A stretch of DNA of 64,000 nt from Chloroflexia bacterium SDU3-3 (GTDB taxonomy: Bacteria > Chloroflexota > Chloroflexia > Chloroflexales > Roseiflexaceae). Shown piece after piece: positions 1 to 64,000 of the stretch. How positions within the stretch are numbered: the stretch's first letter is position 1; the number at the start of each line of letters is the position of its first letter. The position numbers and the translations under genes are program-made. A model generated the notes under the pieces. That model was not told the origin of the DNA, searched no databases, and saw nothing but the letters and a program-made list of their open reading frames with translations. The stretch is taken from assembly GCA_009268125.1 (NCBI GenBank), contig WBOU01000014.1:62001-126000 (forward strand), written 5' to 3'.

Positions 1-1941
1 GGGCGTGCTGGTCACGGGCGTGGTCGGCAGGGCAGGGTAGGCGTTCTCGACCAGCATCTTGAACTGGGCGGCGAACCACTTGCCGGCGAGCGGGGCGTTG
101 GGCAGGGCGTTGGTGAGGTTGTTGCCGTTGAGCGAGTTGCCGGTGTAGGTCGGGTCGCACATGCGGTCGAAGCCCTTGCCTTCGTTGTTGTCGATGGCCT
201 GGCTGGCGCCGTCGGACTCGCCCGGAGGCTTGATCCAGAGGAAGGCGTCGAAGTGGGCGAGGGGTGCGGCCTGGGGCCGCGCGCCGATGCCCGCGCCGTT
301 CTGGTTGCACCAGTTGCCACGGTGGACGCGGCGGTCGATCTTGGTGGCGTTGACAAAGGTCTCAAGCGCGCTCGAGGTCGAGGCGGCGGTGGGTCGGGCG
401 GCGCCACCCCAGCCGTTGCGGGAGGTGTCGACGATCATACCGATGGTGGACGGGAAGCCCTTGGCGACCAGGGCGCTGTAGAGGGCCTGGTTGTAAGAGA
501 TCTCGTCGATGTAGTTGTTCCACTGGTAGAAGTTGGCCGAGCGGACAGGCTGGTTGCCGACCTGCTGGGTGGCGGTCATGAGCGGCTCGGTGGCCGGGGT
601 GTAGTTGGCGGTGTTGGAGATGAAGCCGTCGATGCTGCTGTAGCCAGCGGTGGTGCCCTGGGCGACGGTCTGCATCAGGGTGACGAAGGGGCCGAAGTTG
701 CTGTCCCAGCCAAGCCAGCCGGAGTGGGCGACGTCGATGTAGGTGTAGACGTTGCTGATGGCGTGGAGCTTGTTGAGGGCATACTGGACGCCCTGGACAT
801 AGGCGCCCGAGCTGTTGGCCTCAGCGCACTTGGCGATGCCAAGGTTGGTGATGAGGTTGGGCAGGGAGTCGGGCTCGATGATGGCGGCGATGCGCAGGTT
901 CTGGTACTTCGACTGGTTGAGGATGGAGGCGATGCGGTCGATGTACTCGGTCTTGTAGCGGTTGAGGCCGTCGGCGCTGATCAGGAGCTCGCCGTTGGAG
1001 GCGAGGGCGGAGCAGTCGCGGTTGGGCAGGTCGTAGACGACGATGGTGACGAGCATGGGCGTGGAGCCGGACTGCTTGGCGGCGGCATCGTCGAGGAACT
1101 GCTCAAGGGTGCGGTTGACGCCTGGGCCACCGGTGACGGCGGCGATGCGGTCAAGCCAGATCGCGGTCTGGTAGTTGGCCACCTGCGCCATCTGGCTGCC
1201 CAGCGTGCCGCCGGTTGCGGCGGCCTCGGCCTGGACCTCGGCGGCGTAGTCGGGGTTGATGTACCACTCCACGCCCACGAAGGGGTTGTCCACATGCGCG
1301 CCGGGGATCGCCGTCGGCGTCACGGGCGTGCTGGTCACGGGCGTGCTGGTCACGGGCGTGCTGGTCACGGGCGTGCTGGTCACGGGCGTGGCGGTCCTGG
1401 TCGCGGTGGGCGTCACGGGCGTGCTGGTGACAGGCGTGGCGGTCCTGGTCGCCGTCGGCGTCACGGGCGTGCTGGTCACGGGCGTGTTGGTCGGCGCGGT
1501 GGTTGGCGTGCTGGTTGGCGTGGTGCCGCCGCCGCAGGTGACGCCGTTCACGGTGAAGCTGGTGGGGATGCTGTTGCTGCCGCTCCAGCCACCGGTAAAG
1601 CCAAAGCTCTGCGAGCCGTTTGCTGCGATAACATCGTTCCAGCCGACGCTCTTGGCGCTGACGTTCGCGCCGCTCTGCACCACCGTGGCGTTCCACGCCT
1701 GGGTGACGGTCTGCCCGTTGGCAAAGCTCCAGCCGAGCGTCCAGCCGCTGATCGAGCTGGTGCCGGTGTTGGTGATCTTGACGTCGGCCTGGAACCCGGT
1801 GTTCCACTGGTTGGTGAGGGTGTAACTGACGCTACAGCTGACTGACGATTGCGCCAGCGCGCTAGTAGAAGCGCCAATGTTGAGCATGGACAGTGCCAGC
1901 ACGGCACCCACAGCTCGCCATCGAAGTCGCTGCGATCCCAT
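1..1941 (-). CDS. Secreted cellulase: CBM2 + GH6 (cellobiohydrolase/endoglucanase), 3' end cut by window edge
   Basis: Hydrolyses beta-1,4-glucan outside the cell. ATG at 1941 follows AAGGAG five bases upstream. Residues 1-30 are a signal peptide (basic start, hydrophobic core, ALA before cleavage). Residues ~32-136 are a carbohydrate-binding module of family 2, bracketed by Cys35 and Cys136 and rich in surface Trp. A Thr/Pro linker covers ~137-212. The GH6 domain begins ~215: VYDLPNRDC, IEPDSLPN (catalytic-acid region), DVAHSGWLGW, DTSRNGWGG, CNQNGAGIG and WIKPPGESDG are all GH6 signature segments. A second TPVTSTP linker starts at the left edge, so at least one more domain (perhaps another binding module) lies outside the window. 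The family is certain; exo versus endo action cannot be told. It is transcribed divergently from the PKS locus. Confidence 0.95.
   Translation of the reverse strand, partial: MGSQRLRWRAVGAVLALSMLNIGASTSALAQSSVSCSVSYTLTNQWNTGFQADVKITNTGTSSISGWTLGWSFANGQTVTQAWNATVVQSGANVSAKSVGWNDVIAANGSQSFGFTGGWSGSNSIPTSFTVNGVTCGGGTTPTSTPTTAPTNTPVTSTPVTPTATRTATPVTSTPVTPTATRTATPVTSTPVTSTPVTSTPVTSTPVTPTAIPGAHVDNPFVGVEWYINPDYAAEVQAEAAATGGTLGSQMAQVANYQTAIWLDRIAAVTGGPGVNRTLEQFLDDAAAKQSGSTPMLVTIVVYDLPNRDCSALASNGELLISADGLNRYKTEYIDRIASILNQSKYQNLRIAAIIEPDSLPNLITNLGIAKCAEANSSGAYVQGVQYALNKLHAISNVYTYIDVAHSGWLGWDSNFGPFVTLMQTVAQGTTAGYSSIDGFISNTANYTPATEPLMTATQQVGNQPVRSANFYQWNNYIDEISYNQALYSALVAKGFPSTIGMIVDTSRNGWGGAARPTAASTSSALETFVNATKIDRRVHRGNWCNQNGAGIGARPQAAPLAHFDAFLWIKPPGESDGASQAIDNNEGKGFDRMCDPTYTGNSLNGNNLTNALPNAPLAGKWFAAQFKMLVENAYPALPTTPVTSTP
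1321..1395. repeat. 15-bp tandem repeat encoding the Thr/Pro linker
   Basis: The unit CACGGGCGTGCTGGT occurs four times exactly (1321-1380), followed by a one-base variant (1381-1395). On the minus strand each unit encodes five residues of TSTPV type. Related units reappear to ~1510 and at positions 1-27, where the second linker begins. In-frame expansion or contraction would change linker length without breaking the enzyme. Confidence 0.9.
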
Positions 1942-2035
1942 AGCTACTCCTTAATAAATGCGGAACGTGTCGAGCCATCTGCGCTGGTGCCAGAGTGATG
2001 GTGCCACGCGATTACTAGACAGTGGGGCTAGTTTA

Positions 2036-2050
2036 GTGACTGTTCGTCAC
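2036..2050. promoter_or_regulatory. Candidate operator upstream of the cellulase
   Basis: GTGAC-TGTTC-GTCAC is an inverted repeat about 95 bases upstream of the cellulase start, with a third GTCAC at 2057-2061. The dyad suggests binding of a dimeric regulator, but the family is unknown. Confidence 0.25.
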
Positions 2051-2914
2051 GAAAGCGTCACGGCTGCCGTTACCGATGGCGTGTAACTATAACGGGTTCT
2101 TTACTTTTAGCGCGCACGGCTGCCCTGGTGCTGCGCATGCTGGGCGATAATCAGTGGGCCTGATATGGGTGATTTTCCGCCTAGCACCTCGATGAATGCA
2201 TGGCAGGCTCGTTAGATGCGGTAGAAAGCATGAGATAGGTGATAGTAGCCATTAGAAAAGCGTAATACTTTGATACTCGTAATTTTCAAAAGGTTTTGTT
2301 ATCTATACCCGCTTTATTTTCTGAAAAAATATGAGATATGAGGTCATATTTATAGTATGGTATTCATTGCATAGCGGGTGTGTATTGGCTCTAACCATTG
2401 AAATATCATGTCAAAAGGAATAAATAAGCTGAGGTTTCTATCCATGAATATGAATCCAACCTCGCATTCTTATTAGAATTTTTTGATAATAGGTTTCATG
2501 AAAGCATTATAAGTTGCTTTGAATTAACCGATAGTTGTTAGTTTTCCCTTTTTAAATGTCAGGTGGGGTGGTATGCTTCCTGTGTCCCGCAAGCAACTAA
2601 GTTCAGATACAGATGATTGTGCGAAAAACTACAAATTACCGCGTCATTGGAGGCAATACGGTAGGTAAAACGGTGTAGTTTTTAGAAGAATAATAAATTA
2701 ATCGGGTAAGTGCGTGATTCTTTGAATATGAGGTGTGATTCGCATTTCGTAGCACACACGCATATAGATTCATACCGGTTAAGAGAGATATCTTCAAGCA
2801 GCATAGAGATGAGCTAATAACGCAACTGCAATAGACCATTCTAAAATTAAGATTTCTCTTTCATTACCCATAGAAATGACCCTGGGTCTAGCTTTTTGCT
2901 GTTTTGATACCAGC

Positions 2915-2928
2915 GATACGAACGTATC
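2915..2928. promoter_or_regulatory. GATACG-AA-CGTATC palindrome in the PKS leader
   Basis: A perfect 6-bp dyad with a two-base centre ends 23 bases before the chosen PKS start (2952). Another GATAC lies just upstream at 2906-2910. Its position makes it a candidate operator for a locus-specific repressor; no regulator gene is in the cluster itself. Confidence 0.35.
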
Positions 2929-2951
2929 TAACACTGTTGAGCGAGGAATGT

Positions 2952-5900
2952 ATGGCCGTACATGGCGAACATCCAGATCTTTCGAGCGCGCAACAACTGC
3001 CAACCGTCGCTTCTGGTGCGAGCGCCAGCGAAGCTATGCCCCTGCGCCGCGAGCCGATCGCGATCATCGGCATTGGCTGCCGCCTACCGGGTGGTGTTGT
3101 TGGGCCGCTATCGTTTTGGGACCTACTAGCCAGTGGCCAAGACGCAACCTCGGATGTCCCAGCCGACCGCTGGGACATTCGTTCGTTTTACGACCCCGAT
3201 CCGGCCAAGCCAGGGAAGCTGAAGACCTTTCACGGCGGCTTTCTCGACCAAGTGGATCGCTTCGACGCGCCGTTCTTCGGCATCTCGCCGCGCGAGGCCG
3301 ACTGCCTCGACCCGCAGCAGCGCCTGCTGCTGGAGGTCTCGTGGGAGGCGCTGGAGGATGCGGGCCTCGCGCCCGAGCGGCTGGCGGGCAGCAACACCGG
3401 CGTGTTTGTAGGAGCCTTCACGCTCGACTACAAGGTCATCCAGTTCAGTGCGGGCAGCCGCGACCTGATCGACTCGCACACTGCGACCGGCAGCATGATG
3501 ACCATGGTCTCCAATCGGCTCTCCTATGCCTACGACCTGCGCGGCCCGAGCATGTCGGTGGACACGGCCTGCTCGTCCTCGATGGTGGCGGTGCACCTGG
3601 CCTGCCAGAGCCTCTGGCGCGGCGAGTGCTCGCTGGCGCTTGCAGGCGGCGTGAATGTGATGACCACGCCCGAGTACACCATCGCCGAGTCGAAGGGCGG
3701 CTTCCTCTCGCCCGATGGCCGCTGCAAGACCTTTGACTCGCGGGCCAATGGCTACGCGCGCGGCGAGGGTGCGGGCGTGCTGGTGCTGAAGCCGCTGGCC
3801 CAGGCCCTGGCCGACGGCGACCCGATCTACGCGCTTATTCGCGGCACGGCGGTGAACCAGGATGGCCACACCCAGGGCATCACGGTGCCCAACGGCGATG
3901 CCCAGCAGGCCCTGCTGCGCGAGGCCTGCCGCCAGGCGGGCGTGGCCCCCTGGCAGCTGCAGTACGTCGAGGCGCACGGCACCGGCACGCCGGTGGGCGA
4001 CCCGATTGAGGCCAACGCGCTGGGCACGGCGCTGGCCGAGGATCGGCCCGAGGGTGAGTGCTGTGTGATCGGCTCGGTGAAGACCAACATCGGCCACCTG
4101 GAGGCGGCGGCGGGCGTGGCGGGCCTGATCAAGGCCGCGCTGGCCCTGCACCACCGGGCCATCCCGCCGCATCTGCACCTGATCAGCCCCAACCCTGCCA
4201 TCGCCTTCGACGCGCTGCGGCTGCGGGTTCCCCAGGCGCTTGAGCCGTGGCCCGCGCACAGCGGCCCCGCGCTGGCGGGCGTGAACTCGTTTGGCTTCGG
4301 TGGCACCAACGGCCACGCCGTGCTAGAGGAGGCCCCCGAGGGCGCGGTGCGCCACGCCTTCGCCACGGGTGCGGGCCAGCAGCGCCCGCACCTGCTGGCG
4401 CTCTCGGCGCGCGGCCAGGATGCGCTGGAGGCCACCGCGCTGGCCTACGCCGACATGCTTGAGCAGCAGCCCGAGGCCGCGCTCGACGCGGTGTGCGCCA
4501 CCACGGCGCTGCGGCGTGGCCAGCACGACCACCGTGTGACGGCGGTGGGCCACAGCCCCGCCGAGCTGGCCGAGCACCTGCGGGCCTTTGCGGCGGGCGA
4601 GTCGCGCCCGGGGCTGACGGCGGGCCGCGCCCTGGCGGGCAGGCGGCCTCGGCTGGCCTTCGTGTTCTCGGGGATGGGGCCGCAGTGGTGGGCGATGGGC
4701 CGCCAGCTGCTGGCCCAGGAGCCGGTGTTCCGCGCGGCGGTCGAGCGCTGCGACGCGCTGCTGAGCCAGCACGCCGACTGGTCGCTGCTGGCCGAGCTGG
4801 CGGCGGACGAGTCCGCATCGCGGATGAACGAGACCCAGATTGCCCAGCCCGCCAACTTCGCCCTGCAGGTCGGCCTGTTCGAGCTATGGCGCTCGTGGGG
4901 CGTCGAGCCGGATGCGATCGTGGGCCATAGCGCTGGTGAGGCGGCGGCCTTCTACGCGGCGGGCGTGATGAGCCTTGAGGAGGCGGTGCGCGTGATCTAC
5001 CACCGCAGCCGCCTGCAGCACCGCACCACCGGCCAGGGCAAGATGGTGGCTGTCGGCATCTCGCACCAGGAGGCGCTGGAGCTGCTGAAGGGCTACGAGA
5101 ATCGTATCTCGATCGCGGCGGTGAATAGCCCCTCGGCGGTGACGCTGGTGGGCGACACGGCCACGCTGGAGGAGTTTATCGCCCCGCTGCAGGCGCGCCA
5201 GGTGTTCTGCCGCTACCTGCGGGTGGAGGTGCCCTACCACAGCCACTACATGGAGGTCATCCGCGAGGATCTGCTGGCCGCGCTGGGCGATATCGCGCTG
5301 AGCCAGGCCCGCGTGCCGCTTTACTCTACCGCCACCGGCCAGCGCGCCGATGGCCGCGAGCTGAACGCCGAGTACTGGTGGCACAACGTGCGCGAGTCGG
5401 TGCGCTTCGCCGCCGCCGCCGATGTGCTGATCGGCGAGGGCTACGACCTGTTCCTTGAGCTTAGCCCGCACCCCGTGCTGGCCGGGTCGATCATGGAGTG
5501 CCTGGCGCATCGGCAGGCCACCGGCAGCGTGCTGCCATCCATCCGCCGCAACGAAGAGGAGCAGGCGGTGATGCTTGGCTCGCTGGGCGCGCTGTACACG
5601 CTGGGCCTTCCGGTGGCCTGGGATGCGCTCTACCCCGGCGCTGCCTATACCACGCTGCCGGCCTACGCCTGGCAGCGCGAGCGCTACTGGAACGAGTCTG
5701 AGGCGGCGGCGCAGATCCGCCTGGGCTACCAGGATCACCCGCTGCTGGGCCGCCCACTGGCGCTGCCCACCCCCACATGGGAGCAGGAGATCAACCGCCG
5801 CGCGCTGGCGTATCTCGATGACCACTGCATCCAGGGCGCGGTGCTCTACCCCGGCGCTGGCTATGTGGAGATGGGTCTGGCCGCTGGTCGGCTGGCGTTT

Positions 5901-8552
5901 GGCGCGTCGGATCTGGCGGTTGAGGATGTGGCCTTCCGCAAGGCGCTGTTCCTGCCCGATGGCGCGACGCCGCAGGTGCAGGTGCAGCTGGATGCGGCCA
6001 CGGCGCGTTTTAGCGTGTTCAGTCGCCAGCAGCCCGCCCAGGGCTGGACGCTGCACGCCGAGGGGCGGTTGCGCCAGCGCCAGGAGCTGCCGAGCGCGGC
6101 GCTGGCCCTGGATGGCATCCGGGCGCGCTGCGCCGAGGCGCTGGCGGGCGAGGCCTGCTACGCGCAGTTCGCGGCCCAGGGCTTCACCTACGGGCCGAAG
6201 TTCCAGGGCATCGCGCGGCTGTGGCGCGGCCAGGGCGAGGCGCTGGCCGAGATCTGCCCAACGGTAGATGCGGACGCGCTGGGCGGCTACCACCTGCACC
6301 CGGTCATCCTCGATGCCTGCTTCCAGGTGCTGATTGCGGTCAACCCCGACGCGGGCGCGGACCGCTCGGGCGTGTACCTGCCGGTGGGCATCGACCGCAT
6401 CCGCGTGGCGCGGCCCGCCGAGGGCGAGCTGTGGGGCTACGCCAGGGTGGTCGAGCGCACGCCGCAGCTGCTGCGCGGCGACATCGTGCTGGTGGATGCG
6501 GCGGGCGAGCTGATCGCCGAGATCAGCGGGTTCCGCGCCCAGGCGCTGGATCGAGCGCAGGGCGGGATGGCCGCCGACGCGCTGGAGCGCACCTTCTACG
6601 AGCCGGTGTGGCTGCCCCAGGAGCGCGGACAGGCCGCCGCCGCCCAGGCGGGCGCGTGGCTGGTGCTGGCCAACCGCCCCGAGGCCGAGGCGCTGGCCGC
6701 CGAGCTGGCCGAGCGCGGTCAGCGCTGCGTGCTGGTGGCCGATGGCGCGGCCTACCAGGAGATCGAGCCGGGCGCGCGGTATGTGCTGAACCCAAGTGAG
6801 AAGGCAGAGTTCAGCCGCCTGCTGGGCGACCTGCGGGCCGCCGGGCTGCCGCTGCTGGGCGGCGTGGCCCATATGTGGGCGCTGGCCGACCAGCAGGGCG
6901 AGGAGCTGGCCCCCGCCGAGCTGGATGCGGCGCAGCGGCGCGGCAGCCTGGCGCTGCTGCTGCTGACCCAGGCCCTGATCGAGGCGGGCGTGGCCCCCAA
7001 GATCTGGGTGGTGACGCGCGGCGCGCAGGCGGTGCGCGGCGAGCCCCAGCTAGCCGTGGCCCAGGCCCCGCTCTGGGGCATCGGGCGCGTGATCGGCTAC
7101 CAGGAGCTGGTGGGCTTCTGGGGCGGCGCGGTGGATCTCGACCCCGCGACACCCGCAGGCGAGGCCGCCGCGCTGGCCGACGAGCTGCTGACCCCGGCAG
7201 GCGAGGACCAGATCGCCTTCCGGGCTGGCCAGCGCTACGTGGCCCGGCTGGAGCACAGCGCGGCGCTCACCCCCGCGCTGCCCGCCCACTTCCGGCCCGA
7301 CGCCAGCTACCTGATCACCGGCGCGTTTGGCGCGCTGGGCCAGCTGGTGGCGCGCTGGATGGTCGAGCGCGGCGCGCGGCGGCTCATCCTGGCCGGGCGC
7401 AGCGCGCTGCCTCCCCGCGCCGAGTGGGCCGACCTTGCCCCCAGCAGCCCCGCCGCCGAGCGCGTGGCGCTCATCCGCTCGCTGGAGGCGGGCGGGGCCA
7501 GCGTGCACCTGGCCCAGGTGGATGTGGCCGACGAGGCCGAGCTGGCGGGCTACCTGGCCCAGTTCCGCCGCGAGGGCTGGCCCGCCGTGCGCGGCGTCAT
7601 CCACTCGGCGGGCATCGTGCGCGACCAGATCCTGATGCAGATGGACGCGGCCTCATTCACCGATGTGCTGCGGCCCAAGGTGCTGGGCGGCTGGGCGCTG
7701 CACCGCTGCCTGCGCGACACCCCGCTCGACTTCTTCGTGCTGTTCTCGTCGGTGGCCTCGCAGGTGGTCTCGACCGGGCAGGCCAACTACGCGGCGGGCA
7801 ACGCCTTCCTCGACTCGCTGGCCCAGCACCGGCGGGCGCAGGGCCTTCCGGCGCTCAGCATCAACTGGGGGCCGTGGGCCGTGGGTATGGTGCGCGACCT
7901 CAACCTGATCGAGCACTACGAGCGGCGCGGCATGGCCCCGATCGCCCCCGAGGATGGCATGAGCGCGCTGGGTCGCCTGCTGGGACAGCCCGTGGCCCAG
8001 GCCTCGGTGCTGATGGCTACCTGGCCGACGGTGCTGGAATACTACCCGCAGCACCCGCCGCTGTTCGCCCACCTGGCCCAGCAGGCCAATGCCGAGGCTG
8101 ACGACGCTGGCGAGCAGAGCCTGGCCCAGCGCATCGCCCAGGCCGAGGGGCCGGAGCGGCTGGCCCTGGTGGAGGAGCAGCTGCGCGATTTGGCCGCCAG
8201 GGTGCTGCGGCTCGACCGCGCCAAGCTGGATGTGCAGCAGCCGCTGAGCGCGCTGGGGATGAACTCGATGATGGCCATCGAGCTGAAGAACCGCATCGAC
8301 CTCACGCTGAATGTGACGGTCGCGGTGGTGGAGCTGCTGCAGGGCTTCGGGGTGGCGCAGCTGGCCGCCCGCCTGCTGCCGCAGATCGAGGCCCAGGTGG
8401 CGCTGGCATCCGCCGGGGCGCTGAGCGAGGAGGCCGCCCAGCAGATCGCCGAGCAGGTGGATGGTGCCACGCTCGACGAGCTGCTGAGCGAGCTGGAGAA
8501 TCTTTCCGATGAGGAGGCCGAGCTGCTGCTCGCTGGGCGCGAGGGGGCGTAG
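2952..8552 (+). CDS. Type I polyketide synthase module KS-AT-DH-KR-ACP
   Basis: Adds one malonate-type unit and reduces it to the enoyl stage (KR then DH, no ER). The 1866-residue product holds KS (~33-455; catalytic Cys207 in DTACSSS, then HGTGT and NIGH), AT (~566-865; Ser660 in GHSAGE; YHSH at the specificity site, so the substrate is not predicted), DH (~929-1210; His958 in DDHCIQGAVLYP, later LDACFQ), a KR structural half and catalytic half (~1200-1640; TGAFGALG at ~1456, SSVAS and NYAAGN), and ACP (Ser1772 in GMNSMM). ATG 2952 follows GAGGA four bases upstream; a TTG at 2904 in the same frame is a weaker alternative. The acidic tail LDELLSELENLSDEEAELLL is a docking-type end typical of PKS proteins that hand over to an NRPS. 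There is no loading domain, so the first KS must accept an acyl group in trans. Confidence 0.95.
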   Translation: MAVHGEHPDLSSAQQLPTVASGASASEAMPLRREPIAIIGIGCRLPGGVVGPLSFWDLLASGQDATSDVPADRWDIRSFYDPDPAKPGKLKTFHGGFLDQVDRFDAPFFGISPREADCLDPQQRLLLEVSWEALEDAGLAPERLAGSNTGVFVGAFTLDYKVIQFSAGSRDLIDSHTATGSMMTMVSNRLSYAYDLRGPSMSVDTACSSSMVAVHLACQSLWRGECSLALAGGVNVMTTPEYTIAESKGGFLSPDGRCKTFDSRANGYARGEGAGVLVLKPLAQALADGDPIYALIRGTAVNQDGHTQGITVPNGDAQQALLREACRQAGVAPWQLQYVEAHGTGTPVGDPIEANALGTALAEDRPEGECCVIGSVKTNIGHLEAAAGVAGLIKAALALHHRAIPPHLHLISPNPAIAFDALRLRVPQALEPWPAHSGPALAGVNSFGFGGTNGHAVLEEAPEGAVRHAFATGAGQQRPHLLALSARGQDALEATALAYADMLEQQPEAALDAVCATTALRRGQHDHRVTAVGHSPAELAEHLRAFAAGESRPGLTAGRALAGRRPRLAFVFSGMGPQWWAMGRQLLAQEPVFRAAVERCDALLSQHADWSLLAELAADESASRMNETQIAQPANFALQVGLFELWRSWGVEPDAIVGHSAGEAAAFYAAGVMSLEEAVRVIYHRSRLQHRTTGQGKMVAVGISHQEALELLKGYENRISIAAVNSPSAVTLVGDTATLEEFIAPLQARQVFCRYLRVEVPYHSHYMEVIREDLLAALGDIALSQARVPLYSTATGQRADGRELNAEYWWHNVRESVRFAAAADVLIGEGYDLFLELSPHPVLAGSIMECLAHRQATGSVLPSIRRNEEEQAVMLGSLGALYTLGLPVAWDALYPGAAYTTLPAYAWQRERYWNESEAAAQIRLGYQDHPLLGRPLALPTPTWEQEINRRALAYLDDHCIQGAVLYPGAGYVEMGLAAGRLAFGASDLAVEDVAFRKALFLPDGATPQVQVQLDAATARFSVFSRQQPAQGWTLHAEGRLRQRQELPSAALALDGIRARCAEALAGEACYAQFAAQGFTYGPKFQGIARLWRGQGEALAEICPTVDADALGGYHLHPVILDACFQVLIAVNPDAGADRSGVYLPVGIDRIRVARPAEGELWGYARVVERTPQLLRGDIVLVDAAGELIAEISGFRAQALDRAQGGMAADALERTFYEPVWLPQERGQAAAAQAGAWLVLANRPEAEALAAELAERGQRCVLVADGAAYQEIEPGARYVLNPSEKAEFSRLLGDLRAAGLPLLGGVAHMWALADQQGEELAPAELDAAQRRGSLALLLLTQALIEAGVAPKIWVVTRGAQAVRGEPQLAVAQAPLWGIGRVIGYQELVGFWGGAVDLDPATPAGEAAALADELLTPAGEDQIAFRAGQRYVARLEHSAALTPALPAHFRPDASYLITGAFGALGQLVARWMVERGARRLILAGRSALPPRAEWADLAPSSPAAERVALIRSLEAGGASVHLAQVDVADEAELAGYLAQFRREGWPAVRGVIHSAGIVRDQILMQMDAASFTDVLRPKVLGGWALHRCLRDTPLDFFVLFSSVASQVVSTGQANYAAGNAFLDSLAQHRRAQGLPALSINWGPWAVGMVRDLNLIEHYERRGMAPIAPEDGMSALGRLLGQPVAQASVLMATWPTVLEYYPQHPPLFAHLAQQANAEADDAGEQSLAQRIAQAEGPERLALVEEQLRDLAARVLRLDRAKLDVQQPLSALGMNSMMAIELKNRIDLTLNVTVAVVELLQGFGVAQLAARLLPQIEAQVALASAGALSEEAAQQIAEQVDGATLDELLSELENLSDEEAELLLAGREGA

Positions 8553-8565
8553 GCCTTGGTTGGCC

Positions 8566-8586
8566 GGGGCCGCCGCGCGCGGCCCC
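8566..8586. other. GC-rich hairpin between PKS module and methyltransferase
   Basis: GGGGCCGC (8566-8573) pairs with GCGGCCCC (8579-8586) around a five-base loop. There is no T-run, so it may be a weak terminator or an RNA-processing or stabilising element inside the operon. Confidence 0.4.
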
Positions 8587-8669
8587 AGGATGACGCGTGG
8601 GTTTTCTTCCCGCGCCTTGAAGCGCGGATCGGCATACGTGTATCAGCATCATCAAGGGAGAACACAGCA

Positions 8670-9473
8670 ATGACGGCGACAACAACCTACGAGAAGCAGT
8701 GGTGGGAAGAGGGCGCGGGCTTTTTCGGGCGCGGCTACATGGAGGGCGATAACTCGGTGGAGGGCTACCTGGATGCGCCGATGACCCTGGAGGAGCGCAC
8801 CGAGAGCGAGGTGCGCGGCATCATCAACCTGCTGCAGCTGCAGCCCGGCCAGCACGTGCTGGATTGCCCCAGCGGCTATGGCCGCCACTCGATCGGCCTG
8901 GGCCGCCACGGCATGAATGTGATCGGCGCGGACATCAACGGCGAGGAGCTGTTTGTGGCCACCCAGAAGCGCGGCGATCTCTCGAACGTGCAGTTCATCA
9001 AGAACGACATGCGCTTCCTCTACTTCCAGAACCACTTCGACGCCGTGATCAACATGTTCTACTCGTTCGGCTTCTTCGACACCGACGAGGAGAACATCCA
9101 GGTGCTGCGCAACTTCTACAACGCCCTGAAGCCGGGCGGCAAGTTCCTGATGCACACCGACGTGAACATCCCGCGCATCATCAGCGGTAAGTACAAGTCG
9201 CAGGAGCGCCGCAACCTGCCCAACGGCAACGTGCTTGAGATCATCGACCGCTACGAGCCGACCACCAAGCGCATCGAGGGCACCTGGACGATCATCCGCC
9301 CCGACAACAGCATCCAGGATCTGACGCCCTACTCGGTGCGGGTCTACACCAACGAGGAGTTCACCGGCTGGTGCCACGAGGTCGGCTTCCGCACCGTCAC
9401 AGCCTACGGCTCGTGGGACCGTACGCCGCTGACCGACGAGTCCGAGGACATGATGATCATCGCCGAGAAGTAG
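8670..9473 (+). CDS. SAM-dependent methyltransferase (class I)
   Basis: Transfers a methyl group from S-adenosylmethionine, presumably to the nascent chain or finished metabolite. The 267-residue protein has the class I fold: motif I VLDCPSGYGRHSIG at ~65-80, an acidic GADIN after beta-2, a later KPGGKFLMHTD segment and a C-terminal GFRTVTAYGSWD typical of stand-alone tailoring enzymes. ATG 8670 is chosen because AAGGGAG lies nine bases upstream; a frame open from 8556 has a non-conserved N-terminus. It lies 117 bases after the PKS and in its direction. O- versus N- versus C-methylation cannot be told from sequence. Confidence 0.85.
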   Translation: MTATTTYEKQWWEEGAGFFGRGYMEGDNSVEGYLDAPMTLEERTESEVRGIINLLQLQPGQHVLDCPSGYGRHSIGLGRHGMNVIGADINGEELFVATQKRGDLSNVQFIKNDMRFLYFQNHFDAVINMFYSFGFFDTDEENIQVLRNFYNALKPGGKFLMHTDVNIPRIISGKYKSQERRNLPNGNVLEIIDRYEPTTKRIEGTWTIIRPDNSIQDLTPYSVRVYTNEEFTGWCHEVGFRTVTAYGSWDRTPLTDESEDMMIIAEK

Positions 9474-9791
9474 GACTGATATATTCAACCTGCTAGCTCC
9501 ACTATGCCAGAAAAAAGGCATCTTGCTGAGAATATGAGCGGTCCGTCAGATTCTTTCATGATCGCCAATAGTATTCGTCTTTGTCTGTTTTCATGAAAGA
9601 ATTGCTTGACTCATTCATTCGGCCTAGAAGATGTCGGTATATGCAGAATAACGATGGGAAGAGCGAGCTATGTGTCATCTTCACACATCTATGTATGGCA
9701 CAACGAAAGATTCCAGCGGGCGTGAGGGGCTAGCAGTCTCATTCTCTGTCTACCGAACACCGACGACCGCGCATACGCTAGGGGGCGCGCA
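9474..9791. promoter_or_regulatory. Intergenic region with 12-bp inverted repeat, probable internal promoter or terminator
   Basis: No gene. ATTCTTTCATGA (9550-9561) and TCATGAAAGAAT (9591-9602) are perfect inverted repeats 29 bases apart. A small hairpin ATGCC-N8-GGCAT lies at 9504-9521, nested inside ATATTC/GAATAT (9481-9486, 9530-9535). The drop in GC and the dyads mark the break between the first transcription unit (PKS, methyltransferase) and the NRPS/dehydrogenase unit. A clear -35/-10 pair was not found. Confidence 0.4.
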
Positions 9792-11855
<2,064 letters not shown>

Positions 11856-11867
11856 GGGAAACGAACT

Positions 11868-12092
11868 ATGAACCTTGAGGAGCTATTCGCGAGCGTGCTG
11901 AATGTGCCCGCCGAGACGCTGAGCGACGACTCGTGCCCGGCCACGGTGCGGGCCTGGAACAGCCTGGGCCACCTGAAGCTGATCAGCGCGATGGAGGAGA
12001 TCTTCGGCATCGCGTTCAGCAGCGCCGAGATCCGTGGGCTGAAGACGCTGGGCGGCGCGCGCGCGCTGCTGCAGGCCAAGGGCGCGCTGTAG
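11868..12092 (+). CDS. Free-standing acyl carrier protein
   Basis: A 74-residue carrier protein; the phosphopantetheine site is the Ser in WNSLGHLKLI at ~35. This SWNSLGH-type sequence is the kind found in small ACPs that serve FkbH-like or unusual starter and extender pathways rather than fatty-acid ACP (which has DSLD). It lies 12 bases after the condensation protein and 15 before E1-alpha, so it is the natural acceptor for whatever acyl group the dehydrogenase-like trio makes. Confidence 0.85.
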   Translation: MNLEELFASVLNVPAETLSDDSCPATVRAWNSLGHLKLISAMEEIFGIAFSSAEIRGLKTLGGARALLQAKGAL

Positions 12093-12107
12093 AGGAGCGC
12101 AATCACT

Positions 12108-13046
12108 ATGACCCTCACCACGACGCTTGAGCTATGGGAGCCGCAGACCGCCCTCGGGCAGCTGCCCGACGAGGATCTGGCCTTGATGCTGCGCATCCGC
12201 CACTTCGAGCAGGCCCTGCTCGACCTGTTCTCGCGCGGGAAGCTGAGCGGCACCACCCACACCTGCCTGGGCCAGGAATACGTGCCCGTGGCCATGCGCA
12301 CCCTGCTGCGCCCCAGCGACTACGTGTTCAGCCACCACCGTGGGCACGGACACTACCTGGCCCGCTTCGAGGAGCCGACCGGGCTGCTGGCCGAGATCAT
12401 GGGGCGCGAGGGTGCGGTGTGCGGCGGCGTGGGCGGCAGCCAGCACATCTACCGCGACCGCTTCCTCTCCAGCGGGGTGCAGGGCGAGAGCATGCCGGTG
12501 GCCGCCGGGGTGGCGCTGCACCTCAAGCGGGCGGGCCAGGGCGATCTGGCCGCCGTCTACATCGGCGATGGCAGCTGGAGCGCGGGCGGCGTCTACGAGG
12601 CGCTGAATATCGCCAAGCTGTGGCACCTGCCGCTGGTGGTGCTGACCGAGAACAACGGCATCGCGCTTTCCACCCCGCTGGAGTGCGAGCTGGCTGGCAC
12701 TATCGCCGGGCGGGCCAGGGCGTTTGGCGTGGCCTACGCCCACGTGGCCAGCAAGGATGTGTGCGCCATCCGCGCCCAGCTGGCCCCGCTGGTCGACGCG
12801 GCGCGCCGCGACAGCGAGCCGCTGGTGGTGGAGTTCGAGACCGACCGGCTGGGGCCGCACAGCAAGGGCGACGACACCCGCCCCGCGCACGAGCTAGACG
12901 CCCTGCGCGAGCGCGACTGGACCGCCGCCTACCGCGAGCAGTTCCCCGCGCAGTTCGCGGCGCTGGACGCCCAGGAGCGCGAGCGGATCGCTCAGGCCGT
13001 GCGCGATGTCGAGTCGCGCGGCCCCAGCGTGTGGAGGCAGGCATGA
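12108..13046 (+). CDS. 2-oxoacid dehydrogenase-like E1 component, alpha subunit
   Basis: Binds thiamine diphosphate and decarboxylates (or cleaves) a keto substrate together with the beta subunit. At 312 residues it is near the usual length of two-chain E1-alpha. The diphosphate motif runs from GDGSWSAGG to TENN (~152-182), and SHHRGHGHYLA and GGVGGSQHIY are the conserved substrate and TPP segments of the pyruvate/acetoin dehydrogenase type. Its stop overlaps the next start in ATGA. The location inside a PKS/NRPS operon, next to a free ACP, argues for a dedicated biosynthetic role rather than central metabolism. Confidence 0.88.
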   Translation: MTLTTTLELWEPQTALGQLPDEDLALMLRIRHFEQALLDLFSRGKLSGTTHTCLGQEYVPVAMRTLLRPSDYVFSHHRGHGHYLARFEEPTGLLAEIMGREGAVCGGVGGSQHIYRDRFLSSGVQGESMPVAAGVALHLKRAGQGDLAAVYIGDGSWSAGGVYEALNIAKLWHLPLVVLTENNGIALSTPLECELAGTIAGRARAFGVAYAHVASKDVCAIRAQLAPLVDAARRDSEPLVVEFETDRLGPHSKGDDTRPAHELDALRERDWTAAYREQFPAQFAALDAQERERIAQAVRDVESRGPSVWRQA

Positions 13047-14056
13047 GCGAGCGCGTGATCGAGAACCTGAACCGTGGCCTGCACACGCTGCTGGCCGCCG
13101 ACCCCGAGGTGTTTCTGCTGGGCGAGGATGTGTGCGACCCCTACGGCGGCGCGTTCAAGGCCAGCCGGGGTCTCTCCACCCGCTTCCCCGACCGCGTGCT
13201 GAACACGCCGATCGCCGAGAACGCGATCGTGGGCGTGGCGGCGGGCCTGGCGCTGGCGGGCCACAGGCCGATCGCCGAGATGATGTTTGGCGACTTCATC
13301 ACGCTGGGCTTCGACCAGATCGTCAACTTCGCCACCAAGTCGGCCACGATGTACGGCAGGCCCGTGCCCATGAATATGGTGGTGCGCTGCCCGGTGGGCG
13401 GCGGGCGCTCCTACGGCCCCACCCACAGCCAGAACCTGCAGAAGCACTTTCTGGGCGTGCCCGGCCTGCGTCTGTTCGAGCTGACGCCCTTCCACGACTG
13501 CGGCGAGCTGCTGGGCCACATGCTCTCGCTCGGCACGCCCAGCATTTTGTTCGAGGACAAGGTGCTCTACAGCCAGCCGATGCACCAGGGCGGCGCGGTC
13601 GACGACCTGTTCACCTACGAGAAATTCGGCCCGGGCGGCGCGTTTGTGCGGGTCGCGCCCGATGGCTTCGACAGCTGCGACGTGCTGATGATCGCCCCCG
13701 GCGGGATGCTGGCCCGCTGCCTCAGCGCCGCCAAGACCCTGCTGATCGAGGATGAGATCATCGCCCAGATCGTGGTGCCGCTGCAGCTCTACCCCTTCGA
13801 CCCCGCGCCGCTGGAGGCGCTGGCCGCCGCGAGCGGCCTGGTGCTGGTGGCCGAGGAGGGCACCGCAGGCGGCACCTGGGGCGGCGAGGTGGCCAGCCAG
13901 CTCTACGCGCGGCTGTGGGGCGCGCTGCGGCACCGCGTGGTGCAGCTCAGCTCGCACGACAGCATCATCCCCTGCGCGCCGCATCTGGAGCGCCAGGTGC
14001 TCATCCAGGCCGAAGATATCTATGCCGCAATCAAGGCGGAGGTTCTGCATGTATAA
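13043..14056 (+). CDS. 2-oxoacid dehydrogenase-like E1 component, beta subunit
   Basis: A 337-residue partner of the preceding E1-alpha. GEDVCDPYGGAFK, NTPIAENAIVGVAAGLALAG, FGDFITLGFDQIVN and the late VAEEGTAGGTWGGEV are classic E1-beta segments. It begins inside the stop of E1-alpha (ATGA) and ends eight bases into the E2 gene, so the three subunits are probably translationally coupled. The actual keto donor (pyruvate, hydroxypyruvate, a ketose phosphate or a branched oxoacid) cannot be read from sequence. Confidence 0.88.
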   Translation: MSERVIENLNRGLHTLLAADPEVFLLGEDVCDPYGGAFKASRGLSTRFPDRVLNTPIAENAIVGVAAGLALAGHRPIAEMMFGDFITLGFDQIVNFATKSATMYGRPVPMNMVVRCPVGGGRSYGPTHSQNLQKHFLGVPGLRLFELTPFHDCGELLGHMLSLGTPSILFEDKVLYSQPMHQGGAVDDLFTYEKFGPGGAFVRVAPDGFDSCDVLMIAPGGMLARCLSAAKTLLIEDEIIAQIVVPLQLYPFDPAPLEALAAASGLVLVAEEGTAGGTWGGEVASQLYARLWGALRHRVVQLSSHDSIIPCAPHLERQVLIQAEDIYAAIKAEVLHV

Positions 14057-15170
14057 GGTGCTTGTTCCGCTGGTGAACAACAACGAGGATACCTACACGC
14101 TCTCGCGCTGGCTGGTGAAAGATGGCCAGCAGGTGGCCGCCGACGACCTGATCGCCTCGGTCGAGTCGACCAAGGCCACGGTGGAGCTGGCCGCCGATCA
14201 GGCTGGCATCGTGCACCAGGCGGTGGCGCAGGGCGCGGCGGTGGCGTTTGGCGATGTGGCGGCCTATATCTTTGCCGACGAGGCCGAGCGCGCCGCCTTC
14301 CTGGCCCAGGGCCAGCCCGCCGCGCCCCAGGCCGCTACATCCTGCACTATCACCAAGGCCGCCCGCGAGCTGATGGACCAGCACGGCATCGCCGAGGCGC
14401 AGGTGCTGGCGCTGGGCAAGAAGATCGTGACCAAGGCCGATGTGGAGCCGCTGATCGGCGCGCAGGACGCGCAGCCAGCGGGCGGCATCGCGCTCTCGAA
14501 GCGCCAGATCGGCATTGGCGAGGTGGTCAGCCGCTCGTACCACAGCATCCCGCGCGCCTTTCTGGCCATGAAGGTCTACGTCGACGCCGCCCTAGCGGCC
14601 CTGGCCGAGCTCTCGGCCAGCAGCGACTGTATGATCGGCCTGACCGAGCTGCTGGTGCAGCAGGTGGCCCTGCTCCAGCCACAGTTCCCGCTGCTCTACG
14701 GCGGGCTGGCCGAGCCGGGCCGCTTCCTGCCCGCCGAGGGCGCGCACGTGGGCGTGACGATGGACGGCGGGCGCGGCCTATTCATCCCCGTGGTGCGCGA
14801 CGCCGCCGCCCGCAGCCTGCCCGAGATCGCCGACACGCTGATGGACTTCCGCATCAAGGCGCTGCGCAACTCCTTCCAGCCCGAGGATCTGGCGGGCGGC
14901 GCGGTCACGATCTCGCTGAATGTGGAGCCGGACACGCTGTTTGTGCTGCCGATCATCCTGCCCGATCAGGCGGCCATGCTGTCGCTGGGGGCCGAGCAGG
15001 AGGAGCTGTACCTAGCCGAGGGTGGCGCGGTGGCGCGGCGGCGCTTTGTGACGCTGGGCCTAGCCTACGACCATCGGGTGATCAACGGCTACGAGGCCGC
15101 GCAGTGGATGAAGGCCCTGAAGGCCCAGGTCGAGCAGGCTCGCCTGGCAGATGTAGGAGCGGCACAATGA
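14049..15170 (+). CDS. 2-oxoacid dehydrogenase-like E2 (lipoyl acyltransferase)
   Basis: A 373-residue E2. The lipoyl domain (~1-80) has the lipoyl Lys in VESTKATVEL; a peripheral subunit-binding segment (~98-138) has ITKAARELMDQHGI; the catalytic domain (~150-368) ends in DHRVINGYEAAQWM. In standard E2 enzymes this last motif reads DHRxxDG; here the conserved Asp is Asn while the catalytic His is kept. ATG 14049 overlaps the E1-beta stop by eight bases. No E3 gene is in the window, so reoxidation would rely on a housekeeping E3 or not be needed. It probably passes the acyl group from lipoate to the free ACP rather than to CoA (inference). Confidence 0.87.
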   Translation: MYKVLVPLVNNNEDTYTLSRWLVKDGQQVAADDLIASVESTKATVELAADQAGIVHQAVAQGAAVAFGDVAAYIFADEAERAAFLAQGQPAAPQAATSCTITKAARELMDQHGIAEAQVLALGKKIVTKADVEPLIGAQDAQPAGGIALSKRQIGIGEVVSRSYHSIPRAFLAMKVYVDAALAALAELSASSDCMIGLTELLVQQVALLQPQFPLLYGGLAEPGRFLPAEGAHVGVTMDGGRGLFIPVVRDAAARSLPEIADTLMDFRIKALRNSFQPEDLAGGAVTISLNVEPDTLFVLPIILPDQAAMLSLGAEQEELYLAEGGAVARRRFVTLGLAYDHRVINGYEAAQWMKALKAQVEQARLADVGAAQ

Positions 15171-18100
15171 GTGCGACACCTTTGCCCGATGGGGCGGCGC
15201 GGCTGCGGCTGCGCATGCGCTGGGATCAGATCGTGGGGTCGGGGCGGCCCGCCCAGCTACGCGTGGCGGTGCTGGCCAGCTTCACCGCTCAGCCGCTCGC
15301 GCCCTACCTGGGCGTGGCGCTGGAGGACGCGGCCCCGGCGGAGATCTGGGTCGGCCCGTACAACCAGATCGTGCCGCAGTGCCTGAGCGCCGAGAGCGAG
15401 CTGGCCCACTTCGGCCCCGACCTGCTGGTGGTGTGGCCGCGCCTGGAGGAGCTGTGGGGCGGCGAGCTGCCGCTGGATGGCGACCCGGCGGCCCAGATCG
15501 ACGATGCCGCCGCGCTGGCGGAGGCCTGCCTGGGCGCGGCCAGCCGCCTGGGCGCGCGGCTGCTGTTCGTGCTGCCCGCCGTGCCCGAGCTGCGCCCGCT
15601 GGGCCTGGGCGACGCGGGTAGCCCGCGCGCCGTGTCCGCCACCGCCGCCGCCGTGCGCGAGTCGCTGCGCGGCCAGCTGGCCGGGCGGCAGGGTGTGGCG
15701 CTGCTGGATGCCGAGGATCTGGTGCGCACCGTGGGCGCGGCCCGCGCCTACAACCGCCGCATGCAGGCGGTGGCCCGCATCCCCTTCTCGGAAGAGGTGT
15801 TCCACCTAGCCGGGCAGCGCATGGCCCGCCTGCTGGCCCTGAGCCAGCGCGCCGCCCCGCGCCTGCTGGTGATCGTGCCTGACGATGTGCTGTGGGGCGG
15901 CTCGCTGGCCGAGCTTGGCCCCAGCGGCGTGGATGTGGCCGAGGGCGGCCCCGGCGAGCTGCACCGCCAGATCCAGGCCTTCCTGCTGGAGCAGCGGCGG
16001 GCGGGCAACCGCCTGGCGATCTGCGGCGACTACGCCAAGGCCTCGCTGCGCGAGGTGCTGGCCCGCCGCGAGATGCTGCTGCGCCGCGAGCACCTGGTGG
16101 GCTGGCAGACCGACCCGCGCCCCTGCGCCGCGCTGCGCGCGCTGGCCGAGGACACCCGCACGGCCCTGGCCGATGTGGTGCTGATCACCGCCAGCGCGGC
16201 CTGCGCCACCGCCGTGGCCGCGCAGTTCCCCGAGGTGGCGCTGGTGCAGCTGCCCGAGGACGCCGCCGAGTGGCTCGCCGCGTTTCAGGCCAGCCCCGTG
16301 CTGGACATGCCGCCCCGCGTCGCCGCGCCCGCGCCCAGCCCCGCCGCCCAGCCCCGCGCGGCCAAGCCCAGCCTGGCCGACTTCCTGGCGCGGCTGGCGC
16401 TGAAGGTGGAGGTGGCCCCCGCCGAGCCACACGAGCTGGCCCACGTGGTCCATCTGACCCACCACACATCCGAGTTCCACCTGACTGGCGAGCAGTACGA
16501 CCAGCCCGCGCTCGATGCCTTCCTGGCCCAGCCGGGGGCCGAGTGCTGGCTCATCCGCGTCAGCGACCGCCTGGGCGACTACGGCGACGCGGGCGCGCTG
16601 CTGCTGCGGGCCGAGAGCGGCACCCTGGAGGTGGCGACCTTCCTGCTGAACTGCCGCGTTCTGGGCCGCAATGTGGAGTACGAGGTGCTGCGACGGCTGG
16701 CCACGATCGCCAGCGAGCGCGGCTGCGCCCAGGTGCGCCTGCTCCACCGCCCCACCGAGCGCAACGCGGTGGCCGGGGCCTTTGTGCGGGCCGTGGGCGG
16801 CCAGCCCGCCCCCGAGGGCGGCGCGAGCGCCACGCTGACCCCGGCCCAGCTGGCCGCGCTGGCCCCCCAGGGCCAGGCCCCATCCAGCTGCGGCGCGGAT
16901 CTGCCCGCGCCTAGCCCCAGCGCGGTCTCGCCCGCCGCCCGCTTCCTGGCGGCCCGCGTCGCGCGGCTGGGCGAGGATGGCGCGCGGGCCGTGGCCGAGC
17001 GCTTCGCCAGCTTCCAGCGCGGCGAGCAGCTGCTAGAGGCCGTGCAGGCCTACCGCCGCCGTTCGCGCCCCGATATGGATGTGGCCTATGTGGCCCCGCG
17101 CACCCCGCTGGAGGGCCAGCTGGCCGACGTGTGGGGCGAGGTGCTGGGACTCGACCGCATCGGCGTGCGCGACAACTTCTTTCACCTGGGCGGGCACTCC
17201 ATCCTGGCCACCCAGCTGGTGATGCGCCTGTACGACGTGCTGGGCATCGAGCTACCGGTGCGGATCTTCTTCGAGACGCCCACCATCGAGAGCATGGCGC
17301 AGGCCATCGACATCGTGCGGCGCACCGGCGACGACACCGCGTTTATCGCCGAGGCCCCCGAGTATGTGAAGGCCGAGGCCGTGCTCGACCCCAGCATCAC
17401 CGCCGAGGGCGCGCGCCCCGCCGAGCACACCAGCGACCCGCGCCGGATCTTCCTGACCGGCGGCACCGGCTACCTGGGCGCGTTCCTGCTGGCCGAGCTG
17501 CTGCGCCGCACCAGCGCCACCATCTACTGCCACGCCCGCGCCCGCGACGAGCAGGACGCCCTGGCCCGCATCGCTGCCAATCTTCAGCACTACGGCCTGT
17601 GGGATGAGGCCCAGCGCCACCGCCTCGTTCCGGTGGTGGGCGACCTGGCCCAGCCGCTGCTCGGCCTCAGCGAGGAGCGCTTCCTAGAGCTGGCCGACCT
17701 GATCGACGTGATCTACCACGCCGGTGCGATCACCAGCTTCATCTACCCCTACACCACGCTCAAGCCCACCAACGTGCTGGGCACCCAGGAGGTGCTGCGC
17801 CTGGCCAGCCGCATCCGGCTCAAGCCCGTGCACCTCACCTCCACGCTCTATGTCTTTGGCCCTGGCGACAAGCACGAGGACGGCGGCCCCATGCGCGAGG
17901 ACGATATCCCCGAGCACGTGGAGACCATGCACATCGGCTACCGCCAGAGCAAGTGGGTGGCCGAGCGGCTGCTGCTGCTGGCCCGCGAGCGCGGCATCCC
18001 GGTGGCGATCTACCGCCCCAGCCGCATCGCCGGGCACAGCCACACCGGCGCGTGCCAGACCAACGACTTCGTGTGGCGCATGATCCGCGCCTGCATCGAC

Positions 18101-18580
18101 GCGTCGAGCGTGTTCAACCAGGACATGACCATGGATATGGTGCCGGTGGACTACGTGAGCGAGGCCATCGTGCACCTCTCGCTGCGGCCCGAGTCGCTCA
18201 ACCAGGTCTTCCACCTGACCAACCCCAAGGTGCCGCGCCTGGATGAGATCGTCGAGTGGTCGCAGAGCTACGGCTACCCCATCCGCCGCGAGCCATACGA
18301 GACCTGGCGCGCGCGGCTGAAGGTGGCCGCCGAGCGCTCGAACCAGAACGCCTCGTTCGCGCTGGTGCCCTTCCTGCCGCAGGATCTGAGCCGCCAGCAG
18401 CTGGGCGACCTGCCCTTTGACGCCAGCAACACGCTGGCCGGGCTGGCTGGCTCGGGCATCGCCTGCCCGCTGATCGACGAGACCCGCTTCCACGTCTACC
18501 TAGACTACTTCACCCAGAGCGGGTTCCTGCGCACGCCCCAGGAGGTTGGGGCGGTGCTGGAGGAGGCCGGGGTGGCCTAG
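15167..18580 (+). CDS. FkbH-like protein with degenerate HAD domain, fused to PCP and thioester reductase
   Basis: A 1137-residue protein that starts in the ATGA of the E2 stop. Residues ~25-225 are the FkbH N-terminal domain (ASFTAQPLAPYLG, GPYNQIVPQ). Residues ~230-385 align with the FkbH HAD phosphatase, but the DLDNT nucleophile motif reads VPDDV before LWGG, the SKN motif reads GDYAK, and the DDNP motif reads TASAA, so phosphatase chemistry looks lost. Residues ~410-555 keep the FkbH GNAT-like domain, including LTHHTSEFHLT, SDRLGDYGD, NCRVLGRNVE and RPTERNAV. A PCP follows (Ser678 in LGGHSILATQ), then an NAD(P)-dependent thioester reductase (~755-1130; TGGTGYLG, TSTLYVFG, YRQSK). No adenylation domain loads this PCP. 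The R domain should release an aldehyde or alcohol and is the only dedicated release domain in the locus. Confidence 0.85.
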   Translation: MSATPLPDGAARLRLRMRWDQIVGSGRPAQLRVAVLASFTAQPLAPYLGVALEDAAPAEIWVGPYNQIVPQCLSAESELAHFGPDLLVVWPRLEELWGGELPLDGDPAAQIDDAAALAEACLGAASRLGARLLFVLPAVPELRPLGLGDAGSPRAVSATAAAVRESLRGQLAGRQGVALLDAEDLVRTVGAARAYNRRMQAVARIPFSEEVFHLAGQRMARLLALSQRAAPRLLVIVPDDVLWGGSLAELGPSGVDVAEGGPGELHRQIQAFLLEQRRAGNRLAICGDYAKASLREVLARREMLLRREHLVGWQTDPRPCAALRALAEDTRTALADVVLITASAACATAVAAQFPEVALVQLPEDAAEWLAAFQASPVLDMPPRVAAPAPSPAAQPRAAKPSLADFLARLALKVEVAPAEPHELAHVVHLTHHTSEFHLTGEQYDQPALDAFLAQPGAECWLIRVSDRLGDYGDAGALLLRAESGTLEVATFLLNCRVLGRNVEYEVLRRLATIASERGCAQVRLLHRPTERNAVAGAFVRAVGGQPAPEGGASATLTPAQLAALAPQGQAPSSCGADLPAPSPSAVSPAARFLAARVARLGEDGARAVAERFASFQRGEQLLEAVQAYRRRSRPDMDVAYVAPRTPLEGQLADVWGEVLGLDRIGVRDNFFHLGGHSILATQLVMRLYDVLGIELPVRIFFETPTIESMAQAIDIVRRTGDDTAFIAEAPEYVKAEAVLDPSITAEGARPAEHTSDPRRIFLTGGTGYLGAFLLAELLRRTSATIYCHARARDEQDALARIAANLQHYGLWDEAQRHRLVPVVGDLAQPLLGLSEERFLELADLIDVIYHAGAITSFIYPYTTLKPTNVLGTQEVLRLASRIRLKPVHLTSTLYVFGPGDKHEDGGPMREDDIPEHVETMHIGYRQSKWVAERLLLLARERGIPVAIYRPSRIAGHSHTGACQTNDFVWRMIRACIDASSVFNQDMTMDMVPVDYVSEAIVHLSLRPESLNQVFHLTNPKVPRLDEIVEWSQSYGYPIRREPYETWRARLKVAAERSNQNASFALVPFLPQDLSRQQLGDLPFDASNTLAGLAGSGIACPLIDETRFHVYLDYFTQSGFLRTPQEVGAVLEEAGVA

Positions 18581-18604
18581 CCGCCACGGGAAAAGAGGAA
18601 CGCT

Positions 18605-19489
18605 ATGCGCCGAATGTCTGACGCGGGTGCGCCCGCATGGTACCAAACGCTGTGGGGCGGCAGCACTATGGAGATGCTCAAAAAGCATCCGCTGCTGGCC
18701 TTCTACGTGGTGGCCTGCGCCGTCACCTGGGCCTTCCACATCCCGCTGGCGCTGGCCGCCGTGGGCGCGGTGGGCTGGAAGCTGCCAGCCTGGGCGCATG
18801 TGCTGGGCGCGCTTGGCCCGGTCACGGCCTCGCTAGGCGTCACCTGGGCCACGCGCGGCCCCACCGGGCTGCGCGACCTGGCGCGGCGGGCCACCAGCTG
18901 GCAGGGCGGCTGGGGCTGGCTGGCCTTCGCGCTGCTCAGCCCCGGCGCGTGCTTCTTGGCGGCGGGCGCGGCCATCTCGCTGTTCCGGGGCGACACCACC
19001 GCGCTGGCGGGCTTCGGCTACGCCACCGAGCTGCCCCAGCTTGGCTGGCTGGGCACCTGGCTGCTGTGGACGCTGACCTTCGGTCTGTGCGAGGAGCTGG
19101 GCTGGCGCGGCTTCATGCTGCCCCGCCTGCAGCAGGGGCGCGGGGCCTACCACGCCACGCTGCTGCTGGGCCTGCTCTGGGCCTTCTGGCACGTGCCCTC
19201 GTTCTTCTACAACATGCCCGCCAACCCCATGGTGTGGGTCGCCTTCCTGATCAGCATCCTGGCCGGGTCGGTGGTGATGACGTGGCTCTACAACAGCACC
19301 GGCGGCAGCATCCTCATCCCCGCGCTGTGGCACGGCGCGTTCGACACGGCGGTGGCCGGGGCCGATGGGATGGTGGCCGGTGCGGTGAACGCCTGCGTGA
19401 TCGCGGGCGCTATCGTGATTCTGCGGCGGTACGGGCCAGATGCGCTCGCGCCGCAGCCCAAGCAGGTCTTGGGCGGGGGGCAACAATGA
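18605..19489 (+). CDS. CPBP family intramembrane metalloprotease
   Basis: A 294-residue membrane protein with about seven or eight hydrophobic segments. The three CPBP motifs are present: EELGWRGFMLPR (Glu-Glu and Arg), FWHVPSFF (His) and HGAFD (His, Asp). CPBP (Abi) proteases include CAAX processing enzymes and bacteriocin self-immunity proteins. GAGGA lies upstream of ATG 18605. It sits between the reductase and the exporter and overlaps the exporter start in ATGA. In this place it may give self-protection or process a membrane target. Confidence 0.88.
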   Translation: MRRMSDAGAPAWYQTLWGGSTMEMLKKHPLLAFYVVACAVTWAFHIPLALAAVGAVGWKLPAWAHVLGALGPVTASLGVTWATRGPTGLRDLARRATSWQGGWGWLAFALLSPGACFLAAGAAISLFRGDTTALAGFGYATELPQLGWLGTWLLWTLTFGLCEELGWRGFMLPRLQQGRGAYHATLLLGLLWAFWHVPSFFYNMPANPMVWVAFLISILAGSVVMTWLYNSTGGSILIPALWHGAFDTAVAGADGMVAGAVNACVIAGAIVILRRYGPDALAPQPKQVLGGGQQ

Positions 19490-20835
19490 CACAGGAGAAG
19501 ACGGCCCAGGGCATGCGGGCCTTCATGACCATCTGGCTGGGCGAGCTGGTCTCGATCATCGGCAGCGGCCTCACCGGCTTCGCGCTGGGTGTGTGGGTCT
19601 ACCAGAGCACCGGCTCGGCCACCTTGTTCGCGCTGATCTCGCTGTTCACCACGCTGCCGGGCATCCTGGTCGCGCCGCTGGCCGGGGCCTTGGTGGACCG
19701 CTGGGATCGGCGGATGGTGATGTTCGTGGCCGACACCGGCGCGGCGCTCTGCACCCTGGCCATCGCCACGCTGCTCTGGAGCAGCGCGCTGGAGGTCTGG
19801 CATATCTACATCGCTATGGGCATCGCCTCGCTGTGCGGGGCCTTCCAGCAGCCCGCCTACAAGGTGGCGGCCACGCTGCTGGTGCCGCGCGAGCGCTTCG
19901 GGCAGGCCAGCGGCCTGATGCAGATCGGCAACGGCGCGCAGTACATCATCTCGCCTGTGATCGCGGGCCTGCTGGTGGGCGTGGTGGGCATCAAGGGCGT
20001 GGTGCTGGTGGATTTCGCCACCTACTTCTGCGCCATGTTCGCCCTGCTGGCGGTGCGCATCCCGCGCCCCGCCGCCACCGAGGCGGGCAGCGCCGGGCGC
20101 GGCTCGATTTGGGGCGAGATCGCGCAGTGCTGGCACTACCTGCGCCAGCGCAGCGGCCTGCTGAGCGTGATCGCGGTGCTGACCTTCGGCAACTTTATGA
20201 CGGCCTTTATCTCGGTGCTGGCCGCGCCGCTGATGCTCTCGTTTGCCGACACGGCGGTGCTGGGCCTCACCATGTCGATCGCGGGCACGGGCATGCTGAT
20301 CGGCAGCATCGTGCTGGGCGTGACGGGCGGCCCCAAGCGGCTGATCCGGGGCATGACGGCGGCGATGGCGGCTGGCTCGCTGGGCATGGTGTTCATGGGC
20401 GTGCGCCAGGATGCGGTGCTGATCACCGCCGCCTGCTTCGTGTTCTTCTTCTCCATGCCGTTCGTGCAGGGCTGCTACGACACGATCATCCGCAGCAAGG
20501 TCGAGGCCGACCTGCAGGGCCGCATGTTCGCGGTCTCCAGCGGGGTCATCCAGTTCGCCGCCGTGGCCGCCTATGTGCTGGCCGGGCCGCTGAGCGAGTA
20601 TGTGTTCCAGCCGATGATGGCCCAGGGCGGCAGCCTGGCCCCCAGCGTGGGCGCGCTGATCGGCGCAGGCCCAGGGCGCGGCATCGCGCTGCTGTTTATC
20701 GTCTTCGGCGTGCTGGCGCTGGTGGTCACTGGGCTGGGCTACGCCAACCCCCACATGCGCAACGTGGAGCGCGAGCTGCCCGATGTGGCCCCGGCCCAGC
20801 CGCTGGGCGAGCCGCAGCTAGTGCCCGCCGACTAG
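19486..20835 (+). CDS. MFS exporter (MacA/enterobactin-exporter type, MFS_3)
   Basis: A 449-residue permease with about twelve hydrophobic helices. DRWDRRMVMFVAD after helix 2-3 is the MFS motif A loop, and the repeated GLTMSIAGTGMLIGS / VIQFAAVAAYVLAG halves fit the drug-efflux branch. ATG 19486 overlaps the CPBP stop. Placement within the cluster points to export of the product or an intermediate. It is the last gene before a 443-base gap. Confidence 0.88.
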   Translation: MTQEKTAQGMRAFMTIWLGELVSIIGSGLTGFALGVWVYQSTGSATLFALISLFTTLPGILVAPLAGALVDRWDRRMVMFVADTGAALCTLAIATLLWSSALEVWHIYIAMGIASLCGAFQQPAYKVAATLLVPRERFGQASGLMQIGNGAQYIISPVIAGLLVGVVGIKGVVLVDFATYFCAMFALLAVRIPRPAATEAGSAGRGSIWGEIAQCWHYLRQRSGLLSVIAVLTFGNFMTAFISVLAAPLMLSFADTAVLGLTMSIAGTGMLIGSIVLGVTGGPKRLIRGMTAAMAAGSLGMVFMGVRQDAVLITAACFVFFFSMPFVQGCYDTIIRSKVEADLQGRMFAVSSGVIQFAAVAAYVLAGPLSEYVFQPMMAQGGSLAPSVGALIGAGPGRGIALLFIVFGVLALVVTGLGYANPHMRNVERELPDVAPAQPLGEPQLVPAD

Positions 20836-20859
20836 GGGTTCGTTCGACGAGGGGTTCGT

Positions 20860-21115
20860 TTACCACCAAGACACCAAGACACCAAGGGAACGAATACCAT
20901 GAAGGCGCGAAGGCACGAAGGGGACGAAAGAGGGAATGGGGAGAGCCTGCTGCCCCATCCCACTTGTCCCATGCGGCGAAGGTGTCGCTAGGGTTTTGAT
21001 GGCCATATGCACGAACACCAGCCGCCAGAAACATGGCATAGGAACGCCTCAAATTGGGGGTTCCAAGGGGGTTACACCCCCTGGCGGGGTTACTAGGGGC
21101 TGGCCCCTAGTCGCC
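20860..21115 (+). repeat. Dispersed intergenic repeat, copy A
   Basis: The gap 20836-21278 holds no credible gene. It begins with an ACCACCAAGACACCAAG array and GGAACGAATA, then a GGCGAAGGTG block, ATGCACGAACACCAGC (21007-21022), GGAACGCC (21041-21048) and ATTGGGGGTTCCAAGGGGGT (21053-21072). The same blocks, in the same order, recur at 49500-49790 (plus) and 59190-59310 (minus). GTTACACCCCCTGGCGGGGTTAC and AGGGGCTGGCCCCT form small hairpins at its end. Confidence 0.8.
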
Positions 21116-21278
21116 GCCCGCGCAGGGCATCCACCCAGCAATCAACAGAAATCGCCATCGACGAAGGCGCACGCTGGTCGGCTCGACGTCGAAATGCCCA
21201 AAATAGTGAGATCTGGTGAGGGGCGCGGCCCCAAGCAAAACAAGTCTACCCGTATCAAACAGGTTTAAGGAGCGTGCA

Positions 21279-22025
21279 ATGAACAGTGAAGATCGCAGCA
21301 TCCTACGGTTCGGGGCCTACGCCTCGCTGCTTCTCCCGGTGGCCTACGCGGTGATGGGCATCGCGCTGATGCTCGACCCGGTGGAGCAGTACCGCGACGA
21401 GCGCTACTGGACAACCCTGGCACAGATTCCCTACTACACCTACACCTGGCGCATCGCCTTCGGCTTTGTGGGCCTGCTCGCGCTGGCCGTCATCCCGGCG
21501 GCGGTGCGGCTGGCCCGCCCCGACGACGGCAAGGGCGCTGGCGCGCTCAACTGGTTCACGATCATCGCCTACCTCGGCTCGGCCTCGCTGGCCATTGACT
21601 GCTTCCGTGGCGTGTTTCTGGTGAAGGATCAGCTTCTGAGCGCCTATCAGACCGGCGAGCAGTCCTTTATGCTGGCGGCCAAGGTGGCGGTGGGCGGCGG
21701 CACCGATGTGAACGGCGTGTTCCAGTACGGCGGCGTGGGCCTGTGGTATACGCTGGTGGGCCTGCTGCTGCTGCGCCGCAAGGATCTGCACCCCGGCCTG
21801 GCCTGGTTCGCCATCGCCACGGGCGTGGACTATGTGCTGACCCTGATCTTCGGCCTGACCGACTGGTTCATCCCCGGCACCCAGATCGCGATGATGGCGC
21901 TGCTGGCCATGCTGGGCGGCACCATCCTGGCCCCTGGCTTCCACATCTGGCTTGGCGTGGTGCTGCTGCGCCGCACCGCCCAGCCCCAGACTGCGGCTAC
22001 CATCGCGCCTGTTGCGGCGGATTAG
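21279..22025 (+). CDS. Integral membrane protein of unknown function
   Basis: A 248-residue protein with about six or seven hydrophobic segments separated by short loops (for example LLLPVAYAVMGIAL, ALAVIPAAVRLA, LWYTLVGLLLLRR, MALLAMLGGTILAP). AAGGAG six bases before ATG 21279 fixes the start. I do not recognise a catalytic motif; the length and pattern resemble DUF4386-like membrane proteins. It lies within the span of the biosynthetic locus, followed by a strong hairpin, so it forms its own small unit. A role in the pathway is not shown. Confidence 0.75.
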   Translation: MNSEDRSILRFGAYASLLLPVAYAVMGIALMLDPVEQYRDERYWTTLAQIPYYTYTWRIAFGFVGLLALAVIPAAVRLARPDDGKGAGALNWFTIIAYLGSASLAIDCFRGVFLVKDQLLSAYQTGEQSFMLAAKVAVGGGTDVNGVFQYGGVGLWYTLVGLLLLRRKDLHPGLAWFAIATGVDYVLTLIFGLTDWFIPGTQIAMMALLAMLGGTILAPGFHIWLGVVLLRRTAQPQTAATIAPVAAD

Positions 22026-22034
22026 TAGGCTTTC

Positions 22035-22066
22035 TCTGCGCCCTGGGATTATGCCCAGGGCGCAGA
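22035..22066. terminator. 13-bp terminator-like hairpin
   Basis: TCTGCGCCCTGGG (22035-22047) pairs perfectly with CCCAGGGCGCAGA (22054-22066) around ATTATG. There is no T-run, but it lies directly after the membrane-protein stop. Confidence 0.65.
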
Positions 22067-22206
22067 TGACATGAATGCGCCTGAAAAGGTAGTAAAAGTG
22101 AGCATACGTCAAGAGATTGTTTTCATAAAGAAAAAGTGCGGATGCGCTGTTTTGAGCCTGATGAGTGAGTAAATAGCTGGTAGATTGAGAGAATGGTTGG
22201 TAGATT

Positions 22207-22387
22207 GGCAGAAGGTCAGGGGGAACTGGCAGAAGGTCAGGGGGAACTGGCAGAAGGTCAGGGGGAACTGGCAGAAGGCCAGGGGGAACTGGCAGAAGGT
22301 CAGGGGGAACTGGCAGAAGGTCAGGGGGAACTGGCAGAAGGTCAGGGGGAACTGGCAGAAGGCCAGGGGGAACTGGCAGAAGGTCAG
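22207..22387. repeat. 21-bp tandem repeat (minisatellite), 8.6 copies
   Basis: Eight full units of GGCAGAAGGTCAGGGGGAACT type (22207-22374) and a partial ninth (to 22387). Units 4 and 8 share the same T-to-C change (GGCC), which suggests block duplication of four units. The unit is 21 bases, so several frames stay open through it, giving heptads such as NWQKVRG and LAEGQGE; these frames have no good ribosome-binding site or family. The rest of the gap 22067-22517 holds nothing else except the AAGGAG of the next gene. Confidence 0.95.
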
Positions 22388-22517
22388 ATCTATGAGCAGA
22401 GCAAAGAGCCAGCCCAGCACTATTGGGGCAGCGCAGTGGGGAAAAGAAGAGCACGCATCGGATTGCAAGCGATAGATGGCCCATCATCACTGAACAATTG
22501 ACGATAAGGAGCAGACC

Positions 22518-24599
22518 GTGGAAATACCCTGGGATGCAATTATTATTGGCGCGGGACTAGGCGGCCTCTCGGCGGCGGCGCACCTTGCCAAGGCAGGCAA
22601 GCGCGTGCTGGTGCTAGAGCAGGGCAGCGGGCCGGGCGGCTACGCCCACGGCACCCAGCGCGGCGACTACTACTTCGACTTCAGCCTGCACAGCATGGAC
22701 GGCATCAGCCCGGGCGGCTGGGCGCACGCCGCCCTGCGCGACCTGGGCGTGCTGGATGAGGTGCAGTTCACGCGGCTCGACCCCTACTACGTCACGCGCT
22801 TCCCCGAGCACGAGGTGACGGCCCACGCCGACCCGGTGGCCTACGAGGCCGAGCTGATCCGCCAGTTCCCCGACGAGGCCGACAGCATCCGCTCGCTGTT
22901 CGACGAGATGTTCGCGATCTACCGCGAGACCCACCGCATGCGCGCCGACGGCGACATGGACCTGCCCGGCGGCCCCGACGCCATGCCCAAGCGCTACCCC
23001 CACCTCATCCACGCCATCACCGAGAGCTGGGGCCAGCTGGTGGCCCGCCACATCCGCGACCCCAAGCTGCAGGCGATCATCGGCACGCTGTGGACCTACT
23101 GCGGCCTGCCGCCCGCGCGCCTGAGTGCCCCGGCGCTGGCGCTGGTGTGGGGCAGCGCCCACCACTACGGGGCCTACTACCCGCGCGGCGGCTCCATGGC
23201 CCTGAACCACGCTCTGGAGCGCGTGATCGCGCTGGGCGGCGGCGAGCTGCGCTACGGCCAGCGGGTCGAGAAGGTGCTGGTGCGCGACGGCCTGGTGTGC
23301 GGCGTGCGCACCGCAGGCGGCGAGGAGCTGCCCGCCCAGGTGGTGATCTCCAACGCCAGCGCGCCCAGCACGTTGCTGAAGATGGTGGGCGGCGAGCACC
23401 TGCCCGCAGGCTACCTGACCCGCGTCGACACCACGCCCGACTCGCTCTCGACCTTCAACATCTTCATCGGCCTCGACCGCGACTTCGCCGCCGAGGGCTG
23501 GCCGCCCCACGAGCTGTTTATCTCCGAGGACTACGACCTCGACGGGCAGTACGAGGCCATCCAGCGCGGCGACTGGGAGCGCGTGCCGCTGGTGATCGCC
23601 CACTACACCCACGCCAACCCCGACGCGGCCCCCAAGGGCGGCGCGGTGATGACGATCATGGCGCTGGCCCCCTGGGCCTACGCCGACACCTGGGGCACCA
23701 AGGGCGATCTGGCCAGCTACAGCACTAGCTCCGAGTACCAGCGGATCAAGCAGGAGGTGGCCGACGTGCTGCTGCGCCGCGCCGAGCAGCATGTGCCCGG
23801 CCTGCGCGCCGCCGCCCGCGTGATCGAGATCGCCACCCCGCTGACCAACGCGCAGTACACGCTCAACCGCAGCGGCGCGGTGTTCGGCTACGAGCAGTCG
23901 GTGGAGGGCATGTACCTGTGCCGCCTGACCGAGGCCACGCCGATTGCCAACCTGTTTCTGGCGGGCGCGTGGACAGTGCCGGGCGGCGGCCAGTCGGCGG
24001 CGCTGCTCTCGGGCATGGATGCGGCCAAGCACACGCTGGGCTATCTGGCGGGCGACCCGCACGTGCCCCAGGCCGAGCAGGCCTCGCTGGAGCGGGCGCT
24101 GGGCGCGCCGCAGGGTGCGGTGGCCGTGGGCCAGCAGGCCCCCGAGTTCCGCATCACCGCCGTCGGCTCGGGCCGCGAGGTGAGCCTGGCCAGCAGCCTG
24201 GGCCGCCCGCTGGTGCTGGTGTTCGCCAGCCAGGGCACCACGGCGGCGGTGGGCGAGATCAATGCCGCCGTGCGGGCCGCGCTGCCGCTGCCGGGGCAGG
24301 CCACCGTGGCCAGCATCTTCGACTTCGGCAACGTGCCCGCCCTGTTCCACGGCATGATCACCTTTATGCTCAAGCGCGCCTACAAGGAGTCGGCGCAGGG
24401 CGTGCCAGCGGGCTTCGACCCCGCCGACTACGTGATGATCCTGCCGGACTGGAGCGGCCAGGCCTGCAAGGCCTACGGCATCGGCGGTGTCGAGAAGCAG
24501 GCCGCCGTGGTGGTGATCGACCGTGGCGGCGTGGTGCAGGGCGTGTTCCAGGGTGACGATCTGGCGGGGCAGACCATGCGCCTGCTCCAGTGGATGTGA
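22518..24599 (+). CDS. FAD-dependent oxidoreductase (phytoene desaturase/CrtI-like) fused to a Cys-less redoxin domain
   Basis: A 693-residue flavoprotein. Residues ~5-35 are the dinucleotide fold (IIGAGLGGLSAAAHLAKAG, then VLVLEQ). GGSMALNHALERVI and the C-terminal LFLAGAWTVPGGGQSAALLSG are typical of the CrtI/CrtO desaturase-isomerase branch. From ~540 to the end a thioredoxin/AhpC-like domain follows (VGQQAPEFRI, RPLVLVFASQG), but the peroxidatic or CxxC cysteines are replaced by QGTTAAV. GTG 22518 has AAGGAG six bases upstream. It lies 19 bases before the megasynthase, so it probably dehydrogenates or isomerises an intermediate of this pathway. Confidence 0.82.
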   Translation: MEIPWDAIIIGAGLGGLSAAAHLAKAGKRVLVLEQGSGPGGYAHGTQRGDYYFDFSLHSMDGISPGGWAHAALRDLGVLDEVQFTRLDPYYVTRFPEHEVTAHADPVAYEAELIRQFPDEADSIRSLFDEMFAIYRETHRMRADGDMDLPGGPDAMPKRYPHLIHAITESWGQLVARHIRDPKLQAIIGTLWTYCGLPPARLSAPALALVWGSAHHYGAYYPRGGSMALNHALERVIALGGGELRYGQRVEKVLVRDGLVCGVRTAGGEELPAQVVISNASAPSTLLKMVGGEHLPAGYLTRVDTTPDSLSTFNIFIGLDRDFAAEGWPPHELFISEDYDLDGQYEAIQRGDWERVPLVIAHYTHANPDAAPKGGAVMTIMALAPWAYADTWGTKGDLASYSTSSEYQRIKQEVADVLLRRAEQHVPGLRAAARVIEIATPLTNAQYTLNRSGAVFGYEQSVEGMYLCRLTEATPIANLFLAGAWTVPGGGQSAALLSGMDAAKHTLGYLAGDPHVPQAEQASLERALGAPQGAVAVGQQAPEFRITAVGSGREVSLASSLGRPLVLVFASQGTTAAVGEINAAVRAALPLPGQATVASIFDFGNVPALFHGMITFMLKRAYKESAQGVPAGFDPADYVMILPDWSGQACKAYGIGGVEKQAAVVVIDRGGVVQGVFQGDDLAGQTMRLLQWM

Positions 24600-24618
24600 T
24601 ATCAGCGAGGAGAAACCC

Positions 24619-27600
24619 GTGACCGAATCACGAGACCGTATCGCCGAGCTGTCCCCCGCCAAGCGCGAGCTGCTGGCGCGGCGGCTGGCCCAGAAGCGCG
24701 GCGACAGCGCCCGCGCCATCCCACGGCGGGCCGAGCTGGCATCCACCCCGCTCTCGTTCGCGCAGGAGCGCATGTGGTTCATGGACCAGCTGATGCCGGG
24801 CAGCGCGCTCTACACCATGGCGGGTGTGGTGCGCATGGTCGGCCCGCTGGATGAGGCCGTGCTGGTGCGCAGCATGGAGCAGATCGCGCTGCGCCACGAG
24901 GTGCTGCGCACCACCTTCCGCGAGCAGGGCGGCGCGCCCATAGCCGTGGTGGCCCCCGCGCTAGGCATGGAGCCGCTGCGCCACGACCTGCGCGGCCTGC
25001 CCGAGGCCGAGCGCCCCGCCCAGGCCCAGCGCCTGATGGCCGAGGAGGTGCGCCGCCCCTTCGACCTGGCCACTGGCCCGCTCATCCGCCTGACCCTGCT
25101 GCGGCTGGCCGACGAGGAGACCCTGGGGCTGCTGACCATGCACCACATCATCTCCGACGGCTGGTCCACCGGCGTGCTGTTCCGCGAGTTTGTGGCCATC
25201 TACCAGGCCTTCGCCGCAGGCCAGCCCGACCCGCTGCCGCCGCTGGCCATCCAGTACCCCGACTACGCCGCCTGGCAGCGCGCGCGCCTGGCCGGACCGC
25301 TGCTGGAGGAGCAGCTGGCCTACTGGGCGCAGCAGCTGGCGGGCTGCCCGCCCGTGCTCGACATGCCCACCGACAGGCCGCGCCCCGCCGCGCCCAGCTT
25401 CCGGGGCGGGCGCGTGCCGGTGGCGCTGCCGCCCGCCCTGGCCCAGGCCCTGGCCGACCTGAGCCGCGCCGAGGGCGTGACGCTGTTCATGACGCTGCTG
25501 GCGGGCTACACCGCGCTGCTCTCGCGCTACAGCGGCCAGAGCGATTTGGTGGTGGGCGTGCCGGTGGCCGAGCGCAGCCAGCCCGAGGCCGCCGGCCTGA
25601 TCGGCTGCCTGCTGAACACCCTGCCGCTGCGCGCCGACCTAGGCGGCCAGCCCAGCTTCCGCGAGCTGCTGCGGCGCACCCAGCGCACCGCGCTGGCGGC
25701 CTACGCCCACCAGGAGCTGCCCTTCGAGAAGCTGGTGGATGAGCTGCAGCTTGAGCGCACGCTCAGCCACGCGCCGCTGTGCCAGGTGGCCTTCAGCTTC
25801 GAGGAGAACCCGGCGGGGGCGCTTCAGATCGACCGCCTGCGCATGCAGTTCGAGGAGATCGACACCGGCACCGCCAAGCTCGACCTGGGCCTAGAGCTGA
25901 ACGAGACCCGCGCCCTCGACCAGCCCTCCCAGATCGACGGCTGGCTGGAGTACAGCGCCGACCTGTTCGACCACGCCACCGCCGAGCGCATGGCGGGCCA
26001 CCTGGTGACGCTGCTGGCCAGCGCCGCCGCCCAGCCCGATGCGCCCGTGGCCGAGCTGCCCCTGCTGAGTGAGGAAGAGCAGCGCCTGCTGCTGGTGGAC
26101 TGGAACGCCACCGAGGCCGACTACCCGCAGGATGTGTGCATCCACCAGCTGTTCGAGCGCCAGGCCGAGCGCACGCCCGACGCGGTGGCGCTGGCCTACG
26201 GTGAGGCCACCACCAGCTACCGCGAGCTGAACGAGCGGGCCAACCAGCTGGCCCACGCGCTGCGCGGTCTGGGCGTGGGGCCGGAGGTGCTGGTGGGCCT
26301 GTGTGTCGAGCGCTCGCCCGAGGCCGTGGTGGGCATCCTGGGCATCCTGAAGGCGGGCGGGGCCTACGTGCCGCTCGACCCGGCCTACCCGCCCGAGCGG
26401 CTGGCTTTCATGATCGACGACGCCAGCGTGGCGGCGGTCGTCACCTGCGGCGAGGCCGCACTGGGCGAGCAGGGCGGCTGGGCGCGCATCGACCTGCGCG
26501 CCGACGTGGCCACGCTGGCCGCGCAGCCGCGCACCAACCCCGCGCCCAGCGCCAGCGCCAGCAGCCTGGCCTACGTCATCTACACATCCGGCTCCACCGG
26601 CAGGCCCAAGGGCGTGATGGTCGAGCACCGCGAGCTGGTGCACCACACGCTGGGCTTTGTGGAGAGCCACGAGCTGAGCGAGGCCGACCGCGTGATGCTG
26701 TTCGTGTCGCTCAGCTTCGACGCGGCGGCGGCGGTGCTGTTCCCGCCCCTGGTGATCGGCGCGACGTTTGTGATCCCCGAGATCCCCAGCGCCGAGCTGA
26801 CGGGCGCGGCGCTGACCCAGTTCTGCGAGCGCCAGCAGGTGACGGTGATGCACCTGCCCGCCTCGGTGTGGCACCAGTGGGTGGATGTGCTGGCGGCGCG
26901 GGGCGAGCCGTTCCGCGTGCCGCTGCACGTGATCCTGACGGGCGGCGAGGCCCCATCGCTGGAGAAGCTGCGGGCCTGGGCGGCGCTGACCAAGCGGCCC
27001 ATGATCTTCCTGAACGCCTACGGCCCGACCGAGGCCGTGATCACCACCACGCTTTACAAGACCCGCTGCGACGAGGCCACGGTGGCTGCGCTGACCCGCA
27101 TCCCCACGGGCCGCCCAGTGCAGAACAAGAAGATCTACCTGCTCGACCAGCACATGCAGCCCGTGCCCGTGGGCGTCCCCGGCGAGGTCTACGTGGGCGG
27201 CATCGGGCTGGCGCGCGGCTACCTGGGCCAGCCCGAGCTGACGGCGCAGAAGTTCGTGCGCGACCCGTTCGGCCCCGAGGGCGCGCGGCTCTACCGCACG
27301 GGCGATTTGGCCCGCTACCTGCCGGATGGCAACATCGAGTTTGTGGGCCGCGCCGACCAGCAGGTGAAGATTCGCGGCTTCCGCATCGAGCTGGGCGAGA
27401 TCGAGAGCGCGCTGCGCCAGCACCCGCAGGTGCGCGAGGCGGCGGTGGTGGTGCGCGGCCAGGGCGGCGACAAGCGGCTGGTGGCCTATGTGGTGCCGCA
27501 GGGCTATGCCCCCGCCGCCGCCGAGCTGCGGGCCGCGCTGCGCCAGGTGCTGCCCGCCCACATGCTGCCCAGCGCCTACGTGGCGCTGGATGCGCTGCCG

Positions 27601-30600
27601 CTGACGCCCAACGGCAAGCTGGATGAGCGCGCCCTGCCCGCCCCCGACGCCAGCGCCGACGACGGCGCGGCCCCGGCGCTGGCCCCGCGCACCCCCGCCG
27701 AGCGCGCGCTCGCCCAGATCTGGGCCGAGGTGCTGGGCCTGGCCCAGGTGGGCGTGGACGCCAACTTCTTCGAGCTGGGCGGCCACTCGCTGCTGGCCAC
27801 GCAGGTGATGTCGCGCGTGCGCGAGGCCTTCGGCGTGGATCTGCCGCTGCGGCTGCTGTTCGAGGGGCCGACGGTCGAGGCCCTGGCGGCGCATCTGGAT
27901 GCGCCCGCCGCGCCCGCCGCGCCCGCCATCGCCCCCGCCGAGCGCTGCGGCCCGCTGCCGCTGTCGTTCGCGCAGCAGCGGCTGTGGTTCCTGGCCCAGC
28001 TTGAGCCAGACAGCCCGTTCTACAACACGCCCGCCGCCGTGCGCCTAGATGGCGCGCTGGCTGTGGATGCGCTGGAGCGAGCGCTGGGCGAGATCGTGCG
28101 CCGCCACGAGGCGCTGCGCACCACCTTCCAGCTGGTGGATGGCCAGCCCGCCCAGGTGGTGGGCCAGCCCGCCGCCGTGGAGCTGCGCCGCCACGACCTC
28201 GCGGCGCTGGCGGGCGAGGAGCAGGAGCGCCAGCTGCGCGCCCTGATGGCCGAGGAGGCTCGCCGCCCCTTCGACCTGGCGCGTGGGCCGCTGCTGCGCA
28301 CCACGCTGCTGCGGCTGGCCGATCAGCGCCACATCTTCCTGCTGAACATGCACCACATCGTCTCCGACGACTGGTCGACCGGCGCGCTGGTGCGCGAGAT
28401 CGGCGCGCTCTACGCCGCCTTCGCCGCAGGCCAGCAGCCCGATCTGCCGCCGCTGCCCATCCAGTACGCCGACTATGCGATCTGGCAGCGCGGCTGGCTC
28501 CAGGGCGATGTGCTGGATGAGCAGCTGGGCTATTGGAAGCGCCAGCTGGGCGGATCGCTGCCCGTGCTGGACATGCCCGCCGACCGCGTGCGCCCGCCGG
28601 TGCAGACCTACCGAGGCGCGCGGCTGCCTTTCACACTGGGCCTGCCGCTCAGCGCCGCCGTGGCCGACCTGAGCCGCAGCCTGGGGGCCACGCCCTTCAT
28701 GACGCTGCTGGCCGCATTTAAAACCCTGCTCTACCGCTACACCGGCCAGGCCGATGTGGTGGTGGGCACGCCTATCGCGGGCCGCAACCACGTGGAGATC
28801 GAGCACCTGATCGGCTTCTTCCTGAACACGCTGGCGCTGCGCACTGATCTGGCCCAGGCGGCCAGCTTCCGCGCGCTGGTCGAGCAGGTGCGCGAGGTGA
28901 CCCTGGGGGCCTACGCCCACCAGGATCTGCCCTTCGAGCGACTGGTCGAGGAGCTACAGCCCCAGCGCGACCTCAGCCGCTCGCCAATCTTCCAGGTGAT
29001 GTTTGTGCTGCACAACGCCCCCGCCGCGCCGCTGGCCCTGCCAGGGCTGGCGCTCGCGCCGGTAGAGCTGCCAAACGAGACCGCGCTCTACGACCTGACG
29101 CTCTCCATCACCGAGGGCGAGCAGGGTATGACCGGCTGGTGGGAGTACAACACCGACCTGTTCGACGCGGCCACAGTGGAGCGCCTGCACGGCCACTTCG
29201 CCCGCCTGCTGGGCGCAGCCCTGGCCGACCCGGCGGCCCGCCTGCTCGACCTGCCGCTGCTGGCCGAGGCCGAGCGCGAGGCCGCGCTGGCCCAGGGCCG
29301 CGCCGCGCCCAGCGCCTACCCCAGCGGCCAGTGCACCCACGAGCTGGTGGCCGCCCAGGCCGCCCGCACGCCCCAGGCCGTGGCCGTGCAGTGCGGCGAC
29401 CGCGCCCTGAGCTACCGCGAGCTGGATGAGCGCTCGAACCAGCTGGCCCGCCACCTGCGCGGGCTGGGCGTCGGCCCCGAGGTGCTGGTGGGCCTGTGCT
29501 CCGAGCGCTCGCCCGAGATGCTGGTGGCGCTGCTGGGCATCCTGAAGGCGGGCGGGGCCTATGTGCCGCTCGACCCGGCCTTCCCGCCCGAGCGGCTGGC
29601 CTACATGCTGCACGACTCGCAGGCCCCCGTGCTGCTGACCGAGCACGCCCTGCGCGACCACATCCCGGGCCACGCCGCGCAGGTGCTGTGCCTGGATGCT
29701 GACTGGGGCGCGGTGGTGGGCCACAGCAGCGCCGCGCTGGAGCCGCTGGCCACGCCCGATGCTCTGGCCTACGTGCTCTACACATCCGGCTCCACCGGCA
29801 GGCCGAAGGGCGTGCAGATCCCGCACCGCGCGCTCACCAACTTCCTCTGGTCGATGCGCGAGGAGCCGGGCATCCGCGCCGACGACGCGCTGCTGGCCGT
29901 CACCACGCTGTCCTTCGACATCGCCGGGCTAGAGCTGTACCTGCCGCTGATCGTGGGCGCGCGGGTGGTGCTGGCCACGCGGGCCGACGCCGCCGACGGC
30001 GCGGCGCTGCTGGGCCTGATCGAGCGGCGCGGCGTGACGGTGATGCAGGCCACCCCGGCCACCTGGCGGCTGATGCTGGGGGCGGGCTGGCGCGGCACGC
30101 CGGGGCTGAAGATCCTGTGCGGCGGCGAGGCGCTGCCCCGCGAGCTGGCCGATAGGCTGCTGGAATGCGGCGAGTCGCTGTGGAACATGTACGGCCCCAC
30201 CGAGACCACGATCTGGTCGGCGGTGGACCGCGTGCTGCCCGGCTCGACCATCTCGATCGGCCACCCGATCGCCAACACCCAGCTCTACGTGCTCGACCCG
30301 CAGGGCCAGCCCGCGCCGCTGGGCGTTCCCGGCGAGCTGCTGATCGGCGGCGACGGCCTGGCGCGCGGCTACCTGGGCCGCCCCGAGCTGACGGCGGAGA
30401 AGTTCGTGCGCGACCCGTTCGGCCCCGAGGGCGCGCGGCTCTACCGCACGGGCGACCTAGTGCGCTACCGCGCCGACGGCCAGCTCGAATTCCTCAGCCG
30501 GGTCGACTTCCAGATCAAGATCCGCGGCTTCCGCATCGAGATCGGCGAGATCGAGGCCGTGCTGGCCAAGCACCCTGGCGTGCGGCAGGCCGTGGTGGTG

Positions 30601-33600
30601 GCCCGCGACATGGGCCGCGCCGCCGGGGCCGACCTGGCGCTGGTGGCCTACCTGCTGCCCGACCCCGCCGCCGCGCTAGAGCCGGAGGAGCTGCGCCGCT
30701 TCCTGAAGGAGCAGCTGCCCGACTACATGGTGCCCGCCGCCTTCGTGCCGCTGGACACGTTCCCGCTGACGCCAAACGGCAAGATCGACCGCAAGGCCCT
30801 GCCCGCGCCCGAGTCGCTGCGGCTGGAGCCGAGCACGGCCTATGTCGCGCCCAGCACAGGGCTAGAGCAGCAGATCGCCGCGATCTGGCAGGACGTGCTG
30901 CGCATAGAGCGGGTGGGCGTCGACGATAGCTTCTTCGACCTGGGCGGCCACTCGCTGTTGATGGCCCAGGTGCACGCCCGCCTGCGCGAGCAGCTTGGCC
31001 GCGAGGTCGCGATGCTCGACCTGTTCCGCTTCCCCACCGTCGGCGCGCTGGCCCGCTTCCTGGGCCAGGGCGAGCAGGCCGCGCCCGCCCAGCCAGGGCA
31101 GGCCCGCGCCGAGCTGCGCCGCCAGCTTGGCCAGGCCCGCGCGGCGGATGTGGCCATCGTGGGTATGACCGGGCGCTTCCCCGGCGCGGCCAGCGTCGAG
31201 GATTTCTGGCAGAACCTGACGCAGGGCGTCGAGTCGATCCGCTTCTACAGCGAGGAGGAGCTGCTGGCGGCGGGCGTCGCGCCCGAGCTGCTGCGCGACC
31301 CCAGCTACGTGCGGGCCAACGCGCCGATCGACGGGGCCGACCTGTTCGACGCGGGCGTGTTCGGGATGACGCCCAAGGAGGTCGAGATTATGGACCCCCA
31401 GCAGCGCCTGCTGCTGGAGTGCGCCTGGGAGGTGCTGGAGCGCGCCGGGTACGACTCCGAGCGCTACGCGGGCCGGATCGGCGTGTTCGCCGGGGTCAGC
31501 CTGAACACCTATCTGCTGAAAAACATCTCGTCGAACTGGGACGATCTGCTCCAGTACGCCGGGTTCCACCAGCTCTTCGTCGGCAACGACAAGGATTTTG
31601 CCGCCACCCGCGCATCCTACAAGCTGAACCTGCGCGGTCCCAGCGTTACCATCCAGACCGCCTGCTCCACCTCGCTGGTGGCGGTGCACGAGGCCAGCCA
31701 GAGCCTGCTGCGCGGCGAGTGCGACATGGCGCTGGCGGGCGGCGCGATGGTGAAGGTGCCGCAGGCCGAGGGCTATCTGTACCAGCAGGGCGGCATCGCC
31801 TCGCCCGACGGCCACTGCCGCGCCTTCGACGCGGCGGCCAGCGGCACCACGCGGGGCGACGGCGTGGGTCTGGTGGCCCTGCGGCGGCTTGAGGACGCCC
31901 TGGCCGACGGCGACCAGATCTACGCGGTGATCAAAGGCTCGGCCATCAACAACGATGGCGCGGACAAGGTGGGCTACACCGCGCCCAGCGTCAGCGGCCA
32001 GGCCGAGGTGATCGCCGAGGCCCTGGCGGTGGCGGGCGTCCACCCCGAGAGCATCGGCTATGTCGAGGCCCACGGCACTGGTACGCCGATGGGCGACCCG
32101 ATCGAGATCGCCGCGCTGACCCAGGCCTACCGCGCCCAGACCCAGCGTGCTGGCTTCTGCGCGGTCGGCTCGGTGAAGACCAATATCGGCCACCTCGACA
32201 CGGCGGCGGGCGTGGCGGGCCTGATCAAGGCTGCGCTGGCGGTGCGCCACGGCCAGATCCCGCCCAGCCTGCACTACAGCGCGCCTAACCCCAGCATCGA
32301 TTTCGCCAGCAGCCCGTTCTACGTGAGCGCGGCGCTCGCACCCTGGCGCGATGGCGATGAGCTGCGGCGGGCGGGCGTCAGCTCGTTTGGCATCGGCGGC
32401 ACCAACGCCCACGTGGTGATCGAGCAGGCCCCGCTCCTGGACGACTCCGACGCGGCGCGGCCCTGGCAGCTGCTGGAGCTCTCGGCCAACACGCCCAGCG
32501 CGCTGGATGCCCAGGTGGCCAACCTGGCCGCGCACCTGCGCGCCAACCCCGAGGCCAACCTGGCCGATGTGGCCTACACGCTGCACACGGGCCGCCGCAT
32601 CTTCGCCCACCGCCGCACCCTGGTGGCCCGCGATGCCGCCGACGCCGCCGAGGCGCTGGCCCAGGCCGACCCCGCGCGGCTGCAGGCGGGCCTCGCGCCC
32701 CAGCACGAGCTGCCGGTGGCCTTCATGTTCTCCGGCCAGGGTGCGCAGTACGCCCACATGGCCAGCGGCCTCTACGCCAGCGAGCCGGTGTTCCGCGCCG
32801 CGCTCGACCGCTGCGCCGAGCTGCTGCGCCCCGCGCTGGGCCGCGACCTGCGCGAGCTGCTCTTCCCCGCCGAGCCGCTGGAGGGCAACGGCCTGCTGGA
32901 CCAGACCCAGTACACCCAGCCCGCGCTCTTCGCGGTGGAGTACAGCCTAGCCCAGATGTGGATGGCCTGGGGCGTGCGTCCCAATGCGCTGATCGGCCAT
33001 AGCATCGGCGAGTATGTGGCCGCCTGCGTGGCGGGCGTGCTCGGGCTGGAGGATGCGCTGGCGCTGGTGGCCGCCCGTGGCCGCCTGATGGCCACGCTGC
33101 CCGCAGGGGCGATGCTGGCCGTGGCCCTGCCCGAGGCCGAGCTGCTGCCGATGTTAGGCGAAGGGCTGGATCTGGCCGCCGTCAACAGCCCCGGCATGGC
33201 GGTGGTCTCTGGCCCCGCCGAGGCGGTGGATGCGCTGGCCCAGGCGCTCGCCGCCCGCGACATCCACACGCGGCGGCTGCACACCTCGCACGCCTTCCAC
33301 TCCGCGATGATGGACCCCATCCTCGACGCCTTCGCCGAGGTGGTGCGCGGGGTCGCCCTTCACGCCCCGCAGCTGCCCTACATCTCGAACGTGACCGGCG
33401 GCTGGATCACCGCCGAGCAGGCCACCGACCCGGCCTACTGGGTGCGCCACCTGCGCGGCACGGTGCGCTTCGCGGATGGCCTGGCCGCGCTGCTGGCCGA
33501 CCCGGCCTGCGCGCTGCTGGAGGTCGGCCCCGGCCAGACGCTGGCCTCGTTCGCCCGCCAGCAGCCCCAGCGGGCCGCGCTTACCCTCGGCTCGCTGCGC

Positions 33601-35772
33601 CACCCCAATGAGAAGACCGACGACCGCGCCTTTGCGCTCGGCTCGCTCGGGCGGCTTTGGCTGGCTGGCGCGAAGGTGGACGCCGCCGCGCTCTACGCTG
33701 GCGAGCGCCGCCAGCGCGTGCTGCTGCCCACCTACCCCTTCGAGCGCCAGCGCTACTGGATCGAGGCCCGGCAGGGTGTGGCCGCCGCGCCCAAGCTGGC
33801 CAGCGACGCCAAGCTGGCCGACATGGCCGACTGGTTCGCCACGCCGGTCTGGCAGCCCTCCGCCGAGGCCGACAGCTTCGACCCCGCGAGCCTGCTGGCC
33901 CAGCCCGCCTGCTGGCTGATCTTCGCCGACGGCCTGGGCCTGGCCCCGGCGCTGGCGGCGCGGCTGCGCGCCCTGGGGCAGGATGTGGTGCTGGCCAGCC
34001 CCGGCGCGGCCTACGCCAAGCTGCCCGGCGGTGCCTACACGCTGCGCCCCCGCGCCGCCGAGGACTACGCCGCGCTGCTGTCCGATATGGCTGCGTCGGG
34101 CCGCGTGCCGCGTGCCATCGCCCACCTGTGGAGCATCCAGCCCGCCGATGCGCTGCCGCTGGCGGCCCGCGTCGAGCAGGCCCAGGATCTGGGCTTCTAC
34201 AGCCTGCTGCTGCTGTCGCAGGCCCTCGGGCGGCAGGTGCTCGCGCCCGTGTCGCTGGCCGCTGTCACGCGGCAGATGCAGGCCGTGGCGGGCGGGCGGG
34301 CCAGCTTCCCCGAGCAGGCCACGGTGCTTGGCCCCTGCCTGGTGGTGCCGCAGGAGTACCCCCACATCGCCACGGCCAGCGTCGACCTGGGCGCAGCCGA
34401 GCTTGAGGGCGCGGCCCGCGCCGAGCTGGTCGACGCGCTGATCGCCGAGCTGGCCACGGCCCCCGTCGAGCGCCAGGTGGCCTACCGCGATGGTCAGCGC
34501 ATGGTGCTGCGCTTCGCGCCCGCCCGCCTGGAGCCGAGCGCCGCCGCCCCGCGCCGCCTGCGCGAGCGCGGCGTCTACCTCATCACCGGCGGACTGGGCG
34601 GTATTGGCCTCACGCTGGGCGGCTACCTCGCCACGGCCGCGCGCGCCCGGCTGGCGCTCACCAGCCGCGCGGGCTTCCCCGCCCGCGAGGAGTGGGGCCG
34701 CTGGCTGCTGTCCCACAGCGCGCAGGATGAGACCAGCCAGCGCATCCGCCAGCTCCAGCATCTGGAGGAGCAGGGGGCCGAGGTGCTGGTGCTGCGCGCC
34801 GATGCCGCCGACCCCGCCCAGATGCAGGCCGCTGTCCAGGCCACGCTCCAGCGCTTCGGGTCGCTGAATGGCGTCATCCACGCCGCCGGCCTGCTGCGCA
34901 ACGAGCCGATCCAGTCCAAGAGCATCGAGGCCGCCGAGAGCGTGCTGCTGCCCAAGGTTCAGGGCACGCTGGCGCTGCACGCCGCGCTCCAGGATGTCCA
35001 GCTCGACTGGATGCTGCTCTGTTCGTCGCTCACATCCGCCATCGGCGCGATCCAGACGGCGGACTACAGCGCCGCGAACGCCTTCTTGGATGCCTTCGCC
35101 CGCAGCACGCTGGCCCAGGGTCGGCTGGTCATCTCGGCCAACTGGGACAACTGGCAGGGCGTGGGTATGGCCGCCGCAGGCCCCGAGCTGCCCGCCGCCC
35201 AGCGCGAGTGGCGCGAGGAGGAGCTGCGCAAGGGCATCCTGCCGGAAGAGGGTGCCGAGGTGTTCGCGCGGCTGCTGCACCGTCGCCTCGGCCAGGTGCT
35301 GATCTCGACCCGCGATCTCGCGGCCAGGATCGCCCGCACCACCGCCGCCGCCGCGCCCGCGCCGGATCTGCCCGCCGCCCCGGCCCGCGCCGCGCACCCG
35401 CGCCCCGCGCTGGCCACGCCCTACGCCGCGCCGCGCAGCCCGCAGGAGCAGCAGGTGGTGGCGATCTGCAAGGCGGTGCTGGGCATCGAGGATGTGGGCA
35501 TCCACGACAACTTCTTCGAGCTGGGCTGCGACTCGCTGATCGCCATCCAGTTCATCGCCCAGCTCAAGCAGGCGTTTGGCGTGCAGCTCTCGCCCGTCAC
35601 CCTGTTCGAGTCGCCCACGATCAGCGCGCTGATGCCGCACCTCGCGCCGCAGCCCGCCGATCTGCCCGCGCCCGAGGCCGCCGAGCCAGCCGCGCCCGTG
35701 CGCGAGGGCCGCGCCACATCCCGCGCCGAGATGGCCCGCCGCCGCGCCGCAGCCCGCCGTGGCGAGGAGTAG
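24619..35772 (+). CDS. Hybrid NRPS/PKS megasynthase C-A-T-C-A(Gly)-T-KS-AT-KR-ACP
   Basis: A 3717-residue assembly-line protein; GTG 24619 follows GAGGAG at six bases. C1 (~43-480; HHIISDGWS at 175). A1 (~501-1010; [11 protein letters not shown]; binding-pocket residues read D-A-A-H-L-G-A-I-T-K, no confident substrate). T1 (Ser1057). C2 (~1113-1560; HHIVSDDWS, so Gly of HHxxxDG is Asp). A2 (~1570-2070; pocket D-I-L-Q-L-G-M-I-W-K, a close match to the known glycine code). T2 (Ser2112). KS (~2178-2608; Cys2349 in TACSTS). AT (~2698-2990; Ser2795 in GHSIGE, HAFH, so malonyl-CoA). KR (GGLGGIG; Lys, Ser, Tyr and Asn catalytic set kept). ACP (Ser3639 in GCDSL). It adds two amino acids, the second glycine, then a malonate with reduction, giving a 4-amino-3-hydroxybutanoyl end. 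The N-terminal helices can dock to a PKS carrier. No thioesterase follows. Confidence 0.95.
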
Positions 35773-35783
35773 CGACCTGTTCC

Positions 35784-35810
35784 GCCCGCGCGGGGTGCGC
35801 CTGCGCGGGC
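35784..35810. other. Intercistronic hairpin between megasynthases
   Basis: GCCCGCGC (35784-35791) pairs with GCGCGGGC (35803-35810). It has no T-run and lies 25 bases before the next start, so partial termination or mRNA protection is possible. Confidence 0.4.
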
Positions 35811-35835
35811 AGCCTAACCAACTGCGAGGAATACT

Positions 35836-38800
35836 ATGAGCGACAACGACTCTTTTGAGTATAGCAACGACATCGCCATCGTCGGCATGGCCGGTCGCTT
35901 CCCAGGCGCTGGCGATGTAGACACGTTTTGGAAAAATCTCTGCGACGGCACCGAGTCGGTCTCCTTCTACACCGAGGAGCAGCTGGCCGAGGCGGGCGTG
36001 AGCCAGCAGCGCCTGGCCGACCCCAACTTCATCCGCGCCGGGGCCGAGCTGGATGGGATCGAGGATTTCGACGCCTCGTTCTTCGGCTTCGTGCCGCGCG
36101 AGGCCGAGATCACCGACCCGCAGCAGCGCCTGTTTTTGGAATGCGCCTGGCAGGCGCTTGAGAACGCGGGCTACGACCCCGAGAGCTACCCGGGCGCGAT
36201 TGGTGTCTACGGCGGCTCGGGGATGAACACCTACCTGCTGAACAACCTGCTGGCCAACCGCGCCATGGCCGAGTCGCTGGGCTTGGAGCAGGTGATTATC
36301 GCTAATGACAAGGATTTCCTGGCCACCCGCGTCTCGTACAAGCTCAACCTAACAGGCCCCAGCCTCAGCGTCCAGACCGCCTGCTCGACCTCGCTGGTGG
36401 CGGTTCACCTGGCCGCGCAGAGCCTGCTGAATGGCGAGTGCGACATGGCGCTGGCGGGCGGCGCTTCCGTTCAGGTGCCGCAGCGAGGCTACCAGTACCA
36501 CGAGGGCGGCATCCTTTCGCCCGATGGCCACTGCCGCGTGTTCGACGCGCAGTCGCAGGGCACGGTTTTCGGCAACGCGGTGGCCCTGGTGGTGCTCAAG
36601 CGCCTGGCCGACGCCCAGGCCGACGGCGACCAGATCTACGCGGTGATCCGTGGCTCGGCCATCAACAACGATGGCGCGGTCAAGGGCGGCTTCACCGCGC
36701 CCAGCGTGGCTGGCCAGTCCAAGGTGGTCAGCGAGGCGCTGGCCGTGGCGGGTGTGCCCGCCGAGACCATCGGCTATGTGGAGGCCCACGGCACCGGCAC
36801 GGCCATGGGCGACCCGATTGAGATCGCGGCGCTGACCAAGGCCTTTGGCCCCACATCCAAGCGCCAGTTCTGCGCCATCGGCTCGCTGAAGGCCAACGTG
36901 GGCCACCTCGACCGCGCCAGCGGCGTGACCGGCCTGATCAAGACCGCGCTGGCGCTGAAGCACGAGCTGCTGCCGCCGCTGGTGCACTACATCGCTCCCA
37001 ACCCCAAGATCGATTTTGCCAACAGCCCGTTCTATGTGAATGCGGCGCTCTCGCCATGGCGTTCAGGTGCCGAACCGCGCCGCGCTGGCGTCAGCTCGCT
37101 GGGCATCGGCGGCACCAACGCCCACGTGGTGCTGGAGGAGGCCCCTGAGCTGCCGCCCACCAGCCCCTCGCGCCCCTGGCAGCTGCTGCTGCTCTCGGCC
37201 CGCACCCCCAGCGCGCTGGAGGCGGCCAGCCGCAACCTGGCGGCGCACCTGCGCGCCCACCCCGAGGCCGATCTGGCCGATGTGGCCTTCACGCTCCAGG
37301 CGGGCCGTCGCGCCTTCGGGCAGCGCCGCGCGGTGCTGTGCGCCACCCGCGAGGAGGCCATCGCCGCGCTGGAGGGCGGCCTGCCCGAGCGCACGCTGGG
37401 CGGCAGCCACGACCACGCCGAGCGCCCGCTGGCCTTCCTGTTCCCCGGCCAGGGCGCGCAGTATGTGCAGATGGGGCGCGGCCTCTACGAGAGCGAGCCG
37501 GTGTTCCGCGAGGCGATAGATGCCTGCGCCGAGCTGCTGCGCCCCGCCCTGGGCCGCGACCTGCGCGAGCTGCTCTTCCCCGCCGACGATGCCGCCGCGC
37601 ACGCCGAGCTGCTGGGCCAGACCCAGCACACCCAGCCCGCGCTCTTCGCGGTGGAGTACGCGCTGGCCAAGCTGTGGATGTCGTGGGGCCTCAAGCCCCG
37701 CGTGATGATCGGTCATAGCATCGGGGAGTATGTGGCCGCCTGCCTCGCGGGCGTGTTCTCATTGGAAGATGCGCTGGCGCTGGTGGCCGCCCGTGGCCAC
37801 CTGATGCAGCGCGTGGCCCCCGGCGCGATGCTCTCCGTGCCGCTGGCCGAGGCCGATCTGCTTCCCCTGTTAGGCGAAGGGCTGGATCTGGCGGCGGTCA
37901 ACGCCCCCAGCCTGTGCGTGGTCTCCGGCCCGCAGGCCCAGGTGGCGGCGCTGGCCCAGCGGCTGGCCGCCCAGGGCGTGGAGACGCGGCCACTGCACAC
38001 CTCGCACGCCTTCCACTCGGCCATGATGGAGCCGGTGCTGGAGGAGTTCGCCCAGGTGGTGCGCGGCGTGCGCCTGAGCGCCCCCACGCTCAAGCTGATC
38101 TCCAACCTCACCGGCCAGCCCCTGACCGCCGCTGAGGCCACCGACCCGGCCTACTGGGTGCGCCACCTGCGCCAGACCGTGCGCTTCGCCGATGGCATCG
38201 CGGCGGTGCTGGCCGAGCCGGGGGTGGTGCTGCTGGAGCTTGGCCCTGGCCGCGTGCTCAGCACGCTGGCGCAGCAGAACCGCGCGGGCGGCGCTCCGGT
38301 GGTGGCCATCACCTCGCTGCGCCACCCGCAGGATGCCGCGCCCGACCAGGCCGCGCTGCTGGGCGCGCTGGCCCGCCTGTGGCTGGTCGGCATCGCCCCG
38401 GTGTGGGCGCAGTTCTACGCGGGCGAGCTGCGGCGGCGCGTGCCGCTGCCCACCTATCCCTTCGAGCGCCAGCGCTACTGGATCGAGGCCCCGCGCGAGG
38501 CCCAGCCCGTGCTTGAGCGCGGCCTGGGCGAGCGGGCCACCGCCAGCGCGCCGCAGGCCGCCGCGCCGCAGCCGCAGGCCGCCGCGCCCGCCCTGCACGA
38601 ACGCCCCAGCCTGCCCACGCCCTACGTGGCCCCCCGCAACGAGATCGAGCAGGCTGTGGCCGAGATCTGGCAGGAGCTGCTGGGCATCGCGCCCATCGGC
38701 GTGTACGACAACTTCTTCGAGCTGGGCGGCCACTCGCTGCTGGCCACCCAGGTGGTCTCGCGGGTGCGCCAGTCGCTGGCCATCGAGGTCTCGCTGGGCA

Positions 38801-39918
38801 GCGTGTTCAACGCCCAGACCATCGCCGATTTTACGGTGGCGCTGGCCCAGGCCATGGCCGATCAGGTGGATGGCGACGCCCTGGCGGGCCTGCTCTCCGA
38901 GCTGGAGGGTGGCGACGACGCCGAGCTGGCCGCGCTGCTGGCCGATCTAGAGGGTGACGACGACGGCGGCGGCCAGATTGCCGCGCTGCTGGATGAGATC
39001 GAGGCCGAGCCTGCGGTGGCGCTGGCCGCGCCCGTGGCGGCGGATACCGCCGACCACGCCCGCTTCGAGGTGGACACGGCGGGCCTCTCGCTGCCCGACC
39101 TGATCCAGAACAATCTCACCGCCGCTAATCCGCATGGCGAGGTGATCAAAGATCGCACGCGCCAGTTCTACAACAGCATCAGCGAGCATCTTTCCACCAG
39201 CGTGTTTGGCGAGTTCGCCACCTTCCTCAACTACGGCTACGTGGCCGATGGCAGCCCCGAGTACGCCCCCGTCGAGCTGCCAGTCAACACCGTCAACCGC
39301 AACAGCCTCAAGCTCATCCTTGAGGTGATCGGCCAGTGCGACCTGAACGGCAAGGACGTGCTCGACATAAGCTCGGGGCGCGGCGGCACGCTGGCGGCGG
39401 TGGCCCACTACTTCCGGCCCCGCCGCATGGTCGGCGGCGACCTCTCGACCGCCAACATCGCCTTCTGCCAGCGCCAGTATGCGGGCAAGGGCATCACCTT
39501 CCAGCTTGAGGACGCCGACCACCTGTCGTTCGCCGACGGCTCGTTCGACGTGCTGATCAACGTCGAGGCCTCGCACCTCTACCCCAGCATCTACCGCTTC
39601 TACAGCGAGGTCTGGCGGGTGCTGCGCCCCGGCGGCTGCTTCCTCTACACCGATCTGCTCGATGCCCGCTACCAGAGCACCAACCTGCCCATGCTGCGCG
39701 AGCTAGGCTTTGTGGTCGAGCACGACCGCGACATCACCGCCAACGTGCTGCTCTCGTGCGACGAGGCGGCCCGCCGCAACATGCGGGCCTACACCACCCA
39801 GGAGGGCGGCAGCGAGCGGCTCAACGCCTTCCTGGCCGCGCCGGGGTCGGGGCCGTACCAGGAGTTGGCCGAGCGCCGCCTGAACTACCGCATCCTGCGG
39901 CTGCGCAAGCCCGCCTAG
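35836..39918 (+). CDS. Polyketide synthase KS-AT-ACP with C-terminal methyltransferase domain
   Basis: A 1360-residue final module. KS (~12-435; Cys183 in TACSTS, HGTGT, NVGH). AT (~532-830; Ser628 in GHSIGE and HAFH at ~724, malonyl type). ACP (Ser967 in [10 protein letters not shown]). A linker ~1010-1060 repeats acidic LLSELEGGDDAELAALL motifs like PKS docking tails. A class I methyltransferase (~1090-1355) follows, with VLDISSGRGG at ~1174, GGDLS, and LRPGGCFLYTDLL. No KR is present, so the beta-ketone remains; the methyltransferase could methylate its enol oxygen or act on the released acid. There is no thioesterase. The module is probably the last of the line, and a 17-bp terminator hairpin follows the stop. 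Confidence 0.93.
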   Translation: MSDNDSFEYSNDIAIVGMAGRFPGAGDVDTFWKNLCDGTESVSFYTEEQLAEAGVSQQRLADPNFIRAGAELDGIEDFDASFFGFVPREAEITDPQQRLFLECAWQALENAGYDPESYPGAIGVYGGSGMNTYLLNNLLANRAMAESLGLEQVIIANDKDFLATRVSYKLNLTGPSLSVQTACSTSLVAVHLAAQSLLNGECDMALAGGASVQVPQRGYQYHEGGILSPDGHCRVFDAQSQGTVFGNAVALVVLKRLADAQADGDQIYAVIRGSAINNDGAVKGGFTAPSVAGQSKVVSEALAVAGVPAETIGYVEAHGTGTAMGDPIEIAALTKAFGPTSKRQFCAIGSLKANVGHLDRASGVTGLIKTALALKHELLPPLVHYIAPNPKIDFANSPFYVNAALSPWRSGAEPRRAGVSSLGIGGTNAHVVLEEAPELPPTSPSRPWQLLLLSARTPSALEAASRNLAAHLRAHPEADLADVAFTLQAGRRAFGQRRAVLCATREEAIAALEGGLPERTLGGSHDHAERPLAFLFPGQGAQYVQMGRGLYESEPVFREAIDACAELLRPALGRDLRELLFPADDAAAHAELLGQTQHTQPALFAVEYALAKLWMSWGLKPRVMIGHSIGEYVAACLAGVFSLEDALALVAARGHLMQRVAPGAMLSVPLAEADLLPLLGEGLDLAAVNAPSLCVVSGPQAQVAALAQRLAAQGVETRPLHTSHAFHSAMMEPVLEEFAQVVRGVRLSAPTLKLISNLTGQPLTAAEATDPAYWVRHLRQTVRFADGIAAVLAEPGVVLLELGPGRVLSTLAQQNRAGGAPVVAITSLRHPQDAAPDQAALLGALARLWLVGIAPVWAQFYAGELRRRVPLPTYPFERQRYWIEAPREAQPVLERGLGERATASAPQAAAPQPQAAAPALHERPSLPTPYVAPRNEIEQAVAEIWQELLGIAPIGVYDNFFELGGHSLLATQVVSRVRQSLAIEVSLGSVFNAQTIADFTVALAQAMADQVDGDALAGLLSELEGGDDAELAALLADLEGDDDGGGQIAALLDEIEAEPAVALAAPVAADTADHARFEVDTAGLSLPDLIQNNLTAANPHGEVIKDRTRQFYNSISEHLSTSVFGEFATFLNYGYVADGSPEYAPVELPVNTVNRNSLKLILEVIGQCDLNGKDVLDISSGRGGTLAAVAHYFRPRRMVGGDLSTANIAFCQRQYAGKGITFQLEDADHLSFADGSFDVLINVEASHLYPSIYRFYSEVWRVLRPGGCFLYTDLLDARYQSTNLPMLRELGFVVEHDRDITANVLLSCDEAARRNMRAYTTQEGGSERLNAFLAAPGSGPYQELAERRLNYRILRLRKPA

Positions 39919-39925
39919 CGCCCGC

Positions 39926-39966
39926 GCGGGTCTGCGGGGAAAGCACCTATTTCCTCGCAGGCCCGC
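39926..39966 (+). terminator. Terminator of the biosynthetic locus (17-bp stem)
   Basis: 39926-39942 pairs with 39950-39966 around a seven-base loop, with two G-T wobbles. ATTTTTA follows eight bases later. It lies eight bases after the last PKS stop. Confidence 0.85.
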
Positions 39967-40289
39967 ATCGGTCATTTTTAAAATAAACGGGCATGCGGTT
40001 CATGAAATAATTTGCGATGAAAAATAATAATCGCTTTCATTGTGATGTTACCTTCAAGAATTGTCGGATCTTATCAGAGAATGAAAATTGGCCCGCTATA
40101 ATCAAAAATGAACCATTCTTTGTGGAAAAGAGGGCAGATCTATCTCATTGCTACAAGTGGGATTGGTTTTTCTTGGGGGCTGCGCCCCCAGTTCCCCCGC
40201 TTTGCGCTTCGCGCGTTTGTAGATTTGGATAGGAATGGTATACCCCCGTGCGACATGTCGCGCGGCCCAGATAGCCCCAGGAGGAAGTC
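39967..40289. promoter_or_regulatory. AT-rich leader of the ABC exporter operon
   Basis: No gene. A consensus TATAAT lies at 40097-40102; no matching -35 was seen at 16-18 bases. A TGGGGGC-TGC-GCCCCCA hairpin (40174-40190) lies between it and the start codon, then AGGAGG (40279-40284). A short AT-rich open frame (40017-40232) has no recognisable content. Confidence 0.5.
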
Positions 40290-41058
<769 letters not shown>

Positions 41059-41066
<8 letters not shown>

Positions 41067-43428
41067 CCCGTTCGCGAGCAAGGTGCTGCGCGACCTGTGG
41101 GGCAGCAAGGCCCGCACCGCGCTGGTGGTGCTCTCCATCGCTGTGGGCGTGTTCGCCGTGGGCATGATGGCCGCCTCGCAGTCGGTGATGGCCAGCAACA
41201 TGGACGCCAGCTTCCTGGCCATCAACCCATCCAGCGCCCAGCTCACCACCACCGATCTCGATGACGACGCCGTGCGCGCCGTGGGCAACATGCGCGAGGT
41301 GGCCGCCGTGGATGCGCGCTATCAGCTGATCGTGCGCGCCAAGGGCGGCGACGGCGCGTGGCACGACCTCCAGCTCTTCATCCTGCCGAACTTCGATGAT
41401 ATCGCCATCAACACGGTCGTCTCCGAGAGTGGCGCGTGGCCGCCGCCCAAGCGCGAGCTGCTGATCGAGCGGGCCGCGCTGGGCATGCTGGGCAGCAACG
41501 AGGGCGACACCATCACTATCGAGACCGCCAGCCGCAAGCAGCGCCAGGCCCGCGTGGCCGGTGTTGCCCACGATCTGCACCAGTGGCCCGCCAACTTCGG
41601 CGTCACGGCCTATGGCTACGCCACCTTCGACACCCTGAGCTGGCTGGGCATCGACCGCGCCTACAACCAGATCGCCATCGTGGCCGCCCAGCAGCCCTAC
41701 GACAAAGATCACGCCCACGCCGTGGCCACGCTGGTGAAGGACCAGCTGGAGAAAAACGGCCACACCGTCCACGCCATCAACATCCGCGACCCCGGTAAGC
41801 ACAACGCCTACGGCCTGGTGCAGTCGCTGGCCATGATGCTGGGCATCATCGGCGGGGTGGCGCTGGCGCTCAGCGGCTTTTTGGTGGTGAACACGGTGTC
41901 GGCCCTGCTCACCCAGCAGCTGCGGCAGATCGGCGTGCTCAAGACGTTTGGCGCGAGCACCGCGCAGGTGGTGGGGCTGTACCTAGGGCTGGTGGCCTGC
42001 TACGGCGTGCTGGCGCTGGCGGTGGCGCTGCCGCTAGGCATGGCCGGGGCGCGCTGGTTCTCGGGCTTCGTGCTCACCATGTTCAACTTCGATCTGGTCA
42101 GCTTCAGCTTCCCGCCGGGGGCGCTGGCGCTGCAGGTGGTGGTGGCGCTGGTGGTGCCGGTGCTGGCCGCGCTGCTGCCGGTGCTGCGCGGCGCGCGCGT
42201 CACCGTGCGCGAGGCCATCGGCGGCGCGGGCGAGGAGCCGCGCGCGGGGCGGGCCTGGCGCATTGGGCTGCGCTCGCCGCAGTGGGTGCTGGCGCTGCGC
42301 AACACCTTCCGCCGCAAGGGGCGGCTGGCGCTCACGCTGATCACGCTGACGCTGGGTGGGGCCACCTTTATCTCGGTGGTGAGCGTGCGCGGCGCGCTGT
42401 ACCTTACGCTCGACCAGGTGCTGCAGTACTGGAAGTTCGACCTGGATGTGGCCTTCCAGCAGCCCTACTCGAACGCGCAGGTGCTGCAGGCGGCGCTGGC
42501 CGTGCCGGGGGTGCGCTCCGCCGAGGTCTGGGGCAGCGCCGGGGCCTTCCGCGTGCGCCCCGATGGTAGCGAGCACGACCAGATCACGCTGAGCGCGCCC
42601 GCCGCCAGCTCGTCGCTGATCGTGCCGATCATCCAGGATGGCCGCTGGCTCATCCCCGAGGACGAGAACGCGGTGGTGGTGAACAGCGCCTTCCTGCTCT
42701 CCGAGCCGGATGTGAAGGTGGGTGACATCATCGATCTGAAGATCGGCGGGAAGGAGAGCGACTGGCGCGTGATCGGCATCGCCAGCGGCCAGATCCAGGG
42801 CGCTGGCCCGATCGCCTATGTGAACCGCGACTATCTGGCCCGCCTGACCGACCAGATGGGCCGCACCAGCCGGATCGTGATCGAGACCGAGGCCCACGAT
42901 GCGGCCACCCACGCCCAGGTGCGCCAGGCGCTTGAGCAGCAGCTTAAAGCCCAGCATCTCTACGTGCAGACCATCACCGCCAGCTCCGACATCCGCATGA
43001 GCATGGCCAGCATCTTCGACATCTTCGTGCTCTCGACCGTGGTCACGGCCCTGCTGCTGGCGGTGGTCGGCGGCCTGGGCCTGATGGGCCTGATGAGCCT
43101 GAACGTGATGGAGCGCCAGCGCGAGATCGGCGTGCTGCGGGCCGTGGGCGCGGACACCGCCGCGATGCTGGGCATCGTCATGGCCGAGGGCATGGCCATC
43201 GGCGTGGTGAGCTGGGTGCTCTCGGTGGTGGTGGCCATCCCGCTCAGCTGGGGCTTTGGCTACGGCGTCGGGGCGGGCTTTTTGAGCATGCCGCTGGCCT
43301 ACAACTATTCGATCGAGGGGGCGGCGCTGTGGGGCGTGATCGCCATCGCGCTGGCCGCGCTCTCCAGCTTCTTGCCCGCATGGCACGCCGCATCGATCAC
43401 GGTGCGCGATGTGCTGGCCTATGAGTAG
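41059..43428 (+). CDS. ABC transporter permease, FtsX/MacB-like
   Basis: A 789-residue permease. Hydrophobic helices lie near the N-terminus ([18 protein letters not shown]), at ~260-380, at ~420-450 and at the C-terminus, framing two large extracytoplasmic domains; this is the double FtsX arrangement. The end [21 protein letters not shown] is a typical FtsX-domain coupling segment. GTG 41059 is used because it overlaps the ATPase stop and starts the conserved [16 protein letters not shown]. It is coupled with the ATPase and the adaptor. Confidence 0.92.
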
Positions 43429-43457
43429 CGCTCTGCCGCTTCACAGAGAGGTTTTCT

Positions 43458-45029
43458 ATGCGACGTTCGACATATGCGCAGCGTAAGGCAGCCGCCGCCC
43501 TGTGCGCCGCGCTGCTGGCCGGGGGCGCGCTCAGCGCCTGCGGCAGCGCCGACACTGGCGCGGCGGCCACCGCCGCCCCCAGCAGCCTGGCCGTCAAGGC
43601 CGGGGGCCAGATCGTGGCCGAGTCCAAGGTTGTGCCGGTGCGCAGCGCCTCGCTCAGCCTCACAAACGCCGGGGTGGTGGCCGCCGTGCTGGTGAACGAG
43701 GGCGACACCGTGAAGGCCGGGCAGGTGCTGGTGAAGCTGGATGACCAGCACCAGAAGGCCAAGCTGGCCACCGCCCAGGCCCAGCTGGCCCAGGCCCAGG
43801 CCAGCTACGACAAGCTGCTGGCGGGCGCGCGCCCCCAGGAGATCGCCGCCGCCGAGGCCCAGCTGCGCCAGGCCCAGGCCCAGCTCCGTCAGGCGCGCTC
43901 TAGCGTCTCCGCCAACGATCTGAAGGCCGCCGAGGAGCAGGTGACCCAGGCCCAGGAGCAGCTGGCCCGGCTCAGCGCGGGCGCGAAGGACACCGACCTG
44001 CGCGCCGCCCAGGCCCAGCTAGCCCAGGCCCAGGCCGACCAGACCACCCAGCGCGACCAGCTCTCGTCGGCCAAGACCAGGGCCAAGAGCCAGCTCGATC
44101 AGGCCGCCAGCTCGCTGGTGCAGGCCCAGGCCGCCTACTCCACCGCCAAGTGGAACTGGGAGCACGTGGAGGCCCACGGCACCGACCCCGTCAGCCCCAG
44201 CACCACCGACGCCAGCGGCAAGACCAAGAGCAACAAGCTGAACGACGTGCAGAAGCAGCAGTACCGCGACACGCTCACCCAGACCGAGACGGCGCTGCAC
44301 AACGCCGAGCAGGCCGTGGCCCAGGCCCAGGTGGCCTACGAGACGGCGGCCCAGAACGAGGTGAGCGGCAACCGATCGGCAGAAGAGGTGGTGGCCGCCT
44401 ACCAGGCCAGCCTCGACAAGGTGCGCGCCGGTGCCGACGCCGACGCGCTGGCCAGCGCCCGCGCCCAGCTGGCCAGCGCCCGCGCCAGCGGCGAGAAGCT
44501 GACCGGCGAGCAGCGCCGCGCCGCGCTGGATGTGGCCCAGGCCGCCGTGGACGCCGCCCAGGCCAACCTCGACCTGCTCAAGGCTGGCTCCTCCGAGAGC
44601 GAGCTGATCCTGGCCCGCGCCCAGGTCGAGACCGCCAAGGCCGATCTGGCCCAGTCCCAGCTCGACCTCGACGAGACCCAGCTGAAGGCCCCCTTCGCCG
44701 GGGTGGTCTCGGCCATCGATCTGCGCCAGAGCGAGTTTGCCAGCGCTGGCTCGCCCGTGGTGCGCATCGCCGATACCTCGGTCTGGGAGATCGAGAGCAC
44801 CGACCTGACCGAGCTGGATGTGGTGAATGTCCAGGTGGGCATGCCCGCCAGCATCACCTTCGACGCGCTGCCCGGCGTCACGCTCACCGGCAAGGTGACG
44901 CGCATCCGCACCTTTGGTGAGAACAAGCAGGGCGACATGACCTACACCGTGGTGGTTGCCCCCGATGAGCAGGATGCCCGCCTGCACTGGAACATGACCG
45001 CCACCATCAGCATCGACCCGGCCAAGTAG
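43458..45029 (+). CDS. Lipoprotein membrane-fusion (HlyD/MacA-like) adaptor of the ABC exporter
   Basis: A 523-residue extracytoplasmic adaptor. The signal peptide ends in the lipobox LSAC (Cys28), so it is lipid-anchored. A biotinyl/lipoyl-like half (GVVAAVLVNEGDTVKAGQVLVKLD) leads into a long coiled coil full of AQAQLAQAQA repeats (~95-390). The second lipoyl-like half and beta-barrel (LKAPFAGVVSAIDL, GMPASITFDALPG) close the protein. The very long hairpin coil is unusual for an organism without an obvious outer-membrane partner in the operon; no TolC-like gene is present. Confidence 0.9.
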   Translation: MRRSTYAQRKAAAALCAALLAGGALSACGSADTGAAATAAPSSLAVKAGGQIVAESKVVPVRSASLSLTNAGVVAAVLVNEGDTVKAGQVLVKLDDQHQKAKLATAQAQLAQAQASYDKLLAGARPQEIAAAEAQLRQAQAQLRQARSSVSANDLKAAEEQVTQAQEQLARLSAGAKDTDLRAAQAQLAQAQADQTTQRDQLSSAKTRAKSQLDQAASSLVQAQAAYSTAKWNWEHVEAHGTDPVSPSTTDASGKTKSNKLNDVQKQQYRDTLTQTETALHNAEQAVAQAQVAYETAAQNEVSGNRSAEEVVAAYQASLDKVRAGADADALASARAQLASARASGEKLTGEQRRAALDVAQAAVDAAQANLDLLKAGSSESELILARAQVETAKADLAQSQLDLDETQLKAPFAGVVSAIDLRQSEFASAGSPVVRIADTSVWEIESTDLTELDVVNVQVGMPASITFDALPGVTLTGKVTRIRTFGENKQGDMTYTVVVAPDEQDARLHWNMTATISIDPAK

Positions 45030-45039
45030 CCAGCGATGC

Positions 45040-45081
45040 AAACGCGCCCGGGTGTGGGTTTCCCCACGCCTGGGCGCGTTT
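45040..45081 (+). terminator. Terminator of the ABC exporter operon (19-bp stem)
   Basis: 45040-45058 pairs with 45063-45081 around a four-base loop, with two wobbles. It is flanked by AAA and TTT. The remainder of the gap to 45323 shows no gene, only the AAGGAGG of the next one. Confidence 0.88.
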
Positions 45082-45323
45082 GTGTCTCCCGCCAGATCCG
45101 CCGCTGTGCCGATGCGCGGCGCGGCGGCGAGGCCGATAATCGGCGCATGCGCTAATTCACCCACACCATAGGCGATCTGGCACACGTTTGGCTTGAAGGT
45201 TCGGCGACCTTACTTGCCGCTTTGCCGTGCCCTGAATCGTCGCCCGACCGCACCCCCACGCGGTCGCCGCTTTTCCCTATGCAAAAATGATCAGCAGTAC
45301 GTGATCCACAAAGGAGGATCTGT

Positions 45324-46322
45324 ATGACTCGCCCCTCTGTCCAGGTTCAGTCGCAGAACCAGATCGCCGCGCTGCGCACGCGCCTCGCCGCGCTGCTGCC
45401 CGAGCTTGTGGCTCTGCCCGGCGTGCTCGGCATCGTGCTCGGCGGCGGGATGTCGCGTGGCTACGCCGACCACCTGTCCGAGATCGACCTCACGCTCTAC
45501 CTCACGTCGGATGCCTATCGGCGCTGGGTGAGTGGGCACGCGCCCTTGCCGCAGGGCATCGCGGTGCGCTCCGGCGCGCTGTACGACATTCGCTTTGCCG
45601 ATCTGGATGCCGAGCGCGCCGCCGAGTGGTCGGATGATGCGCTGTGGGATGCCTCCTACGCCGAGGTGCTGCACGACCCGCAGGGCCTAGTGGCGCAGCT
45701 GCTGGCCTCCAAACTGGCCGTGCGCCCCCGCCCCGAGGATGCCGAGGGGCCGCTGTTCAGCTGCTGGTGGTACTTTCGGCTTGCGGGGGACATCTGGCTG
45801 CACCGCAGCGATGTGCCGCAGGGCCACCACATGCTCGGCCAGGCGGTTGTGGCGCTTGCCAAGGCGCTCTTCTTGGCCAACGGCGAGCGGGTGCCGCACG
45901 AGAAGTGGCTGCTGCACATGAGCCGCAGCCTGCCCTGGCTGCCCGCGCGCTGGCCGGAGCGGCTGGCCGCAGCGATGGCCACGGGCGACATGGGGCTTGC
46001 GGGCCTGCGCCAGCGCCAGGCTGCCATCCAGTCGCTCTGGGAAGAGGTGGACGCCTTCGCGCGCGGGGCGCTGCCAGTGCCCATGATGCAGCGCACGTTC
46101 TACCGCCTGCTGCTGATGCTGGCCGAGCGCGGCGCGCTGCCGCTAGCCGAGTGGCAGCAGCACGCTGATCTGTCGCTGCTCAGCAGCGAGCCGTTCCATA
46201 GCCTGGTGCGGGTCGAGGTCGATATGGTCACCCTCGACCGCGACCTGCTGCGGCAGATCGGGCCGGATGCCATGTATGCGTGGCACTATCAGGTGGTGCG
46301 AGCGGTTGCGGGTGGCTGTTAG
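45324..46322 (+). CDS. Nucleotidyltransferase-like protein (DUF4037-type)
   Basis: A 332-residue protein. GGGMSRGYADHLSEIDLTLYL at ~40-60 matches the nucleotidyltransferase G(G/S)xSRG-(x)-D-x-D pattern. The C-terminal helical part (WWYFRLAGDIWLHR, ALAKALFLANGERVPHEKWL) resembles DUF4037 and aminoglycoside-adenylyltransferase-like proteins. The substrate is unknown. AAGGAGG precedes ATG 45324. It converges with the sulfotransferase at a shared terminator. Confidence 0.75.
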   Translation: MTRPSVQVQSQNQIAALRTRLAALLPELVALPGVLGIVLGGGMSRGYADHLSEIDLTLYLTSDAYRRWVSGHAPLPQGIAVRSGALYDIRFADLDAERAAEWSDDALWDASYAEVLHDPQGLVAQLLASKLAVRPRPEDAEGPLFSCWWYFRLAGDIWLHRSDVPQGHHMLGQAVVALAKALFLANGERVPHEKWLLHMSRSLPWLPARWPERLAAAMATGDMGLAGLRQRQAAIQSLWEEVDAFARGALPVPMMQRTFYRLLLMLAERGALPLAEWQQHADLSLLSSEPFHSLVRVEVDMVTLDRDLLRQIGPDAMYAWHYQVVRAVAGGC

Positions 46323-46325
46323 GTG

Positions 46326-46363
46326 GCAGCGCGGCGCAGGGCCGCGCCCCCGCGCCGCGCTGC
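46326..46363. terminator. Bidirectional hairpin between convergent genes
   Basis: GCAGCGCGGCGC (46326-46337) pairs perfectly with GCGCCGCGCTGC (46352-46363), between the ends of the nucleotidyltransferase-like and sulfotransferase genes. Confidence 0.75.
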
Positions 46364-46368
46364 CTCGT

Positions 46369-47502
46369 CTATAGCCGCAGCTTCCCTGGCAGCTCGAAGG
46401 GCCTGCTGAAGATCGGGTGCCGCGCCCGCACCGCCGCCACCTCGGCGCGCTGCGCGGGCGTGAGCCGCAGGCCGTTGCCACGCTCGGGGGTGTCGCGCGC
46501 CAGCGCAGTGTTGGCCTGCGAGTCATGCGCGTACACCGCGATCGCGTCCGCCACCGCCGCCACCGGCAGCCCGCAGTGCGCGAAGATCGCGGCCAGCGCC
46601 TGCGCGGGCCTGCCCACGAGGTCGGCATAGTCCACCGCCAGCACGGGCAGGCCCGCCGCGTACTTGGCCAGGTACCACTCGATCACCGCCTCCCACCACA
46701 CCCCCAGCTGCTCCATCAGCGTCACGCTGGTGCTCCCTGGGGCAAAATAGTGCTCGCGCGGCTGGAGATCATCGTGGAAAATCTGCTCGAACAGCATCAG
46801 CATCATGTCCAGCGGCATCACCTCGGGGTCGCCGCGATTCTTGGCGATGCGGTAGAACGACTCGATCCATCCATCCATCTCGCGGTAGAGGAAGAGGTTG
46901 CTGGCCTGCGGGAAGGTCTGCTGGTATACGTCCATCACCTGCGTGCCCTCGTTGCGCAGCTTCACCACGAAGTGGCTGGCCTGCTTGATCGGCGTTGGGC
47001 GGAACAGGAAGCGCATGCAGGCGTCGAGCATCTGTCGCAGCTCGGCCTCGCGCCCGGCGAACGTGTGGCGCAGGTGCACGAACTGGGTGGCCGCATCTGG
47101 CTCGGAGAGGCTGAGCACGTGGTCGAGCGTGTTGAGCGCGTGGTGCAGCAGGGTCGAGCCGCTGCGCCCGGTCATGTAGATGACCGTCAGCCCGCGCACC
47201 GGCGGCAGATCCTGGGCCAGCGCGAGAAAGTCCTCGTAGGGCACCGCCAGCAGCCGCAGGGCCTGCTCGTACTGTGTCTGGTAGACGAAGGGCACCTTGC
47301 TCAGATCGACCTGCGGCGGCAGCTCGACGAAGATCGCGCGCTGGCGCGGCTCGTCAAAGCAGTAAAGGCTCAGGTTTGGCTGCGAGAGAATGCTGGCGGA
47401 GTCGATGTTCTCGGCGGGCGCGAGCGTGAAATCCGCGAGGCTTGCGATCATGGCGGGCATCTGGCGATGACGCTTGGCGATCGTGAAGATCTCGGTGGGC
47501 AT
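46369..47502 (-). CDS. Sulfotransferase family protein
   Basis: Probably moves a sulfate from PAPS to a hydroxyl. The 377-residue protein has the 5'-phosphosulfate loop TGRSGSTLL at ~115 and the 3'-phosphate region FLYREMDGWIESFYRIAKN at ~205-225. Start 47502 is chosen because GAGGAG lies nine bases upstream; the frame stays open for a further 20 codons. A TTGACT-N18-TATACT promoter lies upstream. The acceptor is unknown; it lies outside the exporter operon, so a link to the metabolite is only possible. Confidence 0.8.
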   Translation of the reverse strand: MPTEIFTIAKRHRQMPAMIASLADFTLAPAENIDSASILSQPNLSLYCFDEPRQRAIFVELPPQVDLSKVPFVYQTQYEQALRLLAVPYEDFLALAQDLPPVRGLTVIYMTGRSGSTLLHHALNTLDHVLSLSEPDAATQFVHLRHTFAGREAELRQMLDACMRFLFRPTPIKQASHFVVKLRNEGTQVMDVYQQTFPQASNLFLYREMDGWIESFYRIAKNRGDPEVMPLDMMLMLFEQIFHDDLQPREHYFAPGSTSVTLMEQLGVWWEAVIEWYLAKYAAGLPVLAVDYADLVGRPAQALAAIFAHCGLPVAAVADAIAVYAHDSQANTALARDTPERGNGLRLTPAQRAEVAAVRARHPIFSRPFELPGKLRL

Positions 47503-47578
47503 GTCCTGCTCTCCTCTGATTGTGGCGGTCTTTGCTGTGCTGCGATGAATCCGGTAGAGCAAAGAAAGACGTGCTCGT

Positions 47579-47608
47579 AGTATATTCGTTAGGGGGTGAA
47601 ATAGTCAA
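47579..47608 (-). promoter_or_regulatory. Sigma70-type promoter of the sulfotransferase
   Basis: On the minus strand TTGACT (47608-47603), an 18-base spacer and TATACT (47584-47579). Confidence 0.7.
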
Positions 47609-47651
47609 TCGTGCAAAGTAATCTGCGCACTCCGTGGGGCGCTGGCGGCTA

Positions 47652-47660
47652 TGGTATACT
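47652..47660 (+). promoter_or_regulatory. Extended -10 promoter of the HlyIII-like gene
   Basis: TGG-TATACT at 47652-47660 has the TGn extension; no good -35 is seen. It lies 60 bases before the GTG at 47720. Confidence 0.5.
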
Positions 47661-47719
47661 TGCTGCGCCGTTGCCGATGATGACAACCACATACCGTTTA
47701 CAAAGCGCCAGGAGCCGCC

Positions 47720-48415
47720 GTGACCGAGCAGAATGCTAGACTTGACCCGATGATAAGCTCGCCCAATAGCAGCGAGTATTTTAACGCCATCAGCCACCTG
47801 ATCGGGGCGATCCTGTCGATCTCGGCGCTGGCCGTGCTGGTCACCCTGTCTGCTCTGGAGCATAAGTGGGCGCATCTGGTCGGCTTCGCCATCTACGGCA
47901 CGGGCATGTTTCTCTCGTTTCTGGCCAGCACGCTGCTGCACTTCTTTGTGCTGTTTGGCCGCTACCGCCGGGTGTTTGGCGTGCTCGACCACTGCGCGAT
48001 CTACCTGCTGATCGCCGGGACGTATACGCCCTTCTGCCTTGCGGTGGTGCGCGGCGCGGCGGGCTGGTGGCTGTTCGGCATCATCTGGAGCCTGACGGTC
48101 TTCTTTATCACGATCAAGGCGATCTTCTTCGCCAAGCTGCCGGTGCATTTCTCGAATGCGACCTACCTGCTGATGGGCTGGCTGGTGGTGTTCTTCCTGG
48201 TGCCTATCTACCAGCAGCTGGGCCTGGGCGCGATCCTGCTGATGGCCGCTGGGGGCGTGTCCTACACCATCGGCGCGATCAGCTTTGGGCTGGGCAAGCC
48301 CAACCCATTCCCGCCGCACTTCGGCAACCACGAGCTGTGGCATATTGCCGTGCTGGCAGGCAACGCGCTGTTTTTTGTGGTGATGCTGCGCTATGTGCTG
48401 CCCTACGCGGGCTAG
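47720..48415 (+). CDS. HlyIII/PAQR family membrane protein (hemolysin III-like)
   Basis: A 231-residue protein with about seven helices. The family motifs are clear: STLLHFF near helix 2, LDHCAIYLLIAGTYTPF, and HELWHIAVLAGN near the end; the conserved His and Asp residues form the metal-binding site of PAQR-type hydrolases. GTG 47720 follows AGGAG. It is followed closely by a DedA/TVP38-type gene. Confidence 0.92.
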   Translation: MTEQNARLDPMISSPNSSEYFNAISHLIGAILSISALAVLVTLSALEHKWAHLVGFAIYGTGMFLSFLASTLLHFFVLFGRYRRVFGVLDHCAIYLLIAGTYTPFCLAVVRGAAGWWLFGIIWSLTVFFITIKAIFFAKLPVHFSNATYLLMGWLVVFFLVPIYQQLGLGAILLMAAGGVSYTIGAISFGLGKPNPFPPHFGNHELWHIAVLAGNALFFVVMLRYVLPYAG

Positions 48416-48440
48416 CGGCGATAGATCGAGGAGTGTTCGG

Positions 48441-49103
48441 GTGAAAAAATATGTTGTGATCGCTGTCGCCGCCGCAGTGGTGCTGGGCGGGCTGGTGGCG
48501 CTGCGGCTGGCCGGGGCCAGCTTCGATGTGGCGGCGGTGCGGCAGCTGCTGGCGGGCCTGGGGCCGTGGGGGCCGCTGGCGCTGGTGGCGGCGCTGGCCG
48601 CCGTGCTGGTGGTGCCGGTCATCCCCGCCAGCGCCTTCCAGATCGCGGCGGGGCTGGCCTTCGGCCCGTGGCTGGGGCTGCTGGCCGTGTCGCTGGCCGA
48701 TGTGCTGGGCGCGAGCCTGGGCTTCTGGCTGGCCCGCCGCTGGGGCGGCCAGATCACCCGCAGGCTCTCGCCCGCCAGCCAGGCCCAGATCGAGCGGCTC
48801 ACCCGCCGCACCAGCTGGCGCATGGTGATGCTGCTGCGGCTGCTGCCCGGCCCGGCCTACCCGCTGGTCTCCTTCGCGGCTGGCTTCTCGCCGCTGGGCT
48901 TCTGGGCCTACACCGCCGCGTCGTTCGCCGGGGTGTTTCCGGCGCTGGCCCTGCTGGTCTTCGCTGGCGATCTGGTCACGCGCTCGCCGCTGCTGGCCAC
49001 GGCGCTGGTGGTGGCGCTGGTGGGCAGCCTGGCCCTGGCCGGGCGGCTGCTGGGCCGCGTCGCCGCCGATGACCCTGCGCCCGACCCCGGCGGCGTTGCC
49101 TAG
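48441..49103 (+). CDS. TVP38/TMEM64 (DedA-like) membrane protein
   Basis: A 220-residue membrane protein. FQIAAGLAFGPWLGLL and the later LRLLPGPAYPLVSFAAGFSPLGFWAYT are the SNARE-associated (VTT) domain motifs with the conserved Gly, Pro and Arg. GTG 48441 has CGAGGAG seven bases upstream. Members scramble or flip lipids in the membrane. It ends before a clear intrinsic terminator. Confidence 0.88.
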   Translation: MKKYVVIAVAAAVVLGGLVALRLAGASFDVAAVRQLLAGLGPWGPLALVAALAAVLVVPVIPASAFQIAAGLAFGPWLGLLAVSLADVLGASLGFWLARRWGGQITRRLSPASQAQIERLTRRTSWRMVMLLRLLPGPAYPLVSFAAGFSPLGFWAYTAASFAGVFPALALLVFAGDLVTRSPLLATALVVALVGSLALAGRLLGRVAADDPAPDPGGVA

Positions 49104-49118
49104 CGCGGCGGGGCGCAG

Positions 49119-49153
49119 AAAACGGGCGGGGGAAGCGCTCCCCCGCCCGTTTT
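49119..49153. terminator. Intrinsic terminator, 15-bp stem with T-run
   Basis: 49119-49133 pairs perfectly with 49139-49153 around AGCGC, with TTTTT on the plus strand and AAAA opposite, so it can stop both convergent units. Confidence 0.92.
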
Positions 49154-49172
49154 TGCTGGGTTGGCCTGCAAG

Positions 49173-49391
49173 TTAGGCTGCCACAGGCTGCACCTCGTCG
49201 TAGCCCGCCTCGTTGATGGCGGCCACGATCGCGGCGCTGTCGACCTGGCTGTCGTGCTCAATCGTCACCAGCTTGTCGTCGAGGCTGATATCGATCTTCT
49301 GGATGCCAGGCAGAGTCTTCACCTCGTTGGTGATGGCGTTGACGCAGTGCTGGCACGAAATATCGGGGACGCGGAATTGATCTTTTGACAT
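49173..49391 (-). CDS. Heavy-metal-associated (CopZ-like) chaperone
   Basis: A 72-residue ferredoxin-fold protein with the metal site CQHC in DISCQHCVNAI and the family ending AAINEAGYDEV. It carries Cu(I) or a similar ion. ATG 49391 is chosen (MSKDQF), with GAGG upstream. No copper ATPase lies nearby. Confidence 0.9.
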   Translation of the reverse strand: MSKDQFRVPDISCQHCVNAITNEVKTLPGIQKIDISLDDKLVTIEHDSQVDSAAIVAAINEAGYDEVQPVAA

Positions 49392-49499
49392 GATAGACCT
49401 CGCTTGATAAACCTCATCTGCACCAGTATAGCGCAGAACGCAGCGTTTTGGGGGAGAGCGCTCTGGTATCAATAGAGTCGATGCGTTCTCGTTCGGTAG

Positions 49500-49790
49500 A
49501 GCGGCTTACCACCAAGATTCCAACACTCCAAGGAACAAAAGGGAACGAATAGTACGGCGGCGCGAAGCACAGCACTTGCAGGTTGAAGTGCTGCATACGA
49601 GCATTGCGCCCATGTCGCCTGCGATCATAGCTCGCTGCGCCACCGTGCTACCTGGCCCATGCGGCAGATGGTGCCGGTTGTGTTTTGATGGCCCTATGCA
49701 CGAATACCAGCTACCGGGAAATGGTATCGGAACGCTGCAAATTGGGGGTTCCAAGGGGGTGATGCTCCCTGGTGGGGTCACAGGGTAGGC
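49500..49790 (+). repeat. Dispersed intergenic repeat, copy B
   Basis: The gap 49392-49953 holds no ordinary gene. It repeats copy A: TACCACCAAGATTCCAACAC with GGGAACGAATA, then TGGCCCATGCGGC, ATGCACGAATACCAGC (49696-49711) and ATTGGGGGTTCCAAGGGGGT (49741-49760). Here a 30-codon frame from 49696 stays open to a TAG at 49786 and reads MHEYQLPGNGIGTLQIGG followed by SKGVMLPGGVTG. Confidence 0.8.
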
Positions 49791-49904
49791 GCTGTGCGCC
49801 GCCCTCGCATTGCCGACGGCCAGCCCTGCGGGGCGCTCACGGGGAATGGCCATATGCGCGTCAAAAAGTGACACTGTCGAAGGGCAGGCCTCCTCTAGCG
49901 CCCA

Positions 49905-49948
49905 AGCGCAGGGCCGACCATTGGCATGCCAATGGTCGGCCCTGCGCT
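49905..49948. terminator. 44-nt perfect palindrome after galM
   Basis: 22-bp arms meet without a loop at 49926/49927 (core TTGGCATGCCAA). It lies five bases beyond the galM stop on the minus strand and can form a strong transcript hairpin or a DNA cruciform. Confidence 0.75.
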
Positions 49949-49953
49949 GCGCG

Positions 49954-51009
49954 CTAGCCCTGGGTGCTGAACGCGAAGATCGTAGTCTGGCGGTACTCCT
50001 CGCCGGGGCGCAGCTCGGTGGATGGGAACTGCGGCTGGTTGGGCGAGTCGGGGAAGTGCTGGGTCTCCAGGCAGAAGCCGCTGCGCGGCGGGTAGCTGGC
50101 CCCGCCTTTGCCCGGCTGCTTGCCATCCAGCATATTGCCGGTGTACAGCTGCACGCCCGGCTCGGTGGTGCGCAGCTCCATCACACGACCGGAGCTGGCC
50201 TCGCTGACACGGCAGACGGTGGCCAGCTGGCCGGCGGGCTTGGCGAATACCCAGGTGTGGTCGTAGCCGTGGGCGTAGCGCAGCTGCTCGTCGTCGGCGT
50301 CGATCTGCGCGCCCAGCGCGATCGGCCCGGTCAGGTCCATCGGCGTGCCCTTCACCGCGCGCAGCTCGCCCGTGGGGATAAGCGTGCTGTCCACCGGCAC
50401 GAAGGTCGGCGCATCCAGCGCGATCTGGTGGCCCAGAATATCGCCCGCGCAGGCCAGGTTGAAGTAGGCGTGGTTGGTCAGGTTCACCACCGTCAGCTTA
50501 TCGGTGGCGGCGGTGTAGTCGATCTGCAGCTCGTTGCTGTTGGTGAGCGTGTAGACCACCGTCACCGTCAGGGTGCCGGGGTAGCCCTCCTCCATGTCGG
50601 CGCTCACATAGCGCAGCGCTAGGCTGGGGCCGCTGGGCGTCTCGCTGGGTGTGGCCTGCCAGATCACCTGGTGGAAGCCGCCGGGGCCGCCGTGCAGGTG
50701 GTTCGGCCCATCGTTCTTGGCCAGCTGGTAGGTTACGCCGCCCAGGGTGAACTGGGCGTTGGCGATGCGGTTGCCGAACCGCCCCACCAGCGACCCAAAG
50801 AACGGGTGGCTGTGCAGGTACGGCTCTAGGGTGTCGAAGCCCAGCAGCACGTCGCCCAGCGCGCCGCTGCGGTCGTGGGTGCGCAGCGCGGTGAGCGTGC
50901 CCCCAAGCGTGATGATGTCGGCCTCCATGCCGCTGGTGTTGGTCAGGGTGTAGCGCTCGATCGGTGTTCCGTCGGCTGCGGTGCCAAACGGCTGACTGGT
51001 GATCGTCAT
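49954..51009 (-). CDS. galM: Aldose 1-epimerase (mutarotase)
   Basis: Interconverts alpha and beta anomers of sugars. The 351-residue protein has NHLHGG, the catalytic-His segment LTNHAYFNL, GYDHTWVF and the catalytic-Glu region GFCLETQHFPDSPN. It lies 39 bases after the arabinofuranosidase stop in the same direction, so the two form an operon for arabinose-containing polysaccharide use. Confidence 0.95.
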   Translation of the reverse strand: MTITSQPFGTAADGTPIERYTLTNTSGMEADIITLGGTLTALRTHDRSGALGDVLLGFDTLEPYLHSHPFFGSLVGRFGNRIANAQFTLGGVTYQLAKNDGPNHLHGGPGGFHQVIWQATPSETPSGPSLALRYVSADMEEGYPGTLTVTVVYTLTNSNELQIDYTAATDKLTVVNLTNHAYFNLACAGDILGHQIALDAPTFVPVDSTLIPTGELRAVKGTPMDLTGPIALGAQIDADDEQLRYAHGYDHTWVFAKPAGQLATVCRVSEASSGRVMELRTTEPGVQLYTGNMLDGKQPGKGGASYPPRSGFCLETQHFPDSPNQPQFPSTELRPGEEYRQTTIFAFSTQG

Positions 51010-51048
51010 ACCTACCTCATCTGAATAATGTTGCAGCTGCCCTGCGGC

Positions 51049-52536
51049 CTAGCGCAGCACCACCGTGGCCATCGAGTGCGCGGGCAGTTCGATCTGCCAC
51101 ACGCCTGGCTCGACCGCCTGCACCGCCAGCGCGGCGGGCGCGACGGCCTGCGGGGCCTGGGCGTTGTTCTGGGCGCGCGGGTCGTCGGCGGCCAGCAGCT
51201 CGCCGTTGGCCTGCTGCCACTGGCCCAGCCCGGCGATCCGCACGCTTGCGCTCTGATTATAATGCCTGTTGACCACCGTGATGGCGGCGCCGTCGGCGCT
51301 GCGCGAGGCGGTGGCGGTCACGGCGGGGCTGCCGTCGGGCAGCGTGTGGCCTGCGGCGTGCTCCACCGGCAGCGCCTGCGCGCCGATGTGCGGGGTGTGC
51401 ATGCGCAGCGCGTGGTAGGTGGGCGTCAGCCACATGGCCCCGCCCTCAGTCATCACCGGCGCGTGCAGCACGTTCACGATCTGGGCGAGGTTGGCCATGG
51501 AGAGCACGTTGCACTGGCGGTGGAAGGCCTCAAGCGCCACGGCGGCGGCCAGGGCGTCGCGCAGGGTGTTGGCCTGCTCGTAGGTGTTGGGGCTGCGGCG
51601 CTCGATGTTCTCGCCCGGCCCCCACGCCCGCTCCTCGGGGTGCCACACGCCCCACTCATCCAGCGCGATGCCGACCTTGTGCCTGCCGCCGGTGGCCTGC
51701 TCGATCAGCTGGGCGGTGTCGATGATGAAGTCCTCGGTGGCCTGGGCCTCACTCAGCAGGGTGTAGTAGTCCTGCTCGGTGAAGTTCAGCTCGGGGCCGC
51801 CGTTCACCCAGTAGCGGTGGATCGAGAAGTGGTCGACGAGGTCGATGTGGCTGCGCACCTCATCCAGAATGGCGGCATTCCACTCGTGCTCGAACCCGCA
51901 CAGCACTAGCTCGGTGTTGGCGTCCACGTGGCGCAGCATGGTGGCGTAGCGCAGATACTCGCGGCCATACACGCGGGCGTCGTAGTTGCCGCCGCAGCCC
52001 CAGCTCTCGTTGCCCACGCCCCACAGGCGCACGCCGAACGGCTTCTCTGCGCCGTTGGCCACGCGCAGCTTGCCGAGGTCGGTGGGCACGCTGGTGTTGC
52101 AGTACTCCAGCCAGTCGCACAGCTCCTGCGCGGTGCCGCTGCCCACGTTGCCCGCCAAATACGGCTCGGCCCCCAGCAGCGCGCACAGGCGCATGAACTC
52201 GTGGGTGCCAAGGGTGTTATCGTCGGCCACCTGCAGCCCGCACGAGATGCCCAGCCGCACCGGGCGCTGGGCCACCGGCCCGATGCCGTCGCGCCAGTGG
52301 TAGTGGTCGGCGTAGCAGCCGCCCGGCCAGCGCAGCAGCGGCACCGGCAGGGCCTTCAGCGCCGCGACCACGTCGGCGCGGAAGCCATCCTGGTGCGCGA
52401 TCTCGCGCTCGCCCAGGCCGACCCACAGGCCATCGTAGCAGCAGCGGCCCAGGTGCTCGGCAAAGTGCCCGTAGATCCGGGGCGAGATGACGCCGATCGG
52501 CGCATCGGTGCGGACGTTTAATGTGGTAGTGCTCAT
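51049..52536 (-). CDS. Alpha-L-arabinofuranosidase, GH51
   Basis: Releases L-arabinose from arabinoxylan or arabinan oligosaccharides. The 495-residue length is usual. The acid/base Glu is in GNESWGCGG and the nucleophile Glu in ALDEWGVW; ISPRIYGHFAEHLGRCCYDG and LRWPGGCYADHYHW are GH51 signatures. No signal peptide is seen, so it is cytoplasmic and acts on imported oligosaccharides. The promoter overlaps a dyad that could bind the divergent LacI-type regulator. Confidence 0.95.
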   Translation of the reverse strand: MSTTTLNVRTDAPIGVISPRIYGHFAEHLGRCCYDGLWVGLGEREIAHQDGFRADVVAALKALPVPLLRWPGGCYADHYHWRDGIGPVAQRPVRLGISCGLQVADDNTLGTHEFMRLCALLGAEPYLAGNVGSGTAQELCDWLEYCNTSVPTDLGKLRVANGAEKPFGVRLWGVGNESWGCGGNYDARVYGREYLRYATMLRHVDANTELVLCGFEHEWNAAILDEVRSHIDLVDHFSIHRYWVNGGPELNFTEQDYYTLLSEAQATEDFIIDTAQLIEQATGGRHKVGIALDEWGVWHPEERAWGPGENIERRSPNTYEQANTLRDALAAAVALEAFHRQCNVLSMANLAQIVNVLHAPVMTEGGAMWLTPTYHALRMHTPHIGAQALPVEHAAGHTLPDGSPAVTATASRSADGAAITVVNRHYNQSASVRIAGLGQWQQANGELLAADDPRAQNNAQAPQAVAPAALAVQAVEPGVWQIELPAHSMATVVLR

Positions 52537-52575
52537 CGTTGAGTTCCTTGTGCCTGAACAGCGGTTGATAGCCCG

Positions 52576-52607
52576 AGTATAGGATTCTTCGTAGTAGTTG
52601 TCAACTA
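52576..52607 (-). promoter_or_regulatory. Promoter with overlapping operator for the arabinofuranosidase-galM operon
   Basis: On the minus strand TTGACA (52604-52599), a 17-base spacer and TATACT (52581-52576). The -35 lies inside the dyad TAGTTG-T-CAACTA (52595-52607), a good place for repression by the divergent LacI-family protein. The rest of the 52537-52906 gap holds the opposite promoter and no gene. Confidence 0.8.
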
Positions 52608-52770
52608 GTAGTATGTGAAATACGTACTAGAATTTCTATATCTATTCTATAGCGTGGTGACGATATCGGCGAAATAAGCGGGAGAATAGCGCCTTATCTA
52701 GCCCGCTGTTTGTTGATGGAATGGTGCAAGGTTTCCTGATCGGGCTAGGAGCCGGTAACTAAACACCTAC

Positions 52771-52798
52771 TTGACATCTAGTAAATAATTCATATCAT
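52771..52798 (+). promoter_or_regulatory. Promoter of the LacI-family gene
   Basis: TTGACA (52771-52776), 16-base spacer, TATCAT (52793-52798), 108 bases before the start codon. Confidence 0.6.
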
Positions 52799-52906
52799 TA
52801 AGTCAATACGAATAAAGCCTACGATCGCCCTCTCAGAAGGCGGAGCACGAGAGCGCTGGCGGTACGCGCGCTACGGCCAGCAGCGGCGATTGTTGATAGG
52901 GTTGCT

Positions 52907-53956
52907 ATGAAAAAACGAAAACCGAGCATGCGGGATGTTGCCGACCATGCAAATGTCTCTGTCTCAGCAGTGTCGCTGGTTGTGCGCAAGAAGCCGGGTG
53001 TCTCCGACGATACCCGCGAGCGTGTGTGGAATGCTATCGCCGAGCTTGGCTACACCGTCAGCGAGGCGAGCGACACCACCCGCGCCCCTACCGTGGCCCT
53101 GCTGATCGAGCGCGGCTCGATGCCGGCCATCCTCGATATCTTCTATGGCGAGGTCATCCGTGGGTTCCAGAGCGAGGCCCAGCGCATGGGCTACCAGGTG
53201 ATGCTGCACATGTTCGACCGCGCCGCCGAGCGCTTCGAGCATATGTACAGCGGCCTGGGCGATGACATCCAGGGCTTTGTGATCGCCAACGACGGCGATA
53301 TCACATCCGACCTGATCACGCAGGCGCAGGCCACCAACCTGCCGCTGGTGCTGATCGAGAGCTCGGTGCCCGGCCAGCACGTGCCCTGCGTGGTGGGCGA
53401 CAACTTCCAGGCGGGCTACACTGTCACGCGCCATCTGATGGATCAGGGCCACACCAAGATCGCCGTGCTGCGCGGGGCCAGCAAGTACAGCAGCCTGGTC
53501 GATCGCCTGCGCGGCTCGCTGGCAGCCCTGGCCGAGTCTCGCCTGCTGCCGCTGCCCGAGTGGATGCCGCCCCCCGATGGCAAGCCCTTCCAGCGCGGCT
53601 ACATCCAGATGCAGTCGATCCTGCAGCAGGATTCCTACCCCACCGCTGTGGTGGCGATCAGCGACAAGACCGCCTTCGGCGCGATGGAGGCGATCAAGGA
53701 GGCCGGCCTGCGCATCCCCGAGGACATCGCGATCGTCAGCATCGACGATGTGGCCGAGAGCGCCTACACGCGCCCGCCGCTCACCTGCTTCCACATCCCG
53801 CGCGCCGACATGGGCATCCTGGCTATGCAGAAGCTGCACCGCCTGATCACCGGCGAGGCCGAGATCCCGGTGAAGAGCATTGTCTACGGCGAGCTGGTGG
53901 TGCGCGCTAGCAGCAGCGCCGAGCCAGTGCCCGCCGAGCTGGGCCACCGCGCCTAG
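52907..53956 (+). CDS. LacI-family transcriptional regulator
   Basis: A 349-residue repressor-type protein. The N-terminal helix-turn-helix reads MRDVADHANVSVSAVSLVVR with a hinge-like segment to ~55, then a periplasmic-binding-protein-like sugar domain (PTVALLIERGS, GFVIANDGD, DQGHTKIAVLRG, IVSIDDVAESAYTRPPLT). It is divergent from the GH51-galM operon, so L-arabinose or an arabino-oligosaccharide is the likely effector. Confidence 0.93.
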   Translation: MKKRKPSMRDVADHANVSVSAVSLVVRKKPGVSDDTRERVWNAIAELGYTVSEASDTTRAPTVALLIERGSMPAILDIFYGEVIRGFQSEAQRMGYQVMLHMFDRAAERFEHMYSGLGDDIQGFVIANDGDITSDLITQAQATNLPLVLIESSVPGQHVPCVVGDNFQAGYTVTRHLMDQGHTKIAVLRGASKYSSLVDRLRGSLAALAESRLLPLPEWMPPPDGKPFQRGYIQMQSILQQDSYPTAVVAISDKTAFGAMEAIKEAGLRIPEDIAIVSIDDVAESAYTRPPLTCFHIPRADMGILAMQKLHRLITGEAEIPVKSIVYGELVVRASSSAEPVPAELGHRA

Positions 53957-53965
53957 TCGCATACC

Positions 53966-54032
53966 AGCCCGCACCCCTGATCAGATTCCCATCGGTCAGT
54001 AGGACCGCCATCCTATAGGCGTGCGGGCTTTT
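53966..54032 (+). terminator. Branched intrinsic terminator after the LacI-family gene
   Basis: AGCCCGCAC (53966-53974) pairs with GTGCGGGCT (54021-54029), enclosing a CTGA/TCAG inner stem, and is followed by TTTT. Confidence 0.55.
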
Positions 54033-54126
54033 CCCCTCTATAATTCCCATTAGTCTTCACATCGCATCTTGCATGCCACCCCAACGGCCTATCGCTATCC
54101 GAGCCACATACGAAAGCAGATGCCAC

Positions 54127-55437
54127 ATGGCCATCACCCCCATGGCGGGATCCTCCGCCCCTCTTTCTGTGGAATCGCTGCAGGAGCGGATCGCCGCCCT
54201 GGAGCGGCAGCTTGCCGATTGCCAGCAGGGCGCTCTGCGCGCCCAGACGATGCACGCGATGTTTGAGCACATGCACCTGGGCATTATCATCTACCAGCTC
54301 GAAGACCCCAACGATGACAGCTCGCTGCAGCTGATCACCGCCAACCCGGCGGCTCGCATGTTTGTGGGCGGCTTCGACATCCTGGCCCATGTGGGCAAGC
54401 GCATCACCGAGATCTTCCCCAACATCAGCGCCTACCCCGAGAGCCTGCGGCAGTACTCGCTGGTGGCATCCACGGGTGTGTCGCAGGACATGGGCGATCT
54501 GCCCTACTATGACGAGCAGCTGGGGCTGGATGCGTTCTACTCGGTGCAGGCGGTGGCGATCGGCGAGATGCAGGTGGCGATCCTGTTTGAGGATGTGACC
54601 GAGCGCAAGCGCGCCGAGGATCGCATTCGGGTGTATGAGGAGACGATTGGGAATATGGAGACCGGGGTAGTGGTGCTGCACCTTACGGCCCCCGATAACC
54701 CAGAGTCCCTGACGATCATCGCCGCCAACCAGCAGGCCTCGTACTATACCGAGCTGGATCTACAGCACAAGATCGGCGCTCGTTTCTCCGAGGTGTTCCC
54801 GGATGCTGTGGTCAATGGCCGCGCCGCCACCTACGCCCAGGTGGCCGCCTCGGGCAAGAGCGCCTTTGTAGGCGAGTTCCCCGCCGTCATCCATGGCCAG
54901 CACGAGTGGGTCAGCATCAAGGCGGTGGCCCTGCCCGATCACCGCGTCAGCATCATCTTCGACACCATCACCGAGCGCAAGCGGGCCGAGGAGATGCTGC
55001 GCCAGAACATCCAGCAGGAGGAGACGATCTTGGCGCAGCAGACCGCGCTTGAGGCCCTCTCCACCCCGCTCATCCCGCTGAACGATCGGGTGGTGGTGAT
55101 GCCGCTGGTGGGCGCGCTCGACTCGCGGCGGGCGCAGCGGGTGATGGACACCCTGCTGGAGGGCATCACCACCCACGGCGCAAGCATCGCCCTGCTCGAC
55201 ATCACCGGCGTGACGGTGGTGGACACCCAGGTGGCCAGCGCGCTGGTGCGGGCCGCGCAGGCCGCCAAGCTGCTGGGCACCCAGGTGATGATCACCGGCA
55301 TCCGCCCCGAGGTGGCCCAGACCCTGATCGGCCTGGGCGTCGACCTGAGCGGGATCGTAACCCAGAGCACCCTGCAGACCGGCGTGAGCCTTGCGCTGCT
55401 GCGCCCGGCCCAGCGCGGGGCGGCGGCGCGCAACTAG
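54127..55437 (+). CDS. PAS-PAS-STAS signalling protein (RsbR-like)
   Basis: A 436-residue cytoplasmic sensor. A short N-terminal coiled coil (LQERIAALERQLADCQ) is followed by two PAS domains, each ending in ERKRAE (~150 and ~285), and a C-terminal STAS domain (~330-430; LDITGVTVVDTQVASALVRAA, LLGTQVMITGIRPEVAQTLIGLG). STAS domains of this kind act in stressosome-type phosphorelays. No kinase or phosphatase partner is adjacent. ATG 54127 or an in-frame ATG at 54073 could be the start; neither has a strong ribosome-binding site. It shares its stop (CTAG) with the convergent aminopeptidase. Confidence 0.85.
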   Translation: MAITPMAGSSAPLSVESLQERIAALERQLADCQQGALRAQTMHAMFEHMHLGIIIYQLEDPNDDSSLQLITANPAARMFVGGFDILAHVGKRITEIFPNISAYPESLRQYSLVASTGVSQDMGDLPYYDEQLGLDAFYSVQAVAIGEMQVAILFEDVTERKRAEDRIRVYEETIGNMETGVVVLHLTAPDNPESLTIIAANQQASYYTELDLQHKIGARFSEVFPDAVVNGRAATYAQVAASGKSAFVGEFPAVIHGQHEWVSIKAVALPDHRVSIIFDTITERKRAEEMLRQNIQQEETILAQQTALEALSTPLIPLNDRVVVMPLVGALDSRRAQRVMDTLLEGITTHGASIALLDITGVTVVDTQVASALVRAAQAAKLLGTQVMITGIRPEVAQTLIGLGVDLSGIVTQSTLQTGVSLALLRPAQRGAAARN

Positions 55438-56537
55438 ATCTGGAACTCGCCGTTCTTGTAGAACAGCTCGCCGTCGATCAGCACCTCGCTGTCCTGGCGC
55501 ATGTCGCAGATGAAATCCCAGTGGACGCTGGAGCGGTTGCGGCTACCCGTCTCGGGGTAGCCCGCCCCCACGGCCATGTGCAGCGACCCGCCGATCTTCT
55601 CGTCGAACAGGATGCTCTTGGTGAACTGTTTGATGCCGTAGTTGGTGCCAAAGGCGAACTCGCCCAGGTAGCGCGAGCCCTCGTCGCTGTCCAGCTGGCT
55701 GATCAGGTAGTCCTCGTTTTTGCTAGCCTTGGCGCTCACCACCTTGCCATCCTTGAACTCTAGCTGCACGCCCTCCACCTCGCGCCCGCCCCGGATCGCG
55801 GGGTAGGTGAAGTTCACCCAGCCGTTCACCGACTGCTCCACCGGCCCGGTGAAGATCTCGCCGCTGGGCATGTTGCGCTTGCCGTCGGAGTTGATGAAGC
55901 TGCGGCCGTCGATCGAGAGCGTCATGTCGATGTTGGGGCCGCGCACCACCACCTCGCGCTTGCCCTTGAGCCAGTCCACCAGGCGCTGCTGCGACTGGCG
56001 TATGTCCGTCCAGCAGGCGATCGGGTCGGGCTGGTCGGCGAAGGTGGCGGCGTAGACAAAGTCCTCGTAGGCCCGCAGGCTCATGTCGGCATCCTGGGCG
56101 AAGGCCTCGCAGGGGTACTGCGTGATCGTCCAGCGCCAGGTGCCCTCCGCCGAGCGCTGCATGCGCTTGCCGCTGCCCTGCCGCGCGGCCTTCTGGTAGA
56201 TCTGCATCTTGCGCGGGTCGATGCCGGTGAGCGCGCGGGTGTTGGATGGCGCGCTGATGCCGATGGTGCAGTCGACCTTCTCGGCGATGATATCCTCAAA
56301 TGGCGAGATCCAGCTGAGCTGCTCGTCGCTGGCGTGCTCAAGCCGCGCCTCGGTGAGGCGGCTGTCGCTCAGGGTGATCGTGGGGTTGCCGCCCGCCTTC
56401 ACCACCTCGCGCACCACCTCGGTCACGAGGGGCAGCGCGATCACGTCGCCGTTGACCACCACCCAGTCGCCTGGCTTCACCGCGACGCAGTAGTTGACCA
56501 GCGTCGCCGCAAGCTTTTCCATCCGTGGGTCTGCCAT
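55434..56537 (-). CDS. Aminopeptidase, M29 (thermophilic aminopeptidase/AmpS type)
   Basis: A cytosolic metallo-aminopeptidase of 367 residues. Metal and catalytic segments are present: SGEIFTGPVEQSVNG, LGEFAFGTN, FDEKIGGSLHMAVGAGYPE and SVHWDFICDM. ATG 56537 has AAGGAG six bases upstream. The last four bases overlap the convergent PAS-STAS gene. Confidence 0.94.
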   Translation of the reverse strand: MADPRMEKLAATLVNYCVAVKPGDWVVVNGDVIALPLVTEVVREVVKAGGNPTITLSDSRLTEARLEHASDEQLSWISPFEDIIAEKVDCTIGISAPSNTRALTGIDPRKMQIYQKAARQGSGKRMQRSAEGTWRWTITQYPCEAFAQDADMSLRAYEDFVYAATFADQPDPIACWTDIRQSQQRLVDWLKGKREVVVRGPNIDMTLSIDGRSFINSDGKRNMPSGEIFTGPVEQSVNGWVNFTYPAIRGGREVEGVQLEFKDGKVVSAKASKNEDYLISQLDSDEGSRYLGEFAFGTNYGIKQFTKSILFDEKIGGSLHMAVGAGYPETGSRNRSSVHWDFICDMRQDSEVLIDGELFYKNGEFQI

Positions 56538-56677
56538 TGCCTTCTCCTTATTGCGCAGCGCCGCCGCACAGGGCAGCTCGGGTTCGTTCGGGTGTGATAG
56601 TACCACACTCTCTCTGCGCAGGGCAGCGCTGTGCTATCATTCGTTGGGTGGAGCCTTTGAATGAGAAGGGTGACAAG

Positions 56678-57520
56678 ATGCTGCTGGAGCTTGCGATTGG
56701 CGACGCCTACGGCGCGGGGTTCGAGTTCGCGCCCGAGCGGGCGGCGCAGAACACCTTGGAGCGCTACCTGCCGCACCCGCGCTACGCCAGCGCGCCCGGC
56801 AGCTACACCGACGACACCCAGATGAGTCTGGCCATCGCCGAGGCGCTGCTCGCGGGTGGCGCGTGGGAGCCGCAGCTGCTGGCCGACCACATGCTGTCCG
56901 CATTCCGCCGCGATGTGCGCGAGGGCTATGCCGAGGGCTTCTACCGCCTGCTGATGGGCTGCGCCAGCGGCGGCGAGCTGCTGGCGGCGCTGCGGCCCAC
57001 CAGCGACAAGAACGGCGCGGCCATGCGCGCATGCCCGCTGGGCGTGCTGCCCGATGTGGCCGCCGTCCTGGCCTACAGCCGCACCCAGGCCGCCGTCACG
57101 CACGATACGCCCGGCGGCATCGCATCGGCGCAGGCCGTAGCGCTGCTGGCCCACTACTTTCTGTATCGGCGCGGGCCGAGGGCGCAGGCGGCGGCCTTTC
57201 TGGATGCGCACGTGCCGGGCTACGGCTGGGGCCAGCCCTGGGCTGGTGTGGTCTCGACCAATGGCGTGGAGACGGCGCGCGCCGCCATCGGCGTGGTGCT
57301 CTCGCGTGAGAGCATGAGCGCCATGCTGCGCGCGTGTGTGGCGCTCACTGGCGACACCGACACGGTGGCCGCGATCGCGCTGGGCGTTGCCTCCTGCTGC
57401 GAAGAGGTGACGCGCGACCTGCCCGCGCCGCTGCTGGATGGGCTGGAGCAGGGGCCGTATGGCCGCGCCTATCTAGAGCAGATCGACCGCAGGCTGCTGG
57501 CCATGGTTGTCGGGGGGTGA
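56678..57520 (+). CDS. ADP-ribosylglycohydrolase family protein
   Basis: A 280-residue hydrolase that probably removes ADP-ribose from a protein or small molecule. The di-metal site residues are in GDAYGAGFEF, YTDDTQMSLAIAEALL and LTGDTDTVAAIALG. ATG 56678 is chosen (AGAAGGG seven bases upstream); a GTG at 56648 region would add ten residues. No partner ADP-ribosyltransferase is seen in the window. Confidence 0.88.
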   Translation: MLLELAIGDAYGAGFEFAPERAAQNTLERYLPHPRYASAPGSYTDDTQMSLAIAEALLAGGAWEPQLLADHMLSAFRRDVREGYAEGFYRLLMGCASGGELLAALRPTSDKNGAAMRACPLGVLPDVAAVLAYSRTQAAVTHDTPGGIASAQAVALLAHYFLYRRGPRAQAAAFLDAHVPGYGWGQPWAGVVSTNGVETARAAIGVVLSRESMSAMLRACVALTGDTDTVAAIALGVASCCEEVTRDLPAPLLDGLEQGPYGRAYLEQIDRRLLAMVVGG

Positions 57521-57524
57521 TCGG

Positions 57525-57552
57525 GGCGTGCGATCGGCGCTGGCCGCACGCC
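57525..57552. terminator. Bidirectional hairpin between convergent genes
   Basis: GGCGTGCG (57525-57532) pairs with CGCACGCC (57545-57552) between the glycohydrolase and P450 stops. Confidence 0.6.
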
Positions 57553-57558
57553 TGGGCG

Positions 57559-58767
<1,209 letters not shown>

Positions 58768-58826
58768 GGGTGCTCCTCCCTGCTAGAAGAGTCGGGTGGT
58801 GCAGCGCAGTTAGGGATGTTGGGTTG

Positions 58827-58855
58827 GTTATAGCAGATTGTGCAAAAATGAGCAA
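58827..58855 (-). promoter_or_regulatory. Promoter of the P450 gene
   Basis: On the minus strand TTGCTC (58855-58850), 17-base spacer, TATAAC (58832-58827). Confidence 0.65.
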
Positions 58856-58902
58856 TATACCGCTGGCAGTTGGGCATGTGCACGATGCAATCATGGGCGT
58901 AA

Positions 58903-59068
58903 GGGCGGGTCTCGTGCCCGCCCGCGCCGTGTTGCATCGTATGCATCCCAGGGGCGTTCGATGACGCCGATGCACGCGAAGCGGATCAGCATCGCCACGC
59001 GCCGTTATCATCGGTTGGCGCTCGATGCCTGCGGTGGGCTGCGATGGGGCGGGCACCAGACCCGCCCC
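58903..59068. repeat. Pair of similar GGGCGGG/CCCGCCC hairpins
   Basis: GGGCGGG-TCTCGTG-CCCGCCC (58903-58923) and GGGGCGGG-CACCAGA-CCCGCCCC (59046-59068) are hairpins with seven-base loops that are partly complementary between the two copies. They lie in the gene-free stretch 58768-59555 between the divergent P450 and antiporter genes and may be palindromic repeat elements. Confidence 0.6.
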
Positions 59069-59189
59069 TGCATCTTGGCGAGGCATTGCGATCATCGGAT
59101 CGGATGCGATGTCGGCAATGGTGATCATCGGTAGTCGACCGCCTATTTTTGCCAAAAAAGCAGAGGAATGCCATAGAAAAATGACACAT

Positions 59190-59310
59190 GTTGAGGGCCT
59201 CACTCCCTTCGATCCCCCAATGTTGAGCGTTCCTCTGCTGTTCTCTGGCCGCTGGTGTTCGTGCATAGAGCCAGTTTGCACGGGCAGCACCTTCGCCGGG
59301 TGGGCCGGGT
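59190..59310 (-). repeat. Dispersed intergenic repeat, copy C
   Basis: Minus-strand copy of the element at 20860 and 49500: GGCGAAGGTG, ATGCACGAACACCAGC (59266-59251), GGAACGCTC (59232 downward) and ATTGGGGGATCGAAGGGAGT. Read as protein it gives MHEHQRPENSRGTLNIGG then SKGV, in the frame used by copy B. Confidence 0.8.
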
Positions 59311-59390
59311 GGGTAGAGTGGAGCGACGATAACGCATCATAGGCGATGTGCGTGCAGTGCCCGTTCTCAGCGATAGATAGATGCTCGTGC

Positions 59391-59419
59391 TTGCATTTTT
59401 GAGCTCCTTTTAGTATAGT
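59391..59419 (+). promoter_or_regulatory. Promoter of the antiporter leader
   Basis: TTGCAT (59391-59396), 17-base spacer, TATAGT (59414-59419). Transcription should start near 59426, giving a ~130-base leader. Confidence 0.7.
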
Positions 59420-59440
59420 TGCACCACAACCCAAGAGGAG

Positions 59441-59505
59441 GCGCGGCTCCAAGGACATCCGCGCACTGGTGGAGGCTGTCACAGAATTTGTGCTGCCTCT
59501 TTTTT
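59441..59505 (+). promoter_or_regulatory. Structured leader ending in a terminator (attenuator or riboswitch candidate)
   Basis: GCGCGG (59441-59446) pairs with CCGCGC (59459-59464). A second stem, GAGGC...CACA with TGTG...GCCTC (59472-59499, one mismatch and one bulge), is followed directly by T6 (59500-59505). This intrinsic terminator lies between the promoter and the antiporter start at 59556, so expression needs read-through or a conditional antiterminator. I could not match it to a named riboswitch. Confidence 0.6.
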
Positions 59506-59555
59506 GTTGCCTTTTTTGCTGGAAAGAAGTTAGGCAGTGCTAGAGGAGGTGGGTG

Positions 59556-60803
59556 ATGTCAGATTTTCTCCAGCTGGTGCTGGTGCTTGCGATCCTGATC
59601 AGCGCGACCAAGGTGGCGGGCCTGCTGAGCACGCGGATGGGCCAGCCCGCCGTGCTGGGCGAGCTGCTGGTGGGCCTGCTGCTGGGGCCGAGCCTGCTGA
59701 ACGTGGTGCATCTGCCGTTTTTTACTAGCAGCCATCTGGATACGACCATCCACGAGCTGGCCGAGTTTGGCGTGATCTTCCTGATGTTCATTGCCGGGCT
59801 GGAGATCGAGGTGGATGAGCTGCGCAAATCGGGCAAGGTAGCCTCGTTTGCCGGGGTGCTGGGCGTGCTGGTGCCGCTGGGGCTGGGCTGGGGCCTGGGC
59901 GCATTGTTTGGCTACGACACCCAGCACGCCCTGTTCATCGGCGTGCTGATGACGGCCACCAGCGTCAGCATCTCGGCGCAGACGCTGATGGAGCTGGGCG
60001 TGCTGCGCTCGCGGGTGGGCGTGGCGCTGCTAGGGGCTGCTGTGCTGGATGATGTGCTGGTCATCCTGGTGCTGTCGGTATTTCTGGCCATCGTCGGCGG
60101 CGACGGCGGGGCGATCAGCATCGTGTGGACCTTTGTGCGCATGGTGCTGTTCCTGGGCGGCACGCTGCTGATCGGTCGGCGGCTCATCCCCTGGCTGGCC
60201 CAGCGTGTGGCCCGCTGGCCGATCAGCCAGCCGGTGGTGACGCTGGCGGTCGTGGTGGCCCTGCTGTTCGCCTGGATGGCCGAGGTGCTAGGCGGCGTGG
60301 CGGCGATCACCGGCGCTTTTCTGGTGGGCGTGCTGTTCGCGCGCACCCCCCAGCGCGGCCAGATCGAGCGTGGCATCCAGGGCCTGGCCTACGGCTTCCT
60401 CGTGCCGATCTTCTTCGCCAGCATCGGCCTGCAGACCGACGCCCGCGCGCTGGATGGCTCCATGGTGCTGTTCACCGTGCTGGCCTGCCTGGTAGCGGTC
60501 ATCTCCAAGGTGGTGGGCTGCGGCCTGGGCGCGCGGCTGGGCGGCTTCCCGGCGCGCGAGTCGCTGCAGCTGGGCGTGGGCATGATCTCGCGCGGCGAGG
60601 TGGGCCTGATTGTGGCCTCGGTGGGCATCTCGGCGGGCCTGATCGGCCAGGATATCTTCGCCATGACCGTGATCATCGTGCTGGTGACCACGCTGGTGAC
60701 GCCGCTGCTGCTGCGTGCGGTGTTTGGTCGAGCGGCCTCGCCATCTTCCAAGCAGCCGCCACGCAGCGAGGGCGCCGATACGCCGGTGCCCGCCGCCGAG
60801 TGA
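59556..60803 (+). CDS. Cation:proton antiporter, CPA2 family
   Basis: A 415-residue membrane protein with about 12 helices. GQPAVLGELLVGLLLGPSLL, FLMFIAGLEIEVDELRKSGK, MTATSVSISAQTLMELG and VLDDVLVILVLSVF (the ion-binding Asp pair), and the late ISRGEVGLIVASVGI, are CPA2 hallmarks. It lacks a C-terminal RCK/TrkA domain. AGAGGAGG lies six bases before ATG 59556; a GTG three bases earlier is less well spaced. It is followed by a PII-like gene. Confidence 0.93.
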   Translation: MSDFLQLVLVLAILISATKVAGLLSTRMGQPAVLGELLVGLLLGPSLLNVVHLPFFTSSHLDTTIHELAEFGVIFLMFIAGLEIEVDELRKSGKVASFAGVLGVLVPLGLGWGLGALFGYDTQHALFIGVLMTATSVSISAQTLMELGVLRSRVGVALLGAAVLDDVLVILVLSVFLAIVGGDGGAISIVWTFVRMVLFLGGTLLIGRRLIPWLAQRVARWPISQPVVTLAVVVALLFAWMAEVLGGVAAITGAFLVGVLFARTPQRGQIERGIQGLAYGFLVPIFFASIGLQTDARALDGSMVLFTVLACLVAVISKVVGCGLGARLGGFPARESLQLGVGMISRGEVGLIVASVGISAGLIGQDIFAMTVIIVLVTTLVTPLLLRAVFGRAASPSSKQPPRSEGADTPVPAAE

Positions 60804-60857
60804 GACTTGGTGCGGCAACCATACGTATACAGTGGTGTACTGTGAAGAGGAGAAGCT

Positions 60858-61211
60858 ATGAGCTATATGGTCTTTCTGGTGCTGCCGCAGTCCGATCTGC
60901 TCGATGCGGTGCTGGACGCGTGGCGCGGCGTGGGGGTAGAAGACATAACGGTGCTACAGAGCAAGAGCATGATCCAGCAGACCAGCCGCTGCAACCGTGA
61001 TGATCTGCCGCTGTTCCCATCGATGCACGATCTGTTCGATAACGATGAGTTCGACCACTACACGCTGTTCTCGGTGGTGGGCAGCGAGGATCTGATCGAT
61101 CGCCTGATCGCGGCGACCGAGCGCGAGGTGGGCGATCTGGATCGGCCCGACAATGGGGTGATGTTTGCGCTGCCGGTGGTGCGCAGCAAGGGCATGCGTT
61201 TGCCGCGCTAG
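60858..61211 (+). CDS. PII-like small regulatory protein
   Basis: A 117-residue protein of the size and start pattern of PII-like ferredoxin-fold proteins (YMVFLVLPQSDLLDAVLDAWRGVGVEDITVL, i.e. beta strand, helix, strand). The central T-loop region holds LFPSMHDLFDNDEFDH. AGAGGAG precedes ATG 60858, 54 bases after the antiporter. Cytosolic PII-like proteins often sit beside and gate transporters, so control of the antiporter by a nucleotide ligand is a reasonable guess. The family call is tentative. Confidence 0.6.
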   Translation: MSYMVFLVLPQSDLLDAVLDAWRGVGVEDITVLQSKSMIQQTSRCNRDDLPLFPSMHDLFDNDEFDHYTLFSVVGSEDLIDRLIAATEREVGDLDRPDNGVMFALPVVRSKGMRLPR

Positions 61212-61219
61212 CGCACAGC

Positions 61220-61256
61220 AACAGCCGCCATGGGTCGCACGCCCACGGCGGCTGTT
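61220..61256. terminator. Bidirectional terminator hairpin
   Basis: AACAGCCGCC (61220-61229) pairs with GGCGGCTGTT (61247-61256), with an inner TGGG/CCCA, between the convergent PII-like and GNAT genes. Confidence 0.8.
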
Positions 61257-61262
61257 TGCTTC

Positions 61263-61772
61263 CTAACTAATAGGGCGGATCAGCATGATGCCGTGGTAGC
61301 CGCGCCCATGGATCTCGGGCAGCATGCCCACGGGGCTGAAGCCCTGCGCGCTCCACCACTGGTACTCGGGGCGGTTGGTGGCCTTCAGCTTCTGCAGCTC
61401 CTCGCCGATCGGGCCGAGCGGGCGCAGGTGGCAGGTGAACCCGCGCGAGCCGATGATGTAGCTCAGGTAGCGGGCCTGGCGCTCCTGCGCCCACAGCACG
61501 CACTGGTTGAGCAGCGGGGCCAGCGCGGGGCCGATGGTGTAGTGGCCGCGCTCCTCGGCCCCCAGCCCGATGATTTCGCCGATGCGGTACGTCTCGTGCC
61601 AGGTGCAGAGCACCCAGCCGGTTGGGTGGCGGCTATCATTGGTGATAGCCCAGCCGATGCCAGTGCCCAGGTGGGCGATGGCGTCATCGACCTCCCATGT
61701 GTCGGGCCGCAGCCGATGCATCAGCGCGGCGACCGCTGGGATGTTGGCGGTGGTCAGTAGCTCGATCTGCAT
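61263..61772 (-). CDS. GNAT family N-acetyltransferase-like protein
   Basis: A 169-residue protein with the GNAT pattern: an N-terminal MQIELLTTANIPAVAALMHRL, GWAITNDSRHPTGWVLC strands, and a C-terminal YQWWSAQGFSPVGMLPEI with GYHGIMLIRPI. The acetyl-CoA Q/RxxGxG/A loop is poorly conserved, so activity is uncertain. It converges with the PII-like gene. Confidence 0.7.
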   Translation of the reverse strand: MQIELLTTANIPAVAALMHRLRPDTWEVDDAIAHLGTGIGWAITNDSRHPTGWVLCTWHETYRIGEIIGLGAEERGHYTIGPALAPLLNQCVLWAQERQARYLSYIIGSRGFTCHLRPLGPIGEELQKLKATNRPEYQWWSAQGFSPVGMLPEIHGRGYHGIMLIRPIS

Positions 61773-61856
61773 ATGGCGGCTATTATACTACAGGGTGTCG
61801 TTAGCGCCTGCAGCGTACGCACCCATGCCAAACGGGGCCATATGCTGCTGGGTGCG

Positions 61857-62708
61857 CTATGCCTCCACGGCCTGTTTTTCGAGCATCTCCTGCGCGGTCT
61901 TCTGCATGTATTCGGCCATGCGCTGGCGTTGGGTCTCCTTGGGCTGCACCGGGCAGTTGAGGCAGTACTCCTGGCCGGGCAGGCGGTAGCTGTAGCAGCA
62001 CGAGCCGCGCCGCACAAACAGCTCGCTGTACGCGCCGTGCTGCTCACGGGCCACACCGGTCTTTCCGCGCAGCGGCGGCTGGCCCACCAGCGCGGGGATC
62101 TCGTGCTCGCTGCAGTCCTCGCGGCCGATCATCTGGGCCATCCACAGGAACAGCCCGGCCAGCCGGTCGGCGGCGTTGGCCCACAGCGCCCGCTCGCCGA
62201 TGGATGTGCGGGCGCGCAGCAGCGCGATCATGGGCGGGATGTAGCTCTCGGTCAGCTGGGCCACGAAGTGCTGGCGCAGCGCCTCGGGGCTGGGCAGCGC
62301 GGCGGCGTGGGGGTGGGCGGCGGCCTGCCCGCCCGCCACGGTGGCGAATGCGCCGCGCTGGAACGCTACGGCTACGTAGTGCTCGGCTGGGCGGATGGAG
62401 AGCGCGATGTTCTCAAGGGTCAGGTCGGGGATGACCTGGCTGCTCAGGTAGCCGCCGATGGCCGCGCACATGGGCTGGGTGATGTAGAAGCTGAGGATGC
62501 TGGCGGCGGCGTAGTAGCGGTCGGGTCGCGCGGCGATCATCTGGTCGAGCAGGGCGCTGGCGGCGCTGCCCGCGCGGAAGAGGTCGGCGGCGGGCAGCCA
62601 TTCCTCGCCCTGCTGGGGGCCTGCGAAGAAGTGGAAGTAGGGGTTGAGGCTGTTGATATGGGCCAGCGTGGCCTCCAGCGGCGTGGCTGTCTCGTTTTGA
62701 TGTGACAT
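61857..62708 (-). CDS. FhuF-like siderophore-iron reductase / (2Fe-2S) protein
   Basis: A 283-residue protein. The C-terminal CC-x10-C-x2-C motif (CCYSYRLPGQEYCLNC) is the [2Fe-2S] ligand set of FhuF, which reduces ferric siderophores in the cytoplasm. The N-terminal helical part (AAASILSFYITQPMCAAIGGYL) also fits the family. The promoter carries an iron-box-like dyad. No siderophore transporter is adjacent in the window. Confidence 0.85.
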   Translation of the reverse strand: MSHQNETATPLEATLAHINSLNPYFHFFAGPQQGEEWLPAADLFRAGSAASALLDQMIAARPDRYYAAASILSFYITQPMCAAIGGYLSSQVIPDLTLENIALSIRPAEHYVAVAFQRGAFATVAGGQAAAHPHAAALPSPEALRQHFVAQLTESYIPPMIALLRARTSIGERALWANAADRLAGLFLWMAQMIGREDCSEHEIPALVGQPPLRGKTGVAREQHGAYSELFVRRGSCCYSYRLPGQEYCLNCPVQPKETQRQRMAEYMQKTAQEMLEKQAVEA

Positions 62709-62744
62709 AATCAGCGTCCTTGACCAGAGCGTTCGTGCCGCTGG

Positions 62745-62775
62745 TTAGCATAGGCTAATATCCCCTATTTGTCAA
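62745..62775 (-). promoter_or_regulatory. Promoter with DtxR/IdeR-like operator for the FhuF-like gene
   Basis: On the minus strand TTGACA (62775-62770), 17-base spacer, TATGCT (62752-62747). TTAGC-CTAT-GCTAA (62745-62758) overlaps the -10; read on the plus strand it gives TTAGCATAGGCTAA, close to the known DtxR/IdeR box pattern. The rest of 62709-62969 is AT-rich without a gene. Confidence 0.6.
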
Positions 62776-62969
62776 CTTAAAACTGTTGAAATAGCGGATA
62801 GCTGGATGTGCTGCCAGCCTTTCTGTATTGGTAGCGTGGACCGGTGGTATGTTGGGAGATACGCTTACCTGCAAAATAGAGGGTTTATTTCATACGCTTG
62901 TTTTTTGTATATACTGTGATCAATCGAGATAATATCTATAGAATAAGGGCTAGTGAGCGAGAAATATTT

Positions 62970-63387
62970 GTGAATAGCGAGATTGAGACGAGCTTTATCC
63001 AAGCCTTTGTGCGCCGCGAGCGACGGGCGCGCCCGCTTCGAGCTGGCGTCGCCCGCGAGGCGCGGGGCGTTCCTGAGCCGCCTGTGCCACCAGTATGCAG
63101 ATGTGCTGGATACGCGCTACCTCATAGCGCTGGAGGGGGCGATCTCGGGGCATCGTGCCACTTTAAGCGCGCTTCTCGGCAGGGGAGCACCGCGCACATG
63201 CTATGTGCTATCGAGCATTGCCGAGCTGGATGGCCGCGAGCTGCCGCTTGCCCATGCGCTTGAGCGAGTGGTGGGCTATGGGCTGCCCAGCGTCGTGATC
63301 TGCATCGCTGGCAGGCTTGGCTATTTCGAGGCCGAGCAGGAGCACGGCCCGCCGCCGCGCTACTGGCTGGAGCGCCCGCAGATCTGA
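62970..63387 (+). pseudogene. Small hypothetical gene with a probable frameshift
   Basis: From GTG 62970 one frame reads VNSEIETSFIQAFVRRERRAR to about 63034. The next frame continues with FELASPARRGAFLSRL and CHQYADVLDTRYLIALEGA to the stop at 63387. Joined by a +1 shift near 63030-63040 they make one smooth protein of ~138 residues whose beginning (FIxxFVxxERRxR, RRxxFLxxLxH, LDxRY) looks like a conserved hypothetical family. Either the gene is broken, the shift is programmed, or there is a base error in a GC run. Function unknown. Confidence 0.55.
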
Positions 63388-63398
63388 GCGCTGCCGAG

Positions 63399-63443
63399 CG
63401 CACAATGCCCCGCCCAACGAAGACGTGGGCGGGGCATCGTGCG
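63399..63443. terminator. Bidirectional terminator hairpin
   Basis: 63399-63416 pairs with 63426-63443 (ATGCCCCGCCCA/TGGGCGGGGCAT core of 12 bp plus CGCAC/GTGCG with one mismatch), between convergent genes. Confidence 0.8.
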
Positions 63444-63452
63444 TCTGGGTGC

Positions 63453-64000
63453 CTAGAAGAAAGTGGCGATGTCGCTGTAGATCTTCTCGATGGTGGTGGT
63501 GTCGTCGGGGTGGTAGCTCTTCGCGCCGGTGGCCTCGGCCAGCTGCGTGAGGATGCCCATATCGGCCCCCGCGCCAAAGCCGATAGTGAAGACCTTGATG
63601 CTGCGGCCCTCGGTGTCCTTGCGAAACTCCTGAAGCAGCGCCTCCAGCGAGCGCTGGCTCTGGGTGTCCTGCCCATCGGTCAGCACCACCACCGCGCGGA
63701 TGCGGTCGCCGGGCGGCTCGGCCTGGAGCGGGGTGTAGGCCTCGCCCACCGTGTCGTAGAGCCGCGTGTCGCCCTGGGCGAACAGGCCGCCGATGGTGTC
63801 GGCCAGTTGCTGGCGCTTCGGCCCCAGCGGCGAGATCGGGCTGACCACGGTGGCCTCGGTGCTGAAGGTGGTGAGGCCGAGGCCGTCCTCGTCGTCGAGC
63901 TGGGCCATGAAGGTCTTGAGCGCGGTCTTGGCCAGCTCCATGCGGTTTTCATCCTGCATGCTGCCCGAGGTGTCCAGGACGGCCATCACATCCACGCGCT
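63453..64000 (-). CDS. VWA (von Willebrand factor A) domain protein, 5' end cut by window edge
   Basis: At least 182 residues of a VWA domain. The MIDAS metal site is DTSGSM with the later Thr in TFSTEAT and Asp in LTDGQDTQ. GDTRLYDTVGEAYTPLQ and FTIGFGAGADMGILTQLAEATG are typical of Ca-activated chloride-channel-like (YfbK) bacterial VWA proteins. The frame is open to the right edge, so the N-terminal part, perhaps with a signal or membrane anchor, lies outside. It ends with a short tail after KIYSDIATFF. Confidence 0.9.
   Translation of the reverse strand, partial: RVDVMAVLDTSGSMQDENRMELAKTALKTFMAQLDDEDGLGLTTFSTEATVVSPISPLGPKRQQLADTIGGLFAQGDTRLYDTVGEAYTPLQAEPPGDRIRAVVVLTDGQDTQSQRSLEALLQEFRKDTEGRSIKVFTIGFGAGADMGILTQLAEATGAKSYHPDDTTTIEKIYSDIATFF

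Follow-up and report, generated by a model that had tools for sequence, protein, structure and literature searches.

FkbH proteins without HAD phosphatase motifs beside lipoyl E1/E2 cassettes: a candidate hydroxyacyl-loading group

Introduction

What does an FkbH protein do once its phosphatase motifs are gone? FkbH normally turns a glycolysis phosphate (bisphosphoglycerate) into a glyceryl building block, with OzmB as an example of a stand-alone-type FkbH glyceryl transferase/phosphatase, and FkbH domains are usually taken as glycerate loaders. The question is raised by a 64-kb stretch of Chloroflexia bacterium SDU3-3 DNA (hereafter the window), in which an earlier note had described an FkbH lacking all four HAD catalytic motifs but keeping its GNAT-like part, possibly turned acyltransferase or docking scaffold and fed by the neighbouring E1/E2. 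We call FkbH proteins with lost phosphatase motifs dead and those with an intact phosphatase live.

The gene run

The genes concerned lie on the forward strand:

2904..8552 (+): polyketide synthase, upstream in the same gene run
9792..11855 (+): condensation (C) domain followed by FkbH_N alone, without an adenylation domain
11868..12092 (+): free acyl carrier protein (ACP), 74 aa, with a WNSL site; missed in the earlier reading
12108..13046 (+): E1-alpha, of the two-component-transketolase-like group
13043..14056 (+): E1-beta
14049..15170 (+): E2, lipoyl acyltransferase, with the lipoyl Lys and DHRxxNG present
15167..18580 (+): dead FkbH-PCP-thioester reductase protein, 1137 aa

The free ACP sits between the C-FkbH_N gene and E1-alpha. 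ACP, E1-alpha, E1-beta and E2 are encoded together at 11868-15170, which is the make-up of a lipoyl glycolyl-ACP cassette (SclQ/Qnc/Nap type). Both E1-alpha and E2 have their active residues.

The window E1-alpha scores below the cut-offs for pyruvate dehydrogenase E1-alpha. In a tree of E1-alpha sequences, 29 rows split from 10 ordinary ones with support of 100/99 (long branches were flagged): the window, 26 others of its type and, outside these, L182 and RenH of the renieramycin cluster. We therefore set aside feeding by an ordinary pyruvate dehydrogenase, as the window E1-alpha falls with RenH and apart from the ordinary enzymes. Because this E1-alpha belongs with a transketolase-like group and not with ordinary 2-oxoacid dehydrogenases, the unit it supplies is likely to be glycolyl from a sugar phosphate.

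Loss of the phosphatase motifs

The 1137-aa protein contains the following domains, in an order that includes that of FkbH:

15248..15853 (+): FkbH_N, SGNH-like fold, stand-alone-FkbH lineage
about 15863..16306 (+): HAD-like domain without intact motifs I-IV
16367..16846 (+): GNAT-like domain with E436 and Cys496 (codon at 16652)
17117..17308 (+), aa 651-714: PCP (carrier) domain
17447..18529 (+), aa 761-1121: thioester reductase domain

The motif losses described in the earlier note are borne out, as all four are altered. Motif I reads VIVPDDV at 15869-15889 in place of the D-x-D-x-T of live FkbH, so that the nucleophile Asp is replaced by Val and the second Asp aligns with D239. The SKN motif has become GDY at 16025, the Lys motif (N-W-x-x-K) has become TDPRPCA around 16109, and DD[NS]P has become TASAA at 16187. 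Loss of phosphatase function, which the note had also proposed, is the plain reading of these changes. Its further claim that the GNAT-like part is kept holds for the fold and the Cys but not for the first segment, which reads TSEF for TNQF, a change common to the whole dead group. The span it gave, 15860-16320, suits the HAD domain, whereas the GNAT-like domain begins only near 16367, slightly beyond its end.

In profile searches the protein falls short of the FkbH cut-off. Against the NCBIfam FkbH model (TIGR01686, cut-off 146.65) it scores 129 bits and four other dead proteins score 56-78 bits, compared with 281-301 bits for three live FkbH. The HAD-IIIC model, whose cut-off the three live FkbH pass, matches neither the window protein nor the four other dead ones at E up to 0.01. 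The same genome also encodes an intact paralogue, a live FkbH-PCP on a contig other than the window's (contig C12, L002), which scores 281 bits with TIGR01686 and passes the HAD-IIIC model. Third-codon-position GC is 0.94-0.96 in all five domains of the 15167..18580 gene, so the dead FkbH frame genuinely codes for protein.

Residues 1-571 were modelled with AlphaFold2 from six sequences (mean pLDDT 69.9). The model contains an SGNH-like domain (28-229), a HAD-like domain, in which the stretch 244-262 has pLDDT < 50, and a GNAT domain (412-560). The top fold match, 3slr, combines an FkbH-like N-terminal part with a phosphatase part (Z 20.3; 333 residues are aligned within 24-383); the high rmsd of 10.3 may be due to the placement of the two domains. 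Most rows of the fold search are SGNH and GNAT folds, and missing other folds there carry no meaning. The HAD of the window is a diverged homologous domain, not a chance likeness. From the sequence and known GNAT motifs, we take Cys496 to adjoin the carrier-arm loop of the GNAT fold. A second model (GNAT to PCP, one sequence) was poor, with a mean pLDDT of 49.8, and was set aside.

Relatives in three phyla

Relatives were reached by two routes. Searching with the window E1-alpha brought up plasmids from Paenibacillus polymyxa (L048) and from Streptomyces sp. NBC_01136 (L049), in both of which a dead FkbH adjoins E1 genes. A genome_contigs scan with five E1-alpha sequences confirmed at least 529 relatives, of which the best 80 were kept; 74 of these loci have E1-beta and E2, and three have FkbH, all of them dead (Lentzea sp. 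NBRC 105346, Micromonospora yasonensis and Micromonospora sp. HK10). For the second route, six dead FkbH were made into a profile, and a search of genomes from the same class (394) and family (250) as M. yasonensis found seven more (in G1062, G1006, G1024, G997, G867, G928 and G589). A plasmid search with the GNAT part returned 65 records, one of which (H60, a Paenibacillus plasmid) is L048.

The total is 13 dead FkbH from three phyla: that of the window, which is from Chloroflexota, and 12 from Actinomycetota and Bacillota. Five Micromonosporaceae sequences are 68-94% identical to one another and those of L173 and L174 are 86% identical, so the 13 represent about eight separate lineages. Sampling is biased in that the window was given and five loci (L048, L049, L072, L074 and L078) were reached through E1-alpha.

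The group shares a distinct signature. HAD motifs II-IV are gone in every member, with several actinobacterial ones retaining D-x-D in motif I, and all 13 keep DRxG[DE][YH]G. The GNAT-domain Cys (Cys496 in the window) is present in 13/13 dead and 27/27 live aligned proteins. One GNAT position is D or E in all 13 but Q in 35/35 phosphatase-intact FkbH (the 27 and 8 further ones).

The link to E1/E2 drawn in the earlier note recurs well beyond the window. E1-alpha, E1-beta and E2 occur at 11 of the 13 dead loci (counting L169, where E2 runs off the contig) and at none of 28 control loci, within stretches of 12-25 kb plus the 64-kb window for the dead loci and 5-19 kb for the controls. Among the seven dead FkbH reached by the FkbH profile alone, E1/E2 is present at five (Fisher p 6e-5), or in three of four when counted by lineage (p 8e-4), with remaining relatedness left uncorrected in both values. 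A phosphatase-dead, GNAT-retaining FkbH group associated with lipoyl E1/E2 cassettes is real. A literature search, with most subscription journals outside its coverage, returned no account of a phosphatase-dead FkbH beside E1/E2.

Two further genes belong to the system. One encodes a small carrier protein bearing W[TN]SL; it lies beside these genes at 12 of the 13 loci and was not found in L175. The other encodes an adenylation-free module, an NRPS C domain followed by FkbH_N, and is present at 11 dead loci. This count includes L169, where a contig end cuts the first C-FkbH_N gene; in L177 the contig ends before such a gene could appear, and about 31 kb read in L175 contain none.

The two loci lacking E1/E2 are L173 and L174. 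Whole-genome searches of their genomes (G867 and G928) found no E1 of the window type, only ordinary-type E1-alpha, the best scores being 149 and 180 bits versus 568 for the window's. Since dead FkbH occurs there without a window-type E1, E1/E2 is not the sole donor, which weakens the idea of a loader specific to E1/E2. In both loci the dead FkbH, read by eye, continues into a ketosynthase-III-like domain (L173 8129-10744; L174 7176-10133).

E1-alpha/E1-beta/E2 cassettes are themselves common (L053-L132), and 71 of the 74 complete ones among the best 80 loci have no FkbH nearby, so E1/E2 systems can manage without it. The E1-alpha proteins of the dead-FkbH loci do not form one group in the E1-alpha tree.

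Origin and selection

The earlier note had implied a simple loss of motifs. Sequence comparison instead indicates that the protein is a mosaic, with N-terminal and HAD parts matching stand-alone FkbH and a GNAT-like part from the in-module FkbH lineage, itself altered (Q to D/E). For example, identity between the window protein and the stand-alone FkbH of L019 is 58% in the N-terminal part and 41% in the HAD part. The window GNAT part is 43% identical to a GNAT-only domain (which in L019 lies directly before a PCP), compared with 37-38% for in-module FkbH and 33% for the stand-alone GNAT.

Trees agree with this division. For FkbH_N, 12 of the 13 dead proteins group with two live stand-alone FkbH (97/97), and the FkbH_N domains of NRPS proteins group with in-module FkbH (100/99). 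For GNAT, all 13 dead proteins group with the GNAT-only domain of L019 (97/88), and this group sits next to in-module FkbH with weaker support.

L019 (74-10509) encodes a C-FkbH_N protein whose HAD is altered in part, followed by an intact FkbH, one more gene and then GNAT-PCP-C-A-PCP. Given this split layout and the part-wise identities, we infer that the window gene is a fusion across a split C-FkbH-PCP module, with L019 as a possible earlier stage of that split.

Across six pairs of dead proteins, HAD dN/dS is 0.23-0.71, compared with 0.11-0.18 in live FkbH of the same clusters. The dead FkbH_N and GNAT parts have values of 0.17-0.56, and every domain and pair stays below 1. The HAD is thus relaxed and the rest of the dead protein is kept, although the dead GNAT parts are under less constraint than live ones in most pairs.

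Proposed function and alternatives

We propose that the dead FkbH is not a phosphatase but a carrier-to-carrier transferase that loads a hydroxyacyl unit, probably glycolyl, and we put the probability of this at roughly one half. A ketose phosphate would be cleaved by E1-alpha/E1-beta to give a two-carbon unit (probably glycolyl), which would pass to the lipoyl arm of E2 and then to the free ACP (11868-12092). The GNAT-like domain would take it from there, probably on Cys496 as a putative acyl-cysteine (the chemistry of the cysteine and the direction of transfer are presumed), and give it to the neighbouring PCP. The C domain of 9792-11855 would join the upstream polyketide, whose probable source is the synthase at 2904..8552, to the new hydroxyl, and the reductase domain would release the predicted product. 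The HAD phosphatase could be dispensable in such a scheme because the donor carries no phosphate. At the seven dead loci with a live FkbH, the unit may be glyceryl.

This transferase reading is favoured by the common motif loss, the shared Cys and the Q-to-D/E change, by the presence of E1/E2 (11/13), a free carrier (12/13) and C-FkbH_N (11/13), and by the GNAT grouping (97/88), dN/dS below 1, the active residues of E1/E2 and the placement of E1-alpha. Against it stand L173 and L174 without E1, the 71/74 cassettes without FkbH, the live FkbH at seven dead loci and the lower constraint on dead GNAT parts in most pairs.

The cassettes without FkbH also speak for the best-surviving alternative, in which the dead FkbH is a non-catalytic scaffold that only tethers E2 or ACP to the module, the PCP being loaded by E2 itself. 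Such direct priming without FkbH is proposed for pepteridine and cited for naphthyridinomycin in the available part of one account (PMC5384830). However, a mere dock would need neither the Cys kept in 13/13 nor a consistently changed GNAT position, and we consider a scaffold rather unlikely.

We think it less likely still that the protein is a glyceryl transferase whose donor comes from a live FkbH elsewhere (here the C12 paralogue), with E1/E2 serving another step. A live FkbH does occur at seven of the 13 dead loci (five with E1/E2, and L173 and L174 without), and the window genome has its live FkbH-PCP on another contig. But at six dead loci, including the window, E1/E2 is present and the stretch read holds no live FkbH.

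The raised HAD dN/dS would suit a decaying relic, with the FkbH part inactive and the module dying, but this is improbable given dN/dS below 1 in every domain and pair and recurrence in three phyla with the Cys kept; simple pseudogene decay is likewise set aside on the open frame, the codon bias in all domains and that recurrence.

Least probable of all is a HAD that still hydrolyses using relocated acidic residues: D239 aligns with the second motif I Asp and several actinobacterial members retain D-x-D, but the alignment part of the check suggested in the earlier note places no acidic residue at the nucleophile position (Val in the window) or at motif IV, the Lys and SKN motifs are gone, and the HAD-IIIC model finds no match at E up to 0.01.

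We also consider a broader reading, somewhat short of even odds, in which the dead FkbH form a distinct enzyme family. One FkbH type would have contributed the N-terminal and HAD parts and another the GNAT, and the phosphatase would have been lost. The joined protein would then have spread across three phyla, loading adenylation-free C-FkbH_N modules with unphosphorylated hydroxyacyl units that it takes from a carrier or a lipoyl donor. If so, C-FkbH_N modules could be charged without adenylation or an acyl phosphate.

If the transferase reading is true, it describes a route for sugar-derived two-carbon units into peptides and polyketides, and D/E for Q in the GNAT motif together with the W[TN]SL carrier would mark such clusters. 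Genome-mining tools would misread the dead group, which probably uses a unit other than glycerate and would need no bisphosphoglycerate. With the two FkbH half-reactions separated in nature, the role of the GNAT domain becomes directly testable.

Comparison with known systems

The dead protein has the domain order, the folds and the Cys-containing GNAT-like part of FkbH of both the OzmB type and the in-module C-FkbH-PCP type. In-module FkbH likewise occurs in an NRPS module without an adenylation domain, according to the part of the source available (PMC8949500). The dead protein differs by its HAD motif loss, the Q-to-D/E change, its two-lineage mosaic and its E1/E2 neighbours.

The cassette resembles that of scleric acid, for which, in the available part of the report, ACP, E1-alpha, E1-beta and E2 are proposed to turn a ketose phosphate into a glycolate unit (PMC6335953). 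By gene make-up, SclQ1-4 and the quinocarcin and naphthyridinomycin genes (Qnc, Nap) have the same separate ACP, E1-alpha, E1-beta and E2 genes of similar size as the window (same partial source, PMC6335953). However, the scleric acid gene table, as far as that text extends, has no FkbH (PMC6335953), whereas the window does.

Two further systems are likened from partial accounts. Rif15 of rifamycin is described as a two-subunit transketolase that takes a C2 unit from 2-ketoses, and so is, like the window E1, a two-subunit ThDP enzyme, but it transfers the unit to rifamycin S and not to a lipoyl E2 or carrier protein (PMC6002545, in part). In pepteridine, a pyruvate-dehydrogenase-like E1/E2 is proposed to prime an NRPS carrier directly, but the proposed substrates are 2-oxo acids and the part of the text available describes no FkbH (PMC5384830).

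Other features of the window

Overlapping tandem repeats of 12-63 bases lie within an open frame at 1308-1525. An intergenic array at 22206-22387 holds 8.7 copies of a 21-base unit with 97% matches, and 22518-24599 encodes a phytoene-desaturase-like protein in which the region close to the C-terminus gives a weak AhpC/TSA-like match.
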